Shown: one piece after another, positions 1-52,171 of the stretch | Layout: each line of letters begins with the position of its first letter | Numbering within the stretch: position 1 is the stretch's first letter | Made by a program: the position numbers and the translations under genes | Notes under the pieces: generated by a model | Database searches by the model: none | The model's input: only the letters and a program-made list of their open reading frames with translations | What the model was told of the DNA's origin: nothing | Assembly: GCA_003246335.1 (NCBI GenBank) | Contig: QKAR01000149.1 | Span: forward strand, 1 to 52,171 | DNA: 52,171 bases | Source: Spirochaetales bacterium | Lineage (GTDB): Bacteria > Spirochaetota > Spirochaetia > Treponematales > Treponemataceae | Direction of reading: 5' to 3'

Positions 1-347
1 GCTCGATGGAAGCCATGGACCTCCAGCTCGGCCGCATGAAAAAGGCGATCGAGGCGGCCGGCGGCGTCATGCTCATCACGGCGGATCACGGCAATGCGGA
101 CGACATGTTCGAGCACGACAAAAAAACCGGCGCGGTCTCCCTGAAGAAGGACGGATCTGCGAAGGCGAAAACGAGCCACTCGCTCAACCCGGTTCCCGGC
201 ATCGTCTTCGATCCGGCCTACGCGGGCGACTACGACCAAAAACTGAACGAGGGCCTCGGCATCTCGAGCTGGGCGGCGACCTGCATCAACTTCCTCGGCT
301 TCAAGGCTCCCGCCGATTACGACAAGTCAATCGTTAACGTAAAGTAA
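1..347 (+). CDS. gpmI: 2,3-bisphosphoglycerate-independent phosphoglycerate mutase, C-terminal part
   Basis: This is the end of a gene that begins before the window. The enzyme interconverts 3- and 2-phosphoglycerate in glycolysis and belongs to the Mn-dependent alkaline-phosphatase-like superfamily. The visible tail carries ADHGNAD (about residues 26-32 of the fragment), which supplies metal-binding Asp and His, and a downstream SHSLNPVPG segment, equivalent to the family's third metal-site His followed by the NPVP signature. The reading frame is open back to the first bases, so the start is not visible. A very stable hairpin follows about 27 bases after the stop. Family identity is clear; nothing can be said about the N-terminal catalytic Ser domain. 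Confidence 0.93.
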   Translation, partial: SMEAMDLQLGRMKKAIEAAGGVMLITADHGNADDMFEHDKKTGAVSLKKDGSAKAKTSHSLNPVPGIVFDPAYAGDYDQKLNEGLGISSWAATCINFLGFKAPADYDKSIVNVK

Positions 348-373
348 GATTTTTAAGATTGAGGCAGCGGGAC

Positions 374-397
374 GCGGAACGCCTTCGGGCGTTCCGC
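374..397 (+). terminator. UUCG-capped 10-bp hairpin after gpmI
   Basis: A perfect inverted repeat, GCGGAACGCC / GGCGTTCCGC, is closed by a TTCG tetraloop, one of the most stable RNA loops. It lies 27 bases after the gpmI stop. There is no T-tract after it, so it may be a 3'-end stabilising or processing hairpin rather than a classical intrinsic terminator. Confidence 0.55.
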
Positions 398-511
398 TCC
401 ACGTCGGCGAACGTCCTCGTTCGGAGCCGCCTCATCCGCGAGTCCTTGCCGGGGCGAACTCGCGCCCCCGAATCCCGCCTCCTCGCCAAGCTATTTGAGC
501 CATCCCCGCCG

Positions 512-539
512 TTGACAATTTTCCGCAAAGCCGAATACT
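512..539 (+). promoter_or_regulatory. sigma70-type promoter of the CYTH gene, leaderless spacing
   Basis: A perfect -35 box TTGACA (512-517) is followed after 16 bases by AATACT (534-539, 4 of 6 matches to TATAAT). The start codon ATG is only 8 bases further (548), so transcription would begin within a base or two of the start codon. No Shine-Dalgarno sequence lies before the ATG. Confidence 0.6.
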
Positions 540-547
540 TAACCCCC

Positions 548-1357
548 ATGACGGAAATCGAAATTAAAGCGCATGTCGCCGACCCCGACGAAACAGAACG
601 GAAAATTCGCTCGTTTGCGAACTATTCCCGCCATGTCGTAAAATCCGACGTGTATTGGGGCCGCGCCGGCGTCTCGCCGGCATCGCGGTCCGAGCCAGCC
701 GGGCTTTCAAGCGCGGGCTTTTCCGCCGCTTCGGCGGTTTTCACCTTTTTCGCCGCGGGAGCCGCCGCCGTCTGCGCGATTGCCGGCGTCCCGAAGGAAA
801 TCATCATCGTCATTTGCCTCGGCGCGGCCCTCGTCGTCGCCGTCTCGATCGCGCTCACCGCGCGCCGGCTCGCCGCCGAAACCGCCGCCGCGGAACGAAC
901 CGACAAGCAGGCGAGAAAAATCCGCATCCGGGAGGAACTCGACGAAGACTCGAGCGAAAGAGAAACGGTCGTAAACTATAAACGGAAAGAAACGCGCGGG
1001 CTCTCGGAAGTGAACGACGAAAGGGAATTTTCCATAAACGACCGGGCGGCGTTCGAAGCGCTGATGAGGGACCTCGATTTCTCGCCGACGATAGAGAAGC
1101 GGAAAGACACGAAGAGCTTTTCCTGGCGGGCGCCGTCCGGCCGCGACGTCACGATAGAGCTATCCCTCATCGCCGAGCTCGGCTGGTTCGTCGAAATCGA
1201 GATACTCGCCAGCGAGCCCGACGAAACGGAAACCGAAAGCGCGCGGCTCGACCTCATGGACGCCCTCGCTCGATCCGGCGTGAGCGAAAGCGCGATCGAA
1301 ATGCGTTACTACTCCGATATGCTCGCCGAAGCGCGGGGACTCAGTTCCGCGCGCTAA
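548..1357 (+). CDS. CYTH-domain (CyaB/ThTPase-like) protein with inserted membrane helices
   Basis: A 269-residue protein. The N-terminus has the CYTH signature ExExK (EIEIK, residues 3-7) followed by DVYW (34-37), and the fold resumes at RKIRIREE (about 123-130), a TxxYKRK-like strand and the late EIEI strand. CYTH enzymes bind triphosphates in a tunnel of Glu/Arg/Lys residues; class-IV adenylate cyclases and thiamine triphosphatases are members. Between the two parts lies an insertion of about 85 residues with two strong hydrophobic stretches (about 61-81 and 84-104), so this copy may be a membrane-anchored hairpin. The insertion begins exactly at a palindromic DNA element. An in-frame extension upstream to 359 exists, but the promoter at 512-539 and the ExExK motif fix the start at 548. 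Substrate cannot be told. Confidence 0.75.
   Translation: MTEIEIKAHVADPDETERKIRSFANYSRHVVKSDVYWGRAGVSPASRSEPAGLSSAGFSAASAVFTFFAAGAAAVCAIAGVPKEIIIVICLGAALVVAVSIALTARRLAAETAAAERTDKQARKIRIREELDEDSSERETVVNYKRKETRGLSEVNDEREFSINDRAAFEALMRDLDFSPTIEKRKDTKSFSWRAPSGRDVTIELSLIAELGWFVEIEILASEPDETETESARLDLMDALARSGVSESAIEMRYYSDMLAEARGLSSAR
661..688. repeat. palindromic element inside the CYTH gene
   Basis: An inverted repeat GCCGGCG (665-671), loop TCT, CGCCGGC (675-681) is flanked by outer arms CCGC (661-664) and GCGG (685-688) with a 3-base bulge. In frame it encodes RAGVSPASR. It resembles the short palindromic repeats that spread in many bacterial genomes, but I see no second copy in this window. It marks the left edge of the extra segment that splits the CYTH domain. 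Confidence 0.5.
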
Positions 1358-1389
1358 ACCGTCGTCTTTCGAGGCTCCGGTTCGCTTCG

Positions 1390-2805
1390 CTACTCTCCCG
1401 ATTCGCGAAGCCGTTCCGCCGGCGGAGCGCCCGTATTTTTCCAATCGCTCATTTTCCGGTCCCAACGGCCGAACGCGTAATACAAAACGGTGCCGATCAT
1501 TCCTACGGTATAGCCGACGACGATCGCCCACCAAATGCCGCTCGTGCCCCGAACCCGCGAAAACGCGACGGCGCACGGAATGCGCACGAGCCACATCGAA
1601 AGGAGCGTCATGACCATGGTGAACACGGTCGCTCCCGCGCCGCGAATGACGCCGGAAAAGCAGAACATGAGCGTCTGCGCGGCGTACCCGAGCGAAACGA
1701 TCCTGAGGTACTCATATCCGATCCTGATGACTTCCGGGTCGGCCGAGAAAATTCCCATAAAAACTTTTCCGAAGGCATACATCGCGAGCGCGACCGCGAC
1801 GGCGATCAAAAGCGCGGCGACCGCCGCCGAGCGCAGGCCGCGGCGGACGCGGTCCACGCGCCCCGCCCCCAGGTTCTGCGCGGTAAACGTCGAGATCGCG
1901 AGGCCGATGTTTATGGCGGGCATCATCACGAAACTATCGAGCTTGCTCGCGCCGGAGAACGCCGCCGCGGGATTCGTCCCGAAACCGTTCACGACGCCGG
2001 TAACCGCCATGAGGCCCGCGCCGACAAGCGATTGCTGAATGCCCGAGGGAAGCCCGATCGCGGCGATTCTTCCCGCGATCGCTTGATCCGCTCGAATCGA
2101 TCGAAACCGCAAGGTAAAGCACGGGCAATTCCGCTTAAAGCCGCGCGCGGTCCATAGGAGCGCCACGGTCTGCGCAATGACGGTAGCCGCCGCCACGCCC
2201 GCGATGCCCCAGCCGAAACCGACGACGAACAGAAAATCAAGGAAAATATTCGTCAGAGTCGAGGCGATGAGGGCATAGAGCGGGGTCTTGGAATCGCCGA
2301 GCGCACGCTGGAGTGAACTCACCGTGTTGTACGAAAAGCTCGCGAAAGAGCCGAGAAACACGATCCGCAAATAAAGGACGGCGCCAGGAAACACGTCGTC
2401 GGGCGTTTGCATTAACCGGAGGATAAAAGGCGCGGCGGCGACGCCCAAAACGGTCATCCCGAGGGAAAACCACCGCGTTAGGACGATCGAAGTATCGATA
2501 ACGGACTGCACGCCGTCGTCCCGCTTTCCACCGAAGAATTGCGCCGCGAGTACGTTGCACGCGAGCGTTATCCCGGTCACGAGGGCAACGGAGACGAAGA
2601 CCACGGGAAACGATTGTCCGACCGCGGCGAGAGCCTGTTTGCCGACGAAGCGCCCGACGACGAAACTGTCCACCATGTTGTAAAACTGCTGAAACGCGCC
2701 GCCGACGAGCATCGGCACGGCAAAGCGCAAAATTGTCCGGGCTTCATTGCCTTCCGTCAAATCTTTCACGCTTAAATGGTAGTCGTTCCCGACGAAGCTG
2801 GTCAA
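1390..2805 (-). CDS. MATE family multidrug/metabolite efflux protein
   Basis: A 471-residue, twelve-helix protein of the multi-antimicrobial extrusion family, usual length 440-480. The N-terminal repeat begins FAVPMLVGGAFQQFYNMVDS, with VGRFVGKQALAAVGQSFP next, which is typical of the NorM/DinF-like bacterial branch; the second half repeats the pattern (GLPSGIQQSL, then GTNPAAAFSGASKLDSF). Family members use Na+ or H+ gradients to expel cationic drugs or metabolites. The start is read as TTG at 2805 because GGAG lies five bases upstream; an in-frame GTG at 2769 is an alternative. It stands alone, ending 32 bases from the convergent CYTH gene. The substrate is unknown. Confidence 0.88.
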   Translation of the reverse strand: MTSFVGNDYHLSVKDLTEGNEARTILRFAVPMLVGGAFQQFYNMVDSFVVGRFVGKQALAAVGQSFPVVFVSVALVTGITLACNVLAAQFFGGKRDDGVQSVIDTSIVLTRWFSLGMTVLGVAAAPFILRLMQTPDDVFPGAVLYLRIVFLGSFASFSYNTVSSLQRALGDSKTPLYALIASTLTNIFLDFLFVVGFGWGIAGVAAATVIAQTVALLWTARGFKRNCPCFTLRFRSIRADQAIAGRIAAIGLPSGIQQSLVGAGLMAVTGVVNGFGTNPAAAFSGASKLDSFVMMPAINIGLAISTFTAQNLGAGRVDRVRRGLRSAAVAALLIAVAVALAMYAFGKVFMGIFSADPEVIRIGYEYLRIVSLGYAAQTLMFCFSGVIRGAGATVFTMVMTLLSMWLVRIPCAVAFSRVRGTSGIWWAIVVGYTVGMIGTVLYYAFGRWDRKMSDWKNTGAPPAERLRESGE

Positions 2806-2988
2806 GGGAACTCCGGGGAAAGGCTATTGTTAACTAGTGTAAAAAAGGGGATCAAAACCTTTGTAACGTTTTAGGCAATGCGTTATTATTCAATGTAGAC
2901 GCCCCGCAATGATGCGGTGCGTGACGGACGCCTATCGCCGTTTGGGTTATGTTTTGCAAGAGCTTTTCCCGAACCTCCTTAAAGTACG

Positions 2989-4299
2989 TCACGCCTCGCG
3001 CGTCGCGGGAGCGTCGTTTTTTTCGCCCCCAGTCACGAACGCCATGGTCACGAACGCGAGCGCGAAAAATACCGAGCAAAACGCGAACATGGAAGCATAG
3101 CCGGCGACGTCGATAATGGCCCCGGAAAGCGCCGGGGCGACGATCGCCGCAAGCTGAGAAAACGTATAATACAATCCCGTGTACACCCCTATGTTGTCCC
3201 GATGAGCCATTTGCCACAGCATGGGAAACGAGTTGGCGACGACCGCAATCCAAAAAATCCCGAACGAGAAAAGCAAGGCCCAAAACGCGAATTTCAGCGA
3301 TGAAAGCGGAAAGCCGAGCGCGGCGCCGACGGGACCGAGCAGGAACACCGCGAACATCACGCAGGTGATAACGGCGAGCGAAACCCGAATGACGCGCTTA
3401 CGGCCCCATCGGCTCGCGGCATAGCCCATCGGTATGGCCGCGATCGCGGAGGAAATGCCGACCATGCCCATGGCAAGCGGCCCCTGCCCCGCCGAGAGAC
3501 CGAAGGCGGACATGCTGTACTCGGTCAGAAACGGCACGACGCCCTGATAGGCGACAAACCAAAGGAACAGACTCACGAGAACGAGCACCGCGCTTCGATC
3601 CCGCGAGGAAAAGACTTCCCGAACGCTCGCAACAAAACCGGGCGCGCGGCCATCCTCGCTCTCGCGCTCGGCCGCGGGATCTTCCCGCACGAAGAGAAAA
3701 AGAACGAGCGTCGCGCACACGACCAGGGCGCCCGCGACGGGAAAGGACAGCCGGTTTTTAGTCGCGCCCAAAAGGGGAAGCGTCGCGTCGACGTCCATCA
3801 AGCGCGCGAGGAAGAGCGTCCCGACGATGGCGGCGACGTTTCCCATGGTGTTGATGACGCCGTTCGCCTGCGACCGAAATTCGCCGGGAATGATGTCGGG
3901 CATGAGCGCGACGACGGGTCCGCGCGCGGATTGCTTAACGACGTTGAGAACGACGAGCAGGAGCACGAGGGCGGCCAGAGAGGCGTCGGCGGCGTAGGGG
4001 ACCGCCGAGAAAGCGATTGCCGATAGCGGAAGCAAAACGACGATCCACGGCATGCGCCTGCCGATGCGCGTCACCGTGCGGTCTGACCAGGCCGAGACGA
4101 GCGGAATCAAAAAAAGGGCGAGCACGTTGTCGAGCGACATGATCGCTCCAATGAGCGACTTATGATCGATGTATCGCGAAAGGAAAATCTGCACGTAGCT
4201 GTCGTACAGAGGGTCCATCATCCCGACGGTAAAAAACCCGAGGCCAATGAGGAATGTCCCGCGCAGATACGGGGCGAATCCCTTTTTCGTTTCGTTCAT
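2989..4299 (-). CDS. MFS sugar-type transporter (SLC45/GPH-like)
   Basis: A 436-residue protein with about twelve membrane helices. The stretch LIGAIMSLDNVLALFLIPLVS followed by AWSDRTVTRIGRRMPWI is characteristic of the major-facilitator branch containing sucrose/glycoside-proton symporters (cytoplasmic loop 2-3 motif DRTxxRIGRR). AGGGG lies eight bases before the ATG. It follows the beta-mannosidase gene by 41 bases on the same strand, so the likely cargo is a mannoside or manno-oligosaccharide released from plant or microbial glycan. That assignment is from context only; the transporter sequence itself does not reveal the sugar. Confidence 0.8.
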   Translation of the reverse strand: MNETKKGFAPYLRGTFLIGLGFFTVGMMDPLYDSYVQIFLSRYIDHKSLIGAIMSLDNVLALFLIPLVSAWSDRTVTRIGRRMPWIVVLLPLSAIAFSAVPYAADASLAALVLLLVVLNVVKQSARGPVVALMPDIIPGEFRSQANGVINTMGNVAAIVGTLFLARLMDVDATLPLLGATKNRLSFPVAGALVVCATLVLFLFVREDPAAERESEDGRAPGFVASVREVFSSRDRSAVLVLVSLFLWFVAYQGVVPFLTEYSMSAFGLSAGQGPLAMGMVGISSAIAAIPMGYAASRWGRKRVIRVSLAVITCVMFAVFLLGPVGAALGFPLSSLKFAFWALLFSFGIFWIAVVANSFPMLWQMAHRDNIGVYTGLYYTFSQLAAIVAPALSGAIIDVAGYASMFAFCSVFFALAFVTMAFVTGGEKNDAPATREA

Positions 4300-4340
4300 C
4301 CCAACACCCCTTAACGGCGCGAGCGCGCCCGAAAGTATCG

Positions 4341-6953
4341 CTAAAACGCGTCCGCGACGCTTCGTACCGAAAGAGCCCGAGAGAAGGACGACACCGTAAC
4401 GCCGGTGAGAACGGAGCCTTCGGCCGGCGACTCGGCGAAAATATCGCCTTTCGCGACGGTAACCGTCGCGGAGTCTCCCGCGGCGAGATCAAAGTAATTA
4501 TCGGAAAAGAGCGCATCGAACCCGTCGGTCGAGAGCTCAACGAAACGCGCGTAACGATCGGCGCGCACCGTTATTTCGAAAGAGTCCCCAACGTCGCGCA
4601 CGGAAGGCGATAGCGTTTGCCGAGCGAACGAAAACGACTTCGGGGGAACGAAAAGCGACGATCCCGAAGAGACCGTCCGGTTATCTTCGAGAAGGGAGAA
4701 CGTGAAATAGGCGTTCCGCATCGCCGATCTACGAGCATCGGCGCCATTCGGAAAAAAATCGGCGAAGTCGCGCGCGAACGCGACCTCGTCGCGGAACGGA
4801 GGGACGACAACCTCTATTTTTCCCGCGGCAAGCGCAGCCGCCCCGTTGACGGTTCGGCTGTCGTCGAGCAGACGCCACGTAACCGTCCCGCGAAACTCCG
4901 TCCGCGTCTCGTTCGTGACGTGAAGCTCGACCGACGTTCCGCTCTCGACCACGGACGCGAGCACGGGGGCGAAAAACCTCCGGGATAGATAATGGAGCGC
5001 TTTCCATCGTCCGTAATAGTCGATGCCGGCCCATGAGGCGACGGGCCAACAGTCATTAAGCTGCCAATACACGGCACCCATGCACCGCTCGCCGTTTCTG
5101 TTGCGCCGCCAATGCTCGACGCCGTGGCGAAGCCCATCGGCCTGCGTCAGCTGCGACGCGTAGACGACCGAGTCGAAATCCTTGGGATACCGATACGTCT
5201 CGCCGATGTAGTGCAGGATTTTCGCGTTGCCGCCTTCGCATTTTTGATGGCTTTCCATGACGGGCGAAAGAAGATTCATATCGTCCGGCGACGCAAACGC
5301 CTTCACGGTCTTCATCGTCGGGAACGCCTCAATGCCGAATTCCGACACGAATCGCGAAAAGCAATTTCGGTATGAGGTAAACGGCTGAAGCTTATGCCAG
5401 ACGAGCCAGTTATGCATGTCGCCGCGCGCCTCGTCGTTCGGAAAATCGAATGACCCGCCGGACGACGGTGACGAGAGCCAGTAGAACGTCGCGGGATCGA
5501 GCTCGCGGTTCAGCGCCGGCATGATTTCCTCGTACAGCTTGATGTAATCGGCCTTCAGGCCCGCGCTGAGCCGATCGGACCATCCCCACGTGCACCAGGC
5601 CTCCTCCTGCTCGTTGTTGCCGCACCACAGGCCGAGCGAGGCGTGATGGCGGATGCGCTTCACGTTGTCGGCGATTTCGCGCACGATGTTTTCGCGGAAC
5701 TCACCGTCGAGGACGTACGCGCCGCACGCCATCATGTGGTCATGCCACACGACGAGGCCGAGCCGATCGCACGCGTCGAAAAACGCGTCCTCGGGATAAT
5801 TCGCGCCGCCCCACACGCGCACGCAGTTATGGTTCGCGCGAGCGGCGGACCGGAGGAGCCGCTCGGTTTTTTCGGGAGAGTTTCGCGCGAGGATTGAATC
5901 CTCGGGAACGTAGTCGGCGCCCATCGCGAAAAAAGCGACGCCGTTCGCCGTCAGGGCGAACGACTCGCCCCATTCGTCCTTTTGCCGGCGAACGCCCAGC
6001 GTCCGCAAACCGACCGAACGGGACCACTCGTCGATTTTCGTCGAGTCGGAAAGCTCGACGCTCACGCCATAGAGCGGCTGTTCGCCGAGATTGTTCGGCC
6101 ACCAAAGGGCGGCGTTTTCAATGACGAGCGGAATCGCGACCTCAAGGTATTCTTGCCCCGGCTCGTCGTAGCCGACGGAAATTTTCCGATGCTCGGCGCC
6201 GACGCTTGTCGACGCGCGCGCGGCGACGCTCCCATCCGGCGCGGTAACGGTTACCGCGATCGCGTACGCTTCCCCCCGCTCGGCGTATCGCACGCGGGCG
6301 CGCACTGCAAGCGAAACGTCCGTGCGCGTCTCCGATTTTTTCTCGTGATTCTGGGTGACGTACACGTCGCCTAGCCGCGCGCCCGTTTCGGCCCGCACGT
6401 ATATCGGCCGCCAAATTCCGGCGTCGGGAAGGACAGGACCCCAATCCCAACCGCCCATAGAATGCGCTTTGCGTAGATAGTTAAACCCAAAATGCGTGTT
6501 TCCGCCGCCGCCGACGATCGGGAGTTCGGCATGGCGCGCGCGCATATATGCCGAAGCTGACTTAAACAAAATCGAGATGTCGTTTTCGCCAACGCGCAAA
6601 AAATCGCGAACGTCAAACGAGAAGGTTCGGTGCATGTCCGAAGTCGCGGCGAGCATGCGCCCGTTAATCCAAATTTCTGCGAGCGTATCGAGGCCCTCGC
6701 ATACGAGTTCGACGCGATCCTCGGCGAGGTCCGCCGCGGTCATGTCGAAGGTACGCCAAAACGACCAATCGTGCGCGGAAAGCTCCGTCGCCGCACACTC
6801 GTTTTCGCCGATGAAAGGATCGGCCATCAAGCCGGAGGCCAGCAGATTCGAGTACATGGACCCGGGAACGCTCGCTGGTACCGCCTTCCCTTCTCCGAAA
6901 AACCCGTCGACGCATCGCATGTTCCACGGACCGCAGAGGTCAATTTTCGCCAT
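4341..6953 (-). CDS. beta-mannosidase, glycoside hydrolase family 2
   Basis: An 870-residue intracellular glycosidase (no signal peptide), in the normal size range for GH2 mannosidases. The N-terminal jelly-roll opens with CGPWNMRCVDG and contains the mannosidase-typical VPGSMYSNLLASGLMADPFIG-like region; the TIM barrel has CVRVWGGANYPEDAFFDACD. The acid/base is Glu448 in WCGNNEQEE and the nucleophile Glu538 in VSEFGIEAFP. It removes terminal beta-mannose from manno-oligosaccharides. AAAGGAG six bases before the ATG supports the start, which lies 14 bases inside the end of the methyltransferase gene, implying coupled translation. The transporter gene follows, giving an uptake-and-cleavage pair. 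Confidence 0.93.
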   Translation of the reverse strand: MAKIDLCGPWNMRCVDGFFGEGKAVPASVPGSMYSNLLASGLMADPFIGENECAATELSAHDWSFWRTFDMTAADLAEDRVELVCEGLDTLAEIWINGRMLAATSDMHRTFSFDVRDFLRVGENDISILFKSASAYMRARHAELPIVGGGGNTHFGFNYLRKAHSMGGWDWGPVLPDAGIWRPIYVRAETGARLGDVYVTQNHEKKSETRTDVSLAVRARVRYAERGEAYAIAVTVTAPDGSVAARASTSVGAEHRKISVGYDEPGQEYLEVAIPLVIENAALWWPNNLGEQPLYGVSVELSDSTKIDEWSRSVGLRTLGVRRQKDEWGESFALTANGVAFFAMGADYVPEDSILARNSPEKTERLLRSAARANHNCVRVWGGANYPEDAFFDACDRLGLVVWHDHMMACGAYVLDGEFRENIVREIADNVKRIRHHASLGLWCGNNEQEEAWCTWGWSDRLSAGLKADYIKLYEEIMPALNRELDPATFYWLSSPSSGGSFDFPNDEARGDMHNWLVWHKLQPFTSYRNCFSRFVSEFGIEAFPTMKTVKAFASPDDMNLLSPVMESHQKCEGGNAKILHYIGETYRYPKDFDSVVYASQLTQADGLRHGVEHWRRNRNGERCMGAVYWQLNDCWPVASWAGIDYYGRWKALHYLSRRFFAPVLASVVESGTSVELHVTNETRTEFRGTVTWRLLDDSRTVNGAAALAAGKIEVVVPPFRDEVAFARDFADFFPNGADARRSAMRNAYFTFSLLEDNRTVSSGSSLFVPPKSFSFARQTLSPSVRDVGDSFEITVRADRYARFVELSTDGFDALFSDNYFDLAAGDSATVTVAKGDIFAESPAEGSVLTGVTVSSFSRALSVRSVADAF

Positions 6954-8016
6954 TCAAAGCTCCTTTCTCGACCGCGATCACGTACGCGGCGCATTTTTTT
7001 CCATTCACTAAAATATCCGTGCGAAACCCCTCTGAGTCGCGGCTGCGCGCGAAGGGCGACTCCGAGACGGCCAACTCAAATTCCGCCTTCGCGCCAGTAA
7101 GCACGACCGCGCGCCCCCTCGCCGAAAGCAACCGGTCGAATTCCGCGAGCATACCGCGATAGAGCGCGGGAATCGAGCGCTCCCCGCGATACGTATCTCC
7201 TGCCCAATCGCCCCAGGGTGGATCGGTCACGATCGCGTCCACCGATCCGTCGGCAATCCAGTCGAGATTGAGGGCGTTCCCCGCACGCGCGCGAACGCGT
7301 GAATTACCCGAAAACCTTCGCGCTATTTGGGAAGCGAGCGCCGGATCGGAGTCCACCGCGTACACGACGGCGCCTTTGCGATCGCGAAAAAGGCGATCGG
7401 GAATCGAACCGTGGCCGGCGAACGGGTCGAGGAGCACGCGGTCGTCCGGCGTGAGACGCGCGAGCGCCGTCAACAGTTCGGCGACCTCGGGGCGAAGCTC
7501 CCCCGGTTTAAGGTATTTATCGGCGGCGCGCTTTTTCGTGAGGCGGACGGCGAAATAGGAGACGTTTTCCCGCCGACGGATAAACCAAAACTCGGCGCCG
7601 GGATTTTCGCGGTCCGGCCGCGCGCGACAGGCCGCCGCAACGAGACGCTCCGCCTGCTCGGTAACGCGCCGGTCAACCGACTCAAACTGATTCTCGCGGG
7701 AAAAGCGCACCCGAAACGTGCCGCCGGAAAGCGCGGCGAGCGCGGTCGACCAAAGCCGCGCGTCAGAGCGGTCCGCGGCCATTTTTACCAATGAGGAAAA
7801 TGCCAGGGATGACGTTTCCCATTCCCTCAATACAAGGAAAAGATTATTGCAGAACACGAGTTTTTCCGGATCAATCAAATCGCCCGCGTAATCGAACGCC
7901 GCGAGCCCGCTCGAAACGCTCAGTTTCGACACGGCCCCCAGCGAACGCGCGAGCAATTCCGCGACGTGCCGCTCGAAACCCGGGGCGAACGAAGCTAGGT
8001 ACCGACCATTCCGCAT
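6940..8016 (-). CDS. THUMP-type SAM-dependent RNA guanine-N2 methyltransferase
   Basis: A 358-residue protein. The N-terminal part resembles a THUMP/ferredoxin-like RNA-binding region (YLASFAPGFERHVAELL, later TFRVRFSRENQFESVDRRV). The C-terminal Rossmann methyltransferase has SAM motif I LLDPFAGHGSIP, an acidic VDSD strand end, and catalytic DPPWG. This is the pattern of the TrmG10/RlmL/Trm14 group that methylates guanine N2 in tRNA or rRNA. Start: the frame is open to 8046, but a TAGAAT -10 box at 8029-8024 sits seven bases before ATG 8016 and there is no Shine-Dalgarno, so I choose 8016. It leads a minus-strand run with beta-mannosidase and its transporter, with no obvious functional link. 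Confidence 0.8.
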   Translation of the reverse strand: MRNGRYLASFAPGFERHVAELLARSLGAVSKLSVSSGLAAFDYAGDLIDPEKLVFCNNLFLVLREWETSSLAFSSLVKMAADRSDARLWSTALAALSGGTFRVRFSRENQFESVDRRVTEQAERLVAAACRARPDRENPGAEFWFIRRRENVSYFAVRLTKKRAADKYLKPGELRPEVAELLTALARLTPDDRVLLDPFAGHGSIPDRLFRDRKGAVVYAVDSDPALASQIARRFSGNSRVRARAGNALNLDWIADGSVDAIVTDPPWGDWAGDTYRGERSIPALYRGMLAEFDRLLSARGRAVVLTGAKAEFELAVSESPFARSRDSEGFRTDILVNGKKCAAYVIAVEKGALNGEN

Positions 8017-8075
8017 GGGCGGCATTCTACACGATACGGTTTGCATTTTCTACCCGGAGGTAGTATCATGGCGCA

Positions 8076-10013
8076 ATGAAGCTTAATACAAAATTTTCCT
8101 TGACGATTGGGCTTTTCACGATTTTTAGCGCGGGCCTTTCAATTTTCCTGGTTTTTTCGTTCATGGGGGCTCTCTCGCTTCGCGCGTATCAGCTTCAGGC
8201 CAGTTCCGCGATCACCGAATGGCTCAAGCTCCGCGTATATCTTTCGGACCTTTTTTCGATCTCGTTCGACACCGACAACGTCCAGAAAAGTTGGCAACAG
8301 CACCGGACGGACGTAGCGGATAAATTTGAAATTTTCACGGAAACGCGGCAAAACGCCGCTTTTTCAAGCAAGACAAAGGAATTTTATAAGAATATATCGG
8401 GTCTTTTTAACCTCATAGACCCCCTGCTCGGAGACCTCAACGAAACGCTCTCGAACGTCAACAGCGGCGACTACACGAATTCGATCCGGCAAAGCCTGAA
8501 CGCGAGCGGCATCAATTACGTATTACTTTCGCGATCGGACGACAATAGCGGCGAGGTCGCCATCCTTTACTTGCGGCTCAACAGCGCGATTTCGAAAATG
8601 AACACGTATTCCGATGTCTTCCAAAGCGCCCTCGACCGCTTTCAGGACTCGCTCAGCGCCGACGTATCGCGTAAAATATATTGGATCACGATTCAAAGTT
8701 TCGTTCTGCTTGCCATCGGCTCTATACTCATTTTCGTGGTCATAAACCTGATTACCTCGAGGATAACGAAGCGTCTCCGGTTCATCTCGAACGAGACCGA
8801 GCGGCTTTCCTCAAAGGATTTTACCCGCGCCTTTTCCGATCGCGCCACCGACGAAATCGGCCAGCTCACGACCCATCTCGGCGCTACCGTCGCTTCGCTC
8901 AACGGCGTACTTTCCACCATAAAAGACGGCACGGTCGACGCGACCGACATGAGCGAATCGATTAATTTTTCCGCGGGAGAAGTCACCGCGGCGACGACGG
9001 AGATCAACGCGAACGTCGGCTCGATGCAAAAACAGTTCGACAATTTGCGCTCGGCGGTCCGCTCGGCGACCGAGGCACTCGAGTCGATGTCGTCATTCCT
9101 CGTCAATTTCGTCACCGACATAAATGCGCAAAGTTCCTCAATCGGCGAAAGTACGGTGTCCATCGCCGAAATGAACCAATCGATCATGGTCATCAGCAAA
9201 AAAGGGCAGGAAAAGCTGAGCCAAATAACCGAAATAAAAAAAGTCGCCACGGACGGCGAGGAAAAAATCGCGAACACCGAATCGATTCTCACCGGCGTCA
9301 CGACGGAGCTCGACAATGTTTCCTCGTTTATTGAAATGATTAACTCAATCGCCGAGCAAACGAGCATTCTTTCGATGAACGCGGCTATCGAAAGCGCGCA
9401 CGCGGGCGAGGCGGGCAAAGGCTTCGCCGTCGTCGCCGACGAAATCCAGAAGCTCGCGGAATCCACGACGGAAAACGCCCAACTCATCACGACGACCCTT
9501 ACCGACATCGTATCGAACGTCCAAGAAGCCCGGAATTCGAGCCAAATCGCCACGCAGGCGTTCACCGACACGTCGGAGGCGATCGGCGAACTGATCGAGA
9601 CGCTCAACGAAATCGTTTCGGCAATTCATTCCGTCGACGAGAAAAGCGAGCTTTTGGCGAGTCACTCGGCGGAAGTGTCCGAATCTACGAAAAAACTTTC
9701 AGCGCGAACGGGCAAGCTCGACGATTTGCGTAAAACCGCGATCTCGAACATTACGAGCATGGAATCGGTCTTTACCGAGGCAAGCGGCGGTATTAAGGAA
9801 ATTAATATCGGAACGGAAGACATTTTGGCGAAAATTCGACAAATTCACGACCTCAGCTCGCAAAGCAAAGACAAAATGGAAATTTTGCGCTCGATGCTCG
9901 ATGAATTTCAGACGATTGACCCGACTAAACTGGCGGTCGATGAAAATGAGCGGGAAATCGACGAAACGAACGAGGTTGAGGAAGCGCTTGAATCTGCTCC
10001 GGAGGTCGATTAA
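8076..10013 (+). CDS. methyl-accepting chemotaxis protein
   Basis: A 645-residue chemoreceptor. A membrane helix at about residues 8-32, a periplasmic region of roughly 170 residues predicted helical, a second membrane helix (about 200-225), a HAMP linker and a long cytoplasmic coiled coil follow in order. The signalling tip is present: [20 protein letters not shown] then [19 protein letters not shown]. It would bind CheW/CheA and control flagellar motors. GGAGG (8056-8060) is 15 bases from the ATG, too far, but seven from an ATG at 8068 that opens a 3-codon reading frame whose TGA overlaps the MCP ATG. A TAGTAT box (8061-8066) nine bases before the ATG is also seen. The gene ends exactly where the convergent response regulator ends. 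Confidence 0.95.
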
Positions 10014-10625
10014 TTAATTAGATTCGCTCGCCGCGGTAATAGCGCTGACGATTTCGGCCATTTCCAGAGGTTTTTTGAAGAATTTATCCGCGCCTAGCGC
10101 GTTGAACTCGGACTCGAGACCTTCGTCGTCCAGGGCCGTAATCACGATTACGTACGGTTTCCCGAACGCTTCGTCGTTCTTTATCCGTTTGCAGATTTCC
10201 TTGCCGTTTACGCCGGGCAAAGCGATGTCGAGAAGGACAAAACCGGGTTTTCTTTCAACAAGCTGGGCTCCGGCGTCAAACCCGTCAAAAGACTGATAAA
10301 TATTCAATTCCGGGATATTTTTCATCAAAAACGCCTTAATGGCGTTATTCAACGCAATGTCGTCGTCAATGATAATAACGGTTTTCCAGTTCGCCTCAGC
10401 GTCCGCGTTTTCCGAAAGGCCTTCCGGCATTCTCATGCCTCGTTCCTTGATGAAAGCGATTAAATCGTCTTTATAGACGCGATACTGCCCGCCGGGGGTA
10501 TTAAAGGCCTTTAGATAACCGTTGCGAATCCAGTTAATCGCGGTTTGATTCACTACGCCACACATGTTAGCGATTTCGAGCGCGGAAAAAATCTGTATTC
10601 GTTTCGGGTTTCCGTTCTTAGCCAT
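10014..10625 (-). CDS. response regulator with N-terminal excisionase/MerR-like HTH
   Basis: A 203-residue protein with reversed architecture: DNA-binding domain first (about residues 10-66, FSALEIANMCGVVNQTAINW then GYLKAFNTPGGQYRVYKDDL, the helix-turn-helix-wing of excisionase-like HTH proteins) and receiver domain second (about 80-200). The receiver has the acidic pocket IIIDDD, the phospho-acceptor Asp in LLDIALPGVNG, the switch Thr in ITA and Lys in FFKKPL. No histidine kinase is nearby, so its partner is unknown; the convergent chemoreceptor abuts it but is on the other strand. GAGGA precedes the ATG. It lies 27 bases after recX on the same strand and may share its transcript. Confidence 0.9.
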   Translation of the reverse strand: MAKNGNPKRIQIFSALEIANMCGVVNQTAINWIRNGYLKAFNTPGGQYRVYKDDLIAFIKERGMRMPEGLSENADAEANWKTVIIIDDDIALNNAIKAFLMKNIPELNIYQSFDGFDAGAQLVERKPGFVLLDIALPGVNGKEICKRIKNDEAFGKPYVIVITALDDEGLESEFNALGADKFFKKPLEMAEIVSAITAASESN

Positions 10626-10652
10626 AATTCCTCGATTAAAGTTAACTCTATA

Positions 10653-11312
10653 TTACCGTTTTTCCCGGCATTCTTCAATGGTTTTCATCGCAAAGCCCTT
10701 TCTTATGAGAGAAACTCGAATTTGCTCGTCCGATTTTCCCAATCTCTCTAATTTGTTTAAGGCTTTATGGCATAAATCACGCTCATCCGCCTCGGCGAAT
10801 AGCGAACGAAGGGCTTGCTCAGCGACATCGCGGGAAACGCCGCGGGTGAGCAAGCCCGCGAGAAGTTTTCGCCTGCCTTCGCCGACGCGATTCACGCGGG
10901 AGCGCAACCAAGCTTCAGCATAGCGCGCGTCGTCCAAATAACCGCAAGACGCCAAATACGCGAGGGCTGGTTCGCTTTCATCCCGCGTATATCCTTTTTT
11001 TGATAGTTTAACGCTCAGCAACGAGCGACAATGCTCGGCGCGAGCCAAATACGCGAGAGCCGCGCGTTCGGCGAGAAATACGCGAGCGGACGAAAGCAAT
11101 GACTCGGCGAGCGAGTCCGTCAATGCTACGGGAACGCCCTCAAGCGCGTATGCGCACTCGGGCGACAGATAGGCCGCTCGTACCAAAAAAGAAGGGCCTT
11201 CTTCCGGATATACCGATAGGATTCCGGTCGAGGCCCATTCTGTTTTTCGTATGACGAAACGAAAATTAACGCTTGCTGAACTGGAATCTGCGCCGTGCAC
11301 CGCGCTGTCCAT
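10653..11312 (-). CDS. recX: RecX regulatory protein
   Basis: RecX family proteins bind RecA filaments and limit recombination. The core AYLARAEHCRSLLSVKLSKKGY and YLDDARYAEAWLRSRV are typical of the three-helix RecX repeats; a third repeat ends at QIRVSLIRKGF. The protein is about 219 residues. The start is awkward: no ATG, GTG or TTG occurs in frame between the rpsI stop (11266) and the conserved region, so translation must begin inside rpsI (ATG 11312, or GTG 11300), giving roughly 35-47 bases of overlap. This places recX in the rplM-rpsI transcript, an uncommon location. recA is not in the window. Confidence 0.82.
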   Translation of the reverse strand: MDSAVHGADSSSASVNFRFVIRKTEWASTGILSVYPEEGPSFLVRAAYLSPECAYALEGVPVALTDSLAESLLSSARVFLAERAALAYLARAEHCRSLLSVKLSKKGYTRDESEPALAYLASCGYLDDARYAEAWLRSRVNRVGEGRRKLLAGLLTRGVSRDVAEQALRSLFAEADERDLCHKALNKLERLGKSDEQIRVSLIRKGFAMKTIEECREKR

Positions 11313-11658
11313 ACTTCTTGCGCTCAACCATACGGGAATCGCGGGTAAGAAGTCCATTCGCCTTAAGCGAAGTGTGGTTCGTCACGTCAACCTGCGCAAG
11401 CGCGCGGGAAATGCCGTGGCTGCACGCTCCGGCCTGGCCGTTAAGACCGCCGCCGTACACCGTAATGACGATGTCATACTTCGTGTCGCTCGCGGTGACC
11501 ATCAAGGGCCGGCGAACGATCTGTACCTGCTCGGGAGTGGCGAAGTACGCCGCCACTTCTTTATCGTTAACGAGCATTTTTCCATTTCCCTCGCGAACGA
11601 ACACGCGAGCTACCGCGTTCTTCCGTCGACCCGTTCCAATTCCGATATTCTTAATCAC
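11266..11658 (-). CDS. rpsI: 30S ribosomal protein S9
   Basis: A 130-residue protein of normal length. GTGRRKNAVARVFVREGNGK at the start and the C-terminal GQRGARRRFQFSKR tail, which reaches into the P site to touch tRNA, identify uS9. The usual C-terminal consensus is KARRRPQFSKR, so the Pro-to-Phe change is a minor variant. It follows rplM by 12 bases, the universal bacterial arrangement, and overlaps the start of recX. Confidence 0.97.
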   Translation of the reverse strand: MIKNIGIGTGRRKNAVARVFVREGNGKMLVNDKEVAAYFATPEQVQIVRRPLMVTASDTKYDIVITVYGGGLNGQAGACSHGISRALAQVDVTNHTSLKANGLLTRDSRMVERKKYGQRGARRRFQFSKR

Positions 11659-11670
11659 GATCGATACTCC

Positions 11671-12099
11671 TTAGACTTCCACGGCCTGTGGATTCTGGGC
11701 GGCATGGGGATGGGTTGATCCCGCGTAAACTTTCACGTTGGTCAGCAGTTTGCGGCCAAGCGGTCCCTTCGGAAGCATACCTTTAATCGCGAACGTAATC
11801 GGATCCTCGGGATGCCGGGCGAGGAGTTTGTTATACGAAAGAGCCTGAAGGTGACCGACAAAGCCGGTGTGATGATAATAAATCTTTCCTTCGGGCTTAT
11901 TTCCCGTCATAATCGCCTTTTCCGCATTGATAATGACGATAAAATCACCAATTTCCTGATGGGGAGCGTAAGTAACTTTGTGCTTGCCCCTCAGCATGTA
12001 CGCGGCTTTCGCGGCGACTCGCCCTACGGGTTTATCGGCGGCGTCAATGACGAACCAGGCCCGAGGCGCTTCATGCGGTTTTACGAAAAGTGTCTTCAT
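11671..12099 (-). CDS. rplM: 50S ribosomal protein L13
   Basis: A 142-residue protein, usual length. AWFVIDAADKPVGRVAAKAA, the GKHKVTYAPHQEIGDFIVIINAEKA block and RMLPKGPLGRKLL-like segment (here KGMLPKGPLGRKLL) are diagnostic of uL13, an early-assembly large-subunit protein. AAGG lies before the ATG. It is first in the rplM-rpsI-recX transcript, behind a leader of about 100 bases with two hairpins. Confidence 0.97.
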   Translation of the reverse strand: MKTLFVKPHEAPRAWFVIDAADKPVGRVAAKAAYMLRGKHKVTYAPHQEIGDFIVIINAEKAIMTGNKPEGKIYYHHTGFVGHLQALSYNKLLARHPEDPITFAIKGMLPKGPLGRKLLTNVKVYAGSTHPHAAQNPQAVEV

Positions 12100-12236
12100 G
12101 TACGTACCTTAAAAAAAATAATTAAAACGCCGCGCGACATTTTAGCGCGCTAACGTTTGGGCGAAACATGGCTCGCGCCATATAACGCAGATAATGTGGG
12201 TTATTCAATATATAAGCATTCGTCAAAGACTGTCAA
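12100..12236 (-). promoter_or_regulatory. rplM promoter and structured leader
   Basis: On the minus strand TTGACA (12236-12231), an 18-base spacer and TATATT (12212-12207) form a strong sigma70-type promoter with start near 12200. The resulting leader of about 100 bases contains an ATGGC/GCCAT hairpin (12181-12168) and the perfect palindrome TTAGCGCGCTAA (12153-12142) before the ribosome site. A leader that binds L13 or S9 for feedback control is possible but not shown. Confidence 0.65.
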
Positions 12237-12249
12237 GAAGGCAAGCCGG

Positions 12250-12498
12250 TCATTCCGGGGTATTGCCGACCGCCTTTGCGGCCTTTTCTTCCTTTTTTGC
12301 CTCTTTTTTGTCTTTTAGATCCGCGATGCCGATGAATATCGCGACGAGTCCGATAAAGGCGGCGAGTACGGGTAAACCGCCTTTCAAAAACTGCACGATC
12401 TCCTTTCCCCACCCTAAGCCGAACCCAACGCTCTCGGGCGAGCAGGCGGCAAACGCCGTAAACGCGATTAAAACGATACCGACGATCAAAGCGACCAT
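12250..12498 (-). CDS. small two-helix membrane protein, unknown
   Basis: An 82-residue protein with two hydrophobic segments (MVALIVGIVLIAFTAFAAC near the start and GGLPVLAAFIGLVAIFIGIA in the middle) and a Lys/Glu-rich cytoplasmic tail (DLKDKKEAKKEEKAAK). GGAGG six bases before ATG 12498 fixes this start, although the frame is open to 12558. I do not recognise the family. It lies upstream of and on the same strand as rplM but the strong rplM promoter separates them. Confidence 0.7.
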   Translation of the reverse strand: MVALIVGIVLIAFTAFAACSPESVGFGLGWGKEIVQFLKGGLPVLAAFIGLVAIFIGIADLKDKKEAKKEEKAAKAVGNTPE

Positions 12499-12570
12499 TT
12501 CTTGCCTCCGCAGGAGATTCGCCGTTACTCGGGCGAATATCGCCGATAATTTTCTCACAATACGCGGGTA

Positions 12571-12599
12571 TGGTCAACCACGATTCGAATCTATATACT
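12571..12599 (+). promoter_or_regulatory. azlC promoter, leaderless spacing
   Basis: TGGTCA (12571-12576, 4 of 6), a 17-base spacer and TATACT (12594-12599, 5 of 6) are followed by only nine bases before ATG 12609. No Shine-Dalgarno is present, so the mRNA should have almost no 5' untranslated region. Confidence 0.5.
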
Positions 12600-12608
12600 G
12601 ACGCCACT

Positions 12609-13313
12609 ATGAGCTTACGCGCATCGATACATACGAAGTTCGCGGCGATTCTTCGCGCGGCTTTTCCCGTAACGGTTCCCGTCTTATTCGGATATATCGC
12701 AATCGGCATTCCGTTTGGGCTTCTCGTCGTCAAAACCGGCTATCCCTGGTGGGTCGCCGTCCTCATGAGCGTTTTTATGTACGCGGGAGCCGGGCAGTAC
12801 GTCGCCATCGGCCTCTTTGCCGCGAATGCGCCGCTCGCCGGTATGCTCGTGGCGACGTTGCTCGTTAACGTTCGGCATATCGTCTACGGACTTTCCCTCA
12901 TAGAAAAATTCAAGACGGTCGGACGCTGGAAACCGTACCTTATTTTTTCGCTCACGGACGAGACTTACGCGCTTTTGACGGGCGTTAAACGGCCCCAAGA
13001 ACTCCCGCCGGGACCGTTTTACGGATCGATCGCGTTGCTCGATCAAGCGTATTGGGTTATCGGTACCGTTATAGGCGCCTTTGCGGGAACGATTATTCCG
13101 TATTCATTTAAGGGTATTGATTTTGCCCTGACGGCCCTGTTTGCCGTATTGCTTATCGACCAGGTACGGGCAGCGAAAGACCCCGTGCCGGCGGCTATCG
13201 GCATCGTTGCCGCCATCGCGGCGGTAATCGTCGTCGGCCCGGCGCATATGCTGATCGTGGCCCTCGCCGCGGCGCTCGCCGTCTTAATCTTACTGAGGGG
13301 GAATAAACGATGA
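12609..13313 (+). CDS. azlC: AzlC-family branched-chain amino acid exporter, large subunit
   Basis: A 234-residue membrane protein. FPVTVPVLFGYIAIGIPFGL, FMYAGAGQYVAIGLFAA and LLVNVRHIVYGLSL are the conserved AzlC segments; the FSLTDETYAL segment follows. AzlC with AzlD exports branched-chain amino acids (in Bacillus, azaleucine resistance; in Corynebacterium the equivalent is BrnFE). The small partner follows with an ATGA overlap. The frame is open upstream to 12570, but the -10 box at 12594-12599 favours ATG 12609. Confidence 0.92.
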   Translation: MSLRASIHTKFAAILRAAFPVTVPVLFGYIAIGIPFGLLVVKTGYPWWVAVLMSVFMYAGAGQYVAIGLFAANAPLAGMLVATLLVNVRHIVYGLSLIEKFKTVGRWKPYLIFSLTDETYALLTGVKRPQELPPGPFYGSIALLDQAYWVIGTVIGAFAGTIIPYSFKGIDFALTALFAVLLIDQVRAAKDPVPAAIGIVAAIAAVIVVGPAHMLIVALAAALAVLILLRGNKR

Positions 13314-13633
13314 CGCCCATTGAACAAGCCGTACTCGCCGTATTACTCATGGGACTCATCATACTCGCGACACGGACGTTTCCCTTCGCGCTTTTTTCGC
13401 GAAAAGACCCGCCCGCCGCGCTCAAATTCGTGGAGCGCTATATCCCGCCAATGGTCATGGCGGTACTCGTCGTATACTGCCTTAAGGACGTCGCGTGGGC
13501 CGTTTCGCCGCATGGGCTCCGGGAAGTCGCCGCGCTCGCCGCCGTCGTCGTCCTTCATCTGCTGAAAAGAAACGCGTTAATTTCAATATTTGGCGGGACC
13601 GCCCTCTATATGTTCCTGATCGCGCGATTTTAA
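13310..13633 (+). CDS. azlD: AzlD-family exporter, small subunit
   Basis: A 107-residue protein with four hydrophobic segments; length and the opening LIILATRTFPFALFSRKDPP match the AzlD family, whose members form the exporter with AzlC. The start overlaps the azlC stop (ATGA) and GAGGGGG lies upstream within azlC, so the two are translated together. Confidence 0.9.
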   Translation: MTPIEQAVLAVLLMGLIILATRTFPFALFSRKDPPAALKFVERYIPPMVMAVLVVYCLKDVAWAVSPHGLREVAALAAVVVLHLLKRNALISIFGGTALYMFLIARF

Positions 13634-13638
13634 CGGGT

Positions 13639-13662
13639 CTCGGGCGGCGCAGTCACGCCGCC
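13639..13662. terminator. 9-bp GC hairpin between convergent genes
   Basis: CGGGCGGCG (13639-13647) and CGCCGCCCG (13654-13662) enclose a six-base loop. It lies between the azlD stop and the convergent membrane-protein gene. There is little T-tract on either side, so it may stop or protect transcripts from both directions without being a textbook intrinsic terminator. Confidence 0.5.
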
Positions 13663-13671
13663 CGCCCCAGC

Positions 13672-14100
13672 TCAATTAAACTTTTTGTTGACGCAAATAA
13701 GGCCGCCGAGCACCATCAAATGGCTCGAAAGAGTCGAAAGATACGCCAAGACGTTTTTTGCGCTTTTGAAAACAGAGCCTTCGGTAAACGTCCCCAGAAA
13801 ATCCACGAGCACGATATTCGCGACCCAGAGGATCACGAACGCGAAAATAATGATGTCGGTAAGACGGAGATCCGTCGTAAAGAGCTCGGCGAGCAAAAAA
13901 GCGCCCGCGATTATCTCGCAAATCGACAAAACGACCACGAAAATCGTCGTTGCCGTCTGACTTTTGACGAAATCGTTCAAAAAATTGACGACAGCCGATA
14001 AATCGCCCGCGTTCGAGCGCATTATGCCGGTGATGCCGCTCACGAGCAAATAAAGGGCGACCGCTATCTGCAATATGGTAAGACCGATGCTCCGTTTCAT
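13672..14100 (-). CDS. four-helix membrane protein, unknown
   Basis: A 142-residue protein with four predicted membrane helices (near residues 5-25, 50-73, 82-103 and 118-137). AAGGAG precedes the ATG. The short four-helix layout recalls DoxX-like proteins, but no diagnostic residues are seen and I do not assign a family. It is divergent from the next gene and appears to be a single-gene transcript. Confidence 0.7.
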   Translation of the reverse strand: MKRSIGLTILQIAVALYLLVSGITGIMRSNAGDLSAVVNFLNDFVKSQTATTIFVVVLSICEIIAGAFLLAELFTTDLRLTDIIIFAFVILWVANIVLVDFLGTFTEGSVFKSAKNVLAYLSTLSSHLMVLGGLICVNKKFN

Positions 14101-14147
14101 GGTGTACTCCTTGTTCTTCTATCCAATCATTCGCTACTATTTATACC

Positions 14148-14984
14148 ATGCAATATCGGCACATTCCGCGTATAGCGGAGAGGGAATTTTCAATCATTAC
14201 GCCAGGACTAACGGGCGGACTATCGGTAGCTGAGTCGGAAGCGCTGATAAAAGGCGCGACCGAACGCGGCATCACGTCGATCTGGCTCGACGCCGACGCG
14301 GACGCGCAAACTGCGGCGAAAATCCGGAGCTCAGCGGGCGACGTTCGGCGGGTTTCTTTCTTTATTAGTTACCGCGTCGCCGCTCTGGATAGCCTCGCCA
14401 AACGACTCCAGGAAGCCGACGCGACAAGCAAAGACTTTCTCGTCTGCGTTTTTTCCGGCGATGAGGACGAAAGACTCCTCGAGAAAAAAGAGGTATTGCG
14501 CGAAGCGAGAGCGGCGCTGAATCAGGGGAAAATCGCCGGAGTCGGCTTTTGGGCGCCGCCCCGGGCTTCAACCATCGTACCGCTCATCGACGCGTGGGAC
14601 GAATGGGCTTTTTTCGCGACCGACTGCGATTACGTCGCCCTCTCCGACGAATCGCTTGGCATAACCGGAGCCATCGAATACGCGACAGCCGCCGACGTGG
14701 GATTCGTCGCGACAAACGCGCTCGCGAACGGAAGACTGGACGCGGTGCCTCCGGACGTTCACGAGATATTCCGAAACGCGCCCGTTCCGCGCGCCCACGA
14801 CGAATGGGCGCTTCGCGCGCTTTGGGAGCGGCAGGAACTCGTGACGGCGGTTTGGGCGCCGCGCTCGGCCGCGGACGTCGAGCGCAAGGCCGTTTTCGCC
14901 GAGGCGGGGCGTCCGAACAGCCTCCCGTCGCGGGAATTGGCGGCGATCCGCGCGGCGGCGGCGAAACTCAGGGAATCCCGCTAA
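14148..14984 (+). CDS. divergent aldo/keto-reductase-like protein, probably not a classical enzyme
   Basis: A 278-residue cytoplasmic protein. The start MQYRHIPRIAEREFSIIT parallels the MxYRxLGxTGxxVSxxGLG opening of aldo/keto reductases, and KKEVLREARAALNQGKIAGVGFW parallels the family's LEELKKxGKIRAIGVS helix-strand. The catalytic Asp-x4-Tyr region is not recognisable: the corresponding segment ITSIWLDADADAQ has no Tyr. So this looks like a barrel that kept the fold but lost the tetrad. A TACTAT box (14135-14140) seven bases before the ATG and the absence of a Shine-Dalgarno suggest a leaderless mRNA. The family call is tentative. Confidence 0.5.
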   Translation: MQYRHIPRIAEREFSIITPGLTGGLSVAESEALIKGATERGITSIWLDADADAQTAAKIRSSAGDVRRVSFFISYRVAALDSLAKRLQEADATSKDFLVCVFSGDEDERLLEKKEVLREARAALNQGKIAGVGFWAPPRASTIVPLIDAWDEWAFFATDCDYVALSDESLGITGAIEYATAADVGFVATNALANGRLDAVPPDVHEIFRNAPVPRAHDEWALRALWERQELVTAVWAPRSAADVERKAVFAEAGRPNSLPSRELAAIRAAAAKLRESR

Positions 14985-15116
14985 AAAAACTATTGACACA
15001 ATGGTTCAAATTCAACAAAGTCACATGAGTATACCGAAATGAGGATACGGCCTTTCGCCCCGGGAATCGTTCCACGGGGCGTTTATTTCGTCGGCCAGGG
15101 AGGACAGGGAAAAAGA

Positions 15117-16241
15117 TTGAAAGGATGCGACGTTTCGATCGAACACGTGTCGAAGTCTTTTGGGACTTTTCACGCTCTTGATGACGCGAACATCAAGATT
15201 CATAAGGGCGAGTTTTTCTCGCTCCTCGGACCATCAGGCTGCGGAAAAACGACGTTGCTCCGCATCATCGCCGGCTTCGAGACGCCCGATTCGGGAGTCG
15301 TCGCCTTCGACGGAAAGAACATCATCGGCATCGACCCCAACAAGCGGCAGTCGAACACGGTGTTTCAGAATTACGCGCTTTTCCCCCATCTTTCGGTTTT
15401 CGAGAACGTTGCCTTTCCCTTGCGCATCCGCAAGGTAGACGGCGCGACGATCAACAAAAAAGTGATGGAATACCTCCACCTCGTCCAGCTCGACGCGCAT
15501 GTTCACAAAAAGCCGAATCAGCTTTCGGGCGGCCAAAAGCAGCGGGTCGCCATCGCGCGAGCCCTCATTAACGAGCCGAGCGTGCTCTTGCTTGACGAGC
15601 CGCTTTCCGCCCTGGACGCGAAACTTCGATCGAACCTCCTCGTCGAGCTCGACGCAATCCATGACCAAATCGGCATTACCTTCATTTACGTCACGCACGA
15701 CCAGAGCGAGGCGCTTTCGGTTTCCGACCATATCGCGGTCATGAATCAGGGCAAAGTGCTCCAAATCGGCACGCCGTTCGAGATTTACGAAAGCCCCGCG
15801 ACCGAATTCGTCGCGAAATTCATCGGGGACACGAACCTTTTCGATTCCCGCGTCGTCGAATGCGCCCCGCACAAGGACGACGAGTTCATGGTCACGCTCG
15901 ACGTCCCGGAACTCGGGCGCCAAATCAAGGTAACCGATTACGACGAGACGAAAGACGGCCAACAGGTCAGCTTTACCGTCCGCCCGGAGAAAATCCGCAT
16001 CACGCTCGAGGAACCGCACAGCGCCAAGGAGCTTAACGTGTTCCGCGGCGTCGTCGAAGAACCGGTGTATTCGGGCTTTCAGTCGAAATTTTACGTGCGC
16101 CTGGAAAACGGGACGGTGTTGCGCGTGTTCAAGCAGCATCAAAATTACCTGGAAGACGGGCCGGAAATCGCCTGGAAAGACACGGTATACGTGTCCTGGA
16201 GCGCGAACGACGGCTACATCGTCGAGGTAATCAACCAATGA
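15117..16241 (+). CDS. potA: spermidine/putrescine ABC transporter ATP-binding protein PotA
   Basis: ATPase of the polyamine importer, about 375 residues. It shows Walker A (GPSGCGKTTLLR), Q-loop (FQNYALFPHLSV), signature LSGGQKQRVAIARAL, Walker B LLLDEPLSALD and the switch His in YVTHDQSEALS, then a C-terminal TOBE-type regulatory domain (FTVRPEKI onward). The frame is open upstream to ATG 15039, but homology starts at VSIEHVSKSFG; a TTG at 15117, with AGGGA six bases upstream and GGGAGG a little further, is the likely start. TTGACA occurs at 14993-14998 without a convincing -10. It overlaps potB by four bases (ATGA). Confidence 0.94.
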   Translation: MKGCDVSIEHVSKSFGTFHALDDANIKIHKGEFFSLLGPSGCGKTTLLRIIAGFETPDSGVVAFDGKNIIGIDPNKRQSNTVFQNYALFPHLSVFENVAFPLRIRKVDGATINKKVMEYLHLVQLDAHVHKKPNQLSGGQKQRVAIARALINEPSVLLLDEPLSALDAKLRSNLLVELDAIHDQIGITFIYVTHDQSEALSVSDHIAVMNQGKVLQIGTPFEIYESPATEFVAKFIGDTNLFDSRVVECAPHKDDEFMVTLDVPELGRQIKVTDYDETKDGQQVSFTVRPEKIRITLEEPHSAKELNVFRGVVEEPVYSGFQSKFYVRLENGTVLRVFKQHQNYLEDGPEIAWKDTVYVSWSANDGYIVEVINQ

Positions 16242-17128
16242 CCCGGCCGAGGACTTTTGCGCCCCGGAATTACGGAACGGCGTACAGCGCGCCGATGGGC
16301 CTTTGGTTTACGCTTTTTTTCATTTTACCGATCGCCATCATCGTCACCTACAGTTTCCTCAAAAAAGGCCTTCACGGCGGCGTCGAATGGCAATTTACGC
16401 TCGACGCCTATCGGCAAATGATGACGCCGAGCTACGGCAAGCTTTTCGTGCGCACGCTCTGGGTAACGCTCGTGGCGACGGCGATAACCATCATCGCCTC
16501 GCTTCCCTGCGGATACGCGATGGCGCGGAGCAAGCACCAGACGCCGCTTTTGTTTCTCATCATCATCCCGTTTTGGACGAACTCCCTCATCCGCATCAAC
16601 GCGTGGATCGCGATTCTCGGCAACGAGGGCTTCATCAACGAGACGCTCAAGAAAATCGGTTTTATCACTACCGAACTTCCCCTGCTCTACAACCAGTCCG
16701 CGGTCATTCTCGTGCTCGTGTATATGTATTTGCCCTACGCGATCCTGCCGATTTTCACCGCGATGGATAAATTCGACTTTTCCCTCCTCGAGGCCGCGCG
16801 CGACTTGGGCGCGACGAAAAGCCAGTCAATGTTCCGGGTACTGCTCCCGAACGTCCGCTCGGGCATCGTCACCGCGATTATTTTCACGTTCATCCCGATT
16901 TTCGGGGCGTACACGGTACCGCTCCTCGTCGGCGGCAAGGATTCCTACATGATCGGAAACGTCGTCGTCGACCAAGTAACGAAAGTGCGAAACTGGCCGC
17001 TCGCCTCGGCTTTCTCCATGATTATCACCGTCGTCAGCACGGCGGGCGTTCTTTGGATGATGGGCACGAGCGCTCGCGAGGCCGCGCGGCATAAGGCCGC
17101 GCTCGGGAAAACGGAGCCGGCGGTATGA
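16238..17128 (+). CDS. potB: spermidine/putrescine ABC transporter permease PotB
   Basis: A 296-residue inner-membrane permease with six predicted helices. The EAA loop that docks on the ATPase is FSLLEAARDLGATKSQSMFR followed by VLLPNVRSGI. Phe/Leu-rich WFTLFFILPIAIIVTYSFL forms the first helix. Order and ATGA overlaps with potA and potC show a single translation-coupled operon. Confidence 0.95.
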   Translation: MTRPRTFAPRNYGTAYSAPMGLWFTLFFILPIAIIVTYSFLKKGLHGGVEWQFTLDAYRQMMTPSYGKLFVRTLWVTLVATAITIIASLPCGYAMARSKHQTPLLFLIIIPFWTNSLIRINAWIAILGNEGFINETLKKIGFITTELPLLYNQSAVILVLVYMYLPYAILPIFTAMDKFDFSLLEAARDLGATKSQSMFRVLLPNVRSGIVTAIIFTFIPIFGAYTVPLLVGGKDSYMIGNVVVDQVTKVRNWPLASAFSMIITVVSTAGVLWMMGTSAREAARHKAALGKTEPAV

Positions 17129-18012
17129 GCCACCTCAACGAAAAAACGCCCTACGGGCAATTCATCGCGCGGCTTTCGAAAAAGAAGCCGGCATCGGAAC
17201 CCGCGCGGCACGCGCGCCGCGCTTTCCAGAGCAAGAACCGCGTGTCGCTATCCAACACGATTCTCGCCGTGGCGATCATTTTCCTCTTTCTCCCCCTCCT
17301 CGTCATCGTCGTGTATTCGTTCAATAAGGCGAAAGGCATGGTGTGGACGGGATTTTCGCTCGGCTGGTACGAAAAGCTCTTCCTCGGCTCGGAAAAGCTT
17401 TGGACCTCGTTCGGGAACAGCGTCATTATCGCGCTTTCCTCGGCCGCGCTCGCGACCGTGCTCGGAACTCTCGCGGCCATCGGCGTGAACTGGTATCGGT
17501 TCCTCGGACGCGCGTACGTCCAGACCGTCAGTTTCTTGCCGATGGTCTTGCCGGAAGTCATCATCGGTATCTCGATGCTCATTTTCTTCTCCGCGGTCAA
17601 CATCCCGCTCGGCATGGCGACGATTTTCGTCGCGCATACGACGTTTTGCCTCCCGTTCGTGTTCCTGATGGTGCTCGCGCGTCTCGACGAGTTCGATTTC
17701 TCGATCATCGAGGCGGCGCACGATCTCGGCGCGACCGAGCGGCAAACCCTGTTTCGAGTCATAGTGCCCGCGATTATGCCAGGCATCCTTTCCGGTTTCC
17801 TTATGTCCGTAACCATGTCGCTTGAGGACTTCGTCATCACGTTTTTCGTGTCGGGCCCCGGATCGACGACGCTGCCGCTCTACGTCTTCTCCATGGTGCG
17901 GTACGGAATTTCGCCGGTCATTAACGCGCTGTCGTTCATCATGATACTCGGCACCATGCTCATCGCGTTCGTTTTGAGGAACTTCCTCAAGAACATCGCG
18001 GCTTCCAAGTAA
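17125..18012 (+). CDS. potC: spermidine/putrescine ABC transporter permease PotC
   Basis: A 295-residue permease with six predicted helices after a basic, probably cytoplasmic N-terminal extension of about 45 residues (KKKPASEPARHARRAFQSKN), which is longer than in E. coli PotC. The EAA loop is FSIIEAAHDLGATERQTLFR then VIVPAIMPGILSG. It forms the channel with PotB. Two hairpins separate it from potD. Confidence 0.95.
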   Translation: MSHLNEKTPYGQFIARLSKKKPASEPARHARRAFQSKNRVSLSNTILAVAIIFLFLPLLVIVVYSFNKAKGMVWTGFSLGWYEKLFLGSEKLWTSFGNSVIIALSSAALATVLGTLAAIGVNWYRFLGRAYVQTVSFLPMVLPEVIIGISMLIFFSAVNIPLGMATIFVAHTTFCLPFVFLMVLARLDEFDFSIIEAAHDLGATERQTLFRVIVPAIMPGILSGFLMSVTMSLEDFVITFFVSGPGSTTLPLYVFSMVRYGISPVINALSFIMILGTMLIAFVLRNFLKNIAASK

Positions 18013-18021
18013 ACGGGACCG

Positions 18022-18083
18022 CGCGGGGGACGCCGACGTTCCCCGCGTGGCCAGAGTCGCCTCCAGGCGTTAAAGCCCTGGGG
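18022..18083 (+). other. tandem hairpins between potC and potD
   Basis: The 104-base gap holds two stem-loops: CGCGGGGGA/TTCCCCGCG (18022-18030 with 18039-18047, nine pairs with one wobble) and CTCCAGG/CCTGGGG (18061-18067 with 18077-18083, seven pairs). Neither is followed by a T-tract, so they probably shape mRNA decay, allowing more binding protein than permease, rather than ending transcription. Confidence 0.5.
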
Positions 18084-18116
18084 CGAACACATCATAATAA
18101 GGAGGCAGAGAACGCC

Positions 18117-19169
18117 ATGAAGAAAGCCCTTCGCGTTTCTGCGATTTTGGCGCTGGGAGCTATCCTGATCCCGGCACTCACGCTCACCGGTTGCAAGAAA
18201 AAGGAAAAGACCCTCTATCTCTACAACTGGACGTATTACACGCCGGATTCGGTCATCGAGAAATTCGAGAAGGAATTCGGGGTCAAGGTCGTCTATGACG
18301 ATTACGCGTCGAACGAGGACATGTACGCCAAGCTCAAGGCGGGCGGATCCGGTTACGACATCGTCATTCCTTCCGGAGACTACGTCTCGATCATGAAAAG
18401 CCAGGACATGCTCGAAAAAATCGACTTGTCCAAAATCCCGAACTCCAAGTATATTCGCCCCGAAACCCTGAAAAAGGCGACGTATGACCCCGCCATGGAA
18501 TACTCGGTCCCCTATTACATGGGAGCGGCGGGCGTCGCGGTCAACACCGAAAAAGTCCCGCAGTTCGAGGAAAGCTGGAACATTTTCGGGCGTAAAGACC
18601 TTGCCGGCCGCATGACCATGATGGACGACATGCGCGAAGTGCTCGGCGACGGACTGGCCTACCTCGGTTATTCCGTCAACACGACGAACCCCGAAGAACT
18701 CGACAAGGCCTATCGCCTGATCAACGACGAATGGAAGCCCAACCTCGTGAAATTCGACGCGGAAGGTTTCGCGAAATCGTTCGCTTCCGGCGAATTCTGG
18801 GTCGTGCAGGGCTACGCTGAGGCGGTTTACGCCGAGGTGACGCCGGAAATGAAGGACAAGGTCGCGTTCTACATCCCGAAGGACGAGGGCGGTCCGATGT
18901 ACATCGATAATTTCTGCATCCCCAAAGGCGCGAAAAACATCGAAGAGGCGCACGAGTTCATCAACTTCTTCCTCCGACCCGAAATTTACGCGGAATTCCT
19001 CGACTCGTTCGGCTTCCCGTCAACCATCCACTCCGAGGCGGGCGCGCTCCAGAAAGTTACCCCGTATTACACGGCGGAGTCGCTTGAAAACTGCGAGCTG
19101 AAGGAAGACCTCGGCGAGCATCTTGAGCAGTACAACGAGATCTGGCAGAAAATTCGTTTTACAGAATAG
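18117..19169 (+). CDS. potD: spermidine/putrescine-binding lipoprotein PotD
   Basis: A 350-residue substrate-binding protein. A lipoprotein signal with lipobox LTGC (Cys25) anchors it at the periplasmic side of a membrane. The mature protein starts LYLYNWTYYTPDSVIEKFEKE, the PotD/PotF polyamine-site Trp-Tyr region, and contains YDIVIPSGDYV and the late IDNFCIPKGAKN segment. AAGGAGG precedes the ATG. Last of the potABCD operon, the same order as known in treponemes. Exact polyamine preference cannot be read. Confidence 0.95.
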   Translation: MKKALRVSAILALGAILIPALTLTGCKKKEKTLYLYNWTYYTPDSVIEKFEKEFGVKVVYDDYASNEDMYAKLKAGGSGYDIVIPSGDYVSIMKSQDMLEKIDLSKIPNSKYIRPETLKKATYDPAMEYSVPYYMGAAGVAVNTEKVPQFEESWNIFGRKDLAGRMTMMDDMREVLGDGLAYLGYSVNTTNPEELDKAYRLINDEWKPNLVKFDAEGFAKSFASGEFWVVQGYAEAVYAEVTPEMKDKVAFYIPKDEGGPMYIDNFCIPKGAKNIEEAHEFINFFLRPEIYAEFLDSFGFPSTIHSEAGALQKVTPYYTAESLENCELKEDLGEHLEQYNEIWQKIRFTE

Positions 19170-19187
19170 TTTACCCTGGGGTATAAT
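19158..19187 (+). promoter_or_regulatory. consensus promoter overlapping the potD end, leaderless spacing
   Basis: TTTACA (19158-19163, 5 of 6) and a perfect TATAAT (19182-19187) are 18 bases apart. The GTG start of the GGDEF-EAL gene is eight bases further, so transcription should begin at or next to the start codon. The -35 box overlaps the last codons of potD. Confidence 0.7.
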
Positions 19188-19195
19188 ATCCCATC

Positions 19196-21016
19196 GTGAT
19201 TGCGCTCGATGGTTTGTACCCCAGCATTCTTGATTCTTTACCCCAAGCACTCGTAATCGTCGAAAGGCGAATCGCCCGGGAAACCGGGCGGTTTGAATTC
19301 CGCGTAGCGTACGCGAACCCCGCTTGGGAACGCATCAGCGGGGCGAGCGTCCACACGATAATCGACGTACCGTTCGAGCGCATGATTTACGGTCGCTCTC
19401 CCATCCCCTGGATACAGATGGTCGAATCGGCGTTTGCCGACGGCAAACCATCCCACCAAACGTATTACAGCGAAATCGTCGAAAAGTGGCTTTCAATTTC
19501 GATTGCCCTCGTCGCGAAAGACCACCTATCCCTCACCGTAATCGACGAAAGCAATCACTACAGCGGTCAGCTGCGCCTCAAGGAACAAAACCTCCGGCTA
19601 TCGTCGCTCTCCGCGGAGCTCGCCGCGTCAAAAAATAACCTTAAAACGAAACTTGAGCACATCGAAAGCCTCAACAATGACCTCGAGAGGCTCGCCTACT
19701 TCGATCAGTTGACGCGACTGCCTAACCGCGCGCGCATTCAAGCGACCATTGCTGACATGATCGCGCAACGAGCCGACACCGACAAACGAATGTCCATCGC
19801 CCTCCTCGACGTGGATAACATGAAAAACGTCAATGATTTTCAGGGCCATGATTCCGGGGACGAATTGCTCGCGCAACTGGGCGAACGGCTGAAATCTTTC
19901 GAAAAGGACGGAATTATCGCGAGCAGGTTCGGCGGCGACGAATTTCTCCTCATCATACCGGACGGCGAAAGCTACGCGCAGACGATAGAGCAGGCGGTTA
20001 TGGCGCAAGAAGAGCTCAACGTCCCGTACGAAATCGGCGGTAGAAAAGTTCGCTCGACCATCTCCATGGGAATCGCCTCCTACCCCGACGACGCGGACAA
20101 TATGCGGGATTTGCTCAAATACGCGGACATGGCCCTCGACGACGCGAAAAAACGCGGTAAAAACGTCATTTCACTCTTTCGCACGGTTATGCAAGATCGG
20201 TTGAATTCCCGCGTCTCGCTCGAAAGCAGGATATTCCTCGCCCTTGAGGACAATCAATTTGAACTGCATTACCAGCCGCAATACGACATTCAAACGAAGC
20301 AAATTCGCGGTTTCGAGGCCTTAGTGCGGTGGTTCGATCCTGAAAAAGGAAATATCAGCCCGGAAGAATTCATTCCGATCGCCGAGGAAAACCGCGCCAT
20401 TCTCCCGCTCGGGGATTGGATTCTCCGTACCGCGTGCGAGACTCTGCGAGAATGGCAAGTCCGCCTCGATTATAACGGCGTCCTGTCGGTAAACGTCTCC
20501 CCGTTGCAGCTGAGAAACGAGGGATTCCTCGAGCGACTCACGAAAATCGTGGAGGACTCGGGAATCGTCCCCGGCTCGCTTGAAATCGAGATCACCGAAG
20601 GGGTGCTCATCGACGATTTCGAGGCTTCCGCTGAACGGCTGCGGGCAATTAAGGATCTCGGCATCGGCATATCGCTCGACGACTTCGGAACGGGCTATTC
20701 CTCGCTCAGCTATCTTCAGCGACTGCCCCTCACCGCGCTGAAAATCGACAAATCCTTCATCTCGAACGTCACGAACGACCGAAGCGTGGAATACGGCATC
20801 ACCGACGCCATCGTGAGCATGACGAATACCCTTGGGCTCGACACGATAGCCGAAGGCGTGGAAACGAGCGAGCAGCTGAGCGTGATGAAGCGGCTGAATT
20901 GCAAAACGGTGCAGGGATTCTTGACGGGGCGGCCCATGCCGAAAAACGAGTGCGAGCGGGCGATTGGCTGCGATTACTCCGTCGCGGAGCCGGCGTCGGG
21001 CCTGTACACGATGTAG
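19196..21016 (+). CDS. PAS-GGDEF-EAL c-di-GMP protein
   Basis: A 606-residue cytoplasmic protein. An N-terminal PAS-like sensor (about residues 10-115), a coiled-coil linker (about 125-165), a GGDEF domain with intact FGGDEF (about 245-250) and an EAL domain with GFEALVRW (about 373), DDFGTGYSSLSYL and ALKIDKSFI follow. Both active sites look intact, so it could make or degrade c-di-GMP, with the PAS ligand or partner deciding. The start is GTG 19196, the only initiator between the promoter and the PAS region; there is no Shine-Dalgarno. Its 3' end overlaps the convergent nuclease gene by 43 bases. Confidence 0.92.
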   Translation: MIALDGLYPSILDSLPQALVIVERRIARETGRFEFRVAYANPAWERISGASVHTIIDVPFERMIYGRSPIPWIQMVESAFADGKPSHQTYYSEIVEKWLSISIALVAKDHLSLTVIDESNHYSGQLRLKEQNLRLSSLSAELAASKNNLKTKLEHIESLNNDLERLAYFDQLTRLPNRARIQATIADMIAQRADTDKRMSIALLDVDNMKNVNDFQGHDSGDELLAQLGERLKSFEKDGIIASRFGGDEFLLIIPDGESYAQTIEQAVMAQEELNVPYEIGGRKVRSTISMGIASYPDDADNMRDLLKYADMALDDAKKRGKNVISLFRTVMQDRLNSRVSLESRIFLALEDNQFELHYQPQYDIQTKQIRGFEALVRWFDPEKGNISPEEFIPIAEENRAILPLGDWILRTACETLREWQVRLDYNGVLSVNVSPLQLRNEGFLERLTKIVEDSGIVPGSLEIEITEGVLIDDFEASAERLRAIKDLGIGISLDDFGTGYSSLSYLQRLPLTALKIDKSFISNVTNDRSVEYGITDAIVSMTNTLGLDTIAEGVETSEQLSVMKRLNCKTVQGFLTGRPMPKNECERAIGCDYSVAEPASGLYTM

Positions 21017-21414
21017 CGGACGCGGCCGGAGCGAACGGCGTCGCGAACTGATTTCTCGACCGGCGAAAGACGCGAGCCGCCGGTTTTTACCTCAATGAAA
21101 AGAACCTCATCGACGCATCCCCGGGACGCGCCGGCGAACGCGATAAAATCGATCGGCTTGCCGACGAAGCGCGCTTCCGTGGGCTCCGCCGGGAAACCGG
21201 GCAAAAAAGGCGCGAGCTGCTCGGATAGCTGGCCGCCGAGCACGGCTCGGGAACGGCGAACCGCGTCGCCTCGCTCCGCGGCGAGGCGCGCAGAAAAAGC
21301 CCGTTCGGCGCGAAGCTTGCCGATCGCCGCGCCGATCCATAAACCGAAAGACAGGGCGCAGACCGCCGCGACCAAAATCGCGGCGACCGCGAGAACGGAA
21401 AATTGCGCAGTCAC
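20974..21414 (-). CDS. membrane-anchored predicted nuclease, Holliday-junction-resolvase-related
   Basis: A 146-residue protein with an N-terminal membrane helix (about 5-32), a charged linker, and a compact PD-(D/E)xK-like core: GGQLSEQLAPFLPGF, ARFVGKPIDFIAF, then VLFIEVKTGGSRLS, with Asp in PIDF and Glu-x-Lys in EVK as putative metal ligands. This matches a family described as endonucleases distantly related to archaeal Holliday-junction resolvases. The role of a membrane-tethered nuclease is unknown. The start overlaps the M15 peptidase stop by four bases (ATGA). Confidence 0.72.
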   Translation of the reverse strand: MTAQFSVLAVAAILVAAVCALSFGLWIGAAIGKLRAERAFSARLAAERGDAVRRSRAVLGGQLSEQLAPFLPGFPAEPTEARFVGKPIDFIAFAGASRGCVDEVLFIEVKTGGSRLSPVEKSVRDAVRSGRVRYIVYRPDAGSATE

Positions 21415-22316
21415 TTATCGATATCTCCCGCGTGGCCCCAGCGTTGGAGCTGAATTAATTCCGGTCGATACTCGAAATGCATGTCGTCCCATAGAAGCCA
21501 TTTACCGCCCCAAATAAAACCCTCGCTTTCGTAGGCCTTAATGACGGGCTCGGGCGGCATCCAGCGGCGATCCAGGGGAATGAGCATCCATCGATCGTTC
21601 CAGTACGACACCCAATTCCAATAAATGTTTTTCTTTCCCCAGTTTTTCGGGAGGATATCGACCGCGAAACCCCAACTATGGTTGCTCCGCGTCGGCGAAT
21701 CCGCAATTTCGCGCCAATTATATCCCTCGACGCTTGAGATGGAGGCGATGAAGTCGCGCACGCTTTCGTCGGACACCGCGAGCTCGTAGAGTTTTTTCTC
21801 AACCCGCTTCAGGGGTTCGACGATTTTTTCATGCACGGAAACGCGCGATCCTAAATAGTCGAACCTGACGATATGCGACTCGATCTTGCGCCGCGTAAGT
21901 CCATCGTAGAGCGCGTCATAAAACGAGGGTTCGTAGGCTTTCGCCGCGCTACGTGACTCCGCGAGCGCGTCCGCGTTGAGGGCGGCGATGGTCTCGGCGG
22001 AGAACGACGCGGGATCGGGAGTTTTTTCCGGGTATAAATAATCGACGTAGGCGCGATAAGACTCTTTTTTTCCGATGCGATCGAGGGGCAAAAGACGGCC
22101 GGACGCCCAGTACAGGCGTCGATCGGAGACGGTCATAAACCAGTCCTTGACGACCGGATCATAATCGACGCCGGATATCTCGTCGGGATACGAAACGAGA
22201 AAAGACCGTAGCACGAGCCAAGGATTGTCCAAAAGGTAGACGGAAGGATCCTCGGCAATGACCGCGCAGGAAAGAAACACAGAGAGAGCGATCAAAATGT
22301 ACGTTTTCTTGCGCAT
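21411..22316 (-). CDS. M15-family D-Ala-D-Ala carboxypeptidase-like protein
   Basis: A 301-residue exported protein: signal peptide MRKKTYILIALSVFLSCAV. The Zn-peptidase motif SNHSWGFAVDI (SxHxxGxAxD) and DDMHFEYRP near the C-terminus supply the metal ligands of the VanY/M15 peptidase group that trims peptidoglycan peptides. The long N-terminal region (about 150 residues) before the catalytic domain is unassigned. TATACT (22329-22324) stands seven bases before the ATG with no Shine-Dalgarno. Transcription continues into the nuclease gene. Confidence 0.78.
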   Translation of the reverse strand: MRKKTYILIALSVFLSCAVIAEDPSVYLLDNPWLVLRSFLVSYPDEISGVDYDPVVKDWFMTVSDRRLYWASGRLLPLDRIGKKESYRAYVDYLYPEKTPDPASFSAETIAALNADALAESRSAAKAYEPSFYDALYDGLTRRKIESHIVRFDYLGSRVSVHEKIVEPLKRVEKKLYELAVSDESVRDFIASISSVEGYNWREIADSPTRSNHSWGFAVDILPKNWGKKNIYWNWVSYWNDRWMLIPLDRRWMPPEPVIKAYESEGFIWGGKWLLWDDMHFEYRPELIQLQRWGHAGDIDK

Positions 22317-22380
22317 TCGTCACAGTATATCGCCCGGCAGGGGAAACGGCAAGGCCGATCGATTCCGATATCAAGCCCGC

Positions 22381-23832
22381 TCACTCCGCGTCGTCGCGGC
22401 AGGCTTCCAGGCTTTTGAGCCGAGAGTCATCGAGCTTAACCGAAAGATTTTTTTCGTTCGACGGCAAAACCGTTCCGCGCGGGGCGTTTTTCGCCCGGCG
22501 CAGGTGCTTGACCTGCGTGTAATAAAGGTCGGCGGTTCCGGCCTTGCGGCCCTTCGAGTAAAACAAGGCGAGCGTTCCCGCGTCCAGGAGGATGTCGAGC
22601 GGGATCGTCTTCCCCGGCCGATTTTTCACGAAGACGTAGCCTCCCGGCCAATCGCGCGTATGAAGCCACATATCGAGACCGCGCACGTGACGGCGCAAGA
22701 GCTCGTCGTTTTCCGCCGCCGTCCTGCCGACGAGAAAAATCCATCCGTCTTTGCGAAAGGTGATGCCCGGATATCGCTTCTCGATCTGCTGCTTCGGCCG
22801 CTTTTGCTTGCGCAGCGTCTTTTGGATCACGAGGGGATTGCGCTCCGCCTCGATTTCGGCGAGCTCGCGGTCAAGGGTTTCGATGGAGTTCCGCGTCGAG
22901 GCGATATCGTCCTCAAGGTCGGCCAATCCCGACACCGCCTTTCGATACAGCTCGTAATACCGCGCGGCGTTTTCCTGAGGCTTGAGGCGAGGGTTGAGCT
23001 CGAGCAAGACTTTTTGACCCTCGCGCTCGTAATCGACTATTTCCACGGACGGCATGCCCGGCTTAATCGCCCACAGGTTCGCCGTCAAAAGATCTCCCTG
23101 ATGCCGAAATTGATCGGCCTGAAGGAACGTTTCCCGTTTTCGCTCTAGCTTCGCCAAGGCGGCCGAAAGCCGGGATTTTCGGGCGGCGTGAATGCGTCGC
23201 GCCTCTTCGACGAGGGCTTCCCGCGACAGGGTTTCGGCGTGCTCGGCGTACCATCGGTCTATTTTCTCGTTAAACGAGCCGGAGCCGGGAAGATCGCGCG
23301 GAACGAAGTTTTTTTCCGCGGAACCGGGCGCGGGAGGCTTGGGTTCCGGCGGCGACCAAGTTCCGCCGGTTACCTCGTCGCGCTTAGGCCGACGATAGCA
23401 AACGTCGAGTATGCGGTTTTCCGCGTCGGCCACAACGATATTCGCCGCCCCGCTCCACAGGCGAACGTACATATACAGCGTCTCGTCGCCGCGCGCGAGC
23501 GTGAGCCGAACGACGCGCTCGCGCCCGAGCTGGGAAATTTCCGCGATGCGCGACCCCTTAACGCGGGAACGGAGGAATTCCATGAATCGCAGGGGTTTTT
23601 CGCTCCGAGGGACTTTTTGCCGCGTCTCGTGCAGCCGACACACGCCCGGCGCGAGACAAATAAGCACGACGCGAGAAACGCCGCCGTCGGAGGATTCGCC
23701 CCCCTGCGTTCCGCCCCGATACGTGTAGAGCGCGACGGTGTCGAACGAAGGTTGCTGAACGTTCTGTATAAAAGAACCGGCGAGTCCCAGTTCCGAGAGA
23801 ACGAGATCGATTTCGGCGTAATTTAAGCTCAT
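22381..23832 (-). CDS. rqcH: NFACT-domain ribosome quality control protein, RqcH/FbpA family
   Basis: A 483-residue cytoplasmic protein. NFACT-N-like start (MSLNYAEIDLVLSELGLAGS), a coiled-coil middle with Arg/Lys/Glu-rich helices (about 220-350), and a C-terminal NFACT-R domain with DGWIFLVGRTAAENDELL and DMWLHTRDWPGGYVFVKN. Bacterial RqcH adds alanine tails to stalled nascent chains on 50S subunits. It is shorter than the usual 550-600 residues. Its promoter is the divergent partner of the glnK promoter. Confidence 0.85.
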   Translation of the reverse strand: MSLNYAEIDLVLSELGLAGSFIQNVQQPSFDTVALYTYRGGTQGGESSDGGVSRVVLICLAPGVCRLHETRQKVPRSEKPLRFMEFLRSRVKGSRIAEISQLGRERVVRLTLARGDETLYMYVRLWSGAANIVVADAENRILDVCYRRPKRDEVTGGTWSPPEPKPPAPGSAEKNFVPRDLPGSGSFNEKIDRWYAEHAETLSREALVEEARRIHAARKSRLSAALAKLERKRETFLQADQFRHQGDLLTANLWAIKPGMPSVEIVDYEREGQKVLLELNPRLKPQENAARYYELYRKAVSGLADLEDDIASTRNSIETLDRELAEIEAERNPLVIQKTLRKQKRPKQQIEKRYPGITFRKDGWIFLVGRTAAENDELLRRHVRGLDMWLHTRDWPGGYVFVKNRPGKTIPLDILLDAGTLALFYSKGRKAGTADLYYTQVKHLRRAKNAPRGTVLPSNEKNLSVKLDDSRLKSLEACRDDAE

Positions 23833-23840
23833 GACGCATC

Positions 23841-23849
23841 ACTATAGCA
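23841..23849 (-). promoter_or_regulatory. extended -10 promoter of rqcH
   Basis: On the minus strand TGC-TATAGT is an extended -10 element (TGn plus hexamer). Eight bases separate it from the ATG at 23832, predicting a leaderless or nearly leaderless mRNA. No good -35 box is seen, as expected for extended -10 promoters. Confidence 0.55.
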
Positions 23850-23894
23850 TGAAATCAATTCACATATATATTCAAAATCAATGCATATTTATGC

Positions 23895-23923
23895 TTGACG
23901 CGATTAAAGTATGTCATTACAAT
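23895..23923 (+). promoter_or_regulatory. glnK-amt promoter
   Basis: TTGACG (23895-23900) and TACAAT (23918-23923) are 17 bases apart, each 5 of 6 to consensus. Transcription would start near 23930, about 85 bases before glnK, leaving room for the leader terminator. No sigma54 -24/-12 element was seen, so nitrogen control must act otherwise. Confidence 0.7.
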
Positions 23924-23945
23924 GTAAAATGTCGTTACGGACAAG

Positions 23946-23981
23946 GACGTTTTAGCCATTGGCGCTGAAACGTCTTTTTTT
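23946..23981 (+). terminator. intrinsic terminator in the glnK leader (candidate attenuator)
   Basis: GACGTTTTAGC (23946-23956) pairs with GCTGAAACGTC (23964-23974): 11 pairs with one G-U, seven-base loop, then seven T residues. It sits between the glnK promoter and the glnK ribosome site (GGAGG at 24005-24009), so it would end transcripts before the gene unless overcome. A small hairpin TGTC-GTTACG-GACA (about 23931-23944) lies just before it. Together they look like a transcription-attenuation leader. Confidence 0.7.
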
Positions 23982-24014
23982 ACCCACAGGTTTAAAGTTT
24001 ATATGGAGGTAACC

Positions 24015-24353
24015 ATGAAAAAGCTGGAGATCATCATCCGGCCGGAGAAGCTCGAGGTCGTAAAAAACATTCTGAACGATTTCGGCGCATCCGGAATGAT
24101 GGTAACGAACATCATGGGTTTCGGTAACCAGAAAGGATCGACGCACATGTATCGGGGAACCGAATACACCGTAAATCTCTTACCGAAGCTGAAGATCGAG
24201 ACGGTCGTCGCGGACGAAAAAGAAAAAAAGCTTATCGATGAGCTTTGCAAGCAAGTCGCCACCGGAAACTACGGCGATGGAAAGATTTTCGTCTATGACA
24301 TCAGCAACGTCGTCAGGATCCGCACGGGAGAATCCGGAAGCGTCGCGCTGTAA
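24015..24353 (+). CDS. glnK: nitrogen regulatory P-II protein
   Basis: A 112-residue trimeric signal protein that senses ATP/ADP and 2-oxoglutarate. The T-loop is present with KGSTHMYRGTEYTVNLLPK, including the Tyr of the RGxEY signature that is uridylylated in proteobacteria, and the ATP-binding C-terminal GDGKIFVYDISNVVRIRTGE is intact. The start is ATG 24015 with GGAGG five bases upstream, not the in-frame ATG at 24003. It precedes the ammonium channel gene, whose product GlnK-type proteins plug when nitrogen is plentiful. Confidence 0.95.
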   Translation: MKKLEIIIRPEKLEVVKNILNDFGASGMMVTNIMGFGNQKGSTHMYRGTEYTVNLLPKLKIETVVADEKEKKLIDELCKQVATGNYGDGKIFVYDISNVVRIRTGESGSVAL

Positions 24354-24481
24354 TAGCCGTCCTCACTCGCTCAAATTTTTTTATACGTCACCGTCAAAGG
24401 AGATTGGTGCGGCGCCTAACCGAAGAGGGCGTTTGCGTGCCAGATCTCTTTTTTTTTCGCTAACGAGAATAAGGAGTTTGT

Positions 24482-25753
24482 ATGGAATTGTCAGAACTGG
24501 CCCAGAAAATAGACATGGTCTGGGTCGTTATCGCGGCGGTTCTTGTGTTCGCCATGCAATTGGGGTTTGCCCTGGTTGAAACCGGCTTTACGCGGGCCAA
24601 GAACTCTGCAAACATTATCATGAAGAACCTGATGGACTTCGCCATCGGTTCCGTTTCCTATTACGTCATCGGCTTCGGGCTGATGTTCGGCGCCTCGGCG
24701 GCCGGTCTCGTCGGCGTCACGGGCCTCATTCACCCGGAATCGATCGAGCTCGGCGCGTTCACCTCGCTGACTCCCGGCGTGTTCATCTTCTTCCAGACCG
24801 TGTTCGCGGCCACCGCGGCGACGATCGTTTCGGGAGCGATGGCCGAACGGACCCAGTTCCGCGCCTACGTCATTTACAGCTTCGTCATCAGCCTTTGCAT
24901 TTACCCGGTCAGCGGCCACTGGATATGGGGCGGCGGCTGGCTCGCGCAGATGGGCTTCCACGACTTCGCCGGTTCCACCGCGGTTCATTCCGTCGGCGGA
25001 TGGGCGGCTCTCGTGGGCGCCATGATGCTCGGACCGCGCATCGGTAAATACAATAAGGACAAAAAGCCGAACGCCATTCCCGGACACAACCTTCCGCTCG
25101 GCGCGGCCGGCGTGTTCCTGCTCTGGATCGGTTGGTTCGGATTCAACCCCGGATCGACCCTCGCGGCGAACATGGAAATCGGCTACATCTGCATCACGAC
25201 GAACCTCGCGGCTGCTGCCGCGGCCGTCACGACGATGTTCGTGACCTGGTTCCGCTACAAGAAGCCCGACGTTTCGATGACCCTCAACGCGGTCCTCGCC
25301 GGACTCGTCGCGATTACCGCCGGTTGCCAAGTGATCACGTTCTACGGCGCTATCATCACCGGTATCGTCGCCGGCGTGCTCGTCGTCTTCGCCGTTGAGT
25401 TCTTCGACAAGGTCGCCAAGATCGACGATCCGGTCGGCGCCCTCGCCGTCCATCTCGTCAACGGTATTTGGGGAACCCTCGCGGTCGGCCTCTTCGCCGA
25501 TCACGCAACCGAGGCCATGGGCATCCAGAAAGGACTCTTCTACGGCGGCGGCTTCCATCAGCTCGGCGTCGAAGCGCTCGGCGTCGTGGCCGTCGGCGCG
25601 TGGGTCGTCGTGACGACCGGAATCCTGTTCTTCATCATCAAGAAGACCGTCGGACTCCGCGTCTCCGCCGAACACGAGCAAGTCGGTCTCGACTTTAGCG
25701 AGCACGGACAGAACGCCTATCCCGAGTGGGGCCGAAACCAGGAAATCCATTGA
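24482..25753 (+). CDS. amt: ammonium transporter Amt
   Basis: A 423-residue channel with about eleven helices. The family's first signature (FQTVFAATAATIVSGAMAER), the second (DFAGSTAVHSVGGWAALVGA) with the first of the pore twin His, and AVHLVNGIWGTLAVGLF with the second are all present. The 3' hydrophilic tail is short. AAGGAG lies five bases before the ATG. It is co-transcribed with glnK across a 128-base gap and ends before a strong terminator. Confidence 0.96.
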   Translation: MELSELAQKIDMVWVVIAAVLVFAMQLGFALVETGFTRAKNSANIIMKNLMDFAIGSVSYYVIGFGLMFGASAAGLVGVTGLIHPESIELGAFTSLTPGVFIFFQTVFAATAATIVSGAMAERTQFRAYVIYSFVISLCIYPVSGHWIWGGGWLAQMGFHDFAGSTAVHSVGGWAALVGAMMLGPRIGKYNKDKKPNAIPGHNLPLGAAGVFLLWIGWFGFNPGSTLAANMEIGYICITTNLAAAAAAVTTMFVTWFRYKKPDVSMTLNAVLAGLVAITAGCQVITFYGAIITGIVAGVLVVFAVEFFDKVAKIDDPVGALAVHLVNGIWGTLAVGLFADHATEAMGIQKGLFYGGGFHQLGVEALGVVAVGAWVVVTTGILFFIIKKTVGLRVSAEHEQVGLDFSEHGQNAYPEWGRNQEIH

Positions 25754-25771
25754 TCCTGAATCGATGGACGC

Positions 25772-25833
25772 CGCGACCGTAAGGGTCGCGACGCGAGGGC
25801 GGAATGGGAACCTTCCCATTCCGCTTTTTTTTT
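25772..25833 (+). terminator. amt terminator with preceding hairpin
   Basis: A 12-bp perfect stem GCGGAATGGGAA / TTCCCATTCCGC (25799-25810 and 25813-25824) is followed by nine T residues, a strong intrinsic terminator. Just before it CGCGACC/GGTCGCG (25772-25778 and 25784-25790) forms another hairpin. It lies between amt and the metF promoter. Confidence 0.9.
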
Positions 25834-25847
25834 GCGGATAGACGCAC

Positions 25848-25877
25848 TTGCGTTTCACCTCTCCGCCCTGCTACACT
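25848..25877 (+). promoter_or_regulatory. metF promoter, leaderless spacing
   Basis: TACACT (25872-25877) lies seven bases before the metF ATG, with TTGCGT (25848-25853) 18 bases upstream as a weak -35. The region between shows no Shine-Dalgarno. There is no room for a SAM, cobalamin or THF riboswitch between promoter and start. Confidence 0.5.
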
Positions 25878-25884
25878 TCACGGC

Positions 25885-26757
25885 ATGAAAATCAGCGAAA
25901 TTCTCCAGACCCGAAAGTTCTCTCTCTCCTTCGAGATATTCCCGCCAAAGCAGGATTCCGCCTTTTCAGGCGTCGTCGACTGCGCGGACGAACTCGCGCG
26001 GCTCAAGCCCGATTTCATCAGCGTCACGTACGGCGCGGGAGGCGGGACTTCCTCGAACACGGTAAAAATCGCCTCGCACGTCAAGGAAGCGGGCACGACG
26101 CCGCTCGCCCACCTTACCTGCTTTTCCTCGACCAAGACCGAGGTTTCCGCGATTATTGGCGAAATGAAGGCTCGCGGCATTGAGAACATCCTCGCGCTCA
26201 GGGGCGACCGCCCGAAAGACCCCGACTTCGTTCCCCCGGGAGACTATCGCTACGCGTCGGACCTCGTCGTCGATATTTTACGCCAGGGCGACTTCTGCGT
26301 CGGCGGAGCCTGCTATCCCGAAGGCCATCCGGACAGCGGCAACAAGGAACATGACCTCGAGAACCTCAAAAAGAAAGTCGACTCGGGCGTCTCGTTTCTC
26401 ACGACCCAAATGTTTTTCGACAACAATATGCTCTATAGCTTCCTGTACCGCGCGCAGGCGAAGGGCATCGCCGTTCCCATCCTCGCCGGAATCATGCCGG
26501 TAACGAACGGGGCCCAACTTCGCCGGATGGTCGACCTCTCAAACGCGTACTTACCGCCGAAATTTCTCTCGCTCGTCGACCGTTTCGGGGACAACCCCGA
26601 GGCGATGAAGCAGGCGGGCATCGCCTACGCGACCGAGCAGATCATCGATCTCATCACGAACGGCGTGCGCGGCATACACATTTACGCGATGAACAAGCCC
26701 GACGTCGTCCAAAAAATCATGTCGAATATCTCAAGTATCGTCGAGGTCGCCCGATGA
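25885..26757 (+). CDS. metF: 5,10-methylenetetrahydrofolate reductase
   Basis: A 290-residue FAD flavoprotein that makes 5-methyl-THF, the methyl donor for the next gene's enzyme. FSLSFEIFPPK carries the catalytic Glu; NILALRGDRPKDPD has the conserved Asp near the flavin; FCVGGACYPEGHPDS and FLTTQMFFDNN are family signatures. The frame is open back to 25804, but that would run through the amt terminator; ATG 25885, just after the -10 box, is the start. It overlaps metH by four bases. Confidence 0.95.
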   Translation: MKISEILQTRKFSLSFEIFPPKQDSAFSGVVDCADELARLKPDFISVTYGAGGGTSSNTVKIASHVKEAGTTPLAHLTCFSSTKTEVSAIIGEMKARGIENILALRGDRPKDPDFVPPGDYRYASDLVVDILRQGDFCVGGACYPEGHPDSGNKEHDLENLKKKVDSGVSFLTTQMFFDNNMLYSFLYRAQAKGIAVPILAGIMPVTNGAQLRRMVDLSNAYLPPKFLSLVDRFGDNPEAMKQAGIAYATEQIIDLITNGVRGIHIYAMNKPDVVQKIMSNISSIVEVAR

Positions 26758-29222
26758 AAGCCGCGCGCGAACGGGCAACGGCCTTTCGCGAGGCGCTCGC
26801 GAAAGGATTCGTTTTCTTCGACGGCAGCATGGGGGCCCTCCTCCAGGCGACGAAAACGAAGACTGATTGGAAAGTTCCCGAGGAACTGAACGTCGCGGAA
26901 CCCGAGGTAATCGAGTCAATTCACCGCGATTACCTCGCCGCCGGCGCGACGGTAATCCTCACGAACACGTTCGGCGGCACCGAGCCGAAACTCCTCGGCC
27001 ACGAGAGGAACCTTTCCGTCGTCGAGGTAACCGAAAAGGCGGTAGCGACCGCGCGATCCGCCGCTGCGGATAAGCCGGACGCTTTCGTGGCGCTCGACAT
27101 CGGGCCGACGGGAAAACTGCTCGAACCGATGGGCGCGTACACGTTCGACGAGGCGTACGCCGCGTTCGCCGAAGCCGCGCGCGCCGGAGAGGCCGCGGGC
27201 GCGGACCTGATCGCGATTGAGACCATGAGCGATCTCTACGAGCTCAAGGCCGCGGTTCTCGCGGCGAAAGAAAATACGGAGCTTCCGATTATCGCGTCCG
27301 CGACGTTTCAGGACAACAACAGAACGCTGACCGGCGCCGACCCGGCGACCGTGGTCGCCGTCATGGAAGGGCTTGGCGTCGACGCCGTGGGCTTCAACTG
27401 CGGAGGGGACCTCGCACACGCGAAGGAACTCGCGGAAGCCTTCGTCGCGGCGGCGAGCGTGCCGGTATTCGTCGAGCCGAACGCGGGCATTCCGACCGTG
27501 GAAAACGGCAAAACCGTCTTTCGGGTGACGCCGGAGGAATTCGCCGAAACGATAGCGCATTGCGCGCGGCTCGGCGCCCGCGTTTTGGGCGGGTGCTGCG
27601 GAACGACCCCCGCGCACATCGGGGCCGCCGTGCGCGCATGCGCAGGAATCGAGCCGATACGACCGAAGCAAAAAAACGAAACCATCATCTCTTCCTGGTG
27701 CGACGCGCTATCCCTTTCCCAGGGGCCCATCGTCGTCGGTGAGCGCATTAACCCAACGGGAAAAAAACGCTTTAAGGAAGCGATTCTCGCCAACGATATC
27801 GACTACGTCCTCTCCGAGGCGAAGGCCCAACTCGACGCCGGAGCGCACGCCCTCGACGTGAACGTCGGGCTTCCCGGCATCGACGAGGCCGCCGTCATGC
27901 GCAACGCGGTCCAAGCCCTTCAGCGAACATTTCCCGCGCCGCTTCAAATCGACTCAAGCGAGCCGAGGGTGCTCGACACGGCGCTGCGCTACTATAACGG
28001 AAAGGCGCTCATCAACTCCGTGAACGGAAAGAAAGCCGTCATGGAGGAAGTCTTCCCCATCGCGAAAAAATACGGCGGCGTCCTCGTGGCCCTCGCCCTC
28101 GACGAGGAAGGAATCCCGCCGACTGCCGAGGGACGCCTCGCCGTCGCGCGAAAAATCGTCGAGACCGCGGAATCGTACGGCATCAAGCGAAAGGACATCC
28201 TCATCGACACGCTTACGCTCACGGTGAGCTCCCAGCAAAAAGAGGCGCTCGAGACCGTGCGGGCGATACCGCTCATCAAGAGGGAACTCGGCGTGCGAAC
28301 TATTCTGGGCGTCTCGAACATTTCGTTCGGGCTTCCGCAACGGGAGCTGATCGGCTCGGTATTTTTCGGGATGGCTCTCGGCGCCGGCCTCGACGCCTGC
28401 ATCATCAACCCGCTTTCGGAAGCGATGATGGGGGTACTGCGCTCGTATTACGCGCTTTCCGGCAGGGACGAAAACTGCCTTGGATACATCGGCAGATACA
28501 CGAACGCCGCGCCCGCAGCAACGCGCCGGACCGAATCGCCCTCGGGGGCCGCGCAATCCGGCACCGATGCCGCGGCGGCGACAAAACCCGCGACCGCCGA
28601 CGACGACCTCACCTCGATCATCATCCAGGGAATGCGCGACCGCTCTCGCGCGGCCGCCGAGATTCTCCTCAGGGAAAAATCCCCGGTTGAGATAATCGAC
28701 GGCTATATCGTGCCGGCGCTCGACGCGGTGGGGAAAGATTACGAAACCGGCAAGAAATTTTTGCCGCAGCTCCTTTTGAGCGCAGATACCGTCGCGCGCG
28801 CGTTCGACGCGATAAAGGAAGCTCTCGCGAAATCCGGCTCGGCCGCGGAGTCAAAGGGAAAAATACTGATCGCGACGGTGCACGGGGACATCCACGACAT
28901 CGGGAAAAACATCGTGAAGGCGATGCTCGAGAATTACGGGTACGACGTGATTGACCTCGGCAAGGACGTGGCCGAGGAAGCGATCGTCGAGGCGCTCAAG
29001 GCCGAGAGACCCGGAATCGTCGGGCTTTCCGCGCTCATGACGACGACGGTCGCGAGCATGGAACGCGCGATCGCGGCCATACGGTCGACCGGAATCCCGG
29101 TGCGCATCATGGTTGGAGGCGCGGTCCTTACCGAGGATTACGCGAAAAAAATCGGCGCCGACTATTACGGCAGGGACGCAATGGCCACGGTCGGCATCGC
29201 GAAAGAGGTTTTTGGCAAATGA
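26754..29222 (+). CDS. metH: cobalamin-dependent methionine synthase lacking the reactivation domain
   Basis: An 822-residue protein. Homocysteine-binding domain (about 1-300, Zn ligands in GFNCG and Cys281-Cys282 of GGCCGTTPAHI), pterin-binding domain (about 318-570, VGERINPTGKKRFKEA), a linker rich in Ala/Thr (about 582-617), cap domain, and B12 domain with DIHDIGKNI (base-off ligand His714). The C-terminal SAM-binding activation domain of the 1200-residue enzyme is absent, so a reductive-activation partner must be separate. It is coupled to metF (ATGA) and to the next unknown gene (ATGA). Confidence 0.93.
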   Translation: MKAARERATAFREALAKGFVFFDGSMGALLQATKTKTDWKVPEELNVAEPEVIESIHRDYLAAGATVILTNTFGGTEPKLLGHERNLSVVEVTEKAVATARSAAADKPDAFVALDIGPTGKLLEPMGAYTFDEAYAAFAEAARAGEAAGADLIAIETMSDLYELKAAVLAAKENTELPIIASATFQDNNRTLTGADPATVVAVMEGLGVDAVGFNCGGDLAHAKELAEAFVAAASVPVFVEPNAGIPTVENGKTVFRVTPEEFAETIAHCARLGARVLGGCCGTTPAHIGAAVRACAGIEPIRPKQKNETIISSWCDALSLSQGPIVVGERINPTGKKRFKEAILANDIDYVLSEAKAQLDAGAHALDVNVGLPGIDEAAVMRNAVQALQRTFPAPLQIDSSEPRVLDTALRYYNGKALINSVNGKKAVMEEVFPIAKKYGGVLVALALDEEGIPPTAEGRLAVARKIVETAESYGIKRKDILIDTLTLTVSSQQKEALETVRAIPLIKRELGVRTILGVSNISFGLPQRELIGSVFFGMALGAGLDACIINPLSEAMMGVLRSYYALSGRDENCLGYIGRYTNAAPAATRRTESPSGAAQSGTDAAAATKPATADDDLTSIIIQGMRDRSRAAAEILLREKSPVEIIDGYIVPALDAVGKDYETGKKFLPQLLLSADTVARAFDAIKEALAKSGSAAESKGKILIATVHGDIHDIGKNIVKAMLENYGYDVIDLGKDVAEEAIVEALKAERPGIVGLSALMTTTVASMERAIAAIRSTGIPVRIMVGGAVLTEDYAKKIGADYYGRDAMATVGIAKEVFGK

Positions 29223-30103
29223 TCGCACTCGCATCGAGGCCCACGACGAGGAATGAGTCTACGGCGTATGTTTTTTTCCGCGTGTTCGGCGCGCGCGAGT
29301 CGCGCAAGGCGGCCGCGCGCTACCTCCGCACCGTGATGCGCGATTTTTTCTTTTTGCAATTTTCGGTTAAGTTTGGATTCAAGAAAATACCGATCGTCAG
29401 CGTCGACCATCCGCTCGACGCCGCTGTTCCTTTTACGCCGGAGAAAGTCTCGGTGTACCTGGACTTCATCGCGTTTTGGATCAGGCCGATAGGATACATA
29501 TGGAAAAGGTTCGGAAGGGCCGCGGGCGTTAAGTACGCCGCGGAGTTTCTCGGGATCGTGGATCAATGCTACCGCGATGCCGCCCGCGTCTACCGCTTTC
29601 GCATGACTACGACGAATCGCCCGAAATACCATAAGGGAAAATTCCTGACGATTCACCTTTTCGACCCGCACTACCTCTGCGTGCCGAGCCTGCACGTCAT
29701 CATCGTGACGCTCGCGTACACGTTTTACCGACGCGCGTTCGCGGAATTGGGCATGGGGAAAGACGAGGCCGACGCGCTGAACGCGGAGTTGCACGACGGG
29801 GCAGTCGAGATAACGGAAACCGTGCTGTATATCAAGCAGCACAGCGTGAACTGCATCCCGGCGGCCCTGTACGCCATGACGAACATCACGCCGAAAGAAG
29901 TAAACCCGACGGTCGTCGAGGAATTCATATCGTGCCTATTCAAGGAAGCGCCGACCGTGGAGCCGCCGAGCGCGGCGAAAATCAGGGAATACATCTCCGA
30001 TATATACGAGCGGCTTTTCCTCGAAGGCTGCCACGACGCCGACTGGATCACTCCGATCCAGCGGCTCCTAAACGCCTACTCGCTCGAGGGCTTCGTGAAG
30101 TGA
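29219..30103 (+). CDS. unknown protein coupled to metH
   Basis: A 294-residue protein, no signal peptide, with one weakly hydrophobic stretch (about 160-172, HVIIVTLAYTFYR). The segment DPHYLCVPSLHV then KQHSVNCIPAALYAM faintly recalls the PSxH and later His motifs of PAP2-type phosphatases, but the leading KxxxxxxRP motif is not convincing, so I make no assignment. It has no clustered Cys for an iron-sulfur centre. ATGA overlap with metH implies co-expression; a link to methionine or cobalamin metabolism is possible by context only. The 3' end overlaps the convergent helicase gene by 28 bases. Confidence 0.7.
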   Translation: MIALASRPTTRNESTAYVFFRVFGARESRKAAARYLRTVMRDFFFLQFSVKFGFKKIPIVSVDHPLDAAVPFTPEKVSVYLDFIAFWIRPIGYIWKRFGRAAGVKYAAEFLGIVDQCYRDAARVYRFRMTTTNRPKYHKGKFLTIHLFDPHYLCVPSLHVIIVTLAYTFYRRAFAELGMGKDEADALNAELHDGAVEITETVLYIKQHSVNCIPAALYAMTNITPKEVNPTVVEEFISCLFKEAPTVEPPSAAKIREYISDIYERLFLEGCHDADWITPIQRLLNAYSLEGFVK

Positions 30104-32088
30104 CGGCCTGAGCCCTTGGCTCCGTCGCGCCGAGGGGCGCCGCGATAGCCGCGATCCGCGTGGGCGCGGTCGCCAGAACCGCGAGGAAAGGGCTGCCGAA
30201 AGTCCCGGCCATCGCCGCCGCGCGGCTGATCCCTGCCCCCCGATCCCCCTCGGTAGCCGCCCTGGCGGAACGCGCCGGGCCGTGGCCCCGAGTGGAAATC
30301 TCCGCCGGAATCCTTAACGTCCACGTGCATATGTGGAACGCCGCGCTTTCTCTTCGACAAATCGAGGGCGGCCGTTGCCGCCTCGGCGGGAAGCGTCGCG
30401 AGAGAGAACGCGTCCATCACCTCGATGCGGTCGACGAGGCGCTCGGGAACGCCGATGAGATCGCGGAAAAATTGAGCTATGCCACGTCGGGTTAACCCGT
30501 CCCTGCGACCCAGCCCGACGTAAAGCCGGACGTGGGAACGATCCCCTCCGGGCCCCGCGTTCGCGCGAATCGCCTTAATCTCGTTATATCGATCGGTGGA
30601 TAGCTCGTTCCCGAAGCGCAGCGCGAGCGCGGCCGCGAGCACGGCTCGAGGATCGCGGTCGCGGCAGAGCTCGTCGGCGAACGCCGAGAATTCCGGGGAA
30701 AGGGCGCGCGCCGTTGCGGATTCCTCCGTCTTCTGCTCGAACGCATCGCCGTCGACGCCGTCCCTCTCCTGCGCGGCGGTACCCGCCGAGGCGGCATCGG
30801 CCTGGAGGAAAAACTGAGCGATCTCGCCGGCGGTCGCCGACATCAGGCGATCGCGTTTCACGCCGATGACTTCCTTCACGGTCGGCACGCGGCCTTCCTT
30901 CAGCTCGCCCCGCGCTGAATGGCGGAGATAGCCGAGCCGACGACGTTCCTCGGGACGCACGAAAGTGATCGCGACGCCTTTGGCGCCGGCTCGGCCGGTG
31001 CGACCGACGCGGTGCGTGTAGGTCGGCCCGTCGTAGGGAAGCGCGTAATTGACGACGTGGGTAAGGCCCTCGATGTCGATACCGCGCGCCGCGACGTCGG
31101 TCGCGACGAGCACGCGGGTTTTACCGCTGCGGAAGCGTCCGAGAATTTTCTCGCGTTGGCTCTGCGCGATGTCGCCGTGCAGGGCCGCCGCCTCGTAACG
31201 CCGCTCGTCGAGTTCCTTCGCGACGGCGTCCGCGTCCGCCTTCGTCTGGCAAAACACGAGGCCGTAAAAGTCCGGAGCCGAGTCGATAAGGCGCACGAGG
31301 GCCTCGGTTTTGTCGTCCTCTCTCACGAACCAAAAAAATTGCTCGGTGAGTATCGGTTCCTCGGGACGGGCCTCCTCCTCGACTATTTCGTAATCGCCCA
31401 TGAAATTGGACGCGATGGAAAGTATCTCGCGGGGCATCGTCGCCGAGAACATGAGCACGCGGGCCTCGGGGTTCGACTTCCCGAAAATCGCCTCGATGTC
31501 CTCGATGAAGCCCATATTGAGCATCTCGTCGGCCTCGTCGAGAATGAAGTATTCAATCGAGGAAAGATCGAGCGAGCCGCGCTCGAGGTGATCTATGACG
31601 CGGCCGGGCGTTCCCACCACGATTTCCGCTCCCGAGCGAAGGGTCCGCAGTTGGTCGACGATCGACGCGCCGCCGTATACGGTGACGATCCGGGGATATT
31701 GCTCCGAGCGGAACGACTCAAGCTCGGCAGCCACCTGCAGCGCGAGTTCGCGCGTCGGAACGAGAACGAGGGCGCGCGGCGCGCGCTTATCCGAGCGCAG
31801 CTCCTGAACGAGCGGAAGCCCGAACGCGGCCGTCTTGCCCGTTCCGGTGCGGGCCTTCGCTATGACGTTCGCGTCACCGGAAAGAAGGCGCGGGATCGCC
31901 AGGACCTGAATGGGAGTCGGCTCGGTAAAGCCCTTCGCCTCGATGGCCTTTAATACGATTTCATCGAGCCCTAAATCCGCGAAAGATATCGCGTCCTTCG
32001 AGTCCGAACCGACGGTTTCTGCGGCTGACGGGATAGCTTCGCCCGTGCCGAGAACGGATTCTTCCGTTTCTGCGGAAAAGTTGTGCAT
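30076..32088 (-). CDS. DEAD-box RNA helicase with DbpA-like RNA-binding domain
   Basis: About 670 residues. Q-motif region (FTEPTPIQ), motif I AKARTGTGKT, Ia PTRELALQV, Ib TPGRVIDHL, II DEADEML, III SATMP, V VATDVAARGIDI, VI HRVGRTGRAG; then a DbpA-type RNA-recognition domain (HVRLYVGLGRRDGLTRRGIA) and an Arg/Gly-rich tail (about the last 60 residues). This is the CsdA/DeaD layout, which acts in ribosome assembly and cold adaptation. The frame is open to 32301, but ATG 32088 with AAGGA six bases upstream is the start. A leader of about 225 bases precedes it. Confidence 0.92.
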   Translation of the reverse strand: MHNFSAETEESVLGTGEAIPSAAETVGSDSKDAISFADLGLDEIVLKAIEAKGFTEPTPIQVLAIPRLLSGDANVIAKARTGTGKTAAFGLPLVQELRSDKRAPRALVLVPTRELALQVAAELESFRSEQYPRIVTVYGGASIVDQLRTLRSGAEIVVGTPGRVIDHLERGSLDLSSIEYFILDEADEMLNMGFIEDIEAIFGKSNPEARVLMFSATMPREILSIASNFMGDYEIVEEEARPEEPILTEQFFWFVREDDKTEALVRLIDSAPDFYGLVFCQTKADADAVAKELDERRYEAAALHGDIAQSQREKILGRFRSGKTRVLVATDVAARGIDIEGLTHVVNYALPYDGPTYTHRVGRTGRAGAKGVAITFVRPEERRRLGYLRHSARGELKEGRVPTVKEVIGVKRDRLMSATAGEIAQFFLQADAASAGTAAQERDGVDGDAFEQKTEESATARALSPEFSAFADELCRDRDPRAVLAAALALRFGNELSTDRYNEIKAIRANAGPGGDRSHVRLYVGLGRRDGLTRRGIAQFFRDLIGVPERLVDRIEVMDAFSLATLPAEAATAALDLSKRKRGVPHMHVDVKDSGGDFHSGPRPGAFRQGGYRGGSGGRDQPRGGDGRDFRQPFPRGSGDRAHADRGYRGAPRRDGAKGSGRHFTKPSSE

Positions 32089-32326
32089 GTGCGTTCCTTG
32101 TAAATGCGAACTGACGTACGGCAAATTCCCCGAACTAAACCGCGCGATTCCAGAAACGCGCTGCGCGTTCCCGACCATCCTAGACGACTTCTTTTTCCCT
32201 AATGGGACTCTTTTGCGTTCGGGCGAACCTGTCGGTTGATAAAACGCGGGCGAAGCCCGCTCCTCGCGGCGAATGTGCCCCTTTGGGGTCAATCGCGGCA
32301 ACTCTCTATCTGACGGGCGAACTATA
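32089..32326 (-). promoter_or_regulatory. helicase promoter and long structured leader
   Basis: On the minus strand TATAGT (32326-32321) is the best -10 box, giving a leader of about 225 bases. It holds a CCCC-AAA-GGGG hairpin and GCGGGC-TTC-GCCCGC followed by GTTTT (32260-32241), which resembles a weak intrinsic terminator. Long leaders with autoregulation are known for cold-shock helicase genes; this is only an analogy. Confidence 0.45.
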
Positions 32327-32372
32327 GACTATTTTGAGAAACGTGTATAGGGGCCGAGCCGCGGCCGGAAAA

Positions 32373-33134
32373 CTAGGATTCAGGCCTGAGCCTTTCCGGC
32401 GCGACAGCAGCGACAAGCGCGCGCGCGAGGATCGTACCCGGGTCGATAAGGGGAACGGGAAGCCTCAATCGCTGCATGCCCAAGGGAATCTCCGTGCAGC
32501 CCATAATGAAGGCGTCGACCGAGTGCTCCGCCAGCATTTGCTCGGACACATCCTTGAAATTCTGGATCGCGCGGTCATGGACGGGGTTACTCATCGCCTT
32601 TATGCCGTACTCAGGCGAATAAATGGCGTCCCATATTTTTTTCTTGTTATCTTCAGTCGGAAGCACGATTTGAAAGCGTCTGTCCACCGCGAAGGCGTCC
32701 TCATACACGCGGGAAAGGTACGTTCCCTCGGTGGCGAACAATGCAAGTCGCCCGGACGGGAATCTTGACGAGACGTACCGATACGTCTCGTCCACGATGC
32801 TCAAAAGCCGCACGGGAATTTCCGAGCGCGTAACCGCGTCGCGCACTTGATCCATGATGACGGAAGCGTGCGCGGTATTGCACGAAATCCCCACGTGCGT
32901 CGCCCCTGCGATGGAAAGCTGCCTCACGCAGTGGGAGATGCCCACCGAGGGATTCTCGCCCAAGTGATTTTTCACGAAGGCCGTACGATCGGGTATGTGG
33001 CACGAGGCCGAGACCATCACGACGTCGGGGTAGGATTGGTCGGAATCGGCCTCGACGTTATCGTATACTTTTTTCAGGAGATCGAGGCCCGCGTACGGGC
33101 CCATTCCCCCGACGATCCCTATGACGTTTTTCAT
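32373..33134 (-). CDS. aspartate/glutamate racemase family protein
   Basis: A 253-residue cytoplasmic enzyme of the cofactor-independent, two-cysteine racemase family. The start KNVIGIVGGMGPYAGLDLL, the first catalytic Cys in GISCNTAH and the second in MGCTEIPL are all present, giving an aspartate racemase-type pattern rather than glutamate racemase MurI. It interconverts L- and D-forms, most likely of aspartate. GGAG precedes the ATG. It is 19 bases after the adenylate cyclase gene and is the last member of a four-gene operon with an acidic-amino-acid-type symporter. Confidence 0.85.
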   Translation of the reverse strand: MKNVIGIVGGMGPYAGLDLLKKVYDNVEADSDQSYPDVVMVSASCHIPDRTAFVKNHLGENPSVGISHCVRQLSIAGATHVGISCNTAHASVIMDQVRDAVTRSEIPVRLLSIVDETYRYVSSRFPSGRLALFATEGTYLSRVYEDAFAVDRRFQIVLPTEDNKKKIWDAIYSPEYGIKAMSNPVHDRAIQNFKDVSEQMLAEHSVDAFIMGCTEIPLGMQRLRLPVPLIDPGTILARALVAAVAPERLRPES

Positions 33135-33153
33135 CCTGATCTCCGAAGGCGAA

Positions 33154-35262
33154 TTACTTCTCCTTGTAGGAATGCACGCCGTTCCAATGGTCGGGCGGAT
33201 TCGCGATAAAATCCTCGGCGCGCGCCTTTATCACGAGAGCCGCCGTGTCCCTCACGTACTTGAGCACGAGCTCCATGTATTGAATCGCCTTGCCCCACTC
33301 GCCCGCGAAATAGTGCGAGAGCCCCGCCTCGTAGTAGCGGTACAGCTTCAGCATGTTCCGATCGAACCGGTCCTTCTCGGAGAGAAGCTCGTAAATCGTC
33401 ACCGGTTGGGTTTTGCCCTTTACGGCGATCTTATCGAGCATGCGAAACTCGAATTGGTCGGCGACGAGCGCGTGCGTGGTCTCGCTCACGGTGATCTCGG
33501 TCCCGTAGAATTTATTGATGCCCTCGAGACGGCTGGCGAGATTCACGTTATCTCCGAGCACCGTGTAGTTGATGCGATCGTCCGAACCCATATTGCCGAC
33601 GACGACCTCGCCCGTGTGGATTCCCATGCGGGTACGGAACTTATCCTTGCCCTCGCGGGCCCACGCGGAGGAAAGGTTCGCGCCGAGCTCGCGGCAAATG
33701 AGCGCCGAGCGGCAAGCGAGGTACGCGTGGTTTTCGAGGTCGAGCGGCGCGCCCCAAAACGCCATAATCGAGTCTCCGATGTACTTATCGAGGGTTCCCG
33801 AATTTTCGTGGATCGCGTCCGACATCACCGTAAAGTAATCATAGAGGCGGCGGAGCAGCTCCTCGGGCTCGAGTTTCTCTGAAATGCCGGTGAAATTCTC
33901 GATGTCGGAAAAGAACATCGTCACCTCTTTTTTTATCCCGCCGATGCTCGCGTCCTGGTTGTTGCGGATGAGTATGTTCACCAAGTCGGAGGGGACGTAT
34001 TTCTTGAAATTCGTCAGGCCTTTTTTCATCCCCTGGAAAGACTCGACCATACCCGCGATCTCCACGATATTCGAGTCGATATTCGTGCCGTCGGCGATCT
34101 CCAGGGTCCGTATCTCGTTCATTTCGTGCGACAGTGCGTTCATCGGGCGGGAAATGGTCGCCGAGACGATGATGGAAATGATGACCGCGAGGAGGATGAC
34201 GAAAAGCGATATCGCGAGGACGATTTTATTGTTGCGGTACACGATGCCCATGATGTCGTCGTCGGGTACCACCATCCCGATTCGGAGCGTCATTCCCTTC
34301 TCAAGCTCGATCGACGATATTTTCGCGAAATATTTCTTTCCGCCGCGGGAGAAGGTGAAAATCGACGAGGAGTCCTGCATCGACGAGTATATCGAGTAGG
34401 CGGCGGCCACGACGGGATCGGCGTCGGCGCTCACTTTTTTCAGGGAGTATTCCGCGCCGAAATCGTTTGGTCGGACGTCGAAAAGGACATTGATGGAATC
34501 GTCGGCCTTGAGCGGCCGAGCGAGGATGCTTTCGTTCGCGTCGAAGAGGAACAAGTCGGAATTCTGGGTCAGGTTGATCTTGCCGAGGAATATCGACAAG
34601 TCGCGTATGCCGATGTCGACGCACGCGACGCCCATCAGCGAACCGTCGTCGCGATACACGGGCAGGGCGCAGGAAAAACCCGGCATCTTATCGGTGGCGA
34701 ATATGTACACGTCCGTCCACACGAGCGTTTTTTTCTCGACGGCCTTTTTGTACCAGGTGCGCGTCCGGGGGTCGTAGCCCTTCTCGAGCGACTCGACGAT
34801 GTTCGGGTAGGCGGGAAAATATTCCTTGTTTTCGTGGACGTATCGCGTCGTCACGGCGTCCGGCGAGCGGGTGATGTACCGCTTGGAAAGCGAGCCGTCG
34901 GGCATGCGCCGACCCATCACGAGGTTTCCCTCCGTGTCCGCGAAATACACCATGACGAATTGCTCGTTCGCCTTCAGGGTTTCGAGGAAATAATCGACCG
35001 CGACGTCCTTGTTTTCCTCGAAATTGCCGGCTTCGCGGTTCCAATAATGGAAACCGATGTCTCGCACGGCCTTCTCGGCGGGGTGAAAGTACACTTGGAG
35101 CTTATTCACGACCGAGTTAAGGATTTCCATCACGAGATTGTTGGAAATCGAGTAAACCGACGCGCGCGTCCCGGTCGAGTTGATCGTGATGATGATCGCC
35201 GCGGTGACGACGATCAGCATCGTGTTGATGAGGATGAGCGCGTCGCGAATTTTTATTTTCAT
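33154..35262 (-). CDS. membrane adenylate cyclase with periplasmic dCache-type sensor
   Basis: A 702-residue protein: membrane helix (about 8-30), periplasmic double-Cache-like region (about 35-335, with KGYDPRTRTWYKKAVEKKT-type signature of ligand-binding Cache domains), second helix (about 343-368), HAMP linker and class-III cyclase domain. The latter has metal-binding Asp in FFSDIENFT (about 447) and GDSIMAFW (about 494), and transition-state Asn/Arg in NLASRLE (about 573). A C-terminal tail has a TPR-like helical look. It should make cAMP in response to a small periplasmic ligand, often an amino acid in Cache domains. Its ATG overlaps the symporter stop (ATGA). Confidence 0.9.
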   Translation of the reverse strand: MKIKIRDALILINTMLIVVTAAIIITINSTGTRASVYSISNNLVMEILNSVVNKLQVYFHPAEKAVRDIGFHYWNREAGNFEENKDVAVDYFLETLKANEQFVMVYFADTEGNLVMGRRMPDGSLSKRYITRSPDAVTTRYVHENKEYFPAYPNIVESLEKGYDPRTRTWYKKAVEKKTLVWTDVYIFATDKMPGFSCALPVYRDDGSLMGVACVDIGIRDLSIFLGKINLTQNSDLFLFDANESILARPLKADDSINVLFDVRPNDFGAEYSLKKVSADADPVVAAAYSIYSSMQDSSSIFTFSRGGKKYFAKISSIELEKGMTLRIGMVVPDDDIMGIVYRNNKIVLAISLFVILLAVIISIIVSATISRPMNALSHEMNEIRTLEIADGTNIDSNIVEIAGMVESFQGMKKGLTNFKKYVPSDLVNILIRNNQDASIGGIKKEVTMFFSDIENFTGISEKLEPEELLRRLYDYFTVMSDAIHENSGTLDKYIGDSIMAFWGAPLDLENHAYLACRSALICRELGANLSSAWAREGKDKFRTRMGIHTGEVVVGNMGSDDRINYTVLGDNVNLASRLEGINKFYGTEITVSETTHALVADQFEFRMLDKIAVKGKTQPVTIYELLSEKDRFDRNMLKLYRYYEAGLSHYFAGEWGKAIQYMELVLKYVRDTAALVIKARAEDFIANPPDHWNGVHSYKEK

Positions 35263-36533
35263 CGCGCTTTGCCTCGTTCGCTCTCCGCGATGAGGGCGGT
35301 CGTCGTGATGTTGCCGTACACGATGAGGAAGGTCCTCATCGGGTCAATGAGCGAGTCGATGGCCATGAAGACGATCAGGATCGACTCGACCGGCAGGCCG
35401 AGCGGGTCGAGAATTATGCTGAGCATCGGGAGCGTCAGGAGGCCCGACGCGCCCGCCGTCGCAGTGCCCGCGAACAGCGCACCGACGACCACGATCAACA
35501 GTCCGGACGGTGGAATGGCCGCGCCGTAAATCTGGGCGACGAAGCAGGCGGCGATCGCGAAATAAAAGATATTCCCGAACCGGAGGATCGTCACGCCGAG
35601 CGGGAACACGAGATTCGTCGTGTTTTCGTTAAAGCGAAGCTCGTTGAGCGCGAGTATCGACGACGGCAGGGCGGCGAAGCTGTTGCGCGTCGCGAACGCG
35701 ATGACGATGGGATCGATGAGCGCGTGAAGCACGCGGAACACGTTTTTTTCCCGCGCGCGAATCTGCACGATGATAGTCGCGACCACGAAAAGGACCGCGC
35801 CGCCCGCGTAAAACACGACGATAAACTTTATCATGGCGAGGAATATTTCCACGCCGACTTCCGCGATCTGCTTCCCCATCAGGAAAAACAGGCCGAACGG
35901 CAGTCCGTACATCGTCCAGTTGATGAGCTTCTGAAACGACTCCAAGAGGGACTTGGATAAATCGAGGATGAACGTCGAGGCGCTGTCCTTCACGACGCCC
36001 GCCGCGACGCCGAAAATTATGCTGAAAAAAACTATCTCGAGGATGCGCCCCGAGCTGAGGGCGGTGAAGATGTTGGACGGGACGATATGGATAAAGAAAC
36101 TCATCAGGGACGACTTATCGCTTTTCACGTCGGCTTGGGGGTTTTTCAGCGCCATTTCCTGGCTCGCCCCGCTGCTTGACGTCTTGATGATCTTATTCAG
36201 GGTCGCGGTTGTCCGCTCGCCGAGGTTTTCCCCGGGTTTCGCGAAGACTCCGGTCGCCGTGCCGAAAATCGCCGTGAAGGCGAGAACGGCGACGAACACG
36301 AGCAGTATCCGGGCGATGTACTTCCGCGCGTTCGGGTCCTTCATGAGCTGGGCCAGGCTCGACACTATCGCGGTAATGAGGATCGGTATGACGCTCATTT
36401 GGAAAAAACTCAGGTAGACGTCCCCGATGGGTCCGAGGGTTATCGCGAGCTCCTTGTAGCGAAAGCCGAATAAAACGCCAAGCACGACCGACAACAGTAT
36501 GACGAGCGGGTTCTTAAGGAATTTTGACGCCAT
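35259..36533 (-). CDS. dicarboxylate/amino acid:cation symporter (DAACS/SDF family)
   Basis: A 424-residue inner-membrane protein of the glutamate/aspartate/dicarboxylate symporter family. The re-entrant hairpin HP1 region with a Ser-rich stretch (FATRNSFAALPSSILALNEL), the TM7 region NLVFPLGVTILRFGNIFYFAI and HP2 (GTATAGASGLLTLPMLSIIL) are recognisable. TM8 has AIDSLIDPMRTFLIVYGN, where GltPh-type proteins carry the DxxxTxxNxxG substrate site: Asp is present, the Arg and Asn fit a substrate carboxylate/amino site. Aspartate, glutamate or a dicarboxylate is the likely cargo. It starts 10 bases after the binding-protein gene and is coupled to the cyclase. Confidence 0.9.
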   Translation of the reverse strand: MASKFLKNPLVILLSVVLGVLFGFRYKELAITLGPIGDVYLSFFQMSVIPILITAIVSSLAQLMKDPNARKYIARILLVFVAVLAFTAIFGTATGVFAKPGENLGERTTATLNKIIKTSSSGASQEMALKNPQADVKSDKSSLMSFFIHIVPSNIFTALSSGRILEIVFFSIIFGVAAGVVKDSASTFILDLSKSLLESFQKLINWTMYGLPFGLFFLMGKQIAEVGVEIFLAMIKFIVVFYAGGAVLFVVATIIVQIRAREKNVFRVLHALIDPIVIAFATRNSFAALPSSILALNELRFNENTTNLVFPLGVTILRFGNIFYFAIAACFVAQIYGAAIPPSGLLIVVVGALFAGTATAGASGLLTLPMLSIILDPLGLPVESILIVFMAIDSLIDPMRTFLIVYGNITTTALIAESERGKAR

Positions 36534-36543
36534 TGAGCTCTCC

Positions 36544-37428
36544 TTAGTTTTGCTTATATTTCGCGAGCAGGTCTTCCGACGTCATCGAATACGCCTGAGT
36601 TTCCAGGAACGCGTTGACCCAACTGAGCAATTGAGCGTTGTCGTACTTAACCGCGATCGCGATAGGGTCGGTAAGATCGGTGAAGTACATCGGCTTGAGC
36701 GTGAGCCCCGCGTTCGGCTGGGAATTGAGGACCTTGCGGATCTCGAGGTCATCGCGATAGGCGGCGAGTATATCGCCCCTCGTCACGGCCGCGACGACAT
36801 CGTCCCAGGTAGGGTATTCGACGATTTGAGCCTTGGGAAAATTGTCGCGGGCATAGCCGACATACGATGATTTTTGTATCACGCCGATTTTTCCCTCGAA
36901 ATTCCGGATGAACGAGCGGACGTTATCGTCGGTCGTGTGCTGAGCGAGCTGCAGCCGATTGAACAGCAACCCCTGCGTAAGAACGATGTAGGGCGTCGAG
37001 TAGCGCACTTACCGCGCGCGGGCGAGGGTGCGGCTCAATTTCGATATGGCGAGATCGGCCTTCCCTTCCGCGACGAGGGTCACGACCTCGTTGAAGGACT
37101 GCGCCTCGCGGTTAATCACGATTTTTTTTACGCCGAGTTCCTTCGCCATTTTCTTGGCGATATCGACGTCGAAGCCCTGAAGATTCCCCGACTTATCGAG
37201 GTAATAAAACGGAAACTGATCGGTTGCGGTCATCGCGATGACGATTTCCTTCTTCGAGATGATTTTTCCCATATCGGGGGGAAGGTATTCGGGTGGAATG
37301 TTTTGCGCGGCAAGAAGGAAGGGACACAGAATTGCGAGCGAAAGGAAGATACTACGTTTCGCGATTCCTCCGATCAAACTTTCATTATTAAGATGCTTCT
37401 GAGTATACCACCACTTATGTATCGACAA
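36544..37428 (-). pseudogene. family-3 solute-binding protein broken by an in-frame TAA
   Basis: Two pieces in the same frame make one periplasmic amino-acid-binding protein: signal peptide (SIFLSLAILCPFLLAAQ), GNLQGFDVDIAKKMAKELG, then KADLAISKLSRTLARAR, stop, VRYSTPYIVLTQGLL and a normal C-terminal lobe. The stop (TAA at 37011-37009) replaces one residue where the family normally has Lys (RAKKVxFSxPY), so AAA-to-TAA is the simplest change. The start is unclear: TTG 37428, or TTG 37377 just before the signal peptide; a GGAGG at 37371-37367 has no in-frame initiator at the right distance. It leads the symporter-cyclase-racemase operon. Sequencing error or stop read-through remain possible. 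Confidence 0.8.
37402..37410 (-). promoter_or_regulatory. extended -10 promoter of the binding-protein operon
   Basis: TGG-TATACT on the minus strand matches an extended -10 element. Transcription would start near 37395, upstream of the in-frame TTG at 37377 and within the longer reading frame, which argues against the start at 37428. Confidence 0.5.
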
Positions 37429-37476
37429 AATGTCTATTTTTCATGAACGTGTCGTTTTTTATAGCGGAAATGCTGC

Positions 37477-37932
37477 CTAAAATAATTTTGAGGAGTCGAG
37501 AATGATCGTTACCGGCCCATCGTTAACGATCTCGACGCCCATATGCGCGCCGAAAACCCCCGTGAGAACCCGCCCGCCCGCGTATCGCGCGCGTATCGTC
37601 TCGACGGTTTTTTCGTAGAGAGGCCGCGCGATTTCGCCCGGGGCGGCGCGGTCGTAGCTCGGCCTCCTCCCATTGCGCGCGTCGGCGTAGAGGGTGAATT
37701 GGGAAACGACGAGAATTTCCCCCGAGACATCGGAAAGCGAAACGTTTTTTCGGTCGTCCTCGTCGGAAAAAATGCGCAAATTGACGATTTTATCGGCAAT
37801 ATACTCGACATCCCGCGCTCCATCCCCTTGCGTGACTCCGAGCAGGACCATGAGGCCCGGACCGATCGACGCCACGACGGAGTCATCCACGGACACGGCC
37901 GCCCGCGAAACCCTCTGCAATACGGCTCTCAT
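37477..37932 (-). CDS. dtd: D-aminoacyl-tRNA deacylase
   Basis: A 151-residue enzyme that frees D-amino acids (and glycine mischarged on tRNA-Ala) from tRNA. The active-site SQFTLYAD and the cross-subunit Gly-cisPro region (here NDGPVTIIL) are intact, and the start MRAVLQRVSRAAVSV is canonical. It lies upstream of the broken binding-protein operon on the same strand, near a racemase that would create D-amino acids; the link is by context. A TGG-TATAGT promoter is six bases before the ATG. Confidence 0.96.
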   Translation of the reverse strand: MRAVLQRVSRAAVSVDDSVVASIGPGLMVLLGVTQGDGARDVEYIADKIVNLRIFSDEDDRKNVSLSDVSGEILVVSQFTLYADARNGRRPSYDRAAPGEIARPLYEKTVETIRARYAGGRVLTGVFGAHMGVEIVNDGPVTIILDSSKLF

Positions 37933-37938
37933 TCGTCC

Positions 37939-37947
37939 ACTATACCA
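37939..37947 (-). promoter_or_regulatory. extended -10 promoter of dtd
   Basis: TGG-TATAGT on the minus strand, six bases before ATG 37932. The predicted transcription start is the A of the start codon. No Shine-Dalgarno exists. Confidence 0.6.
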
Positions 37948-37998
37948 TGAGTCTGTGATTCGAGAAACCGCGCGCGCCGAAACGCGACACCGACCGGC

Positions 37999-38028
37999 TT
38001 GCCTATTTTCGCGCGGAATGGCTATTAT
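37999..38028 (+). promoter_or_regulatory. glnA promoter, leaderless spacing
   Basis: TTGCCT (37999-38004, 4 of 6), an 18-base spacer and TATTAT (38023-38028, 5 of 6) end five bases before ATG 38034. There is no ribosome-binding site and no space for a glutamine riboswitch or other leader. Confidence 0.55.
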
Positions 38029-38033
38029 AAGAT

Positions 38034-39365
38034 ATGTACGCCTATACCAAAGACGATATTCTGAAAATGGTCGCCGAAAACGACGTTCGCTTTATCAGGC
38101 TTCAGTTCACCGATATTCTCGGGACGCTGAAAAACGTCGCGATCACCACGACGCAGTTGGAAAAAGCCCTCGACAATAAGTGCATGTTCGACGGCTCATC
38201 TATCGAAGGTTTTGTCCGCATCGAGGAATCCGACATGGTCCTGCATCCCGACCTCGATACGTTTACCCTGTTTCCGTGGAGGCCGACGCCGAACAGCGTC
38301 GCCCGACTCATATGCGACGTATATACGCCCGAGGGAACGCCCTTCGCCGGCTCGCCGCGGCAAATCCTCAAAAACGTGCTCGCCGAGGCGCGCTCGCTCG
38401 GATTTGAATGCGCGGTGGGTCCAGAAATCGAGTTTTTCCTTTTCCATACCGACGCCGAGGGTGGTCCGACGCTCAAGACGCTCGACAACGGCGGATATTT
38501 CGATATGGGCCCGATCGATTTAGGCGAAAACGCGCGACGGGACATCGTTCTTACCCTCGAGGACATGGGATTCGAGGTTGAGGCGTCGCATCACGAATGC
38601 GCGCGCGGCCAGCACGAAATCGACTTTAAGTCCTGCGAGGCCCTCGAGGCCGCGGATCGGATGATCACGTTTAAGCTCGCCGTGAAAACCATCGCGCAGC
38701 GGCACGGACTCCACGCGACCTTCATGCCGAAGCCCATTTACGGCATCGCTGGCTCGGGCATGCACCTGAACCTTTCGCTTTTCAAGGGAAAGGAAAACGC
38801 CTTTTCCGACCCCTCCGACCCGAACGGGCTCTCGGAGACGGCGTATCACTTTATCGCCGGAGTCATGCGCCACGCGCGCGGCATGACGGCGATCGCGAAC
38901 CCCATCGTAAATTCCTATAAACGCCTCGTTCCCGAGCACGAGGCGCCCACGTTCGTCGCGTGGTCGGCTCATAACCGGAACCCGCTGATCCGAATACCGC
39001 TCGCGAAGGACCGAAGCGCGAAAGTCGAGCTTCGCAGTCCCGACCCGTCGGCGAATCCCTATCTCACGCTCGCCCTCACTATCGCGGCTGGTCTCGAGGG
39101 GATAAAGGAAAAGCTCCTGCCGCCGACGCCGATCGACGGGGACATAGCCGCGATGAGCGACGCGCAAAGGAAAAAAGCCCGCGTCGAAAGCCTCCCGATC
39201 GACTTAAAGGACGCCATCGGCGCGATGAAAAAAGACCCGCTCATCCGCTCCGTGCTCGGCGACCACGTGTTCGACAAGTACGTCGAGTCGAAAGAACGCG
39301 AGTGGGAAGCGTACAAAAACCGCGTGTCAAACTGGGAAATTGAGCAGTATTTATCGAAATATTGA
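38034..39365 (+). CDS. glnA: glutamine synthetase, type I
   Basis: A 443-residue enzyme that makes glutamine from glutamate, ammonia and ATP. FDGSSIEGFVRIEESDM, the GSGMHLNLSL His/Glu site, NSYKRLVPEHEAPTF and the NRNPLIRIP segment are all present. The length and the lack of a NLYDLP adenylylation loop near the C-terminus fit the GSI-alpha type (Gram-positive, archaeal and spirochaetal), controlled by feedback or regulators rather than adenylylation. A LuxR gene follows after 28 bases. Confidence 0.97.
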   Translation: MYAYTKDDILKMVAENDVRFIRLQFTDILGTLKNVAITTTQLEKALDNKCMFDGSSIEGFVRIEESDMVLHPDLDTFTLFPWRPTPNSVARLICDVYTPEGTPFAGSPRQILKNVLAEARSLGFECAVGPEIEFFLFHTDAEGGPTLKTLDNGGYFDMGPIDLGENARRDIVLTLEDMGFEVEASHHECARGQHEIDFKSCEALEAADRMITFKLAVKTIAQRHGLHATFMPKPIYGIAGSGMHLNLSLFKGKENAFSDPSDPNGLSETAYHFIAGVMRHARGMTAIANPIVNSYKRLVPEHEAPTFVAWSAHNRNPLIRIPLAKDRSAKVELRSPDPSANPYLTLALTIAAGLEGIKEKLLPPTPIDGDIAAMSDAQRKKARVESLPIDLKDAIGAMKKDPLIRSVLGDHVFDKYVESKEREWEAYKNRVSNWEIEQYLSKY

Positions 39366-39393
39366 CCGCAGGGCAGACTGAGCGACGGAATCA

Positions 39394-40326
39394 ATGAGAG
39401 AAGCCTTGGCGTTTACCTCGACATTTCTCGCCCTCGCCGCCGGTTGCCTCGGGCTTGGGGCCTTCGCGGTTCTGTTCGCGAAAAACGGGACGAGAGCGCT
39501 CGCGTCCTGGTTCGCCTTCGCGTCGAGCATGTGCCTGCTCGACGCGGGGTTCCTTCTGATGAGCGTTTCGCGCATGGCGTCGGGAATCCCCGCGGCGAGC
39601 GCGCTCACTCTCGCGGCTAACGCGCTTCAGTTTCTCGGCGTCGCGATCACCGTCGCGGCGACTCCGTATCTCGTCGCCGTGCTTACCGCGACCGCATTAC
39701 CGCGCGCGATCGCGATCGCACACGCGGCGTGGGTGGCGACCCTTGCCGTCGCGGGGGCGCTGTGGTTCACGGGAACGGAAACGTCCGCGTCCCTCGTTTT
39801 CGTCAACGCTCAAATGGCGATTACCGTCGTCCTTTCGCTCGCGTTCCTATTTCGCGGGCTCGCTTCGATACGGCCCGCTTCCGCGCGCGGCGCGATCAGG
39901 GCTTTTTTCGCGCTGAGCGCGGCCTTCGTGCCAATCTTCGCCCTGGATATTCTCGTGACGGACGCGCCAAGCGACGCCTTCCGGGCGATGGCGAAGATCC
40001 TCGCGCCCGTTGACGATCTCAGCATTCCACTCTACACGCTGATCCTTAACGTCGGCCTTTTCCGCTTCGCCGCGCGCAGCATTAATCCCGAACCTCTCGT
40101 CGAGCGGGGAAAAATCACGGAAGCGTGCCGTAAGGAATACGGGCTTTCGACGCGCGAGGCGGAACTCGTCGAACGGCTTTTGGACGGCGGAACGAATCAA
40201 GAAATAGCGGATAGCCTCTTTATCTCGAAAAAAACCGTGGAAAACCACCTCTACAGCATCTACCAAAAAATGGCGGTTAAAAGCCGCGTGCAACTCATTC
40301 GCTGCGTTCAGAATCGGTCCAGATAA
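39394..40326 (+). CDS. LuxR-type regulator with multi-helix membrane sensor
   Basis: A 310-residue protein. The first 230 residues contain about seven hydrophobic helices (for example LAAGCLGLGAFAVLFA, SALTLAANALQFLGVAITVAA, AHAAWVATLAVAGALWF). The C-terminal 65 residues are a LuxR/GerE helix-turn-helix: YGLSTREAELVERLLDGGTN, then QEIADSLFISKKTVENHLYS. A membrane-bound transcription factor with an unknown membrane input is implied; such architectures occur in treponemes. It probably shares the glnA transcript, so it may report on nitrogen state, but that is only inferred. ATG 39394 has a weak GACGGAA site upstream. Confidence 0.85.
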   Translation: MREALAFTSTFLALAAGCLGLGAFAVLFAKNGTRALASWFAFASSMCLLDAGFLLMSVSRMASGIPAASALTLAANALQFLGVAITVAATPYLVAVLTATALPRAIAIAHAAWVATLAVAGALWFTGTETSASLVFVNAQMAITVVLSLAFLFRGLASIRPASARGAIRAFFALSAAFVPIFALDILVTDAPSDAFRAMAKILAPVDDLSIPLYTLILNVGLFRFAARSINPEPLVERGKITEACRKEYGLSTREAELVERLLDGGTNQEIADSLFISKKTVENHLYSIYQKMAVKSRVQLIRCVQNRSR

Positions 40327-40365
40327 CCGCGCGCTACCGACGATCGATGCGCGCTTACCGCGCTC

Positions 40366-40746
40366 TTACCGCGCCGAATGAAGCGCGCTCGCGATGGCCT
40401 GCAAAAGGGCCTTGCTCGTAGTCGTCGCGCCCGACACCGCGTCGACGTCAACGCGCTGCTCGGCGAGCACGCGCGCGACGACGCCCTCGGCTTTTTTCGC
40501 GTGCGGGGTGTCGCGATTATCGAGGATGGAGACCGAGTCGATCTTGCCCGCGCGGGTTTCCACGCGAACGCGATACGTAAAGCTACCGTACGAAAATTCC
40601 CCGTCGTGAGACCCGTCGGCGACGGAAGAAAGATCGATGGGGTCGATTTTCAGCTCACGGATCCTTTTTTGCTCCGCGGAAGCGCAGGAAAAAAAAACGG
40701 TGGAAACGAGCGCGAAAGCGGCGGTAAGGGCGATAATGTTTTTCAT
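40366..40746 (-). CDS. FMN-binding domain lipoprotein
   Basis: A 126-residue lipoprotein (lipobox FFSC, Cys21) with an FMN_bind domain. The SGATTTSKALLQAI motif (about residues 104-117) is the site where a Thr is covalently flavinylated by ApbE in NqrC/RnfG-type proteins. It is likely a periplasmic or outer-leaflet electron carrier, but no ApbE or redox partner is in view. AAGGAG precedes the ATG. It follows the DUF3298 gene by 94 bases. Confidence 0.88.
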   Translation of the reverse strand: MKNIIALTAAFALVSTVFFSCASAEQKRIRELKIDPIDLSSVADGSHDGEFSYGSFTYRVRVETRAGKIDSVSILDNRDTPHAKKAEGVVARVLAEQRVDVDAVSGATTTSKALLQAIASALHSAR

Positions 40747-40840
40747 GCAAGAACTCCTTGGCGCGACTGTACTCGAGCGAAGGGGCCATGAGAATGGGGA
40801 TCGGCACCTAGATGGCGCTTTATGCCGAAATTGGGTGTTT

Positions 40841-41710
40841 TTACTCAGGAAGCCGCCCCGACCAAAAATCGCAGAGACGCCGGGCGCGGGGTGTCATGAG
40901 CGGAAGCGCGATTTCGTACGGAATGACGGCGGACTGCGGTCCCATCGCGTACGGCGCTATTTCATACTCGTTCCACGAAAGCTCGACCCCTTCGGGAAGC
41001 AAGGCGATGTTCACTGGGGCCGTAAGTTTCGCGTCGAAAAACATGCCGGTTGAGTCAAGGCTTTCTCCCCGCGGGATATCCTCCCGCTCTCGAAGAACGT
41101 CCTCCGCCGCGGAGAGCGCTTGGTCCCGCGCGTCGGGCGAAAACACGTCGTCGAAAGAAACTCTCTCGCCCCGCTCCGCGTCAACGACGAAGTACGAAGC
41201 CTGATGCCCCGGATGCGCGCCGCCGAGATATTCCTCGCGAAAAAAAGCGAAGGTCGTCACGAGGGGATTGGAACAAACGACGGAAGTTTCGATTGAGAGG
41301 TAAAACCCGAGCATTCCGGAATGGGAGAATTCATCTCCCTCGTCCGAGTCGTCTTCTTCGACGGCGCGAAAAAGATCCGCGCCGTCGCCGCGATATCGCT
41401 CGGTGAATTCTGCAAGTTCCGCGCGCGCGAATTCCTCCGCCCCGAGACCGCCGTACAAACACGCGCGCGCGGCATCCCGAAGTGGGATCGGGCACTCGAC
41501 CCCACCGTCAATCAACCGCGCGGTAAATTCCGCGCGCGGACCCTCCCCCCGATCGGGGAAAAGGGGAATTTCCGCGTCGACGGAAAGCGGCGCAAAATAA
41601 ACCTCTGGGGAAACGGCAGTCGCCGGCGGCGCGCCTTCGGCGAGTGCGTACGGTAAGGCCGAAAGAGAGAAAGCCGCCAACGATACTGCGATTAACGCGC
41701 GTGATTTCAC
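40841..41710 (-). CDS. secreted DUF3298/RsiV-like protein
   Basis: A 289-residue exported protein: signal peptide ending near ALPYALA, then a DUF4163/DUF3298-type fold recognised from FAFFREEYLGGAHPGHQASY, SFDDVF and the late LSWNEYEIAPYAMGPQSAVI segment, as in the extracellular part of RsiV-type lysozyme sensors and related secreted proteins. There is no anti-sigma N-terminal domain here, so it is the stand-alone form of unknown role. It follows the membrane protein gene by 26 bases. Confidence 0.78.
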   Translation of the reverse strand: MKSRALIAVSLAAFSLSALPYALAEGAPPATAVSPEVYFAPLSVDAEIPLFPDRGEGPRAEFTARLIDGGVECPIPLRDAARACLYGGLGAEEFARAELAEFTERYRGDGADLFRAVEEDDSDEGDEFSHSGMLGFYLSIETSVVCSNPLVTTFAFFREEYLGGAHPGHQASYFVVDAERGERVSFDDVFSPDARDQALSAAEDVLREREDIPRGESLDSTGMFFDAKLTAPVNIALLPEGVELSWNEYEIAPYAMGPQSAVIPYEIALPLMTPRARRLCDFWSGRLPE

Positions 41711-41736
41711 GGCGATCAGTATAGCGCTAAACCCGG

Positions 41737-42261
41737 CTATTTCCCAGACCCGGAGCGAAGCCGATACGCCGCGCGGTACGCGGCCTCGTTTTCCGGGGAG
41801 AAGCCGACGGTTGCCGACGGGAACCTATCGCGAAGGAACGCGACGACTTCGGGGATTTTTTCTTTCGCGAAACCTAAGTTCACGACGTAGCATTTCCCGT
41901 TCGCGCAATACGCCCAAACTTGAAAAGTCTTTCCGCCGCGCTTCATCTCGAATATCCGCTCGAAATACCAGCACACGAATTTCCTATCCCCCAGGCGAAG
42001 CGCCACGAGAAGCGGATGCGTTCCGTTCGCGACGCGAACGCGCGTCATCACCTGGGTTCCGATAACGAGGGATCCGGTAACCAGGCAAAGCGCGGCTAAC
42101 GACACGATGACCGCCGCTCCCGCGCGGGTCATCCCCTGCGAATCGGCGCCGCTCGCGACAAGCGCGACGATGCCGACGCCCATGGCGAGGATGCATATCC
42201 CGGTAACGATTGCTAACTTGCTGTTCGCGAGAAGATATCGCGAAAAATCCCGGTCTTCCAC
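41737..42261 (-). CDS. two-helix membrane protein, unknown
   Basis: A 174-residue protein with two membrane helices (about 15-38 and 46-72) and a C-terminal cytoplasmic domain of about 100 residues with WYFERIFEMKRGGKTFQVWA and YVVNLGFAKEKIPEVVAFLRD. The start is GTG 42261 with AAGGGGGG six bases upstream, ten bases after the preceding gene. I do not recognise the family; the C-terminal part has the look of a small PH-like or YcxB-type domain, without proof. Confidence 0.65.
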   Translation of the reverse strand: MEDRDFSRYLLANSKLAIVTGICILAMGVGIVALVASGADSQGMTRAGAAVIVSLAALCLVTGSLVIGTQVMTRVRVANGTHPLLVALRLGDRKFVCWYFERIFEMKRGGKTFQVWAYCANGKCYVVNLGFAKEKIPEVVAFLRDRFPSATVGFSPENEAAYRAAYRLRSGSGK

Positions 42262-42271
42262 TTAGCCCCCC

Positions 42272-42925
42272 TTATTTGGCGAGTTGCCAGCGCGTCGCGC
42301 GAAAGCCGACGAAGTCCGACTTCTGGTAATTTTTCCCGTCGAAATTCTCTCGATACGTAATCGTCGAGCAGCGGGCGAAGCGCTCGCCGGGCATTTGGTA
42401 GAGCGCGTAGCCATAGCGGTACCGCGATTCCACGAGCCCGAAATCGTCGCGGTTAATCCCCCATTCTTTCCCTTCCATGCCCACTTTCAGGACTTTGGAT
42501 CCCGGCACGTTTTTCGCGAACATGGCGACGACTACCGAGTTGATCGCGGGATCGGCTACGAGACCGGACGGAAACGAGTACGAAGGGGCGACGCGCAGGG
42601 CCTCGTTCCGCAAGTCCGTAAGCCGAGCGGAGAGCGGCGCGGTCGCGTTCACCGGCATAGTCTCGTCGTTCATCTCGTAATAGGGCCGCATCGTCGCGGC
42701 CGCGCTATCGATCGCGACTTTCGGGTTCGCGAGCCATTTCTCGAAATCCGAGTCCGCGAGAAAACCGTCTTTCTTCAAATCCTCGGAAGCTTGATCGATC
42801 TGGCCGCCAAGGATGCCCAGCACGATATCCGCCGGAGAATCGCTTTGCGCCGCGAGCGGCCGCGCGACGAACGCGAGGGTCAACGCGCCGACGATAACCC
42901 GAATCGTTCCGTAACTCAATTTCAT
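42272..42925 (-). CDS. exported protein, unknown
   Basis: A 217-residue secreted protein with a signal peptide ending ARPLAAQ. The mature part contains ADIVLGILGGQIDQASEDLK and a C-terminal WGINRDDFGLVESRYRYGYAL segment with many aromatic residues. I do not recognise it. AAGGAG seven bases before ATG 42925 sets the start; the frame is open further upstream. First of a probable minus-strand set with the membrane protein and the DUF3298 gene. Confidence 0.68.
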   Translation of the reverse strand: MKLSYGTIRVIVGALTLAFVARPLAAQSDSPADIVLGILGGQIDQASEDLKKDGFLADSDFEKWLANPKVAIDSAAATMRPYYEMNDETMPVNATAPLSARLTDLRNEALRVAPSYSFPSGLVADPAINSVVVAMFAKNVPGSKVLKVGMEGKEWGINRDDFGLVESRYRYGYALYQMPGERFARCSTITYRENFDGKNYQKSDFVGFRATRWQLAK

Positions 42926-42980
42926 ACAGTAACTCCTTATGCGAAGGACTGATAGCATGGCGAATCGCCGGAAAAAATGA

Positions 42981-43008
42981 GAAAAAACGCCCAATTGCCC
43001 CAATTGGG
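42981..43008 (-). terminator. intrinsic terminator of the barrel operon
   Basis: Read on the minus strand, CCCAATTG (43008-43001), three-base loop, CAATTGGG (42997-42990), then CGTTTTTTC. It lies about 32 bases after the barrel gene's stop codon. The same dyad followed by TATTTTC makes a weaker terminator on the plus strand. Confidence 0.75.
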
Positions 43009-43039
43009 TATTTTCACCTACGCAACCGGCCGAACGCGC

Positions 43040-44188
43040 TTAAAACCTCCAACCGACCGTAATCGCGGGACGAACCGACAGCGCCTGGGCGGATCGATAC
43101 AGCACGTCCGACGCGCCCGCGCCAATCGAGAACGACAAATGATCGAGCACGACGTAGCGCGCCTCGACGAAGGCGCTGACGCAAAAATCGAGGGACGCCG
43201 AGGAAAAATCATTTCCGTCCCCATAGTCCGCGCGGAAGAAAGACCACGTTCCCCCGCCGCCGATGCCGGCGGCGACCGAGAACATGGGAGAGAGCGGTCT
43301 CTCCGCGAAAAAATAAACCGACGCGGCGCGCATGTCCGACCTTACGGATGCGCCCTCGACCGCCGCTTCCGTAAGGAACGCCGATCCCTCCAAGCGCACT
43401 CCCGGACGTAGCGCCTTCGAACGCGCGAACGCGACGTCGGCGCGAACGGTCAGCCCTTTCGGGTAGAGCGTTTCGTCCCATGTCGACGTATACCAGTCGT
43501 CGAAAACCGGCGCGAGTGACGCCCATCCCGCTGACGGGGTCAGCGTCAATAAGGGACGGGAAACGAGGGAGAACGAGGAAGACGACCGCGATGACTGACC
43601 TCCCGGATTTCTGACAAGCACGCGGTAAGTGCCGACGAGATCCTTAGAAGAAGGAAGGGGTACGAGAATCCCGCTCCCCCCGGGAAACGCCTCAGAGACC
43701 GAGCAAACGGTTTCGCGTCCATCCGAACGAACCAGCGATACTTCCGTCGTATCGAAAAGGTTTTCGCCGAATATCGAAAGGGACGCGACGGGCCCGTCAA
43801 CGTACAGTACGACGGGATCGATCCGATTTACTTTCGGGAAGAGCGCCTTCAGGATCTCCAGCGATTCCCACGGCCCCACCGCCTCGGGTTTGCCGAGAGC
43901 GTTAAACGCGGTTATACGATATCGATAGCCACCGGCGGGTAGGTCTAGTCGCCGTTCGCACTCCGGCCCTTTGGCGTCGAATACCGTCGCGCCGGTCATA
44001 TCCAGAATTTCCAACCGATAGGCGCTCGCGTACTCAACGGCCCGCCACGAAATAACCTGAGGCGACGCCGATCCCGGTAAGCTCGAAGACAAGGGGGGCG
44101 AGGCGAAGGCGCGAGTCGCCATAACCGCGAAGATAGCGATAGCGAAGGGGAAGTAAGGGATACGTCGGTTTCGCGCGCTATTTTCCAT
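43040..44188 (-). CDS. predicted outer-membrane beta-barrel protein with Fn3/IPT-like domains
   Basis: A 382-residue exported protein: N-terminal signal helix (FAIAIFAVMATRAFA), an Fn3-like domain (VISWRAVEYASAYRLEILD), an IPT/TIG-like domain (FGENLFDTTEVSLV, then GTYRVLVRNPGGQSS), and a C-terminal half of alternating polar/hydrophobic strands ending in ITVGWRF, an aromatic C-terminus like BAM-targeted barrels. The start lies 11 bases inside the FecR gene end. It ends the four-gene operon and is followed by a terminator. It would place the system in the outer membrane. Confidence 0.72.
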   Translation of the reverse strand: MENSARNRRIPYFPFAIAIFAVMATRAFASPPLSSSLPGSASPQVISWRAVEYASAYRLEILDMTGATVFDAKGPECERRLDLPAGGYRYRITAFNALGKPEAVGPWESLEILKALFPKVNRIDPVVLYVDGPVASLSIFGENLFDTTEVSLVRSDGRETVCSVSEAFPGGSGILVPLPSSKDLVGTYRVLVRNPGGQSSRSSSSFSLVSRPLLTLTPSAGWASLAPVFDDWYTSTWDETLYPKGLTVRADVAFARSKALRPGVRLEGSAFLTEAAVEGASVRSDMRAASVYFFAERPLSPMFSVAAGIGGGGTWSFFRADYGDGNDFSSASLDFCVSAFVEARYVVLDHLSFSIGAGASDVLYRSAQALSVRPAITVGWRF

Positions 44189-46982
44189 AAAATGTTCCCG
44201 TACCCGCGCGCTCAGGAGCGGTCAGCGGAGGCAGCACGATGGAAAAGGAGGCCGAGGAGCGCTTGCCGGAACGGGCGGGGGAGGAATCCCCTTTTGCCGC
44301 GAAAGCGGTCACTTCCCAAACATACGAGCCCCGATCGAGAATAGAGAGATCGCGAATCGACACCGACGTACCCTCCACGCGATCGGCGACGTAAACGACT
44401 CGTCGGCGATCGGCGGTGATGAGCCGAAAAGAATACGAGTCCGCGCCTTTTACCGCCTCCCAGGCGAAGGTCAGCGCGTTTTCACGCAAGAAATATTCGG
44501 GCCCCAATGACGCCCGCGCCTCTGGCGAAACGGCGGTCGGAGCGGGAAGAGGCGGAACCGGAAGGACAGTAAACCTCGAGGGGACGGAGGGCGAGACGTC
44601 CATGCCGTTCTTCTCGGCGCGCACCGTCCACGTATAGGAACCAGAAGGAAGTCGCGCAAGCGTGATCGAACGCGAGACGCCGTCGCGCGACGTTCCGACC
44701 CGAGAAACCGCGACGGGATATTTCTTGCCGTCGCGCCGCACGTCGTACGTTACCGCGTCAGGCTCATCCGCGGACGACCACGAAAGCCGAATTCCGTTTC
44801 GCCAAGCGGTCAACCCGTCGACGCGCGAGCCTTCCTTCGGCGAGACGAGCGTGAGTCGCTCGAATTGCGATACGGTAACCGATCCCTCCGCCGCGAGGCC
44901 GGCGATTCGCGTCGAAGTCAATCCGGGTTCGGCTGCGGCGCGAACGGAAAAGCGATATTGGCCGGAACCGGAGACGGGTAGCGAATACGTGGTGCCGTCA
45001 ATCCGAGCGTCCGACGCGATCGGCGCATCGGGCTTTTCGGGTCCGTACGCGAGAAACTCGTAATGGTCCGCGTCGGCGACCGATTCCCACGAAATCCGTA
45101 TCGTGTCCCCGAAGAAGGCGACGATTTCCGAGCGCGAGGCCGGCTCAAGAATTTTCGGAGCCGGGAGCGCGGCGACCACGCGCAGGACGCGCGGTTCGGT
45201 TTCCTGAAACGTGGTGCCGTCGGCGTTGGGCGTGCGAACGAACCAGGACCACACGCCCGCCGGAATATCGAGGCCAGAAGCGGAGTCGACGCTCGATTCC
45301 CGCTCAATTTCGCGCGCTTTCCCATCGCCGTCCGTTCCCGCGGGGACGAAGAAAATTTTAGCCCGACCGAGCGAGGCGCCGCGCCACGAGAAGCGAATGG
45401 AAGATACGGCGTCAGCCGACGAAACGAATCCCTCGGGCGGAAACGTCGCGCGCAGTGACGACGCGGACTCGACACCCGTTACCGTTCGTATCTCGCTCGG
45501 GGGCGATACAGTCCCCTCAGCGTCGACCCAGGAGACGGACCATCGATGAAAGCCCTTTTCGGAAAGAGCCGGGACTTGCGACGCTCGGACGTTGACCGTC
45601 GGCGTCTTCGTTTCTATCGCCCCAATCTCGTCGCGTCCCTCGATGTCAGAAAAAAAACGAACGACGTAGCTCGACGCTTCCGGCATCCGAGCCCATGAAA
45701 AAACCATGCCGGATTCCGCCCTTCCTGTTTCGTAGAGCGTTCCGTCGAGGGGAACGATCGGAGCGGGAGCGGGCATCGCTTCGGCTTGGGTGACCGCGAA
45801 AGAGCGAAACGGAGAAGCGCCCGGAACCTCGGTTTCCCTTCCCGCGTATTCGGCGCGCACGCGCCAGTACCACGGTCCATCCGAGAGCGCCGGTATCGCG
45901 ACGAAAGGAGTCGTTGCGCGAACGCGGCGAACCTCGCCAGACCCGTCGGGATTCCGGGCGAGCTCAAGGGTGTAGCCGGCCGCGCCGAGGGACTCCGCCC
46001 AAAAAAACCGAACGGTAGGAAGGATAGACCGGTACGCCACGGACGCGCCCTCGACGGGAACCGTTTGGCGGGGAATCTCGGAAATGGAAAACGAGAAACC
46101 CATCGCGGGCGATTTTTCTCCGCTCCCCGAAACCGCGCGCCAAAACCAGGAGCCCGGCTCGAGAGAAGCAGTCGCGCCGAACGTTACGTCGCCTCGTCGC
46201 GAGAGGGGTTCCGAGCCGATCACGGCCGTAAACCGCGCGTCGGACGCGATTTCAATTCTCGGGACACCCTCGCCCGACGACGCGAAAAAATCCGGCGAAG
46301 CCGAGACCCGAAACTCGATTTCTTTTTTTCCGTTCGGGGAGACCAACGAATCGCCGCGGGCCGGAAAAATCGGCATAAGCTCGAAAGACCGAGCCGAAAC
46401 CTCTCCCCGCGAGACGTCGATCACTCCCTCACCGTTCGCGCCGATCGTTTCCGCGTGCCCGTTCGCGCCGGTCACGACCACGCTTCCGGAAAGAACGTCG
46501 AGCACGAGCCGGTCTCCGTCGCCGTCGAACGACACGTCCGAGTCGGGCGCGATCTCGACGCGCGATGAGCCCGCCTGGACGACGCGGCGAGCCGACGAGG
46601 TTCCCGACACGCGAAGCGATCCCGAAGACAGGGATATAACGCGCTCGTCTCCGGGAAAATCGAGCTTGAGCATGCTGTTCTCGAATACGTCGAGAGAAGA
46701 GCCATCGTCGAAAACCACTGCGGCCTCCGAACGGGAAGACGTTCGCACCGTGTCGCCCGAAAAAACGGACGAACCATTAGCGAGACGAAGCCAGCGAAGG
46801 CTCCCGTCGAATTTTCTCGTCGCGGCGTTTTTCCGAAAAACGATGGACCCGACGCGTCCCGATTTTTCGCCGGGAAGGCTCGACGAAAGGTCGCGGAGAA
46901 AGAGGAAGAAAAGCGAAGCGGCGGCTGCGCACGCGACGATCGTGACGGCGACGTCGGCCGCGTTACTTTTTGAGAATCTCAT
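44178..46982 (-). CDS. large FecR-domain protein with repeated Fn3-like domains
   Basis: A 934-residue protein. An N-terminal membrane helix (about 9-29) is followed by a FecR-like domain (about 55-170: GSSVFSGDTVRTSSRSEAAV and FDDGSSLDVFENSMLKLDF) and then about seven Fn3-like repeats, each with a W near the end of the first strand and an AxxYxxxx strand (VRFFWAESLGAAGYTLELAR, GMVFSWARMPEASSYVVRFF, LTFAWEAVKGADSYSFRLIT). It has no catalytic motif and is probably a periplasmic or surface scaffold. It overlaps the cyclase gene by 20 bases, with GGAGG nine bases before its ATG, and the barrel gene by 11. Confidence 0.82.
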   Translation of the reverse strand: MRFSKSNAADVAVTIVACAAAASLFFLFLRDLSSSLPGEKSGRVGSIVFRKNAATRKFDGSLRWLRLANGSSVFSGDTVRTSSRSEAAVVFDDGSSLDVFENSMLKLDFPGDERVISLSSGSLRVSGTSSARRVVQAGSSRVEIAPDSDVSFDGDGDRLVLDVLSGSVVVTGANGHAETIGANGEGVIDVSRGEVSARSFELMPIFPARGDSLVSPNGKKEIEFRVSASPDFFASSGEGVPRIEIASDARFTAVIGSEPLSRRGDVTFGATASLEPGSWFWRAVSGSGEKSPAMGFSFSISEIPRQTVPVEGASVAYRSILPTVRFFWAESLGAAGYTLELARNPDGSGEVRRVRATTPFVAIPALSDGPWYWRVRAEYAGRETEVPGASPFRSFAVTQAEAMPAPAPIVPLDGTLYETGRAESGMVFSWARMPEASSYVVRFFSDIEGRDEIGAIETKTPTVNVRASQVPALSEKGFHRWSVSWVDAEGTVSPPSEIRTVTGVESASSLRATFPPEGFVSSADAVSSIRFSWRGASLGRAKIFFVPAGTDGDGKAREIERESSVDSASGLDIPAGVWSWFVRTPNADGTTFQETEPRVLRVVAALPAPKILEPASRSEIVAFFGDTIRISWESVADADHYEFLAYGPEKPDAPIASDARIDGTTYSLPVSGSGQYRFSVRAAAEPGLTSTRIAGLAAEGSVTVSQFERLTLVSPKEGSRVDGLTAWRNGIRLSWSSADEPDAVTYDVRRDGKKYPVAVSRVGTSRDGVSRSITLARLPSGSYTWTVRAEKNGMDVSPSVPSRFTVLPVPPLPAPTAVSPEARASLGPEYFLRENALTFAWEAVKGADSYSFRLITADRRRVVYVADRVEGTSVSIRDLSILDRGSYVWEVTAFAAKGDSSPARSGKRSSASFSIVLPPLTAPERAGTGTFYGK

Positions 46983-48831
46983 ACTTCACTTCCTCCGCCT
47001 CGGGATTGACCGCGCCGGAGGGCGCCGCGACGCCGAGCGCCGATCGAACGTCGGCGAGAGTGTTCGGCCCGTCCGCGCCACGTACGTTGACGACGGCGAA
47101 AATGCTCAACGGCTCGGATTTTCCCTTCACCGTAATTGGGAGCATCCGCTCGACGACGACCCGGTCGCGCACGAGCTCGTAGGTGTTTTCCGAGATGAGA
47201 ACGTCGGTCGCGAAAGGTTTATTCAACGCCTCGATGCGGCTCGCGAGATTGACCGCGTCCCCTATCACCGTGTATTCCATGCGGTGCGCGCTACCGATCT
47301 GCCCGGCGAGGCACGGACCGGTATTGATTCCGCAACCGATCCTGATTATCGGTTTCCCCGGCCCACCCCGGCCCCGGTTAAACTCGAGCAAGGCCTCGCG
47401 CATCATGAGCGCGGCGGTTACGCACCGGAGCGCGTCCTCGGCGGGACTGCCCCGGGAAACCGGCGCGCCCCACACCGCCATGATCGCGTCGCCGATGAAT
47501 TTATCGACGACGCCGCCGGTGCGCTCGACGCAGTCGACCATGCGCGTCATATAGTCGTTCAGGAATTCCACGACCGCCTCCGGCGCGAGCTTTTCGCTAA
47601 TCGCGGTGAACGAGCGAATGTCAGAAAAGAAAATCGTGGCGGTCTTGCGGTCGCCGCCGAGAGAAAGCTTCCCGGTAAGCGCGCGCTCCGCTATCTCGCG
47701 ATTCACGAACTTTCCGAACGTTTCCTTGATTCGCTCGCGCTCGGCGAGGCCCTTTCCCATCGCGGCGAAACTTTCCGTCAGTAGGCCGAGTTCGTCGGAA
47801 GTCGAGGGCGCGATCGAGACCTCGTACTCGCCCCGCTCGATCGCGCGCGCCGCGGACACGAGGGCGAGGATCGGCTTCGTGACCGATCGCGCGAAAAACC
47901 AAACGGCGAGAACTGAGAAAATGAGGACGATAGCGGTGATATACAGGTTCTGCCGCGCGACCCCGAAGGCGGCGGCGTACAGGTCGGCGGTCGGTATCGT
48001 GGACAGTACGGAAAAATTCCCGATACCGACTTTATGAAAAGCGGCGATGTAGCCTTCGCCGCCCGCGCCGACGTACCGAAACTGCAGGTTATCGCTCGAA
48101 CTCTCGAGGCACCGCGCGATCGCCGGGTCGTCGGCGAGACTCGAACCGGCGAGCACGGTCGCCTGGTCCGCGTCGGCGATGGCGGTTCCCTCGGAAGAAA
48201 AAACGATCGTGCGGCTTGAGCCATTCCCGCCGACGAGCGACTGAAGGCTCTCTGAGGTGAACGCGACTATTAACGCGTCATCGGCGCCCGCGTCGCGGTA
48301 GGGCGCGAATAGCGCGGCCGCTGCCGTGCCGACCCAGGGGCTCGCGTTCGTCAAGATCGTCTCCCCCGCCTTGGCGCGCTCGACGAGGTCAGCCGAGTTT
48401 TCGATGAACCGATCGAGCGCGTCATGGTCGATCTCGCAGGCCGCAAGCAGACACTCATTCGTCGCCTGTGAACGTCCGGCAAGCGCGACGCTCAGCACGG
48501 ACGCGTTACGGGCGAAATAGTCGGCGACGTGCCGGTCATCGTCGGAGAGCACGCCCTCGCCGCCGCGGAAAAGGTCGAGCAGGGCGAGCGCGCCGCGATG
48601 GACGTTCCTGATCTCGCTTTCCGCCTGCGATGCGACGAGCTCGTTCATGGTAAGGTTTTGGTCCTCGGCGCGGGCGCGGGAATCCCCGGCGAAAAAGGCC
48701 GTCGCGAGCGCGGTGATCGCGGAAGCGGAAACGAGCACGATGAGCGAGATGATGAGTATGAGACGGGCGACGAGCGGCCGCTTCACGCGAAGTTTCGCGT
48801 CGCCCTTCGTTGGGGTAATCGGTGTGTCCAT
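46963..48831 (-). CDS. membrane adenylate cyclase with periplasmic sensor
   Basis: A 622-residue protein: membrane helix (about 22-48), periplasmic sensor of about 240 residues (Cache-like), second helix (about 295-315), HAMP (about 316-370) and class-III cyclase with FFSDIRSFT (about 400), DKFIGDAIMAVWG (about 446) and NLASRIE (about 525). The adenine-recognising Lys (DKF) and Asp (GDAVN) positions fit an adenylate cyclase. GGAG lies seven bases before the ATG. It follows the lipoprotein gene by 25 bases and overlaps the FecR gene, tying cAMP to an envelope assembly. Confidence 0.9.
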   Translation of the reverse strand: MDTPITPTKGDAKLRVKRPLVARLILIISLIVLVSASAITALATAFFAGDSRARAEDQNLTMNELVASQAESEIRNVHRGALALLDLFRGGEGVLSDDDRHVADYFARNASVLSVALAGRSQATNECLLAACEIDHDALDRFIENSADLVERAKAGETILTNASPWVGTAAAALFAPYRDAGADDALIVAFTSESLQSLVGGNGSSRTIVFSSEGTAIADADQATVLAGSSLADDPAIARCLESSSDNLQFRYVGAGGEGYIAAFHKVGIGNFSVLSTIPTADLYAAAFGVARQNLYITAIVLIFSVLAVWFFARSVTKPILALVSAARAIERGEYEVSIAPSTSDELGLLTESFAAMGKGLAERERIKETFGKFVNREIAERALTGKLSLGGDRKTATIFFSDIRSFTAISEKLAPEAVVEFLNDYMTRMVDCVERTGGVVDKFIGDAIMAVWGAPVSRGSPAEDALRCVTAALMMREALLEFNRGRGGPGKPIIRIGCGINTGPCLAGQIGSAHRMEYTVIGDAVNLASRIEALNKPFATDVLISENTYELVRDRVVVERMLPITVKGKSEPLSIFAVVNVRGADGPNTLADVRSALGVAAPSGAVNPEAEEVKYEILKK

Positions 48832-48856
48832 GAGCTTACTCCGTGAAATCTAAAAA

Positions 48857-50365
48857 TCAATAGCCAATGATGCGATCCGCGTACCGCGACATGAGCGGAA
48901 GCGATTCGTAGCCGCTCTCCGCCGAGGCCGGTACTTTTATCGTGAAAGTATAGGTGCTCGCCGGCGAGGCATAGCAGCCAAAAATATCCTGCGAGGAACT
49001 GCCAAACGTCCAAGCAGGGGTTTCAGTGTCGTAGTACGTCATATAATCCGACTGCAAGAACGTTATTACGCCCGTATTTCCGTCAAGCCCCGATCCGTCG
49101 AAGCACGCCGGCTTGAGAATACACACGGAGTCGGGAATCGTAAGTTCGGTGAGGGCGGTGCATCCCTTAATGCAGTTCGCGTCTATTATTTGCAGACCGT
49201 CGTTCAGCGTGAGCGACGTGAGCGCCGTGCAGTTCCAGAAACAATACTGGGGCAACGTCATTAAGTTATTCGGCAAAATGACGGACGTTAGTTCCGTGCA
49301 TCCGACGAACAGATTTTCGCTTAGAGCGTACGTCGTGAGGCCCGAAAGGTCGAGGGTTACCGGCGCGGTCGCGGAATATACCGCATTGCGCAAATCCGCG
49401 AACTCCGCGTCCGTAAGGTCGCCCGAGAGGGCAAAGTCGCCGCCTGAAGAAATATTCGCAAGGAGAGCGAGCAAGCTCGTGTTCGACCACTGCGCGTACA
49501 GCGTCAGATCAACGCTCGTCGTGATGGTCGCGTCCAAGGCATACGGCGTTCCGGTTCCGTCGGCGGCCGTGTTCCAGCCGGTCAGGGTTTGCCCATCCTT
49601 AGTCATCCCGTTGCCGGCGTTGGATATTCCCGTCGGTTGGCCGGAAATCACGTCAATGGCCGAGACGATAATCCCGGTTCCCCCATTTTGGTTAAAGGTG
49701 ATCGCGGCGGAAGGAAACCACTGCGCGTACAAGGTCACGTTACCCGTCATAACGACCGAATCGCCCTCGTCGTAATTGATTCCGGAACCGTCGATCGCGG
49801 TATTCCAAATGCTGAACAAATGTCCCGCATACGCGAGAGAGCCGGCGCTTCCAACCGTTACGGTCGTTCCGTCGGGATAATACGACCCGGAATTCGCCGG
49901 CAACGTTCCCGTTCCGCCGTTCGCGTCGTACGTGAGTAGCCAGGTCGGCAGAATCGCCGAGGAACACGGGATCGAGAGAGTCACCGGCGCAAGATGGCGC
50001 CCATTTTCCGCGACGCGCATCGACACCGTAAACGATAGGGTTTGGCCATCGGCGGCCGCGGTCGGCGTAAAGGAAAATAAAAGCCGCTCAGGACCCGCGG
50101 AAACCACTGATGGGGTTCCGGACAGCGATTCGTCGGAACTCTCGACGTCATAAACTATCGCGAGGGATCGATCGTTTTTCAGCGACACGGACGCGACGCA
50201 CGCGTGCTCGGGGGCGCAGTTCGCCGGGGAAACGGAATCGACCGCGACGCGCGCGACGGCGCCGTCAACGTCCTCAACGAAAGAATTATTCAATATATAG
50301 GGGTGATCGCACGACGCCAGAAAAAGGGCGAGCGCGGCGATGTAAAACAGGCGAAAATTTCCCAT
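48857..50365 (-). CDS. lipoprotein with InlB B-repeats and BspA-type leucine-rich repeats
   Basis: A 502-residue lipoprotein (lipobox LASC, Cys19). After an unassigned region with a few Cys residues come two Listeria-Bacteroides/InlB B-repeats (about 143-216 and 221-293, each with YDANGGTG- or FNQNGGTG-type starts and ending LYAQW), then about four BspA-type LRR units (about 340-430: FVGCTELTSVILPNNLMTLP and the following two). Such proteins are often surface-exposed adhesins. No ribosome site is obvious before ATG 50365. It is the first gene of the cyclase-FecR-barrel set. Confidence 0.88.
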   Translation of the reverse strand: MGNFRLFYIAALALFLASCDHPYILNNSFVEDVDGAVARVAVDSVSPANCAPEHACVASVSLKNDRSLAIVYDVESSDESLSGTPSVVSAGPERLLFSFTPTAAADGQTLSFTVSMRVAENGRHLAPVTLSIPCSSAILPTWLLTYDANGGTGTLPANSGSYYPDGTTVTVGSAGSLAYAGHLFSIWNTAIDGSGINYDEGDSVVMTGNVTLYAQWFPSAAITFNQNGGTGIIVSAIDVISGQPTGISNAGNGMTKDGQTLTGWNTAADGTGTPYALDATITTSVDLTLYAQWSNTSLLALLANISSGGDFALSGDLTDAEFADLRNAVYSATAPVTLDLSGLTTYALSENLFVGCTELTSVILPNNLMTLPQYCFWNCTALTSLTLNDGLQIIDANCIKGCTALTELTIPDSVCILKPACFDGSGLDGNTGVITFLQSDYMTYYDTETPAWTFGSSSQDIFGCYASPASTYTFTIKVPASAESGYESLPLMSRYADRIIGY

Positions 50366-50468
50366 GGGAGAAAATTACCAATTTTCCCCCGTTCGTGGGT
50401 ATAGAGAAAAAATACCCAATTGAGCGCTTTCAGGGTAAATGCCGATGGGTGTTTACCCCTAAAACGCC
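50366..50468 (-). other. intergenic region with competing inverted repeats
   Basis: On the minus strand GGGTAAA (50458-50452) can pair with TTTACCC (50439-50433); alternatively TACCC (50437-50433) can pair with GGGTA (50417-50413), which is followed by TTTTTTC. These are mutually exclusive, as in an antiterminator/terminator, though the second stem is only five pairs. The region separates the small export gene from the lipoprotein operon. No convincing promoter was found for the lipoprotein gene. Confidence 0.4.
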
Positions 50469-50936
50469 CTAGCGGACTACCGAAAAAACGCCGACGCTCG
50501 CGAGCGCCATGATGACGCCGGCGACGAGGACGCCCGCCATCACCGCAATGACCGTTTCGCCGACTTCCATATCCAGGAGGCTTGCGGCGAGCGTTCCGGT
50601 CCAGGCGCCGGTCCCCGGAAGCGGAATCGCGACGAAAGCGAATAAGGCGACGGCAAGTCCGCGATGGGCTTTGCTGCGCAGCGAGTCGCCGGCCTTTTTC
50701 CCCTTTACGAGGAAAAACGAGCAGGGTTTTCCGACGACGCGCTTATTCGCGCCCCATTCGAGAAACTTTCGGGCGAAAAGGTAAATAAACGGCACGGGAA
50801 TCATGTTGCCGACGATGCAGACAACGTACGAAGGAAGCAACGGCAAGCCGAACGCCTGCGAAACCGGAATCGCGCCGCGCAATTCTATGAGGGGAGCCAT
50901 CGAAATGAGGAAAATCCACAAATAGTGTTTCAGCAT
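50469..50936 (-). CDS. small multidrug export family protein (COG2426-type)
   Basis: A 155-residue membrane protein of the family annotated as putative small multi-drug export. The conserved IELRGAIPVSQAFGLP start and the PLPGTGAWTGTLAASLLDM segment are both present, in the usual length. The true function is not established for the family. A TGC-TATAGT promoter lies nine bases before the ATG, with no Shine-Dalgarno. Confidence 0.85.
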   Translation of the reverse strand: MLKHYLWIFLISMAPLIELRGAIPVSQAFGLPLLPSYVVCIVGNMIPVPFIYLFARKFLEWGANKRVVGKPCSFFLVKGKKAGDSLRSKAHRGLAVALFAFVAIPLPGTGAWTGTLAASLLDMEVGETVIAVMAGVLVAGVIMALASVGVFSVVR

Positions 50937-50945
50937 ATTGGCGCA

Positions 50946-50954
50946 ACTATAGCA
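50946..50954 (-). promoter_or_regulatory. extended -10 promoter of the small export gene
   Basis: TGC-TATAGT on the minus strand, identical to the rqcH promoter core. It lies nine bases before ATG 50936, so the transcript should start two to three bases before the start codon. Confidence 0.55.
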
Positions 50955-50989
50955 GGAAACAAGGGACTGAAACCATCGGTTTCAGACAA

Positions 50990-51233
50990 AATCGAGGAGT
51001 AATTCCGAATTGACGCTTCCGTATTTCGTTTTCTTTATCTTTTTTTATAAAAAAACAATTTTTCCTAGTAATATTTTAAATATTTTAAATATCCGATTTT
51101 AAACTATATATTTTCAAACAATTATCATCATAAATGGGTAAATATATTGAATTTTGATATAAAAAAATGCTATTTTCTTGAAAATAGGTTTTATGAAGCA
51201 ATTTTCTACAAAACCGAAATGAAAGAGGCGCAA
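50990..51233 (+). promoter_or_regulatory. AT-rich region upstream of carA
   Basis: About 200 bases are strongly AT-rich in an otherwise GC-rich window. There is a direct repeat of ATATTTTAA (about 51070-51090), long A and T runs, and a promoter candidate TTGAAT (51147-51152) with TATTTT (51171-51176) at 18 bases. A hairpin CTATTTT-CTTG-AAAATAG (51170-51187) overlaps that -10. No gene is seen. It may be a strong UP-element-like promoter region or a bent/curved regulatory segment. Confidence 0.5.
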
Positions 51234-52171
51234 ATGAAAGGCTATCTCATTATGGAAGACGGCTCGGTGTACGAAGGCATTCTCCACGGGGCGAAAAAAG
51301 AAATCCTGTGCGAAGTCGTCTTCACGACCGGCATGACCGGCTACGAAGAAACGGTTACCGATCCTTCATTCGAGGGACAGGCGGTAGTGCTCACCTACCC
51401 CATGATCGGAAACTATGGAGCGAACAAAGAGGACATGGAATCGACCCATCCGTGGATTTCCGCCCTCATCGTCCGCGAGCTTTCACCCTTCGCGAGCAAC
51501 TTCCGCTCGAGCGAAACCTTTCACGCGTTACTCGACCGTAGCGGCGTCACGATCCTTTCGGGCGTCGACACGCGCGCCCTCACCCGTCGCCTCCGGGACA
51601 AGGGCACGATGAACGGCCTCATCACCTGGCAACTGCCGGACGATATCAACCTTCGCCTTGAAGACATCAAAAAATACACGGTCAGGCACAGCGTCATCCG
51701 CGTCAGCAGAAAGCACCCGGAGACCATCGGCTCCGGCGCGCGGAAAGTCGCGCTGTTCGACTACGGCGCGAAGCAGAACATCATCCGCTCGCTCGTGAGC
51801 CGCGACTGCGAAGTGACGGTATGGCCCTGGGACACGCCCGCCTACGTCGTGCTCGACTCGAAGCCCGACGGCATCATGCTCTCGAACGGGCCGGGAGACC
51901 CCAAGGAATGCTCGGGGATTCTCCGCCACATCCGCGAGCTCATGGATTCGGGGATTCCCCTGTTCGCCATTTGCCTGGGCCATCAGCTCCTCGCGCTCGC
52001 CGCCGGTTTCGACACGGCCAAGCTCAAGTTCGGGCACCGCGGGGCGAACCATCCGGTGAAGGATCTCGCGACGAACCGCGTCTACATGTCGAGCCAAAAC
52101 CACGGCTACTGCGTCGTCCCGGAAACGGTCGACCCCAAGCTCGCCGTGATCAGCCACGTCAACGTGAACGA
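51234..52171 (+). CDS. carA: carbamoyl-phosphate synthase small subunit, N-terminal part
   Basis: The gene runs off the end of the window; about 312 of some 360 residues are visible. It starts MKGYLIMEDGSVYEGILHG with AGAGG five bases upstream. The N-terminal domain has VVFTTGMTGYEETVTDPSF and TYPMIGNYGAN; the class-I glutaminase domain has the FDYGAKQNIIRSL and the nucleophile Cys in FAICLGHQLLALAAG, then a GHRGANHPVKDL segment. It releases ammonia from glutamine for the large subunit CarB, feeding pyrimidine and arginine synthesis. carB probably follows outside the window. Confidence 0.96.
   Translation, partial: MKGYLIMEDGSVYEGILHGAKKEILCEVVFTTGMTGYEETVTDPSFEGQAVVLTYPMIGNYGANKEDMESTHPWISALIVRELSPFASNFRSSETFHALLDRSGVTILSGVDTRALTRRLRDKGTMNGLITWQLPDDINLRLEDIKKYTVRHSVIRVSRKHPETIGSGARKVALFDYGAKQNIIRSLVSRDCEVTVWPWDTPAYVVLDSKPDGIMLSNGPGDPKECSGILRHIRELMDSGIPLFAICLGHQLLALAAGFDTAKLKFGHRGANHPVKDLATNRVYMSSQNHGYCVVPETVDPKLAVISHVNVN

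Follow-up and report, generated by a model that had tools for sequence, protein, structure and literature searches.

Probable Leaderless or Near-leaderless Messages in a Spirochaete

In Leptospira interrogans, about 440 mRNAs are reported to carry a leader of <10 nt, about half of these one of <2 nt, and most genes have a Shine-Dalgarno (SD) sequence (PMC5243855). For Borrelia burgdorferi, too, leaderless mRNAs are described as frequent (PMC10618245). Leaderless genes were predicted in 6 of 18 Spirochaetes genomes, at 1.8–6.9% of genes, and the corresponding shares were 35.9–46.1% in Deinococcus-Thermus and 2.3–29.8% in Actinobacteria (Zheng et al. 2011, PMC3160421, Table 2). As far as these sources describe the matter, they contradict the view of an earlier note on the present DNA that leaderless transcription is unusual for this type of organism.

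The window analysed here is a stretch of 52,171 nucleotides (contig QKAR01000149.1) from a spirochaete of the same phylum as B. burgdorferi (PMC10618245). L. interrogans belongs to the same phylum but to another branch, and its transcripts were mapped by dRNA-seq, whereas those discussed below are deduced from sequence (PMC5243855). In the TA-led genes of the 2011 report, TANNNT precedes the start by about 12 bp and an SD sequence is absent, and the peak found here lies at the same place; by our own estimate, obtained with a different method, such genes make up roughly 7% of all genes uncorrected and about 10% corrected, against 1.8–6.9% in that report (PMC3160421). The geometry of promoter and start in Deinococcus-Thermus and Actinobacteria is as here, but the arrangement is commoner there (PMC3160421). 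The pattern looks real and common to relatives of the organism, in a phylum from which leaderless messages are already known.

Promoter Boxes in the 52-kb Window

The earlier note had described a TATAAT hexamer 8 bases before the GTG of a GGDEF-EAL gene and similarly placed −10 boxes before ten other genes, none with an SD sequence. All 11 boxes were found at the claimed spacings (Table 1), and inspection by eye confirmed that AGGA, GGAG and GAGG are absent before the starts.

Table 1. Putative promoter elements and associated genes in the window
Feature	Position	Strand	Remarks
GGDEF-EAL protein gene	19196..21016	+	GTG start, no SD; Pfam EAL 1.2e-70, GGDEF 1.3e-37
GGDEF-EAL −10 box TATAAT	19182..19187	+	gap to GTG (19196) of 8 bases
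GGDEF-EAL −35 box TTTACA	19158..19163	+	within 3' end of upstream solute-binding-protein gene (18117-19169)
−10 box AATACT, CYTH gene (ATG 548)	534..539	+	−35 TTGACA at 512-517; name CYTH from earlier note, no family search
−10 box TAGAAT, RNA methyltransferase gene (ATG 8016)	8024..8029	-	UPF0020 methyltransferase domain
−10 box TATACT, azlC (ATG 12609)	12594..12599	+	AzlC domain match
−10 box TACTAT, gene 14148-14984	14135..14140	+	AKR-like per earlier note; no Pfam match
−10 box TATACT, M15 peptidase gene (ATG 22316)	22324..22329	-	Peptidase_M15_4
−10 box TATAGT, rqcH (ATG 23832)	23841..23846	-	NFACT; box in 12/12 genus genomes, own included
−10 box TACACT, metF (ATG 25885)	25872..25877	+	MTHFR; near box without SD in 5/12 genus genomes
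−10 box TATAGT, dtd (ATG 37932)	37939..37944	-	Tyr_Deacylase
−10 box TATTAT, glnA (ATG 38034)	38023..38028	+	name glnA assigned without family search
−10 box TATACT, DUF3298 gene (GTG 41710)	41718..41723	-	gap 7; twelfth case, absent from earlier note's list
−10 box TATAGT, small export gene (ATG 50936)	50946..50951	-	Sm_multidrug_ex

For the CYTH, methyltransferase and azlC genes, the tabulated starts are needed and differ from those of the longest open reading frames. With these starts, 14 of the 31 transcript-leading genes in the window have a −10 box (at least 4 of 6 matches) at a gap of 5–9 bases, compared with 8, 6, 5, 5, 3, 4 and 3 in seven other gap ranges; with all starts set by the gene caller, the count was 13 of 30, compared with 10, 6, 3, 4, 4, 4 and 1. 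The 14 genes comprise the 11 listed earlier, the DUF3298 gene and two doubtful cases, at 8076 (with a clear GGAGG) and 37009 (with a TTG start). Weak single boxes, such as those of the methyltransferase gene and gene 14148-14984, could be matches by chance.

The same doubt can be extended to the whole set: A+T-rich intergenic DNA might yield such hexamers everywhere, the close ones having been picked. In keeping with this, when 10 kb were scanned for generic promoters, 5 sites were returned against 4.0 in shuffled sequence, which as such is not above chance. The candidate promoter of the GGDEF-EAL gene (spacer of 18 bp, 11 of 12 consensus matches) was the top site of the five, and it is its position, not the scan count, that carries the weight.

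Orthologs of the GGDEF-EAL gene were obtained from only 7 of 12 genus genomes, the best matches in the other five starting at residue 128 at the earliest and being excluded. The −10 box recurs as TATAAT or TATACT in 7/7 of these loci and the −35 box as TTTAC(A/C) in 6/7, own locus included in both counts. The orthologs begin with an ATG one codon downstream of the GTG position (two codons in L228), and the gap between box and start in six of them is 10–13 bases, pointing to leaders as long as about 7 nt.

Genome-scale Position of the −10 Hexamer

Statistics were collected from a sample of 823 kb, or 27% of the 3.05-Mb genome, containing 407 transcript-leading and 278 operon-internal genes. Here, the −10 peak near −12 that the earlier note anticipated was observed: TANNNT before leading genes peaks at −12 with 32 occurrences, against 9.5 per position (p = 4e-9). 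The peak hexamer occupies −12 to −7, the textbook place of a −10 box when +1 is the start codon. TA-led genes numbered 65 of the 407 leading genes and 6 of the 278 internal ones. The TA hexamer and the SD sequence are almost mutually exclusive, the latter being present in 3/65 TA-led and 180/342 other leading genes. A −35 partner at normal spacing was found for 27/65 TA-led genes against 46/342 others, and a TGn extension for 11/65 against 17/342. When the best full promoters were placed relative to the start, 43 of 121 fell at −16 to −10, compared with 7.4 per 7-bp bin farther upstream. The pattern TGNTATAATN{4,8}ATG gave only 5 matches in the whole genome and 1 when read backwards.

A −10 box at gap 5–9 preceded 98 of the 407 leading genes, compared with 37–68 (mean 49) in control ranges, and 11 of the 278 internal genes. 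Near boxes therefore exceed chance as a set, and about half of the single matches are background, as a chance origin would have it. For the set as a whole, an origin by chance is nonetheless extremely improbable, given the surplus relative to control positions, the significance of the peak at −12, its absence from a mostly clostridial set and from Escherichia coli analyzed with the same script, and the conservation of the boxes described below.

The start caller was exact for 29/43 E. coli and 23/33 Deinococcus deserti genes (about 67–70%). This error rate, together with the downstream starts of the GGDEF-EAL orthologs, would suit a second explanation, in which each gene truly starts farther downstream, after an ordinary SD site, and has a leader of normal length. 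Downstream in-frame ATG or GTG codons with an SD site were, however, found in 2/62 TA-led genes, compared with 5/180 SD-led genes and 26/162 with neither signal. In addition, the proteins align from residue 1 in close relatives (rqcH, 12/12; metF, 12/12; glnA, L001–L004), and misplaced starts are accordingly a very improbable source of the pattern. Among the 33 of 407 leading genes with strictly unambiguous starts, which are too few genes, 7 were TA-led against 3 at the control position. The share of leading genes with such leaderless or near-leaderless mRNAs is estimated at 12%, and at about 17–18% when corrected for start errors.

Comparison with Other Genomes

In a test of promoter-ATG spacing that uses no gene calls, gaps of 5–8 bases gave 17 matches here against 5.2 per four gaps (3.3-fold), and the pool of eight further spirochaete samples gave 31 against 10.8 (2.9-fold). 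The mostly clostridial set showed no peak (11 against 15.2; 0.7-fold), and 200 kb of E. coli gave zero matches at every gap and were hence uninformative. The peak was tied to TTGAC.

In the gene-anchored test, the mostly clostridial set had no excess at −12, and E. coli had no peak (6 TANNNT against 11.8). Plasmid 3 of D. deserti, the positive control, gave 11 TANNNT against 4.3 expected (p = 0.005) and 0 full promoters at the expected place against 0.6 per bin; in a 50-kb piece for which annotated starts were used, the count was 4 of 39 genes against 0.8 expected. The weakness of this signal implies either that the method underestimates or that the sample is small. The genus member G008 showed little signal (12 TANNNT against 8.2 expected; 1 full promoter at −16 to −10 against 2.1 per bin), and a TANNNT excess was not found in G025, G045 and G048 by this test.

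A pattern screen searched 392 genomes of the phylum, of which 178 from other classes were inspected and left out of the tally. Near gaps (5–8) outnumbered far gaps (20–23) in 204 of 214 genomes of the same class, with 2 equal and 8 below; in other classes, near counts were below far counts in several genomes (G153, G161, G213, G223 and G230). The own genome had 63 near and 29 far matches, and the pattern read backwards gave 1 each. The near/far ratio was rejected as evidence because the mostly clostridial control likewise had 11 near and 6 far in a local count, the far range being ill-chosen.

Conservation and Switching

The near box is retained while other upstream bases have diverged in rqcH (12/12), GGDEF-EAL (7/7) and glnA (5/5, the own locus and the four nearest glnA loci, L001–L004). 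Gaps between box and start across orthologs range from 3 to 13 bases. In metF, 5 of 12 genus genomes have a near box without an SD site and the other 7 a purine-rich, SD-like stretch; judged from these upstream regions, the gene switches among close species between the near box and a putative SD leader. No match to dtd was found in 11 genus relatives, and neither dtd nor the small export gene yielded a footprint in the genus; a near box was seen by eye in only 1 of 24 dtd homologs from other genera (L163).

The hexamers could also be unstructured or S1-binding A+T-rich sequence, with transcription starting farther upstream. An A+T bias near starts occurs in several phyla and, according to one survey, is not simply readable as promoters (PMC5397173). 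Against this stand a position-exact peak with a −35 partner at 16–18 bp and a TGn extension, an rqcH hexamer conserved amid divergent surroundings, and the linkage of the gene-call-free peak to TTGAC, and the explanation is very improbable.

The anti-SD sequence (CACCTCCTT) is intact in 4/4 16S copies of G008, the sole genus genome with 16S, and 16S was not found in the own genome or in 10 other genus members. Loss of SD use through a missing anti-SD core, CCUCC, finds no support in the G008 sequence.

Proposed Mode of Expression

The reading favored here is that housekeeping-sigma promoters are very probably set so that the transcription start coincides with the start codon or barely precedes it. 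The position of the predicted promoters, their −35 partner, the absent SD site, conservation and the switching of metF are all features of the DNA itself. Ordinary promoters of this class (−35, 16–18 bp, −10) would adjoin the start codon, and RNA polymerase would start about 6–8 nt past the −10 box, giving leaders between 0 and about 7 nt long. Genes with near boxes would thus most likely yield mRNAs that are leaderless or have a 1–7-nt leader. The earlier note's proposal that these mRNAs begin at the start codon stands as far as leaderless or near-leaderless messages are the best reading; the mRNAs need not begin exactly there, given gaps of 3–13 bases across orthologs and of 10–13 in the GGDEF-EAL orthologs.

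Recognition of the start codon by 70S ribosomes or by IF2/fMet-tRNA is known for leaderless mRNAs elsewhere, and such mRNAs are resistant to kasugamycin. Sparing of leaderless messages by some antibiotics is reported (PMC9581028). Here, the ribosome would recognize the 5'-end start codon in either way, SD pairing being impossible, and the remaining genes, most of all operon-internal ones, would use SD sites or stop-start overlaps. By extension, promoters with ultra-short leaders would be an old, class-wide spirochaete trait that rqcH, a ribosome-rescue gene, keeps in 12/12 genus genomes and that metF flips, and the fixed state in rqcH may permit translation when 30S-dependent initiation fails; this extension is tentative and rather doubtful.

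The finding supplies an uncultured spirochaete lineage with a mode of gene expression that is defined and open to testing, and it removes the impression that leaderless mRNAs do not belong to Spirochaetota. Near boxes can help to place gene starts, as in the CYTH, azlC and methyltransferase genes, and the metF set constitutes a natural experiment in the gain or loss of a leader along with its SD site.

Promoter Sites in the Window

The TATAAT that the earlier note had placed 8 bases 5' of the GTG of the GGDEF-EAL gene was confirmed, and a TTTACA -35 box was located 18 bp upstream of it, giving 11 of 12 consensus matches. The ten other -10 boxes of that note were all present at the claimed gaps (bases between the hexamer and the start codon), and inspection by eye bore out the claimed lack of a Shine-Dalgarno (SD) sequence, AGGA, GGAG and GAGG being absent 5' of all of these starts. 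A twelfth site, preceding a DUF3298 gene, had been missed. Domain names of Pfam type were confirmed for GGDEF-EAL, AzlC, M15, NFACT (RqcH), MTHFR, Dtd, the export family and the UPF0020 methyltransferase, and no Pfam match was found for gene 14148. The putative names CYTH and glnA are those of the earlier note and of our own recognition. The longest CYTH reading frame begins at TTG 359, but the ATG at 548 is favored by the promoter and by the opening residues of the protein, MTEIEIKA. Scanned for generic promoters, 10 kb of the window returned 5 sites against 4.0 in shuffled sequence, which is chance level.

Features in the window and distances from -10 hexamer to start codon
Feature	Position	Strand	-10 hexamer	Gap	Start
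CYTH	548-1357			8	
RNA methyltransferase				7	
azlC				9	
Gene 14148				7	
M15				7	
GGDEF-EAL, -35 box and end of upstream gene	19158-19169				
GGDEF-EAL, opening GTG ATT	19196-19201				
rqcH				8	
metF				7	
dtd	37477-37932			6	
DUF3298	41710	minus	TATACT	7	GTG
glnA				5	
Small export gene				9	

A Hexamer Peak near -12 Upstream of Leading Genes

The metagenome-assembled genome containing the window comprises 163 contigs, totals 3.05 Mb and is 91% complete; 60 pieces of it, including the window, were sampled (823,145 bases; GC 0.58). Genes were called with a home-made procedure based on codon usage and start-codon type, with upstream signals unused. Here, a leading gene (first in its transcript) is one with a divergent neighbor or at least 25 bp to a same-strand neighbor; 407 leading and 278 operon-internal genes had usable upstream sequence. 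If the start codon begins at +1, a hexamer at -12 to -7 occupies the -10 box position. The peak near -12 expected from the earlier note was found in this sample: TANNNT occurred 22, 32 and 13 times at -13, -12 and -11, respectively, whereas positions -50 to -18 averaged 9.5 and reached 17 at most (p = 4e-9 at -12).

TANNNT at this place (TA-led genes) preceded 65 of the 407 leading genes, as against 6 of 278 internal genes. SD sequences were present in 3 of these 65, compared with 180 of the 342 other leading genes. A TTGACA-like element (at least 4 of 6 matches) at 16-18 bp accompanied 27 of 65 TA-led genes and was seen at the same place in 46 of 342 lacking TANNNT; for TANNNT elsewhere at -30 to -17, the corresponding count was 24 of 108. 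When best full promoters with 9 or more of 12 matches were considered, 43 of 121 fell at -16 to -10, versus 7.4 per 7-bp bin upstream.

Such a pattern might arise from misplaced starts, the true ones lying downstream behind SD sites. Among TA-led genes, 2 of 62 had an in-frame, SD-preceded start downstream, compared with 5 of 180 among SD-led genes and 26 of 162 where neither signal was present. Given that such starts are equally rare in the first two classes, TA-led starts look as sound as SD-led ones, and misplacement is very unlikely. A general loss of SD use is unsupported: the anti-SD sequence is intact in the single genus member with 16S genes, and an SD 4-mer precedes more than half of internal genes (0.56).

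A -10 element (at least 4 of 6 matches) lay at gap 5-9 in 98 of 407 leading genes; the seven control ranges of gap gave 46, 68, 46, 54, 51, 42 and 37. The excess of ~49 genes corresponds to 12% of leading genes and ~7% of all 685. Start calls agreed exactly with annotation for 29 of 43 Escherichia coli and 23 of 33 Deinococcus deserti genes (one 50-kb piece each); dividing the uncorrected excess by the exact-start rate gives ~17-18% of leading genes and ~10% of all genes, as an estimate rather than a count.

Controls and Spread among Spirochaetes

With the same scripts, a mostly clostridial set (75 loci, 1.02 Mb, assigned by record title) showed no peak, with 42 TANNNT at -15 to -11 against 90 predicted from the upstream positions, nor did 200 kb of E. 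coli (6 versus 11.8); in D. deserti plasmid 3 (200 kb), the count was 11 versus 4.3. A further test did without gene calls: occurrences of TTGAC-N17-19-TANNNT with an ATG at gap 5-8 were counted against a background per four gaps over gaps 9-60. This yielded 17 versus 5.2 in the sample (p = 8e-5), 31 versus 10.8 when eight other spirochaete samples were pooled (p = 1.5e-6) and 11 versus 15.2 in the mostly clostridial set. Individually, in the gene-anchored test, three of the eight showed an excess (G014, p = 0.003; G038, p = 0.007; G040, p = 0.0001), two a weak one (G008, p = 0.12; G028, p = 0.09) and G025, G045 and G048 none.

Over the whole genome, the same pattern at gap 2-32 had 180 matches, some being a single promoter with two ATGs, versus 15 read backwards. 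Among the first 100, gap 7 (15 matches) and gap 6 (8 matches) formed the peak, SD 4-mers were absent from all leaders at gaps 2-9, and SD-bearing leaders were mostly at gaps of at least 15. A pattern screen of 392 genomes of the phylum, with 204 positives among the 214 same-class genomes tallied, is a lead only: its far control is unsuitable, since a similar near/far ratio is seen in the clostridial set. Three spirochaete genomes (G039, G272 and G286) had 204-239 near-gap promoter matches, compared with 63 here; leaderless genes may be abundant in them.

Conservation in Relatives

Seven of the 12 genus genomes, including our own, carry a GGDEF-EAL ortholog that aligns almost end to end (49-55% identity); in the other five, excluded from the comparison, the best matches start no earlier than residue 128, with an additional N-terminal fragment in G007. 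TATAAT or TATACT was present in 7/7 orthologs, at gap 8 here and 10-13 in the other six, and a TTTAC(A/C) -35 element in 6/7. In the window, the -35 box overlaps the final codons (RFTE-stop) of the solute-binding-protein gene upstream, so that this promoter has bases in common with the end of a coding sequence. The six other orthologs have ATG one codon after our GTG (two in locus L228), where our genome has ATT; the start here could be the GTG or the rare ATT.

For rqcH, TATAAT, TATAGT or TATACT lies 6-10 bases 5' of an ATG aligning with residue 1 in 12/12 genus genomes, the remaining upstream bases diverging; one locus (L255) also has GGAG. A near box (a -10 box at small gap) precedes glnA in 5/5 cases at gaps 3-5, comprising ours and the four nearest loci (L001-L004; spirochaete metagenome-assembled genomes by record title, 75-77% identity), and leaders of 20 further homologs of the order were mostly SD-like by eye. 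Plain A+T richness, by which the hexamers would be no promoters, accounts for neither the sharp peak, the -35 partner nor this conservation, and is very unlikely.

At metF (loci L295-L306), a near box without SD was found in 5 of 12 genus genomes, two as CATACT, and the remaining seven leaders have SD-like purines: L300 has a weak near hexamer plus SD, L297, L301, L303, L304 and L305 have SD only, and L302 has an AAGGGG stretch outside the SD list used. TACACT ends 23, 25 and 22 bases 5' of the start in L300, L301 and L304, respectively. The gene switches between near-box and SD states among close species. No dtd match was found in the 11 genus relatives; that search matched 25 of 59 genomes, ours included, and a near box was seen by eye in just one of the 24 homologs outside the genus (TAAAAT at gap 6 in L163). 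The small export gene had one weak match in genus relatives.

Discussion

The sequence evidence places housekeeping-type promoters where RNA would start on the start codon or no more than a few bases from it. The promoter position in the earlier leaderless reading stands; its exact 0-nt leader need not hold throughout, predicted leaders spanning 0 to ~7 nt, and the start codon would be recognized without SD pairing. Archaeal mRNAs are called leaderless in PMC10783764 when the leader is <8 nt, a definition that would cover the leaders predicted here.

The view that leaderless genes are unusual for such an organism is contradicted by earlier reports. A 2011 survey of 953 bacterial genomes described leaderless genes with TANNNT ~12 bp upstream, 6 of 18 Spirochaetes being positive with 1.8-6.9% of genes (PMC3160421); Leptospira interrogans was mapped in 2017 (PMC5243855), and leaderless mRNAs are said to be frequent in Borrelia in a ribosome paper (PMC10618245). 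In the open-licence literature on leaderless mRNAs in Spirochaetota, Treponema and Borrelia, no report was found for this branch. It is therefore a new lineage for an already known kind of leaderless gene, whose share here may somewhat exceed the 2011 figures for Spirochaetes.
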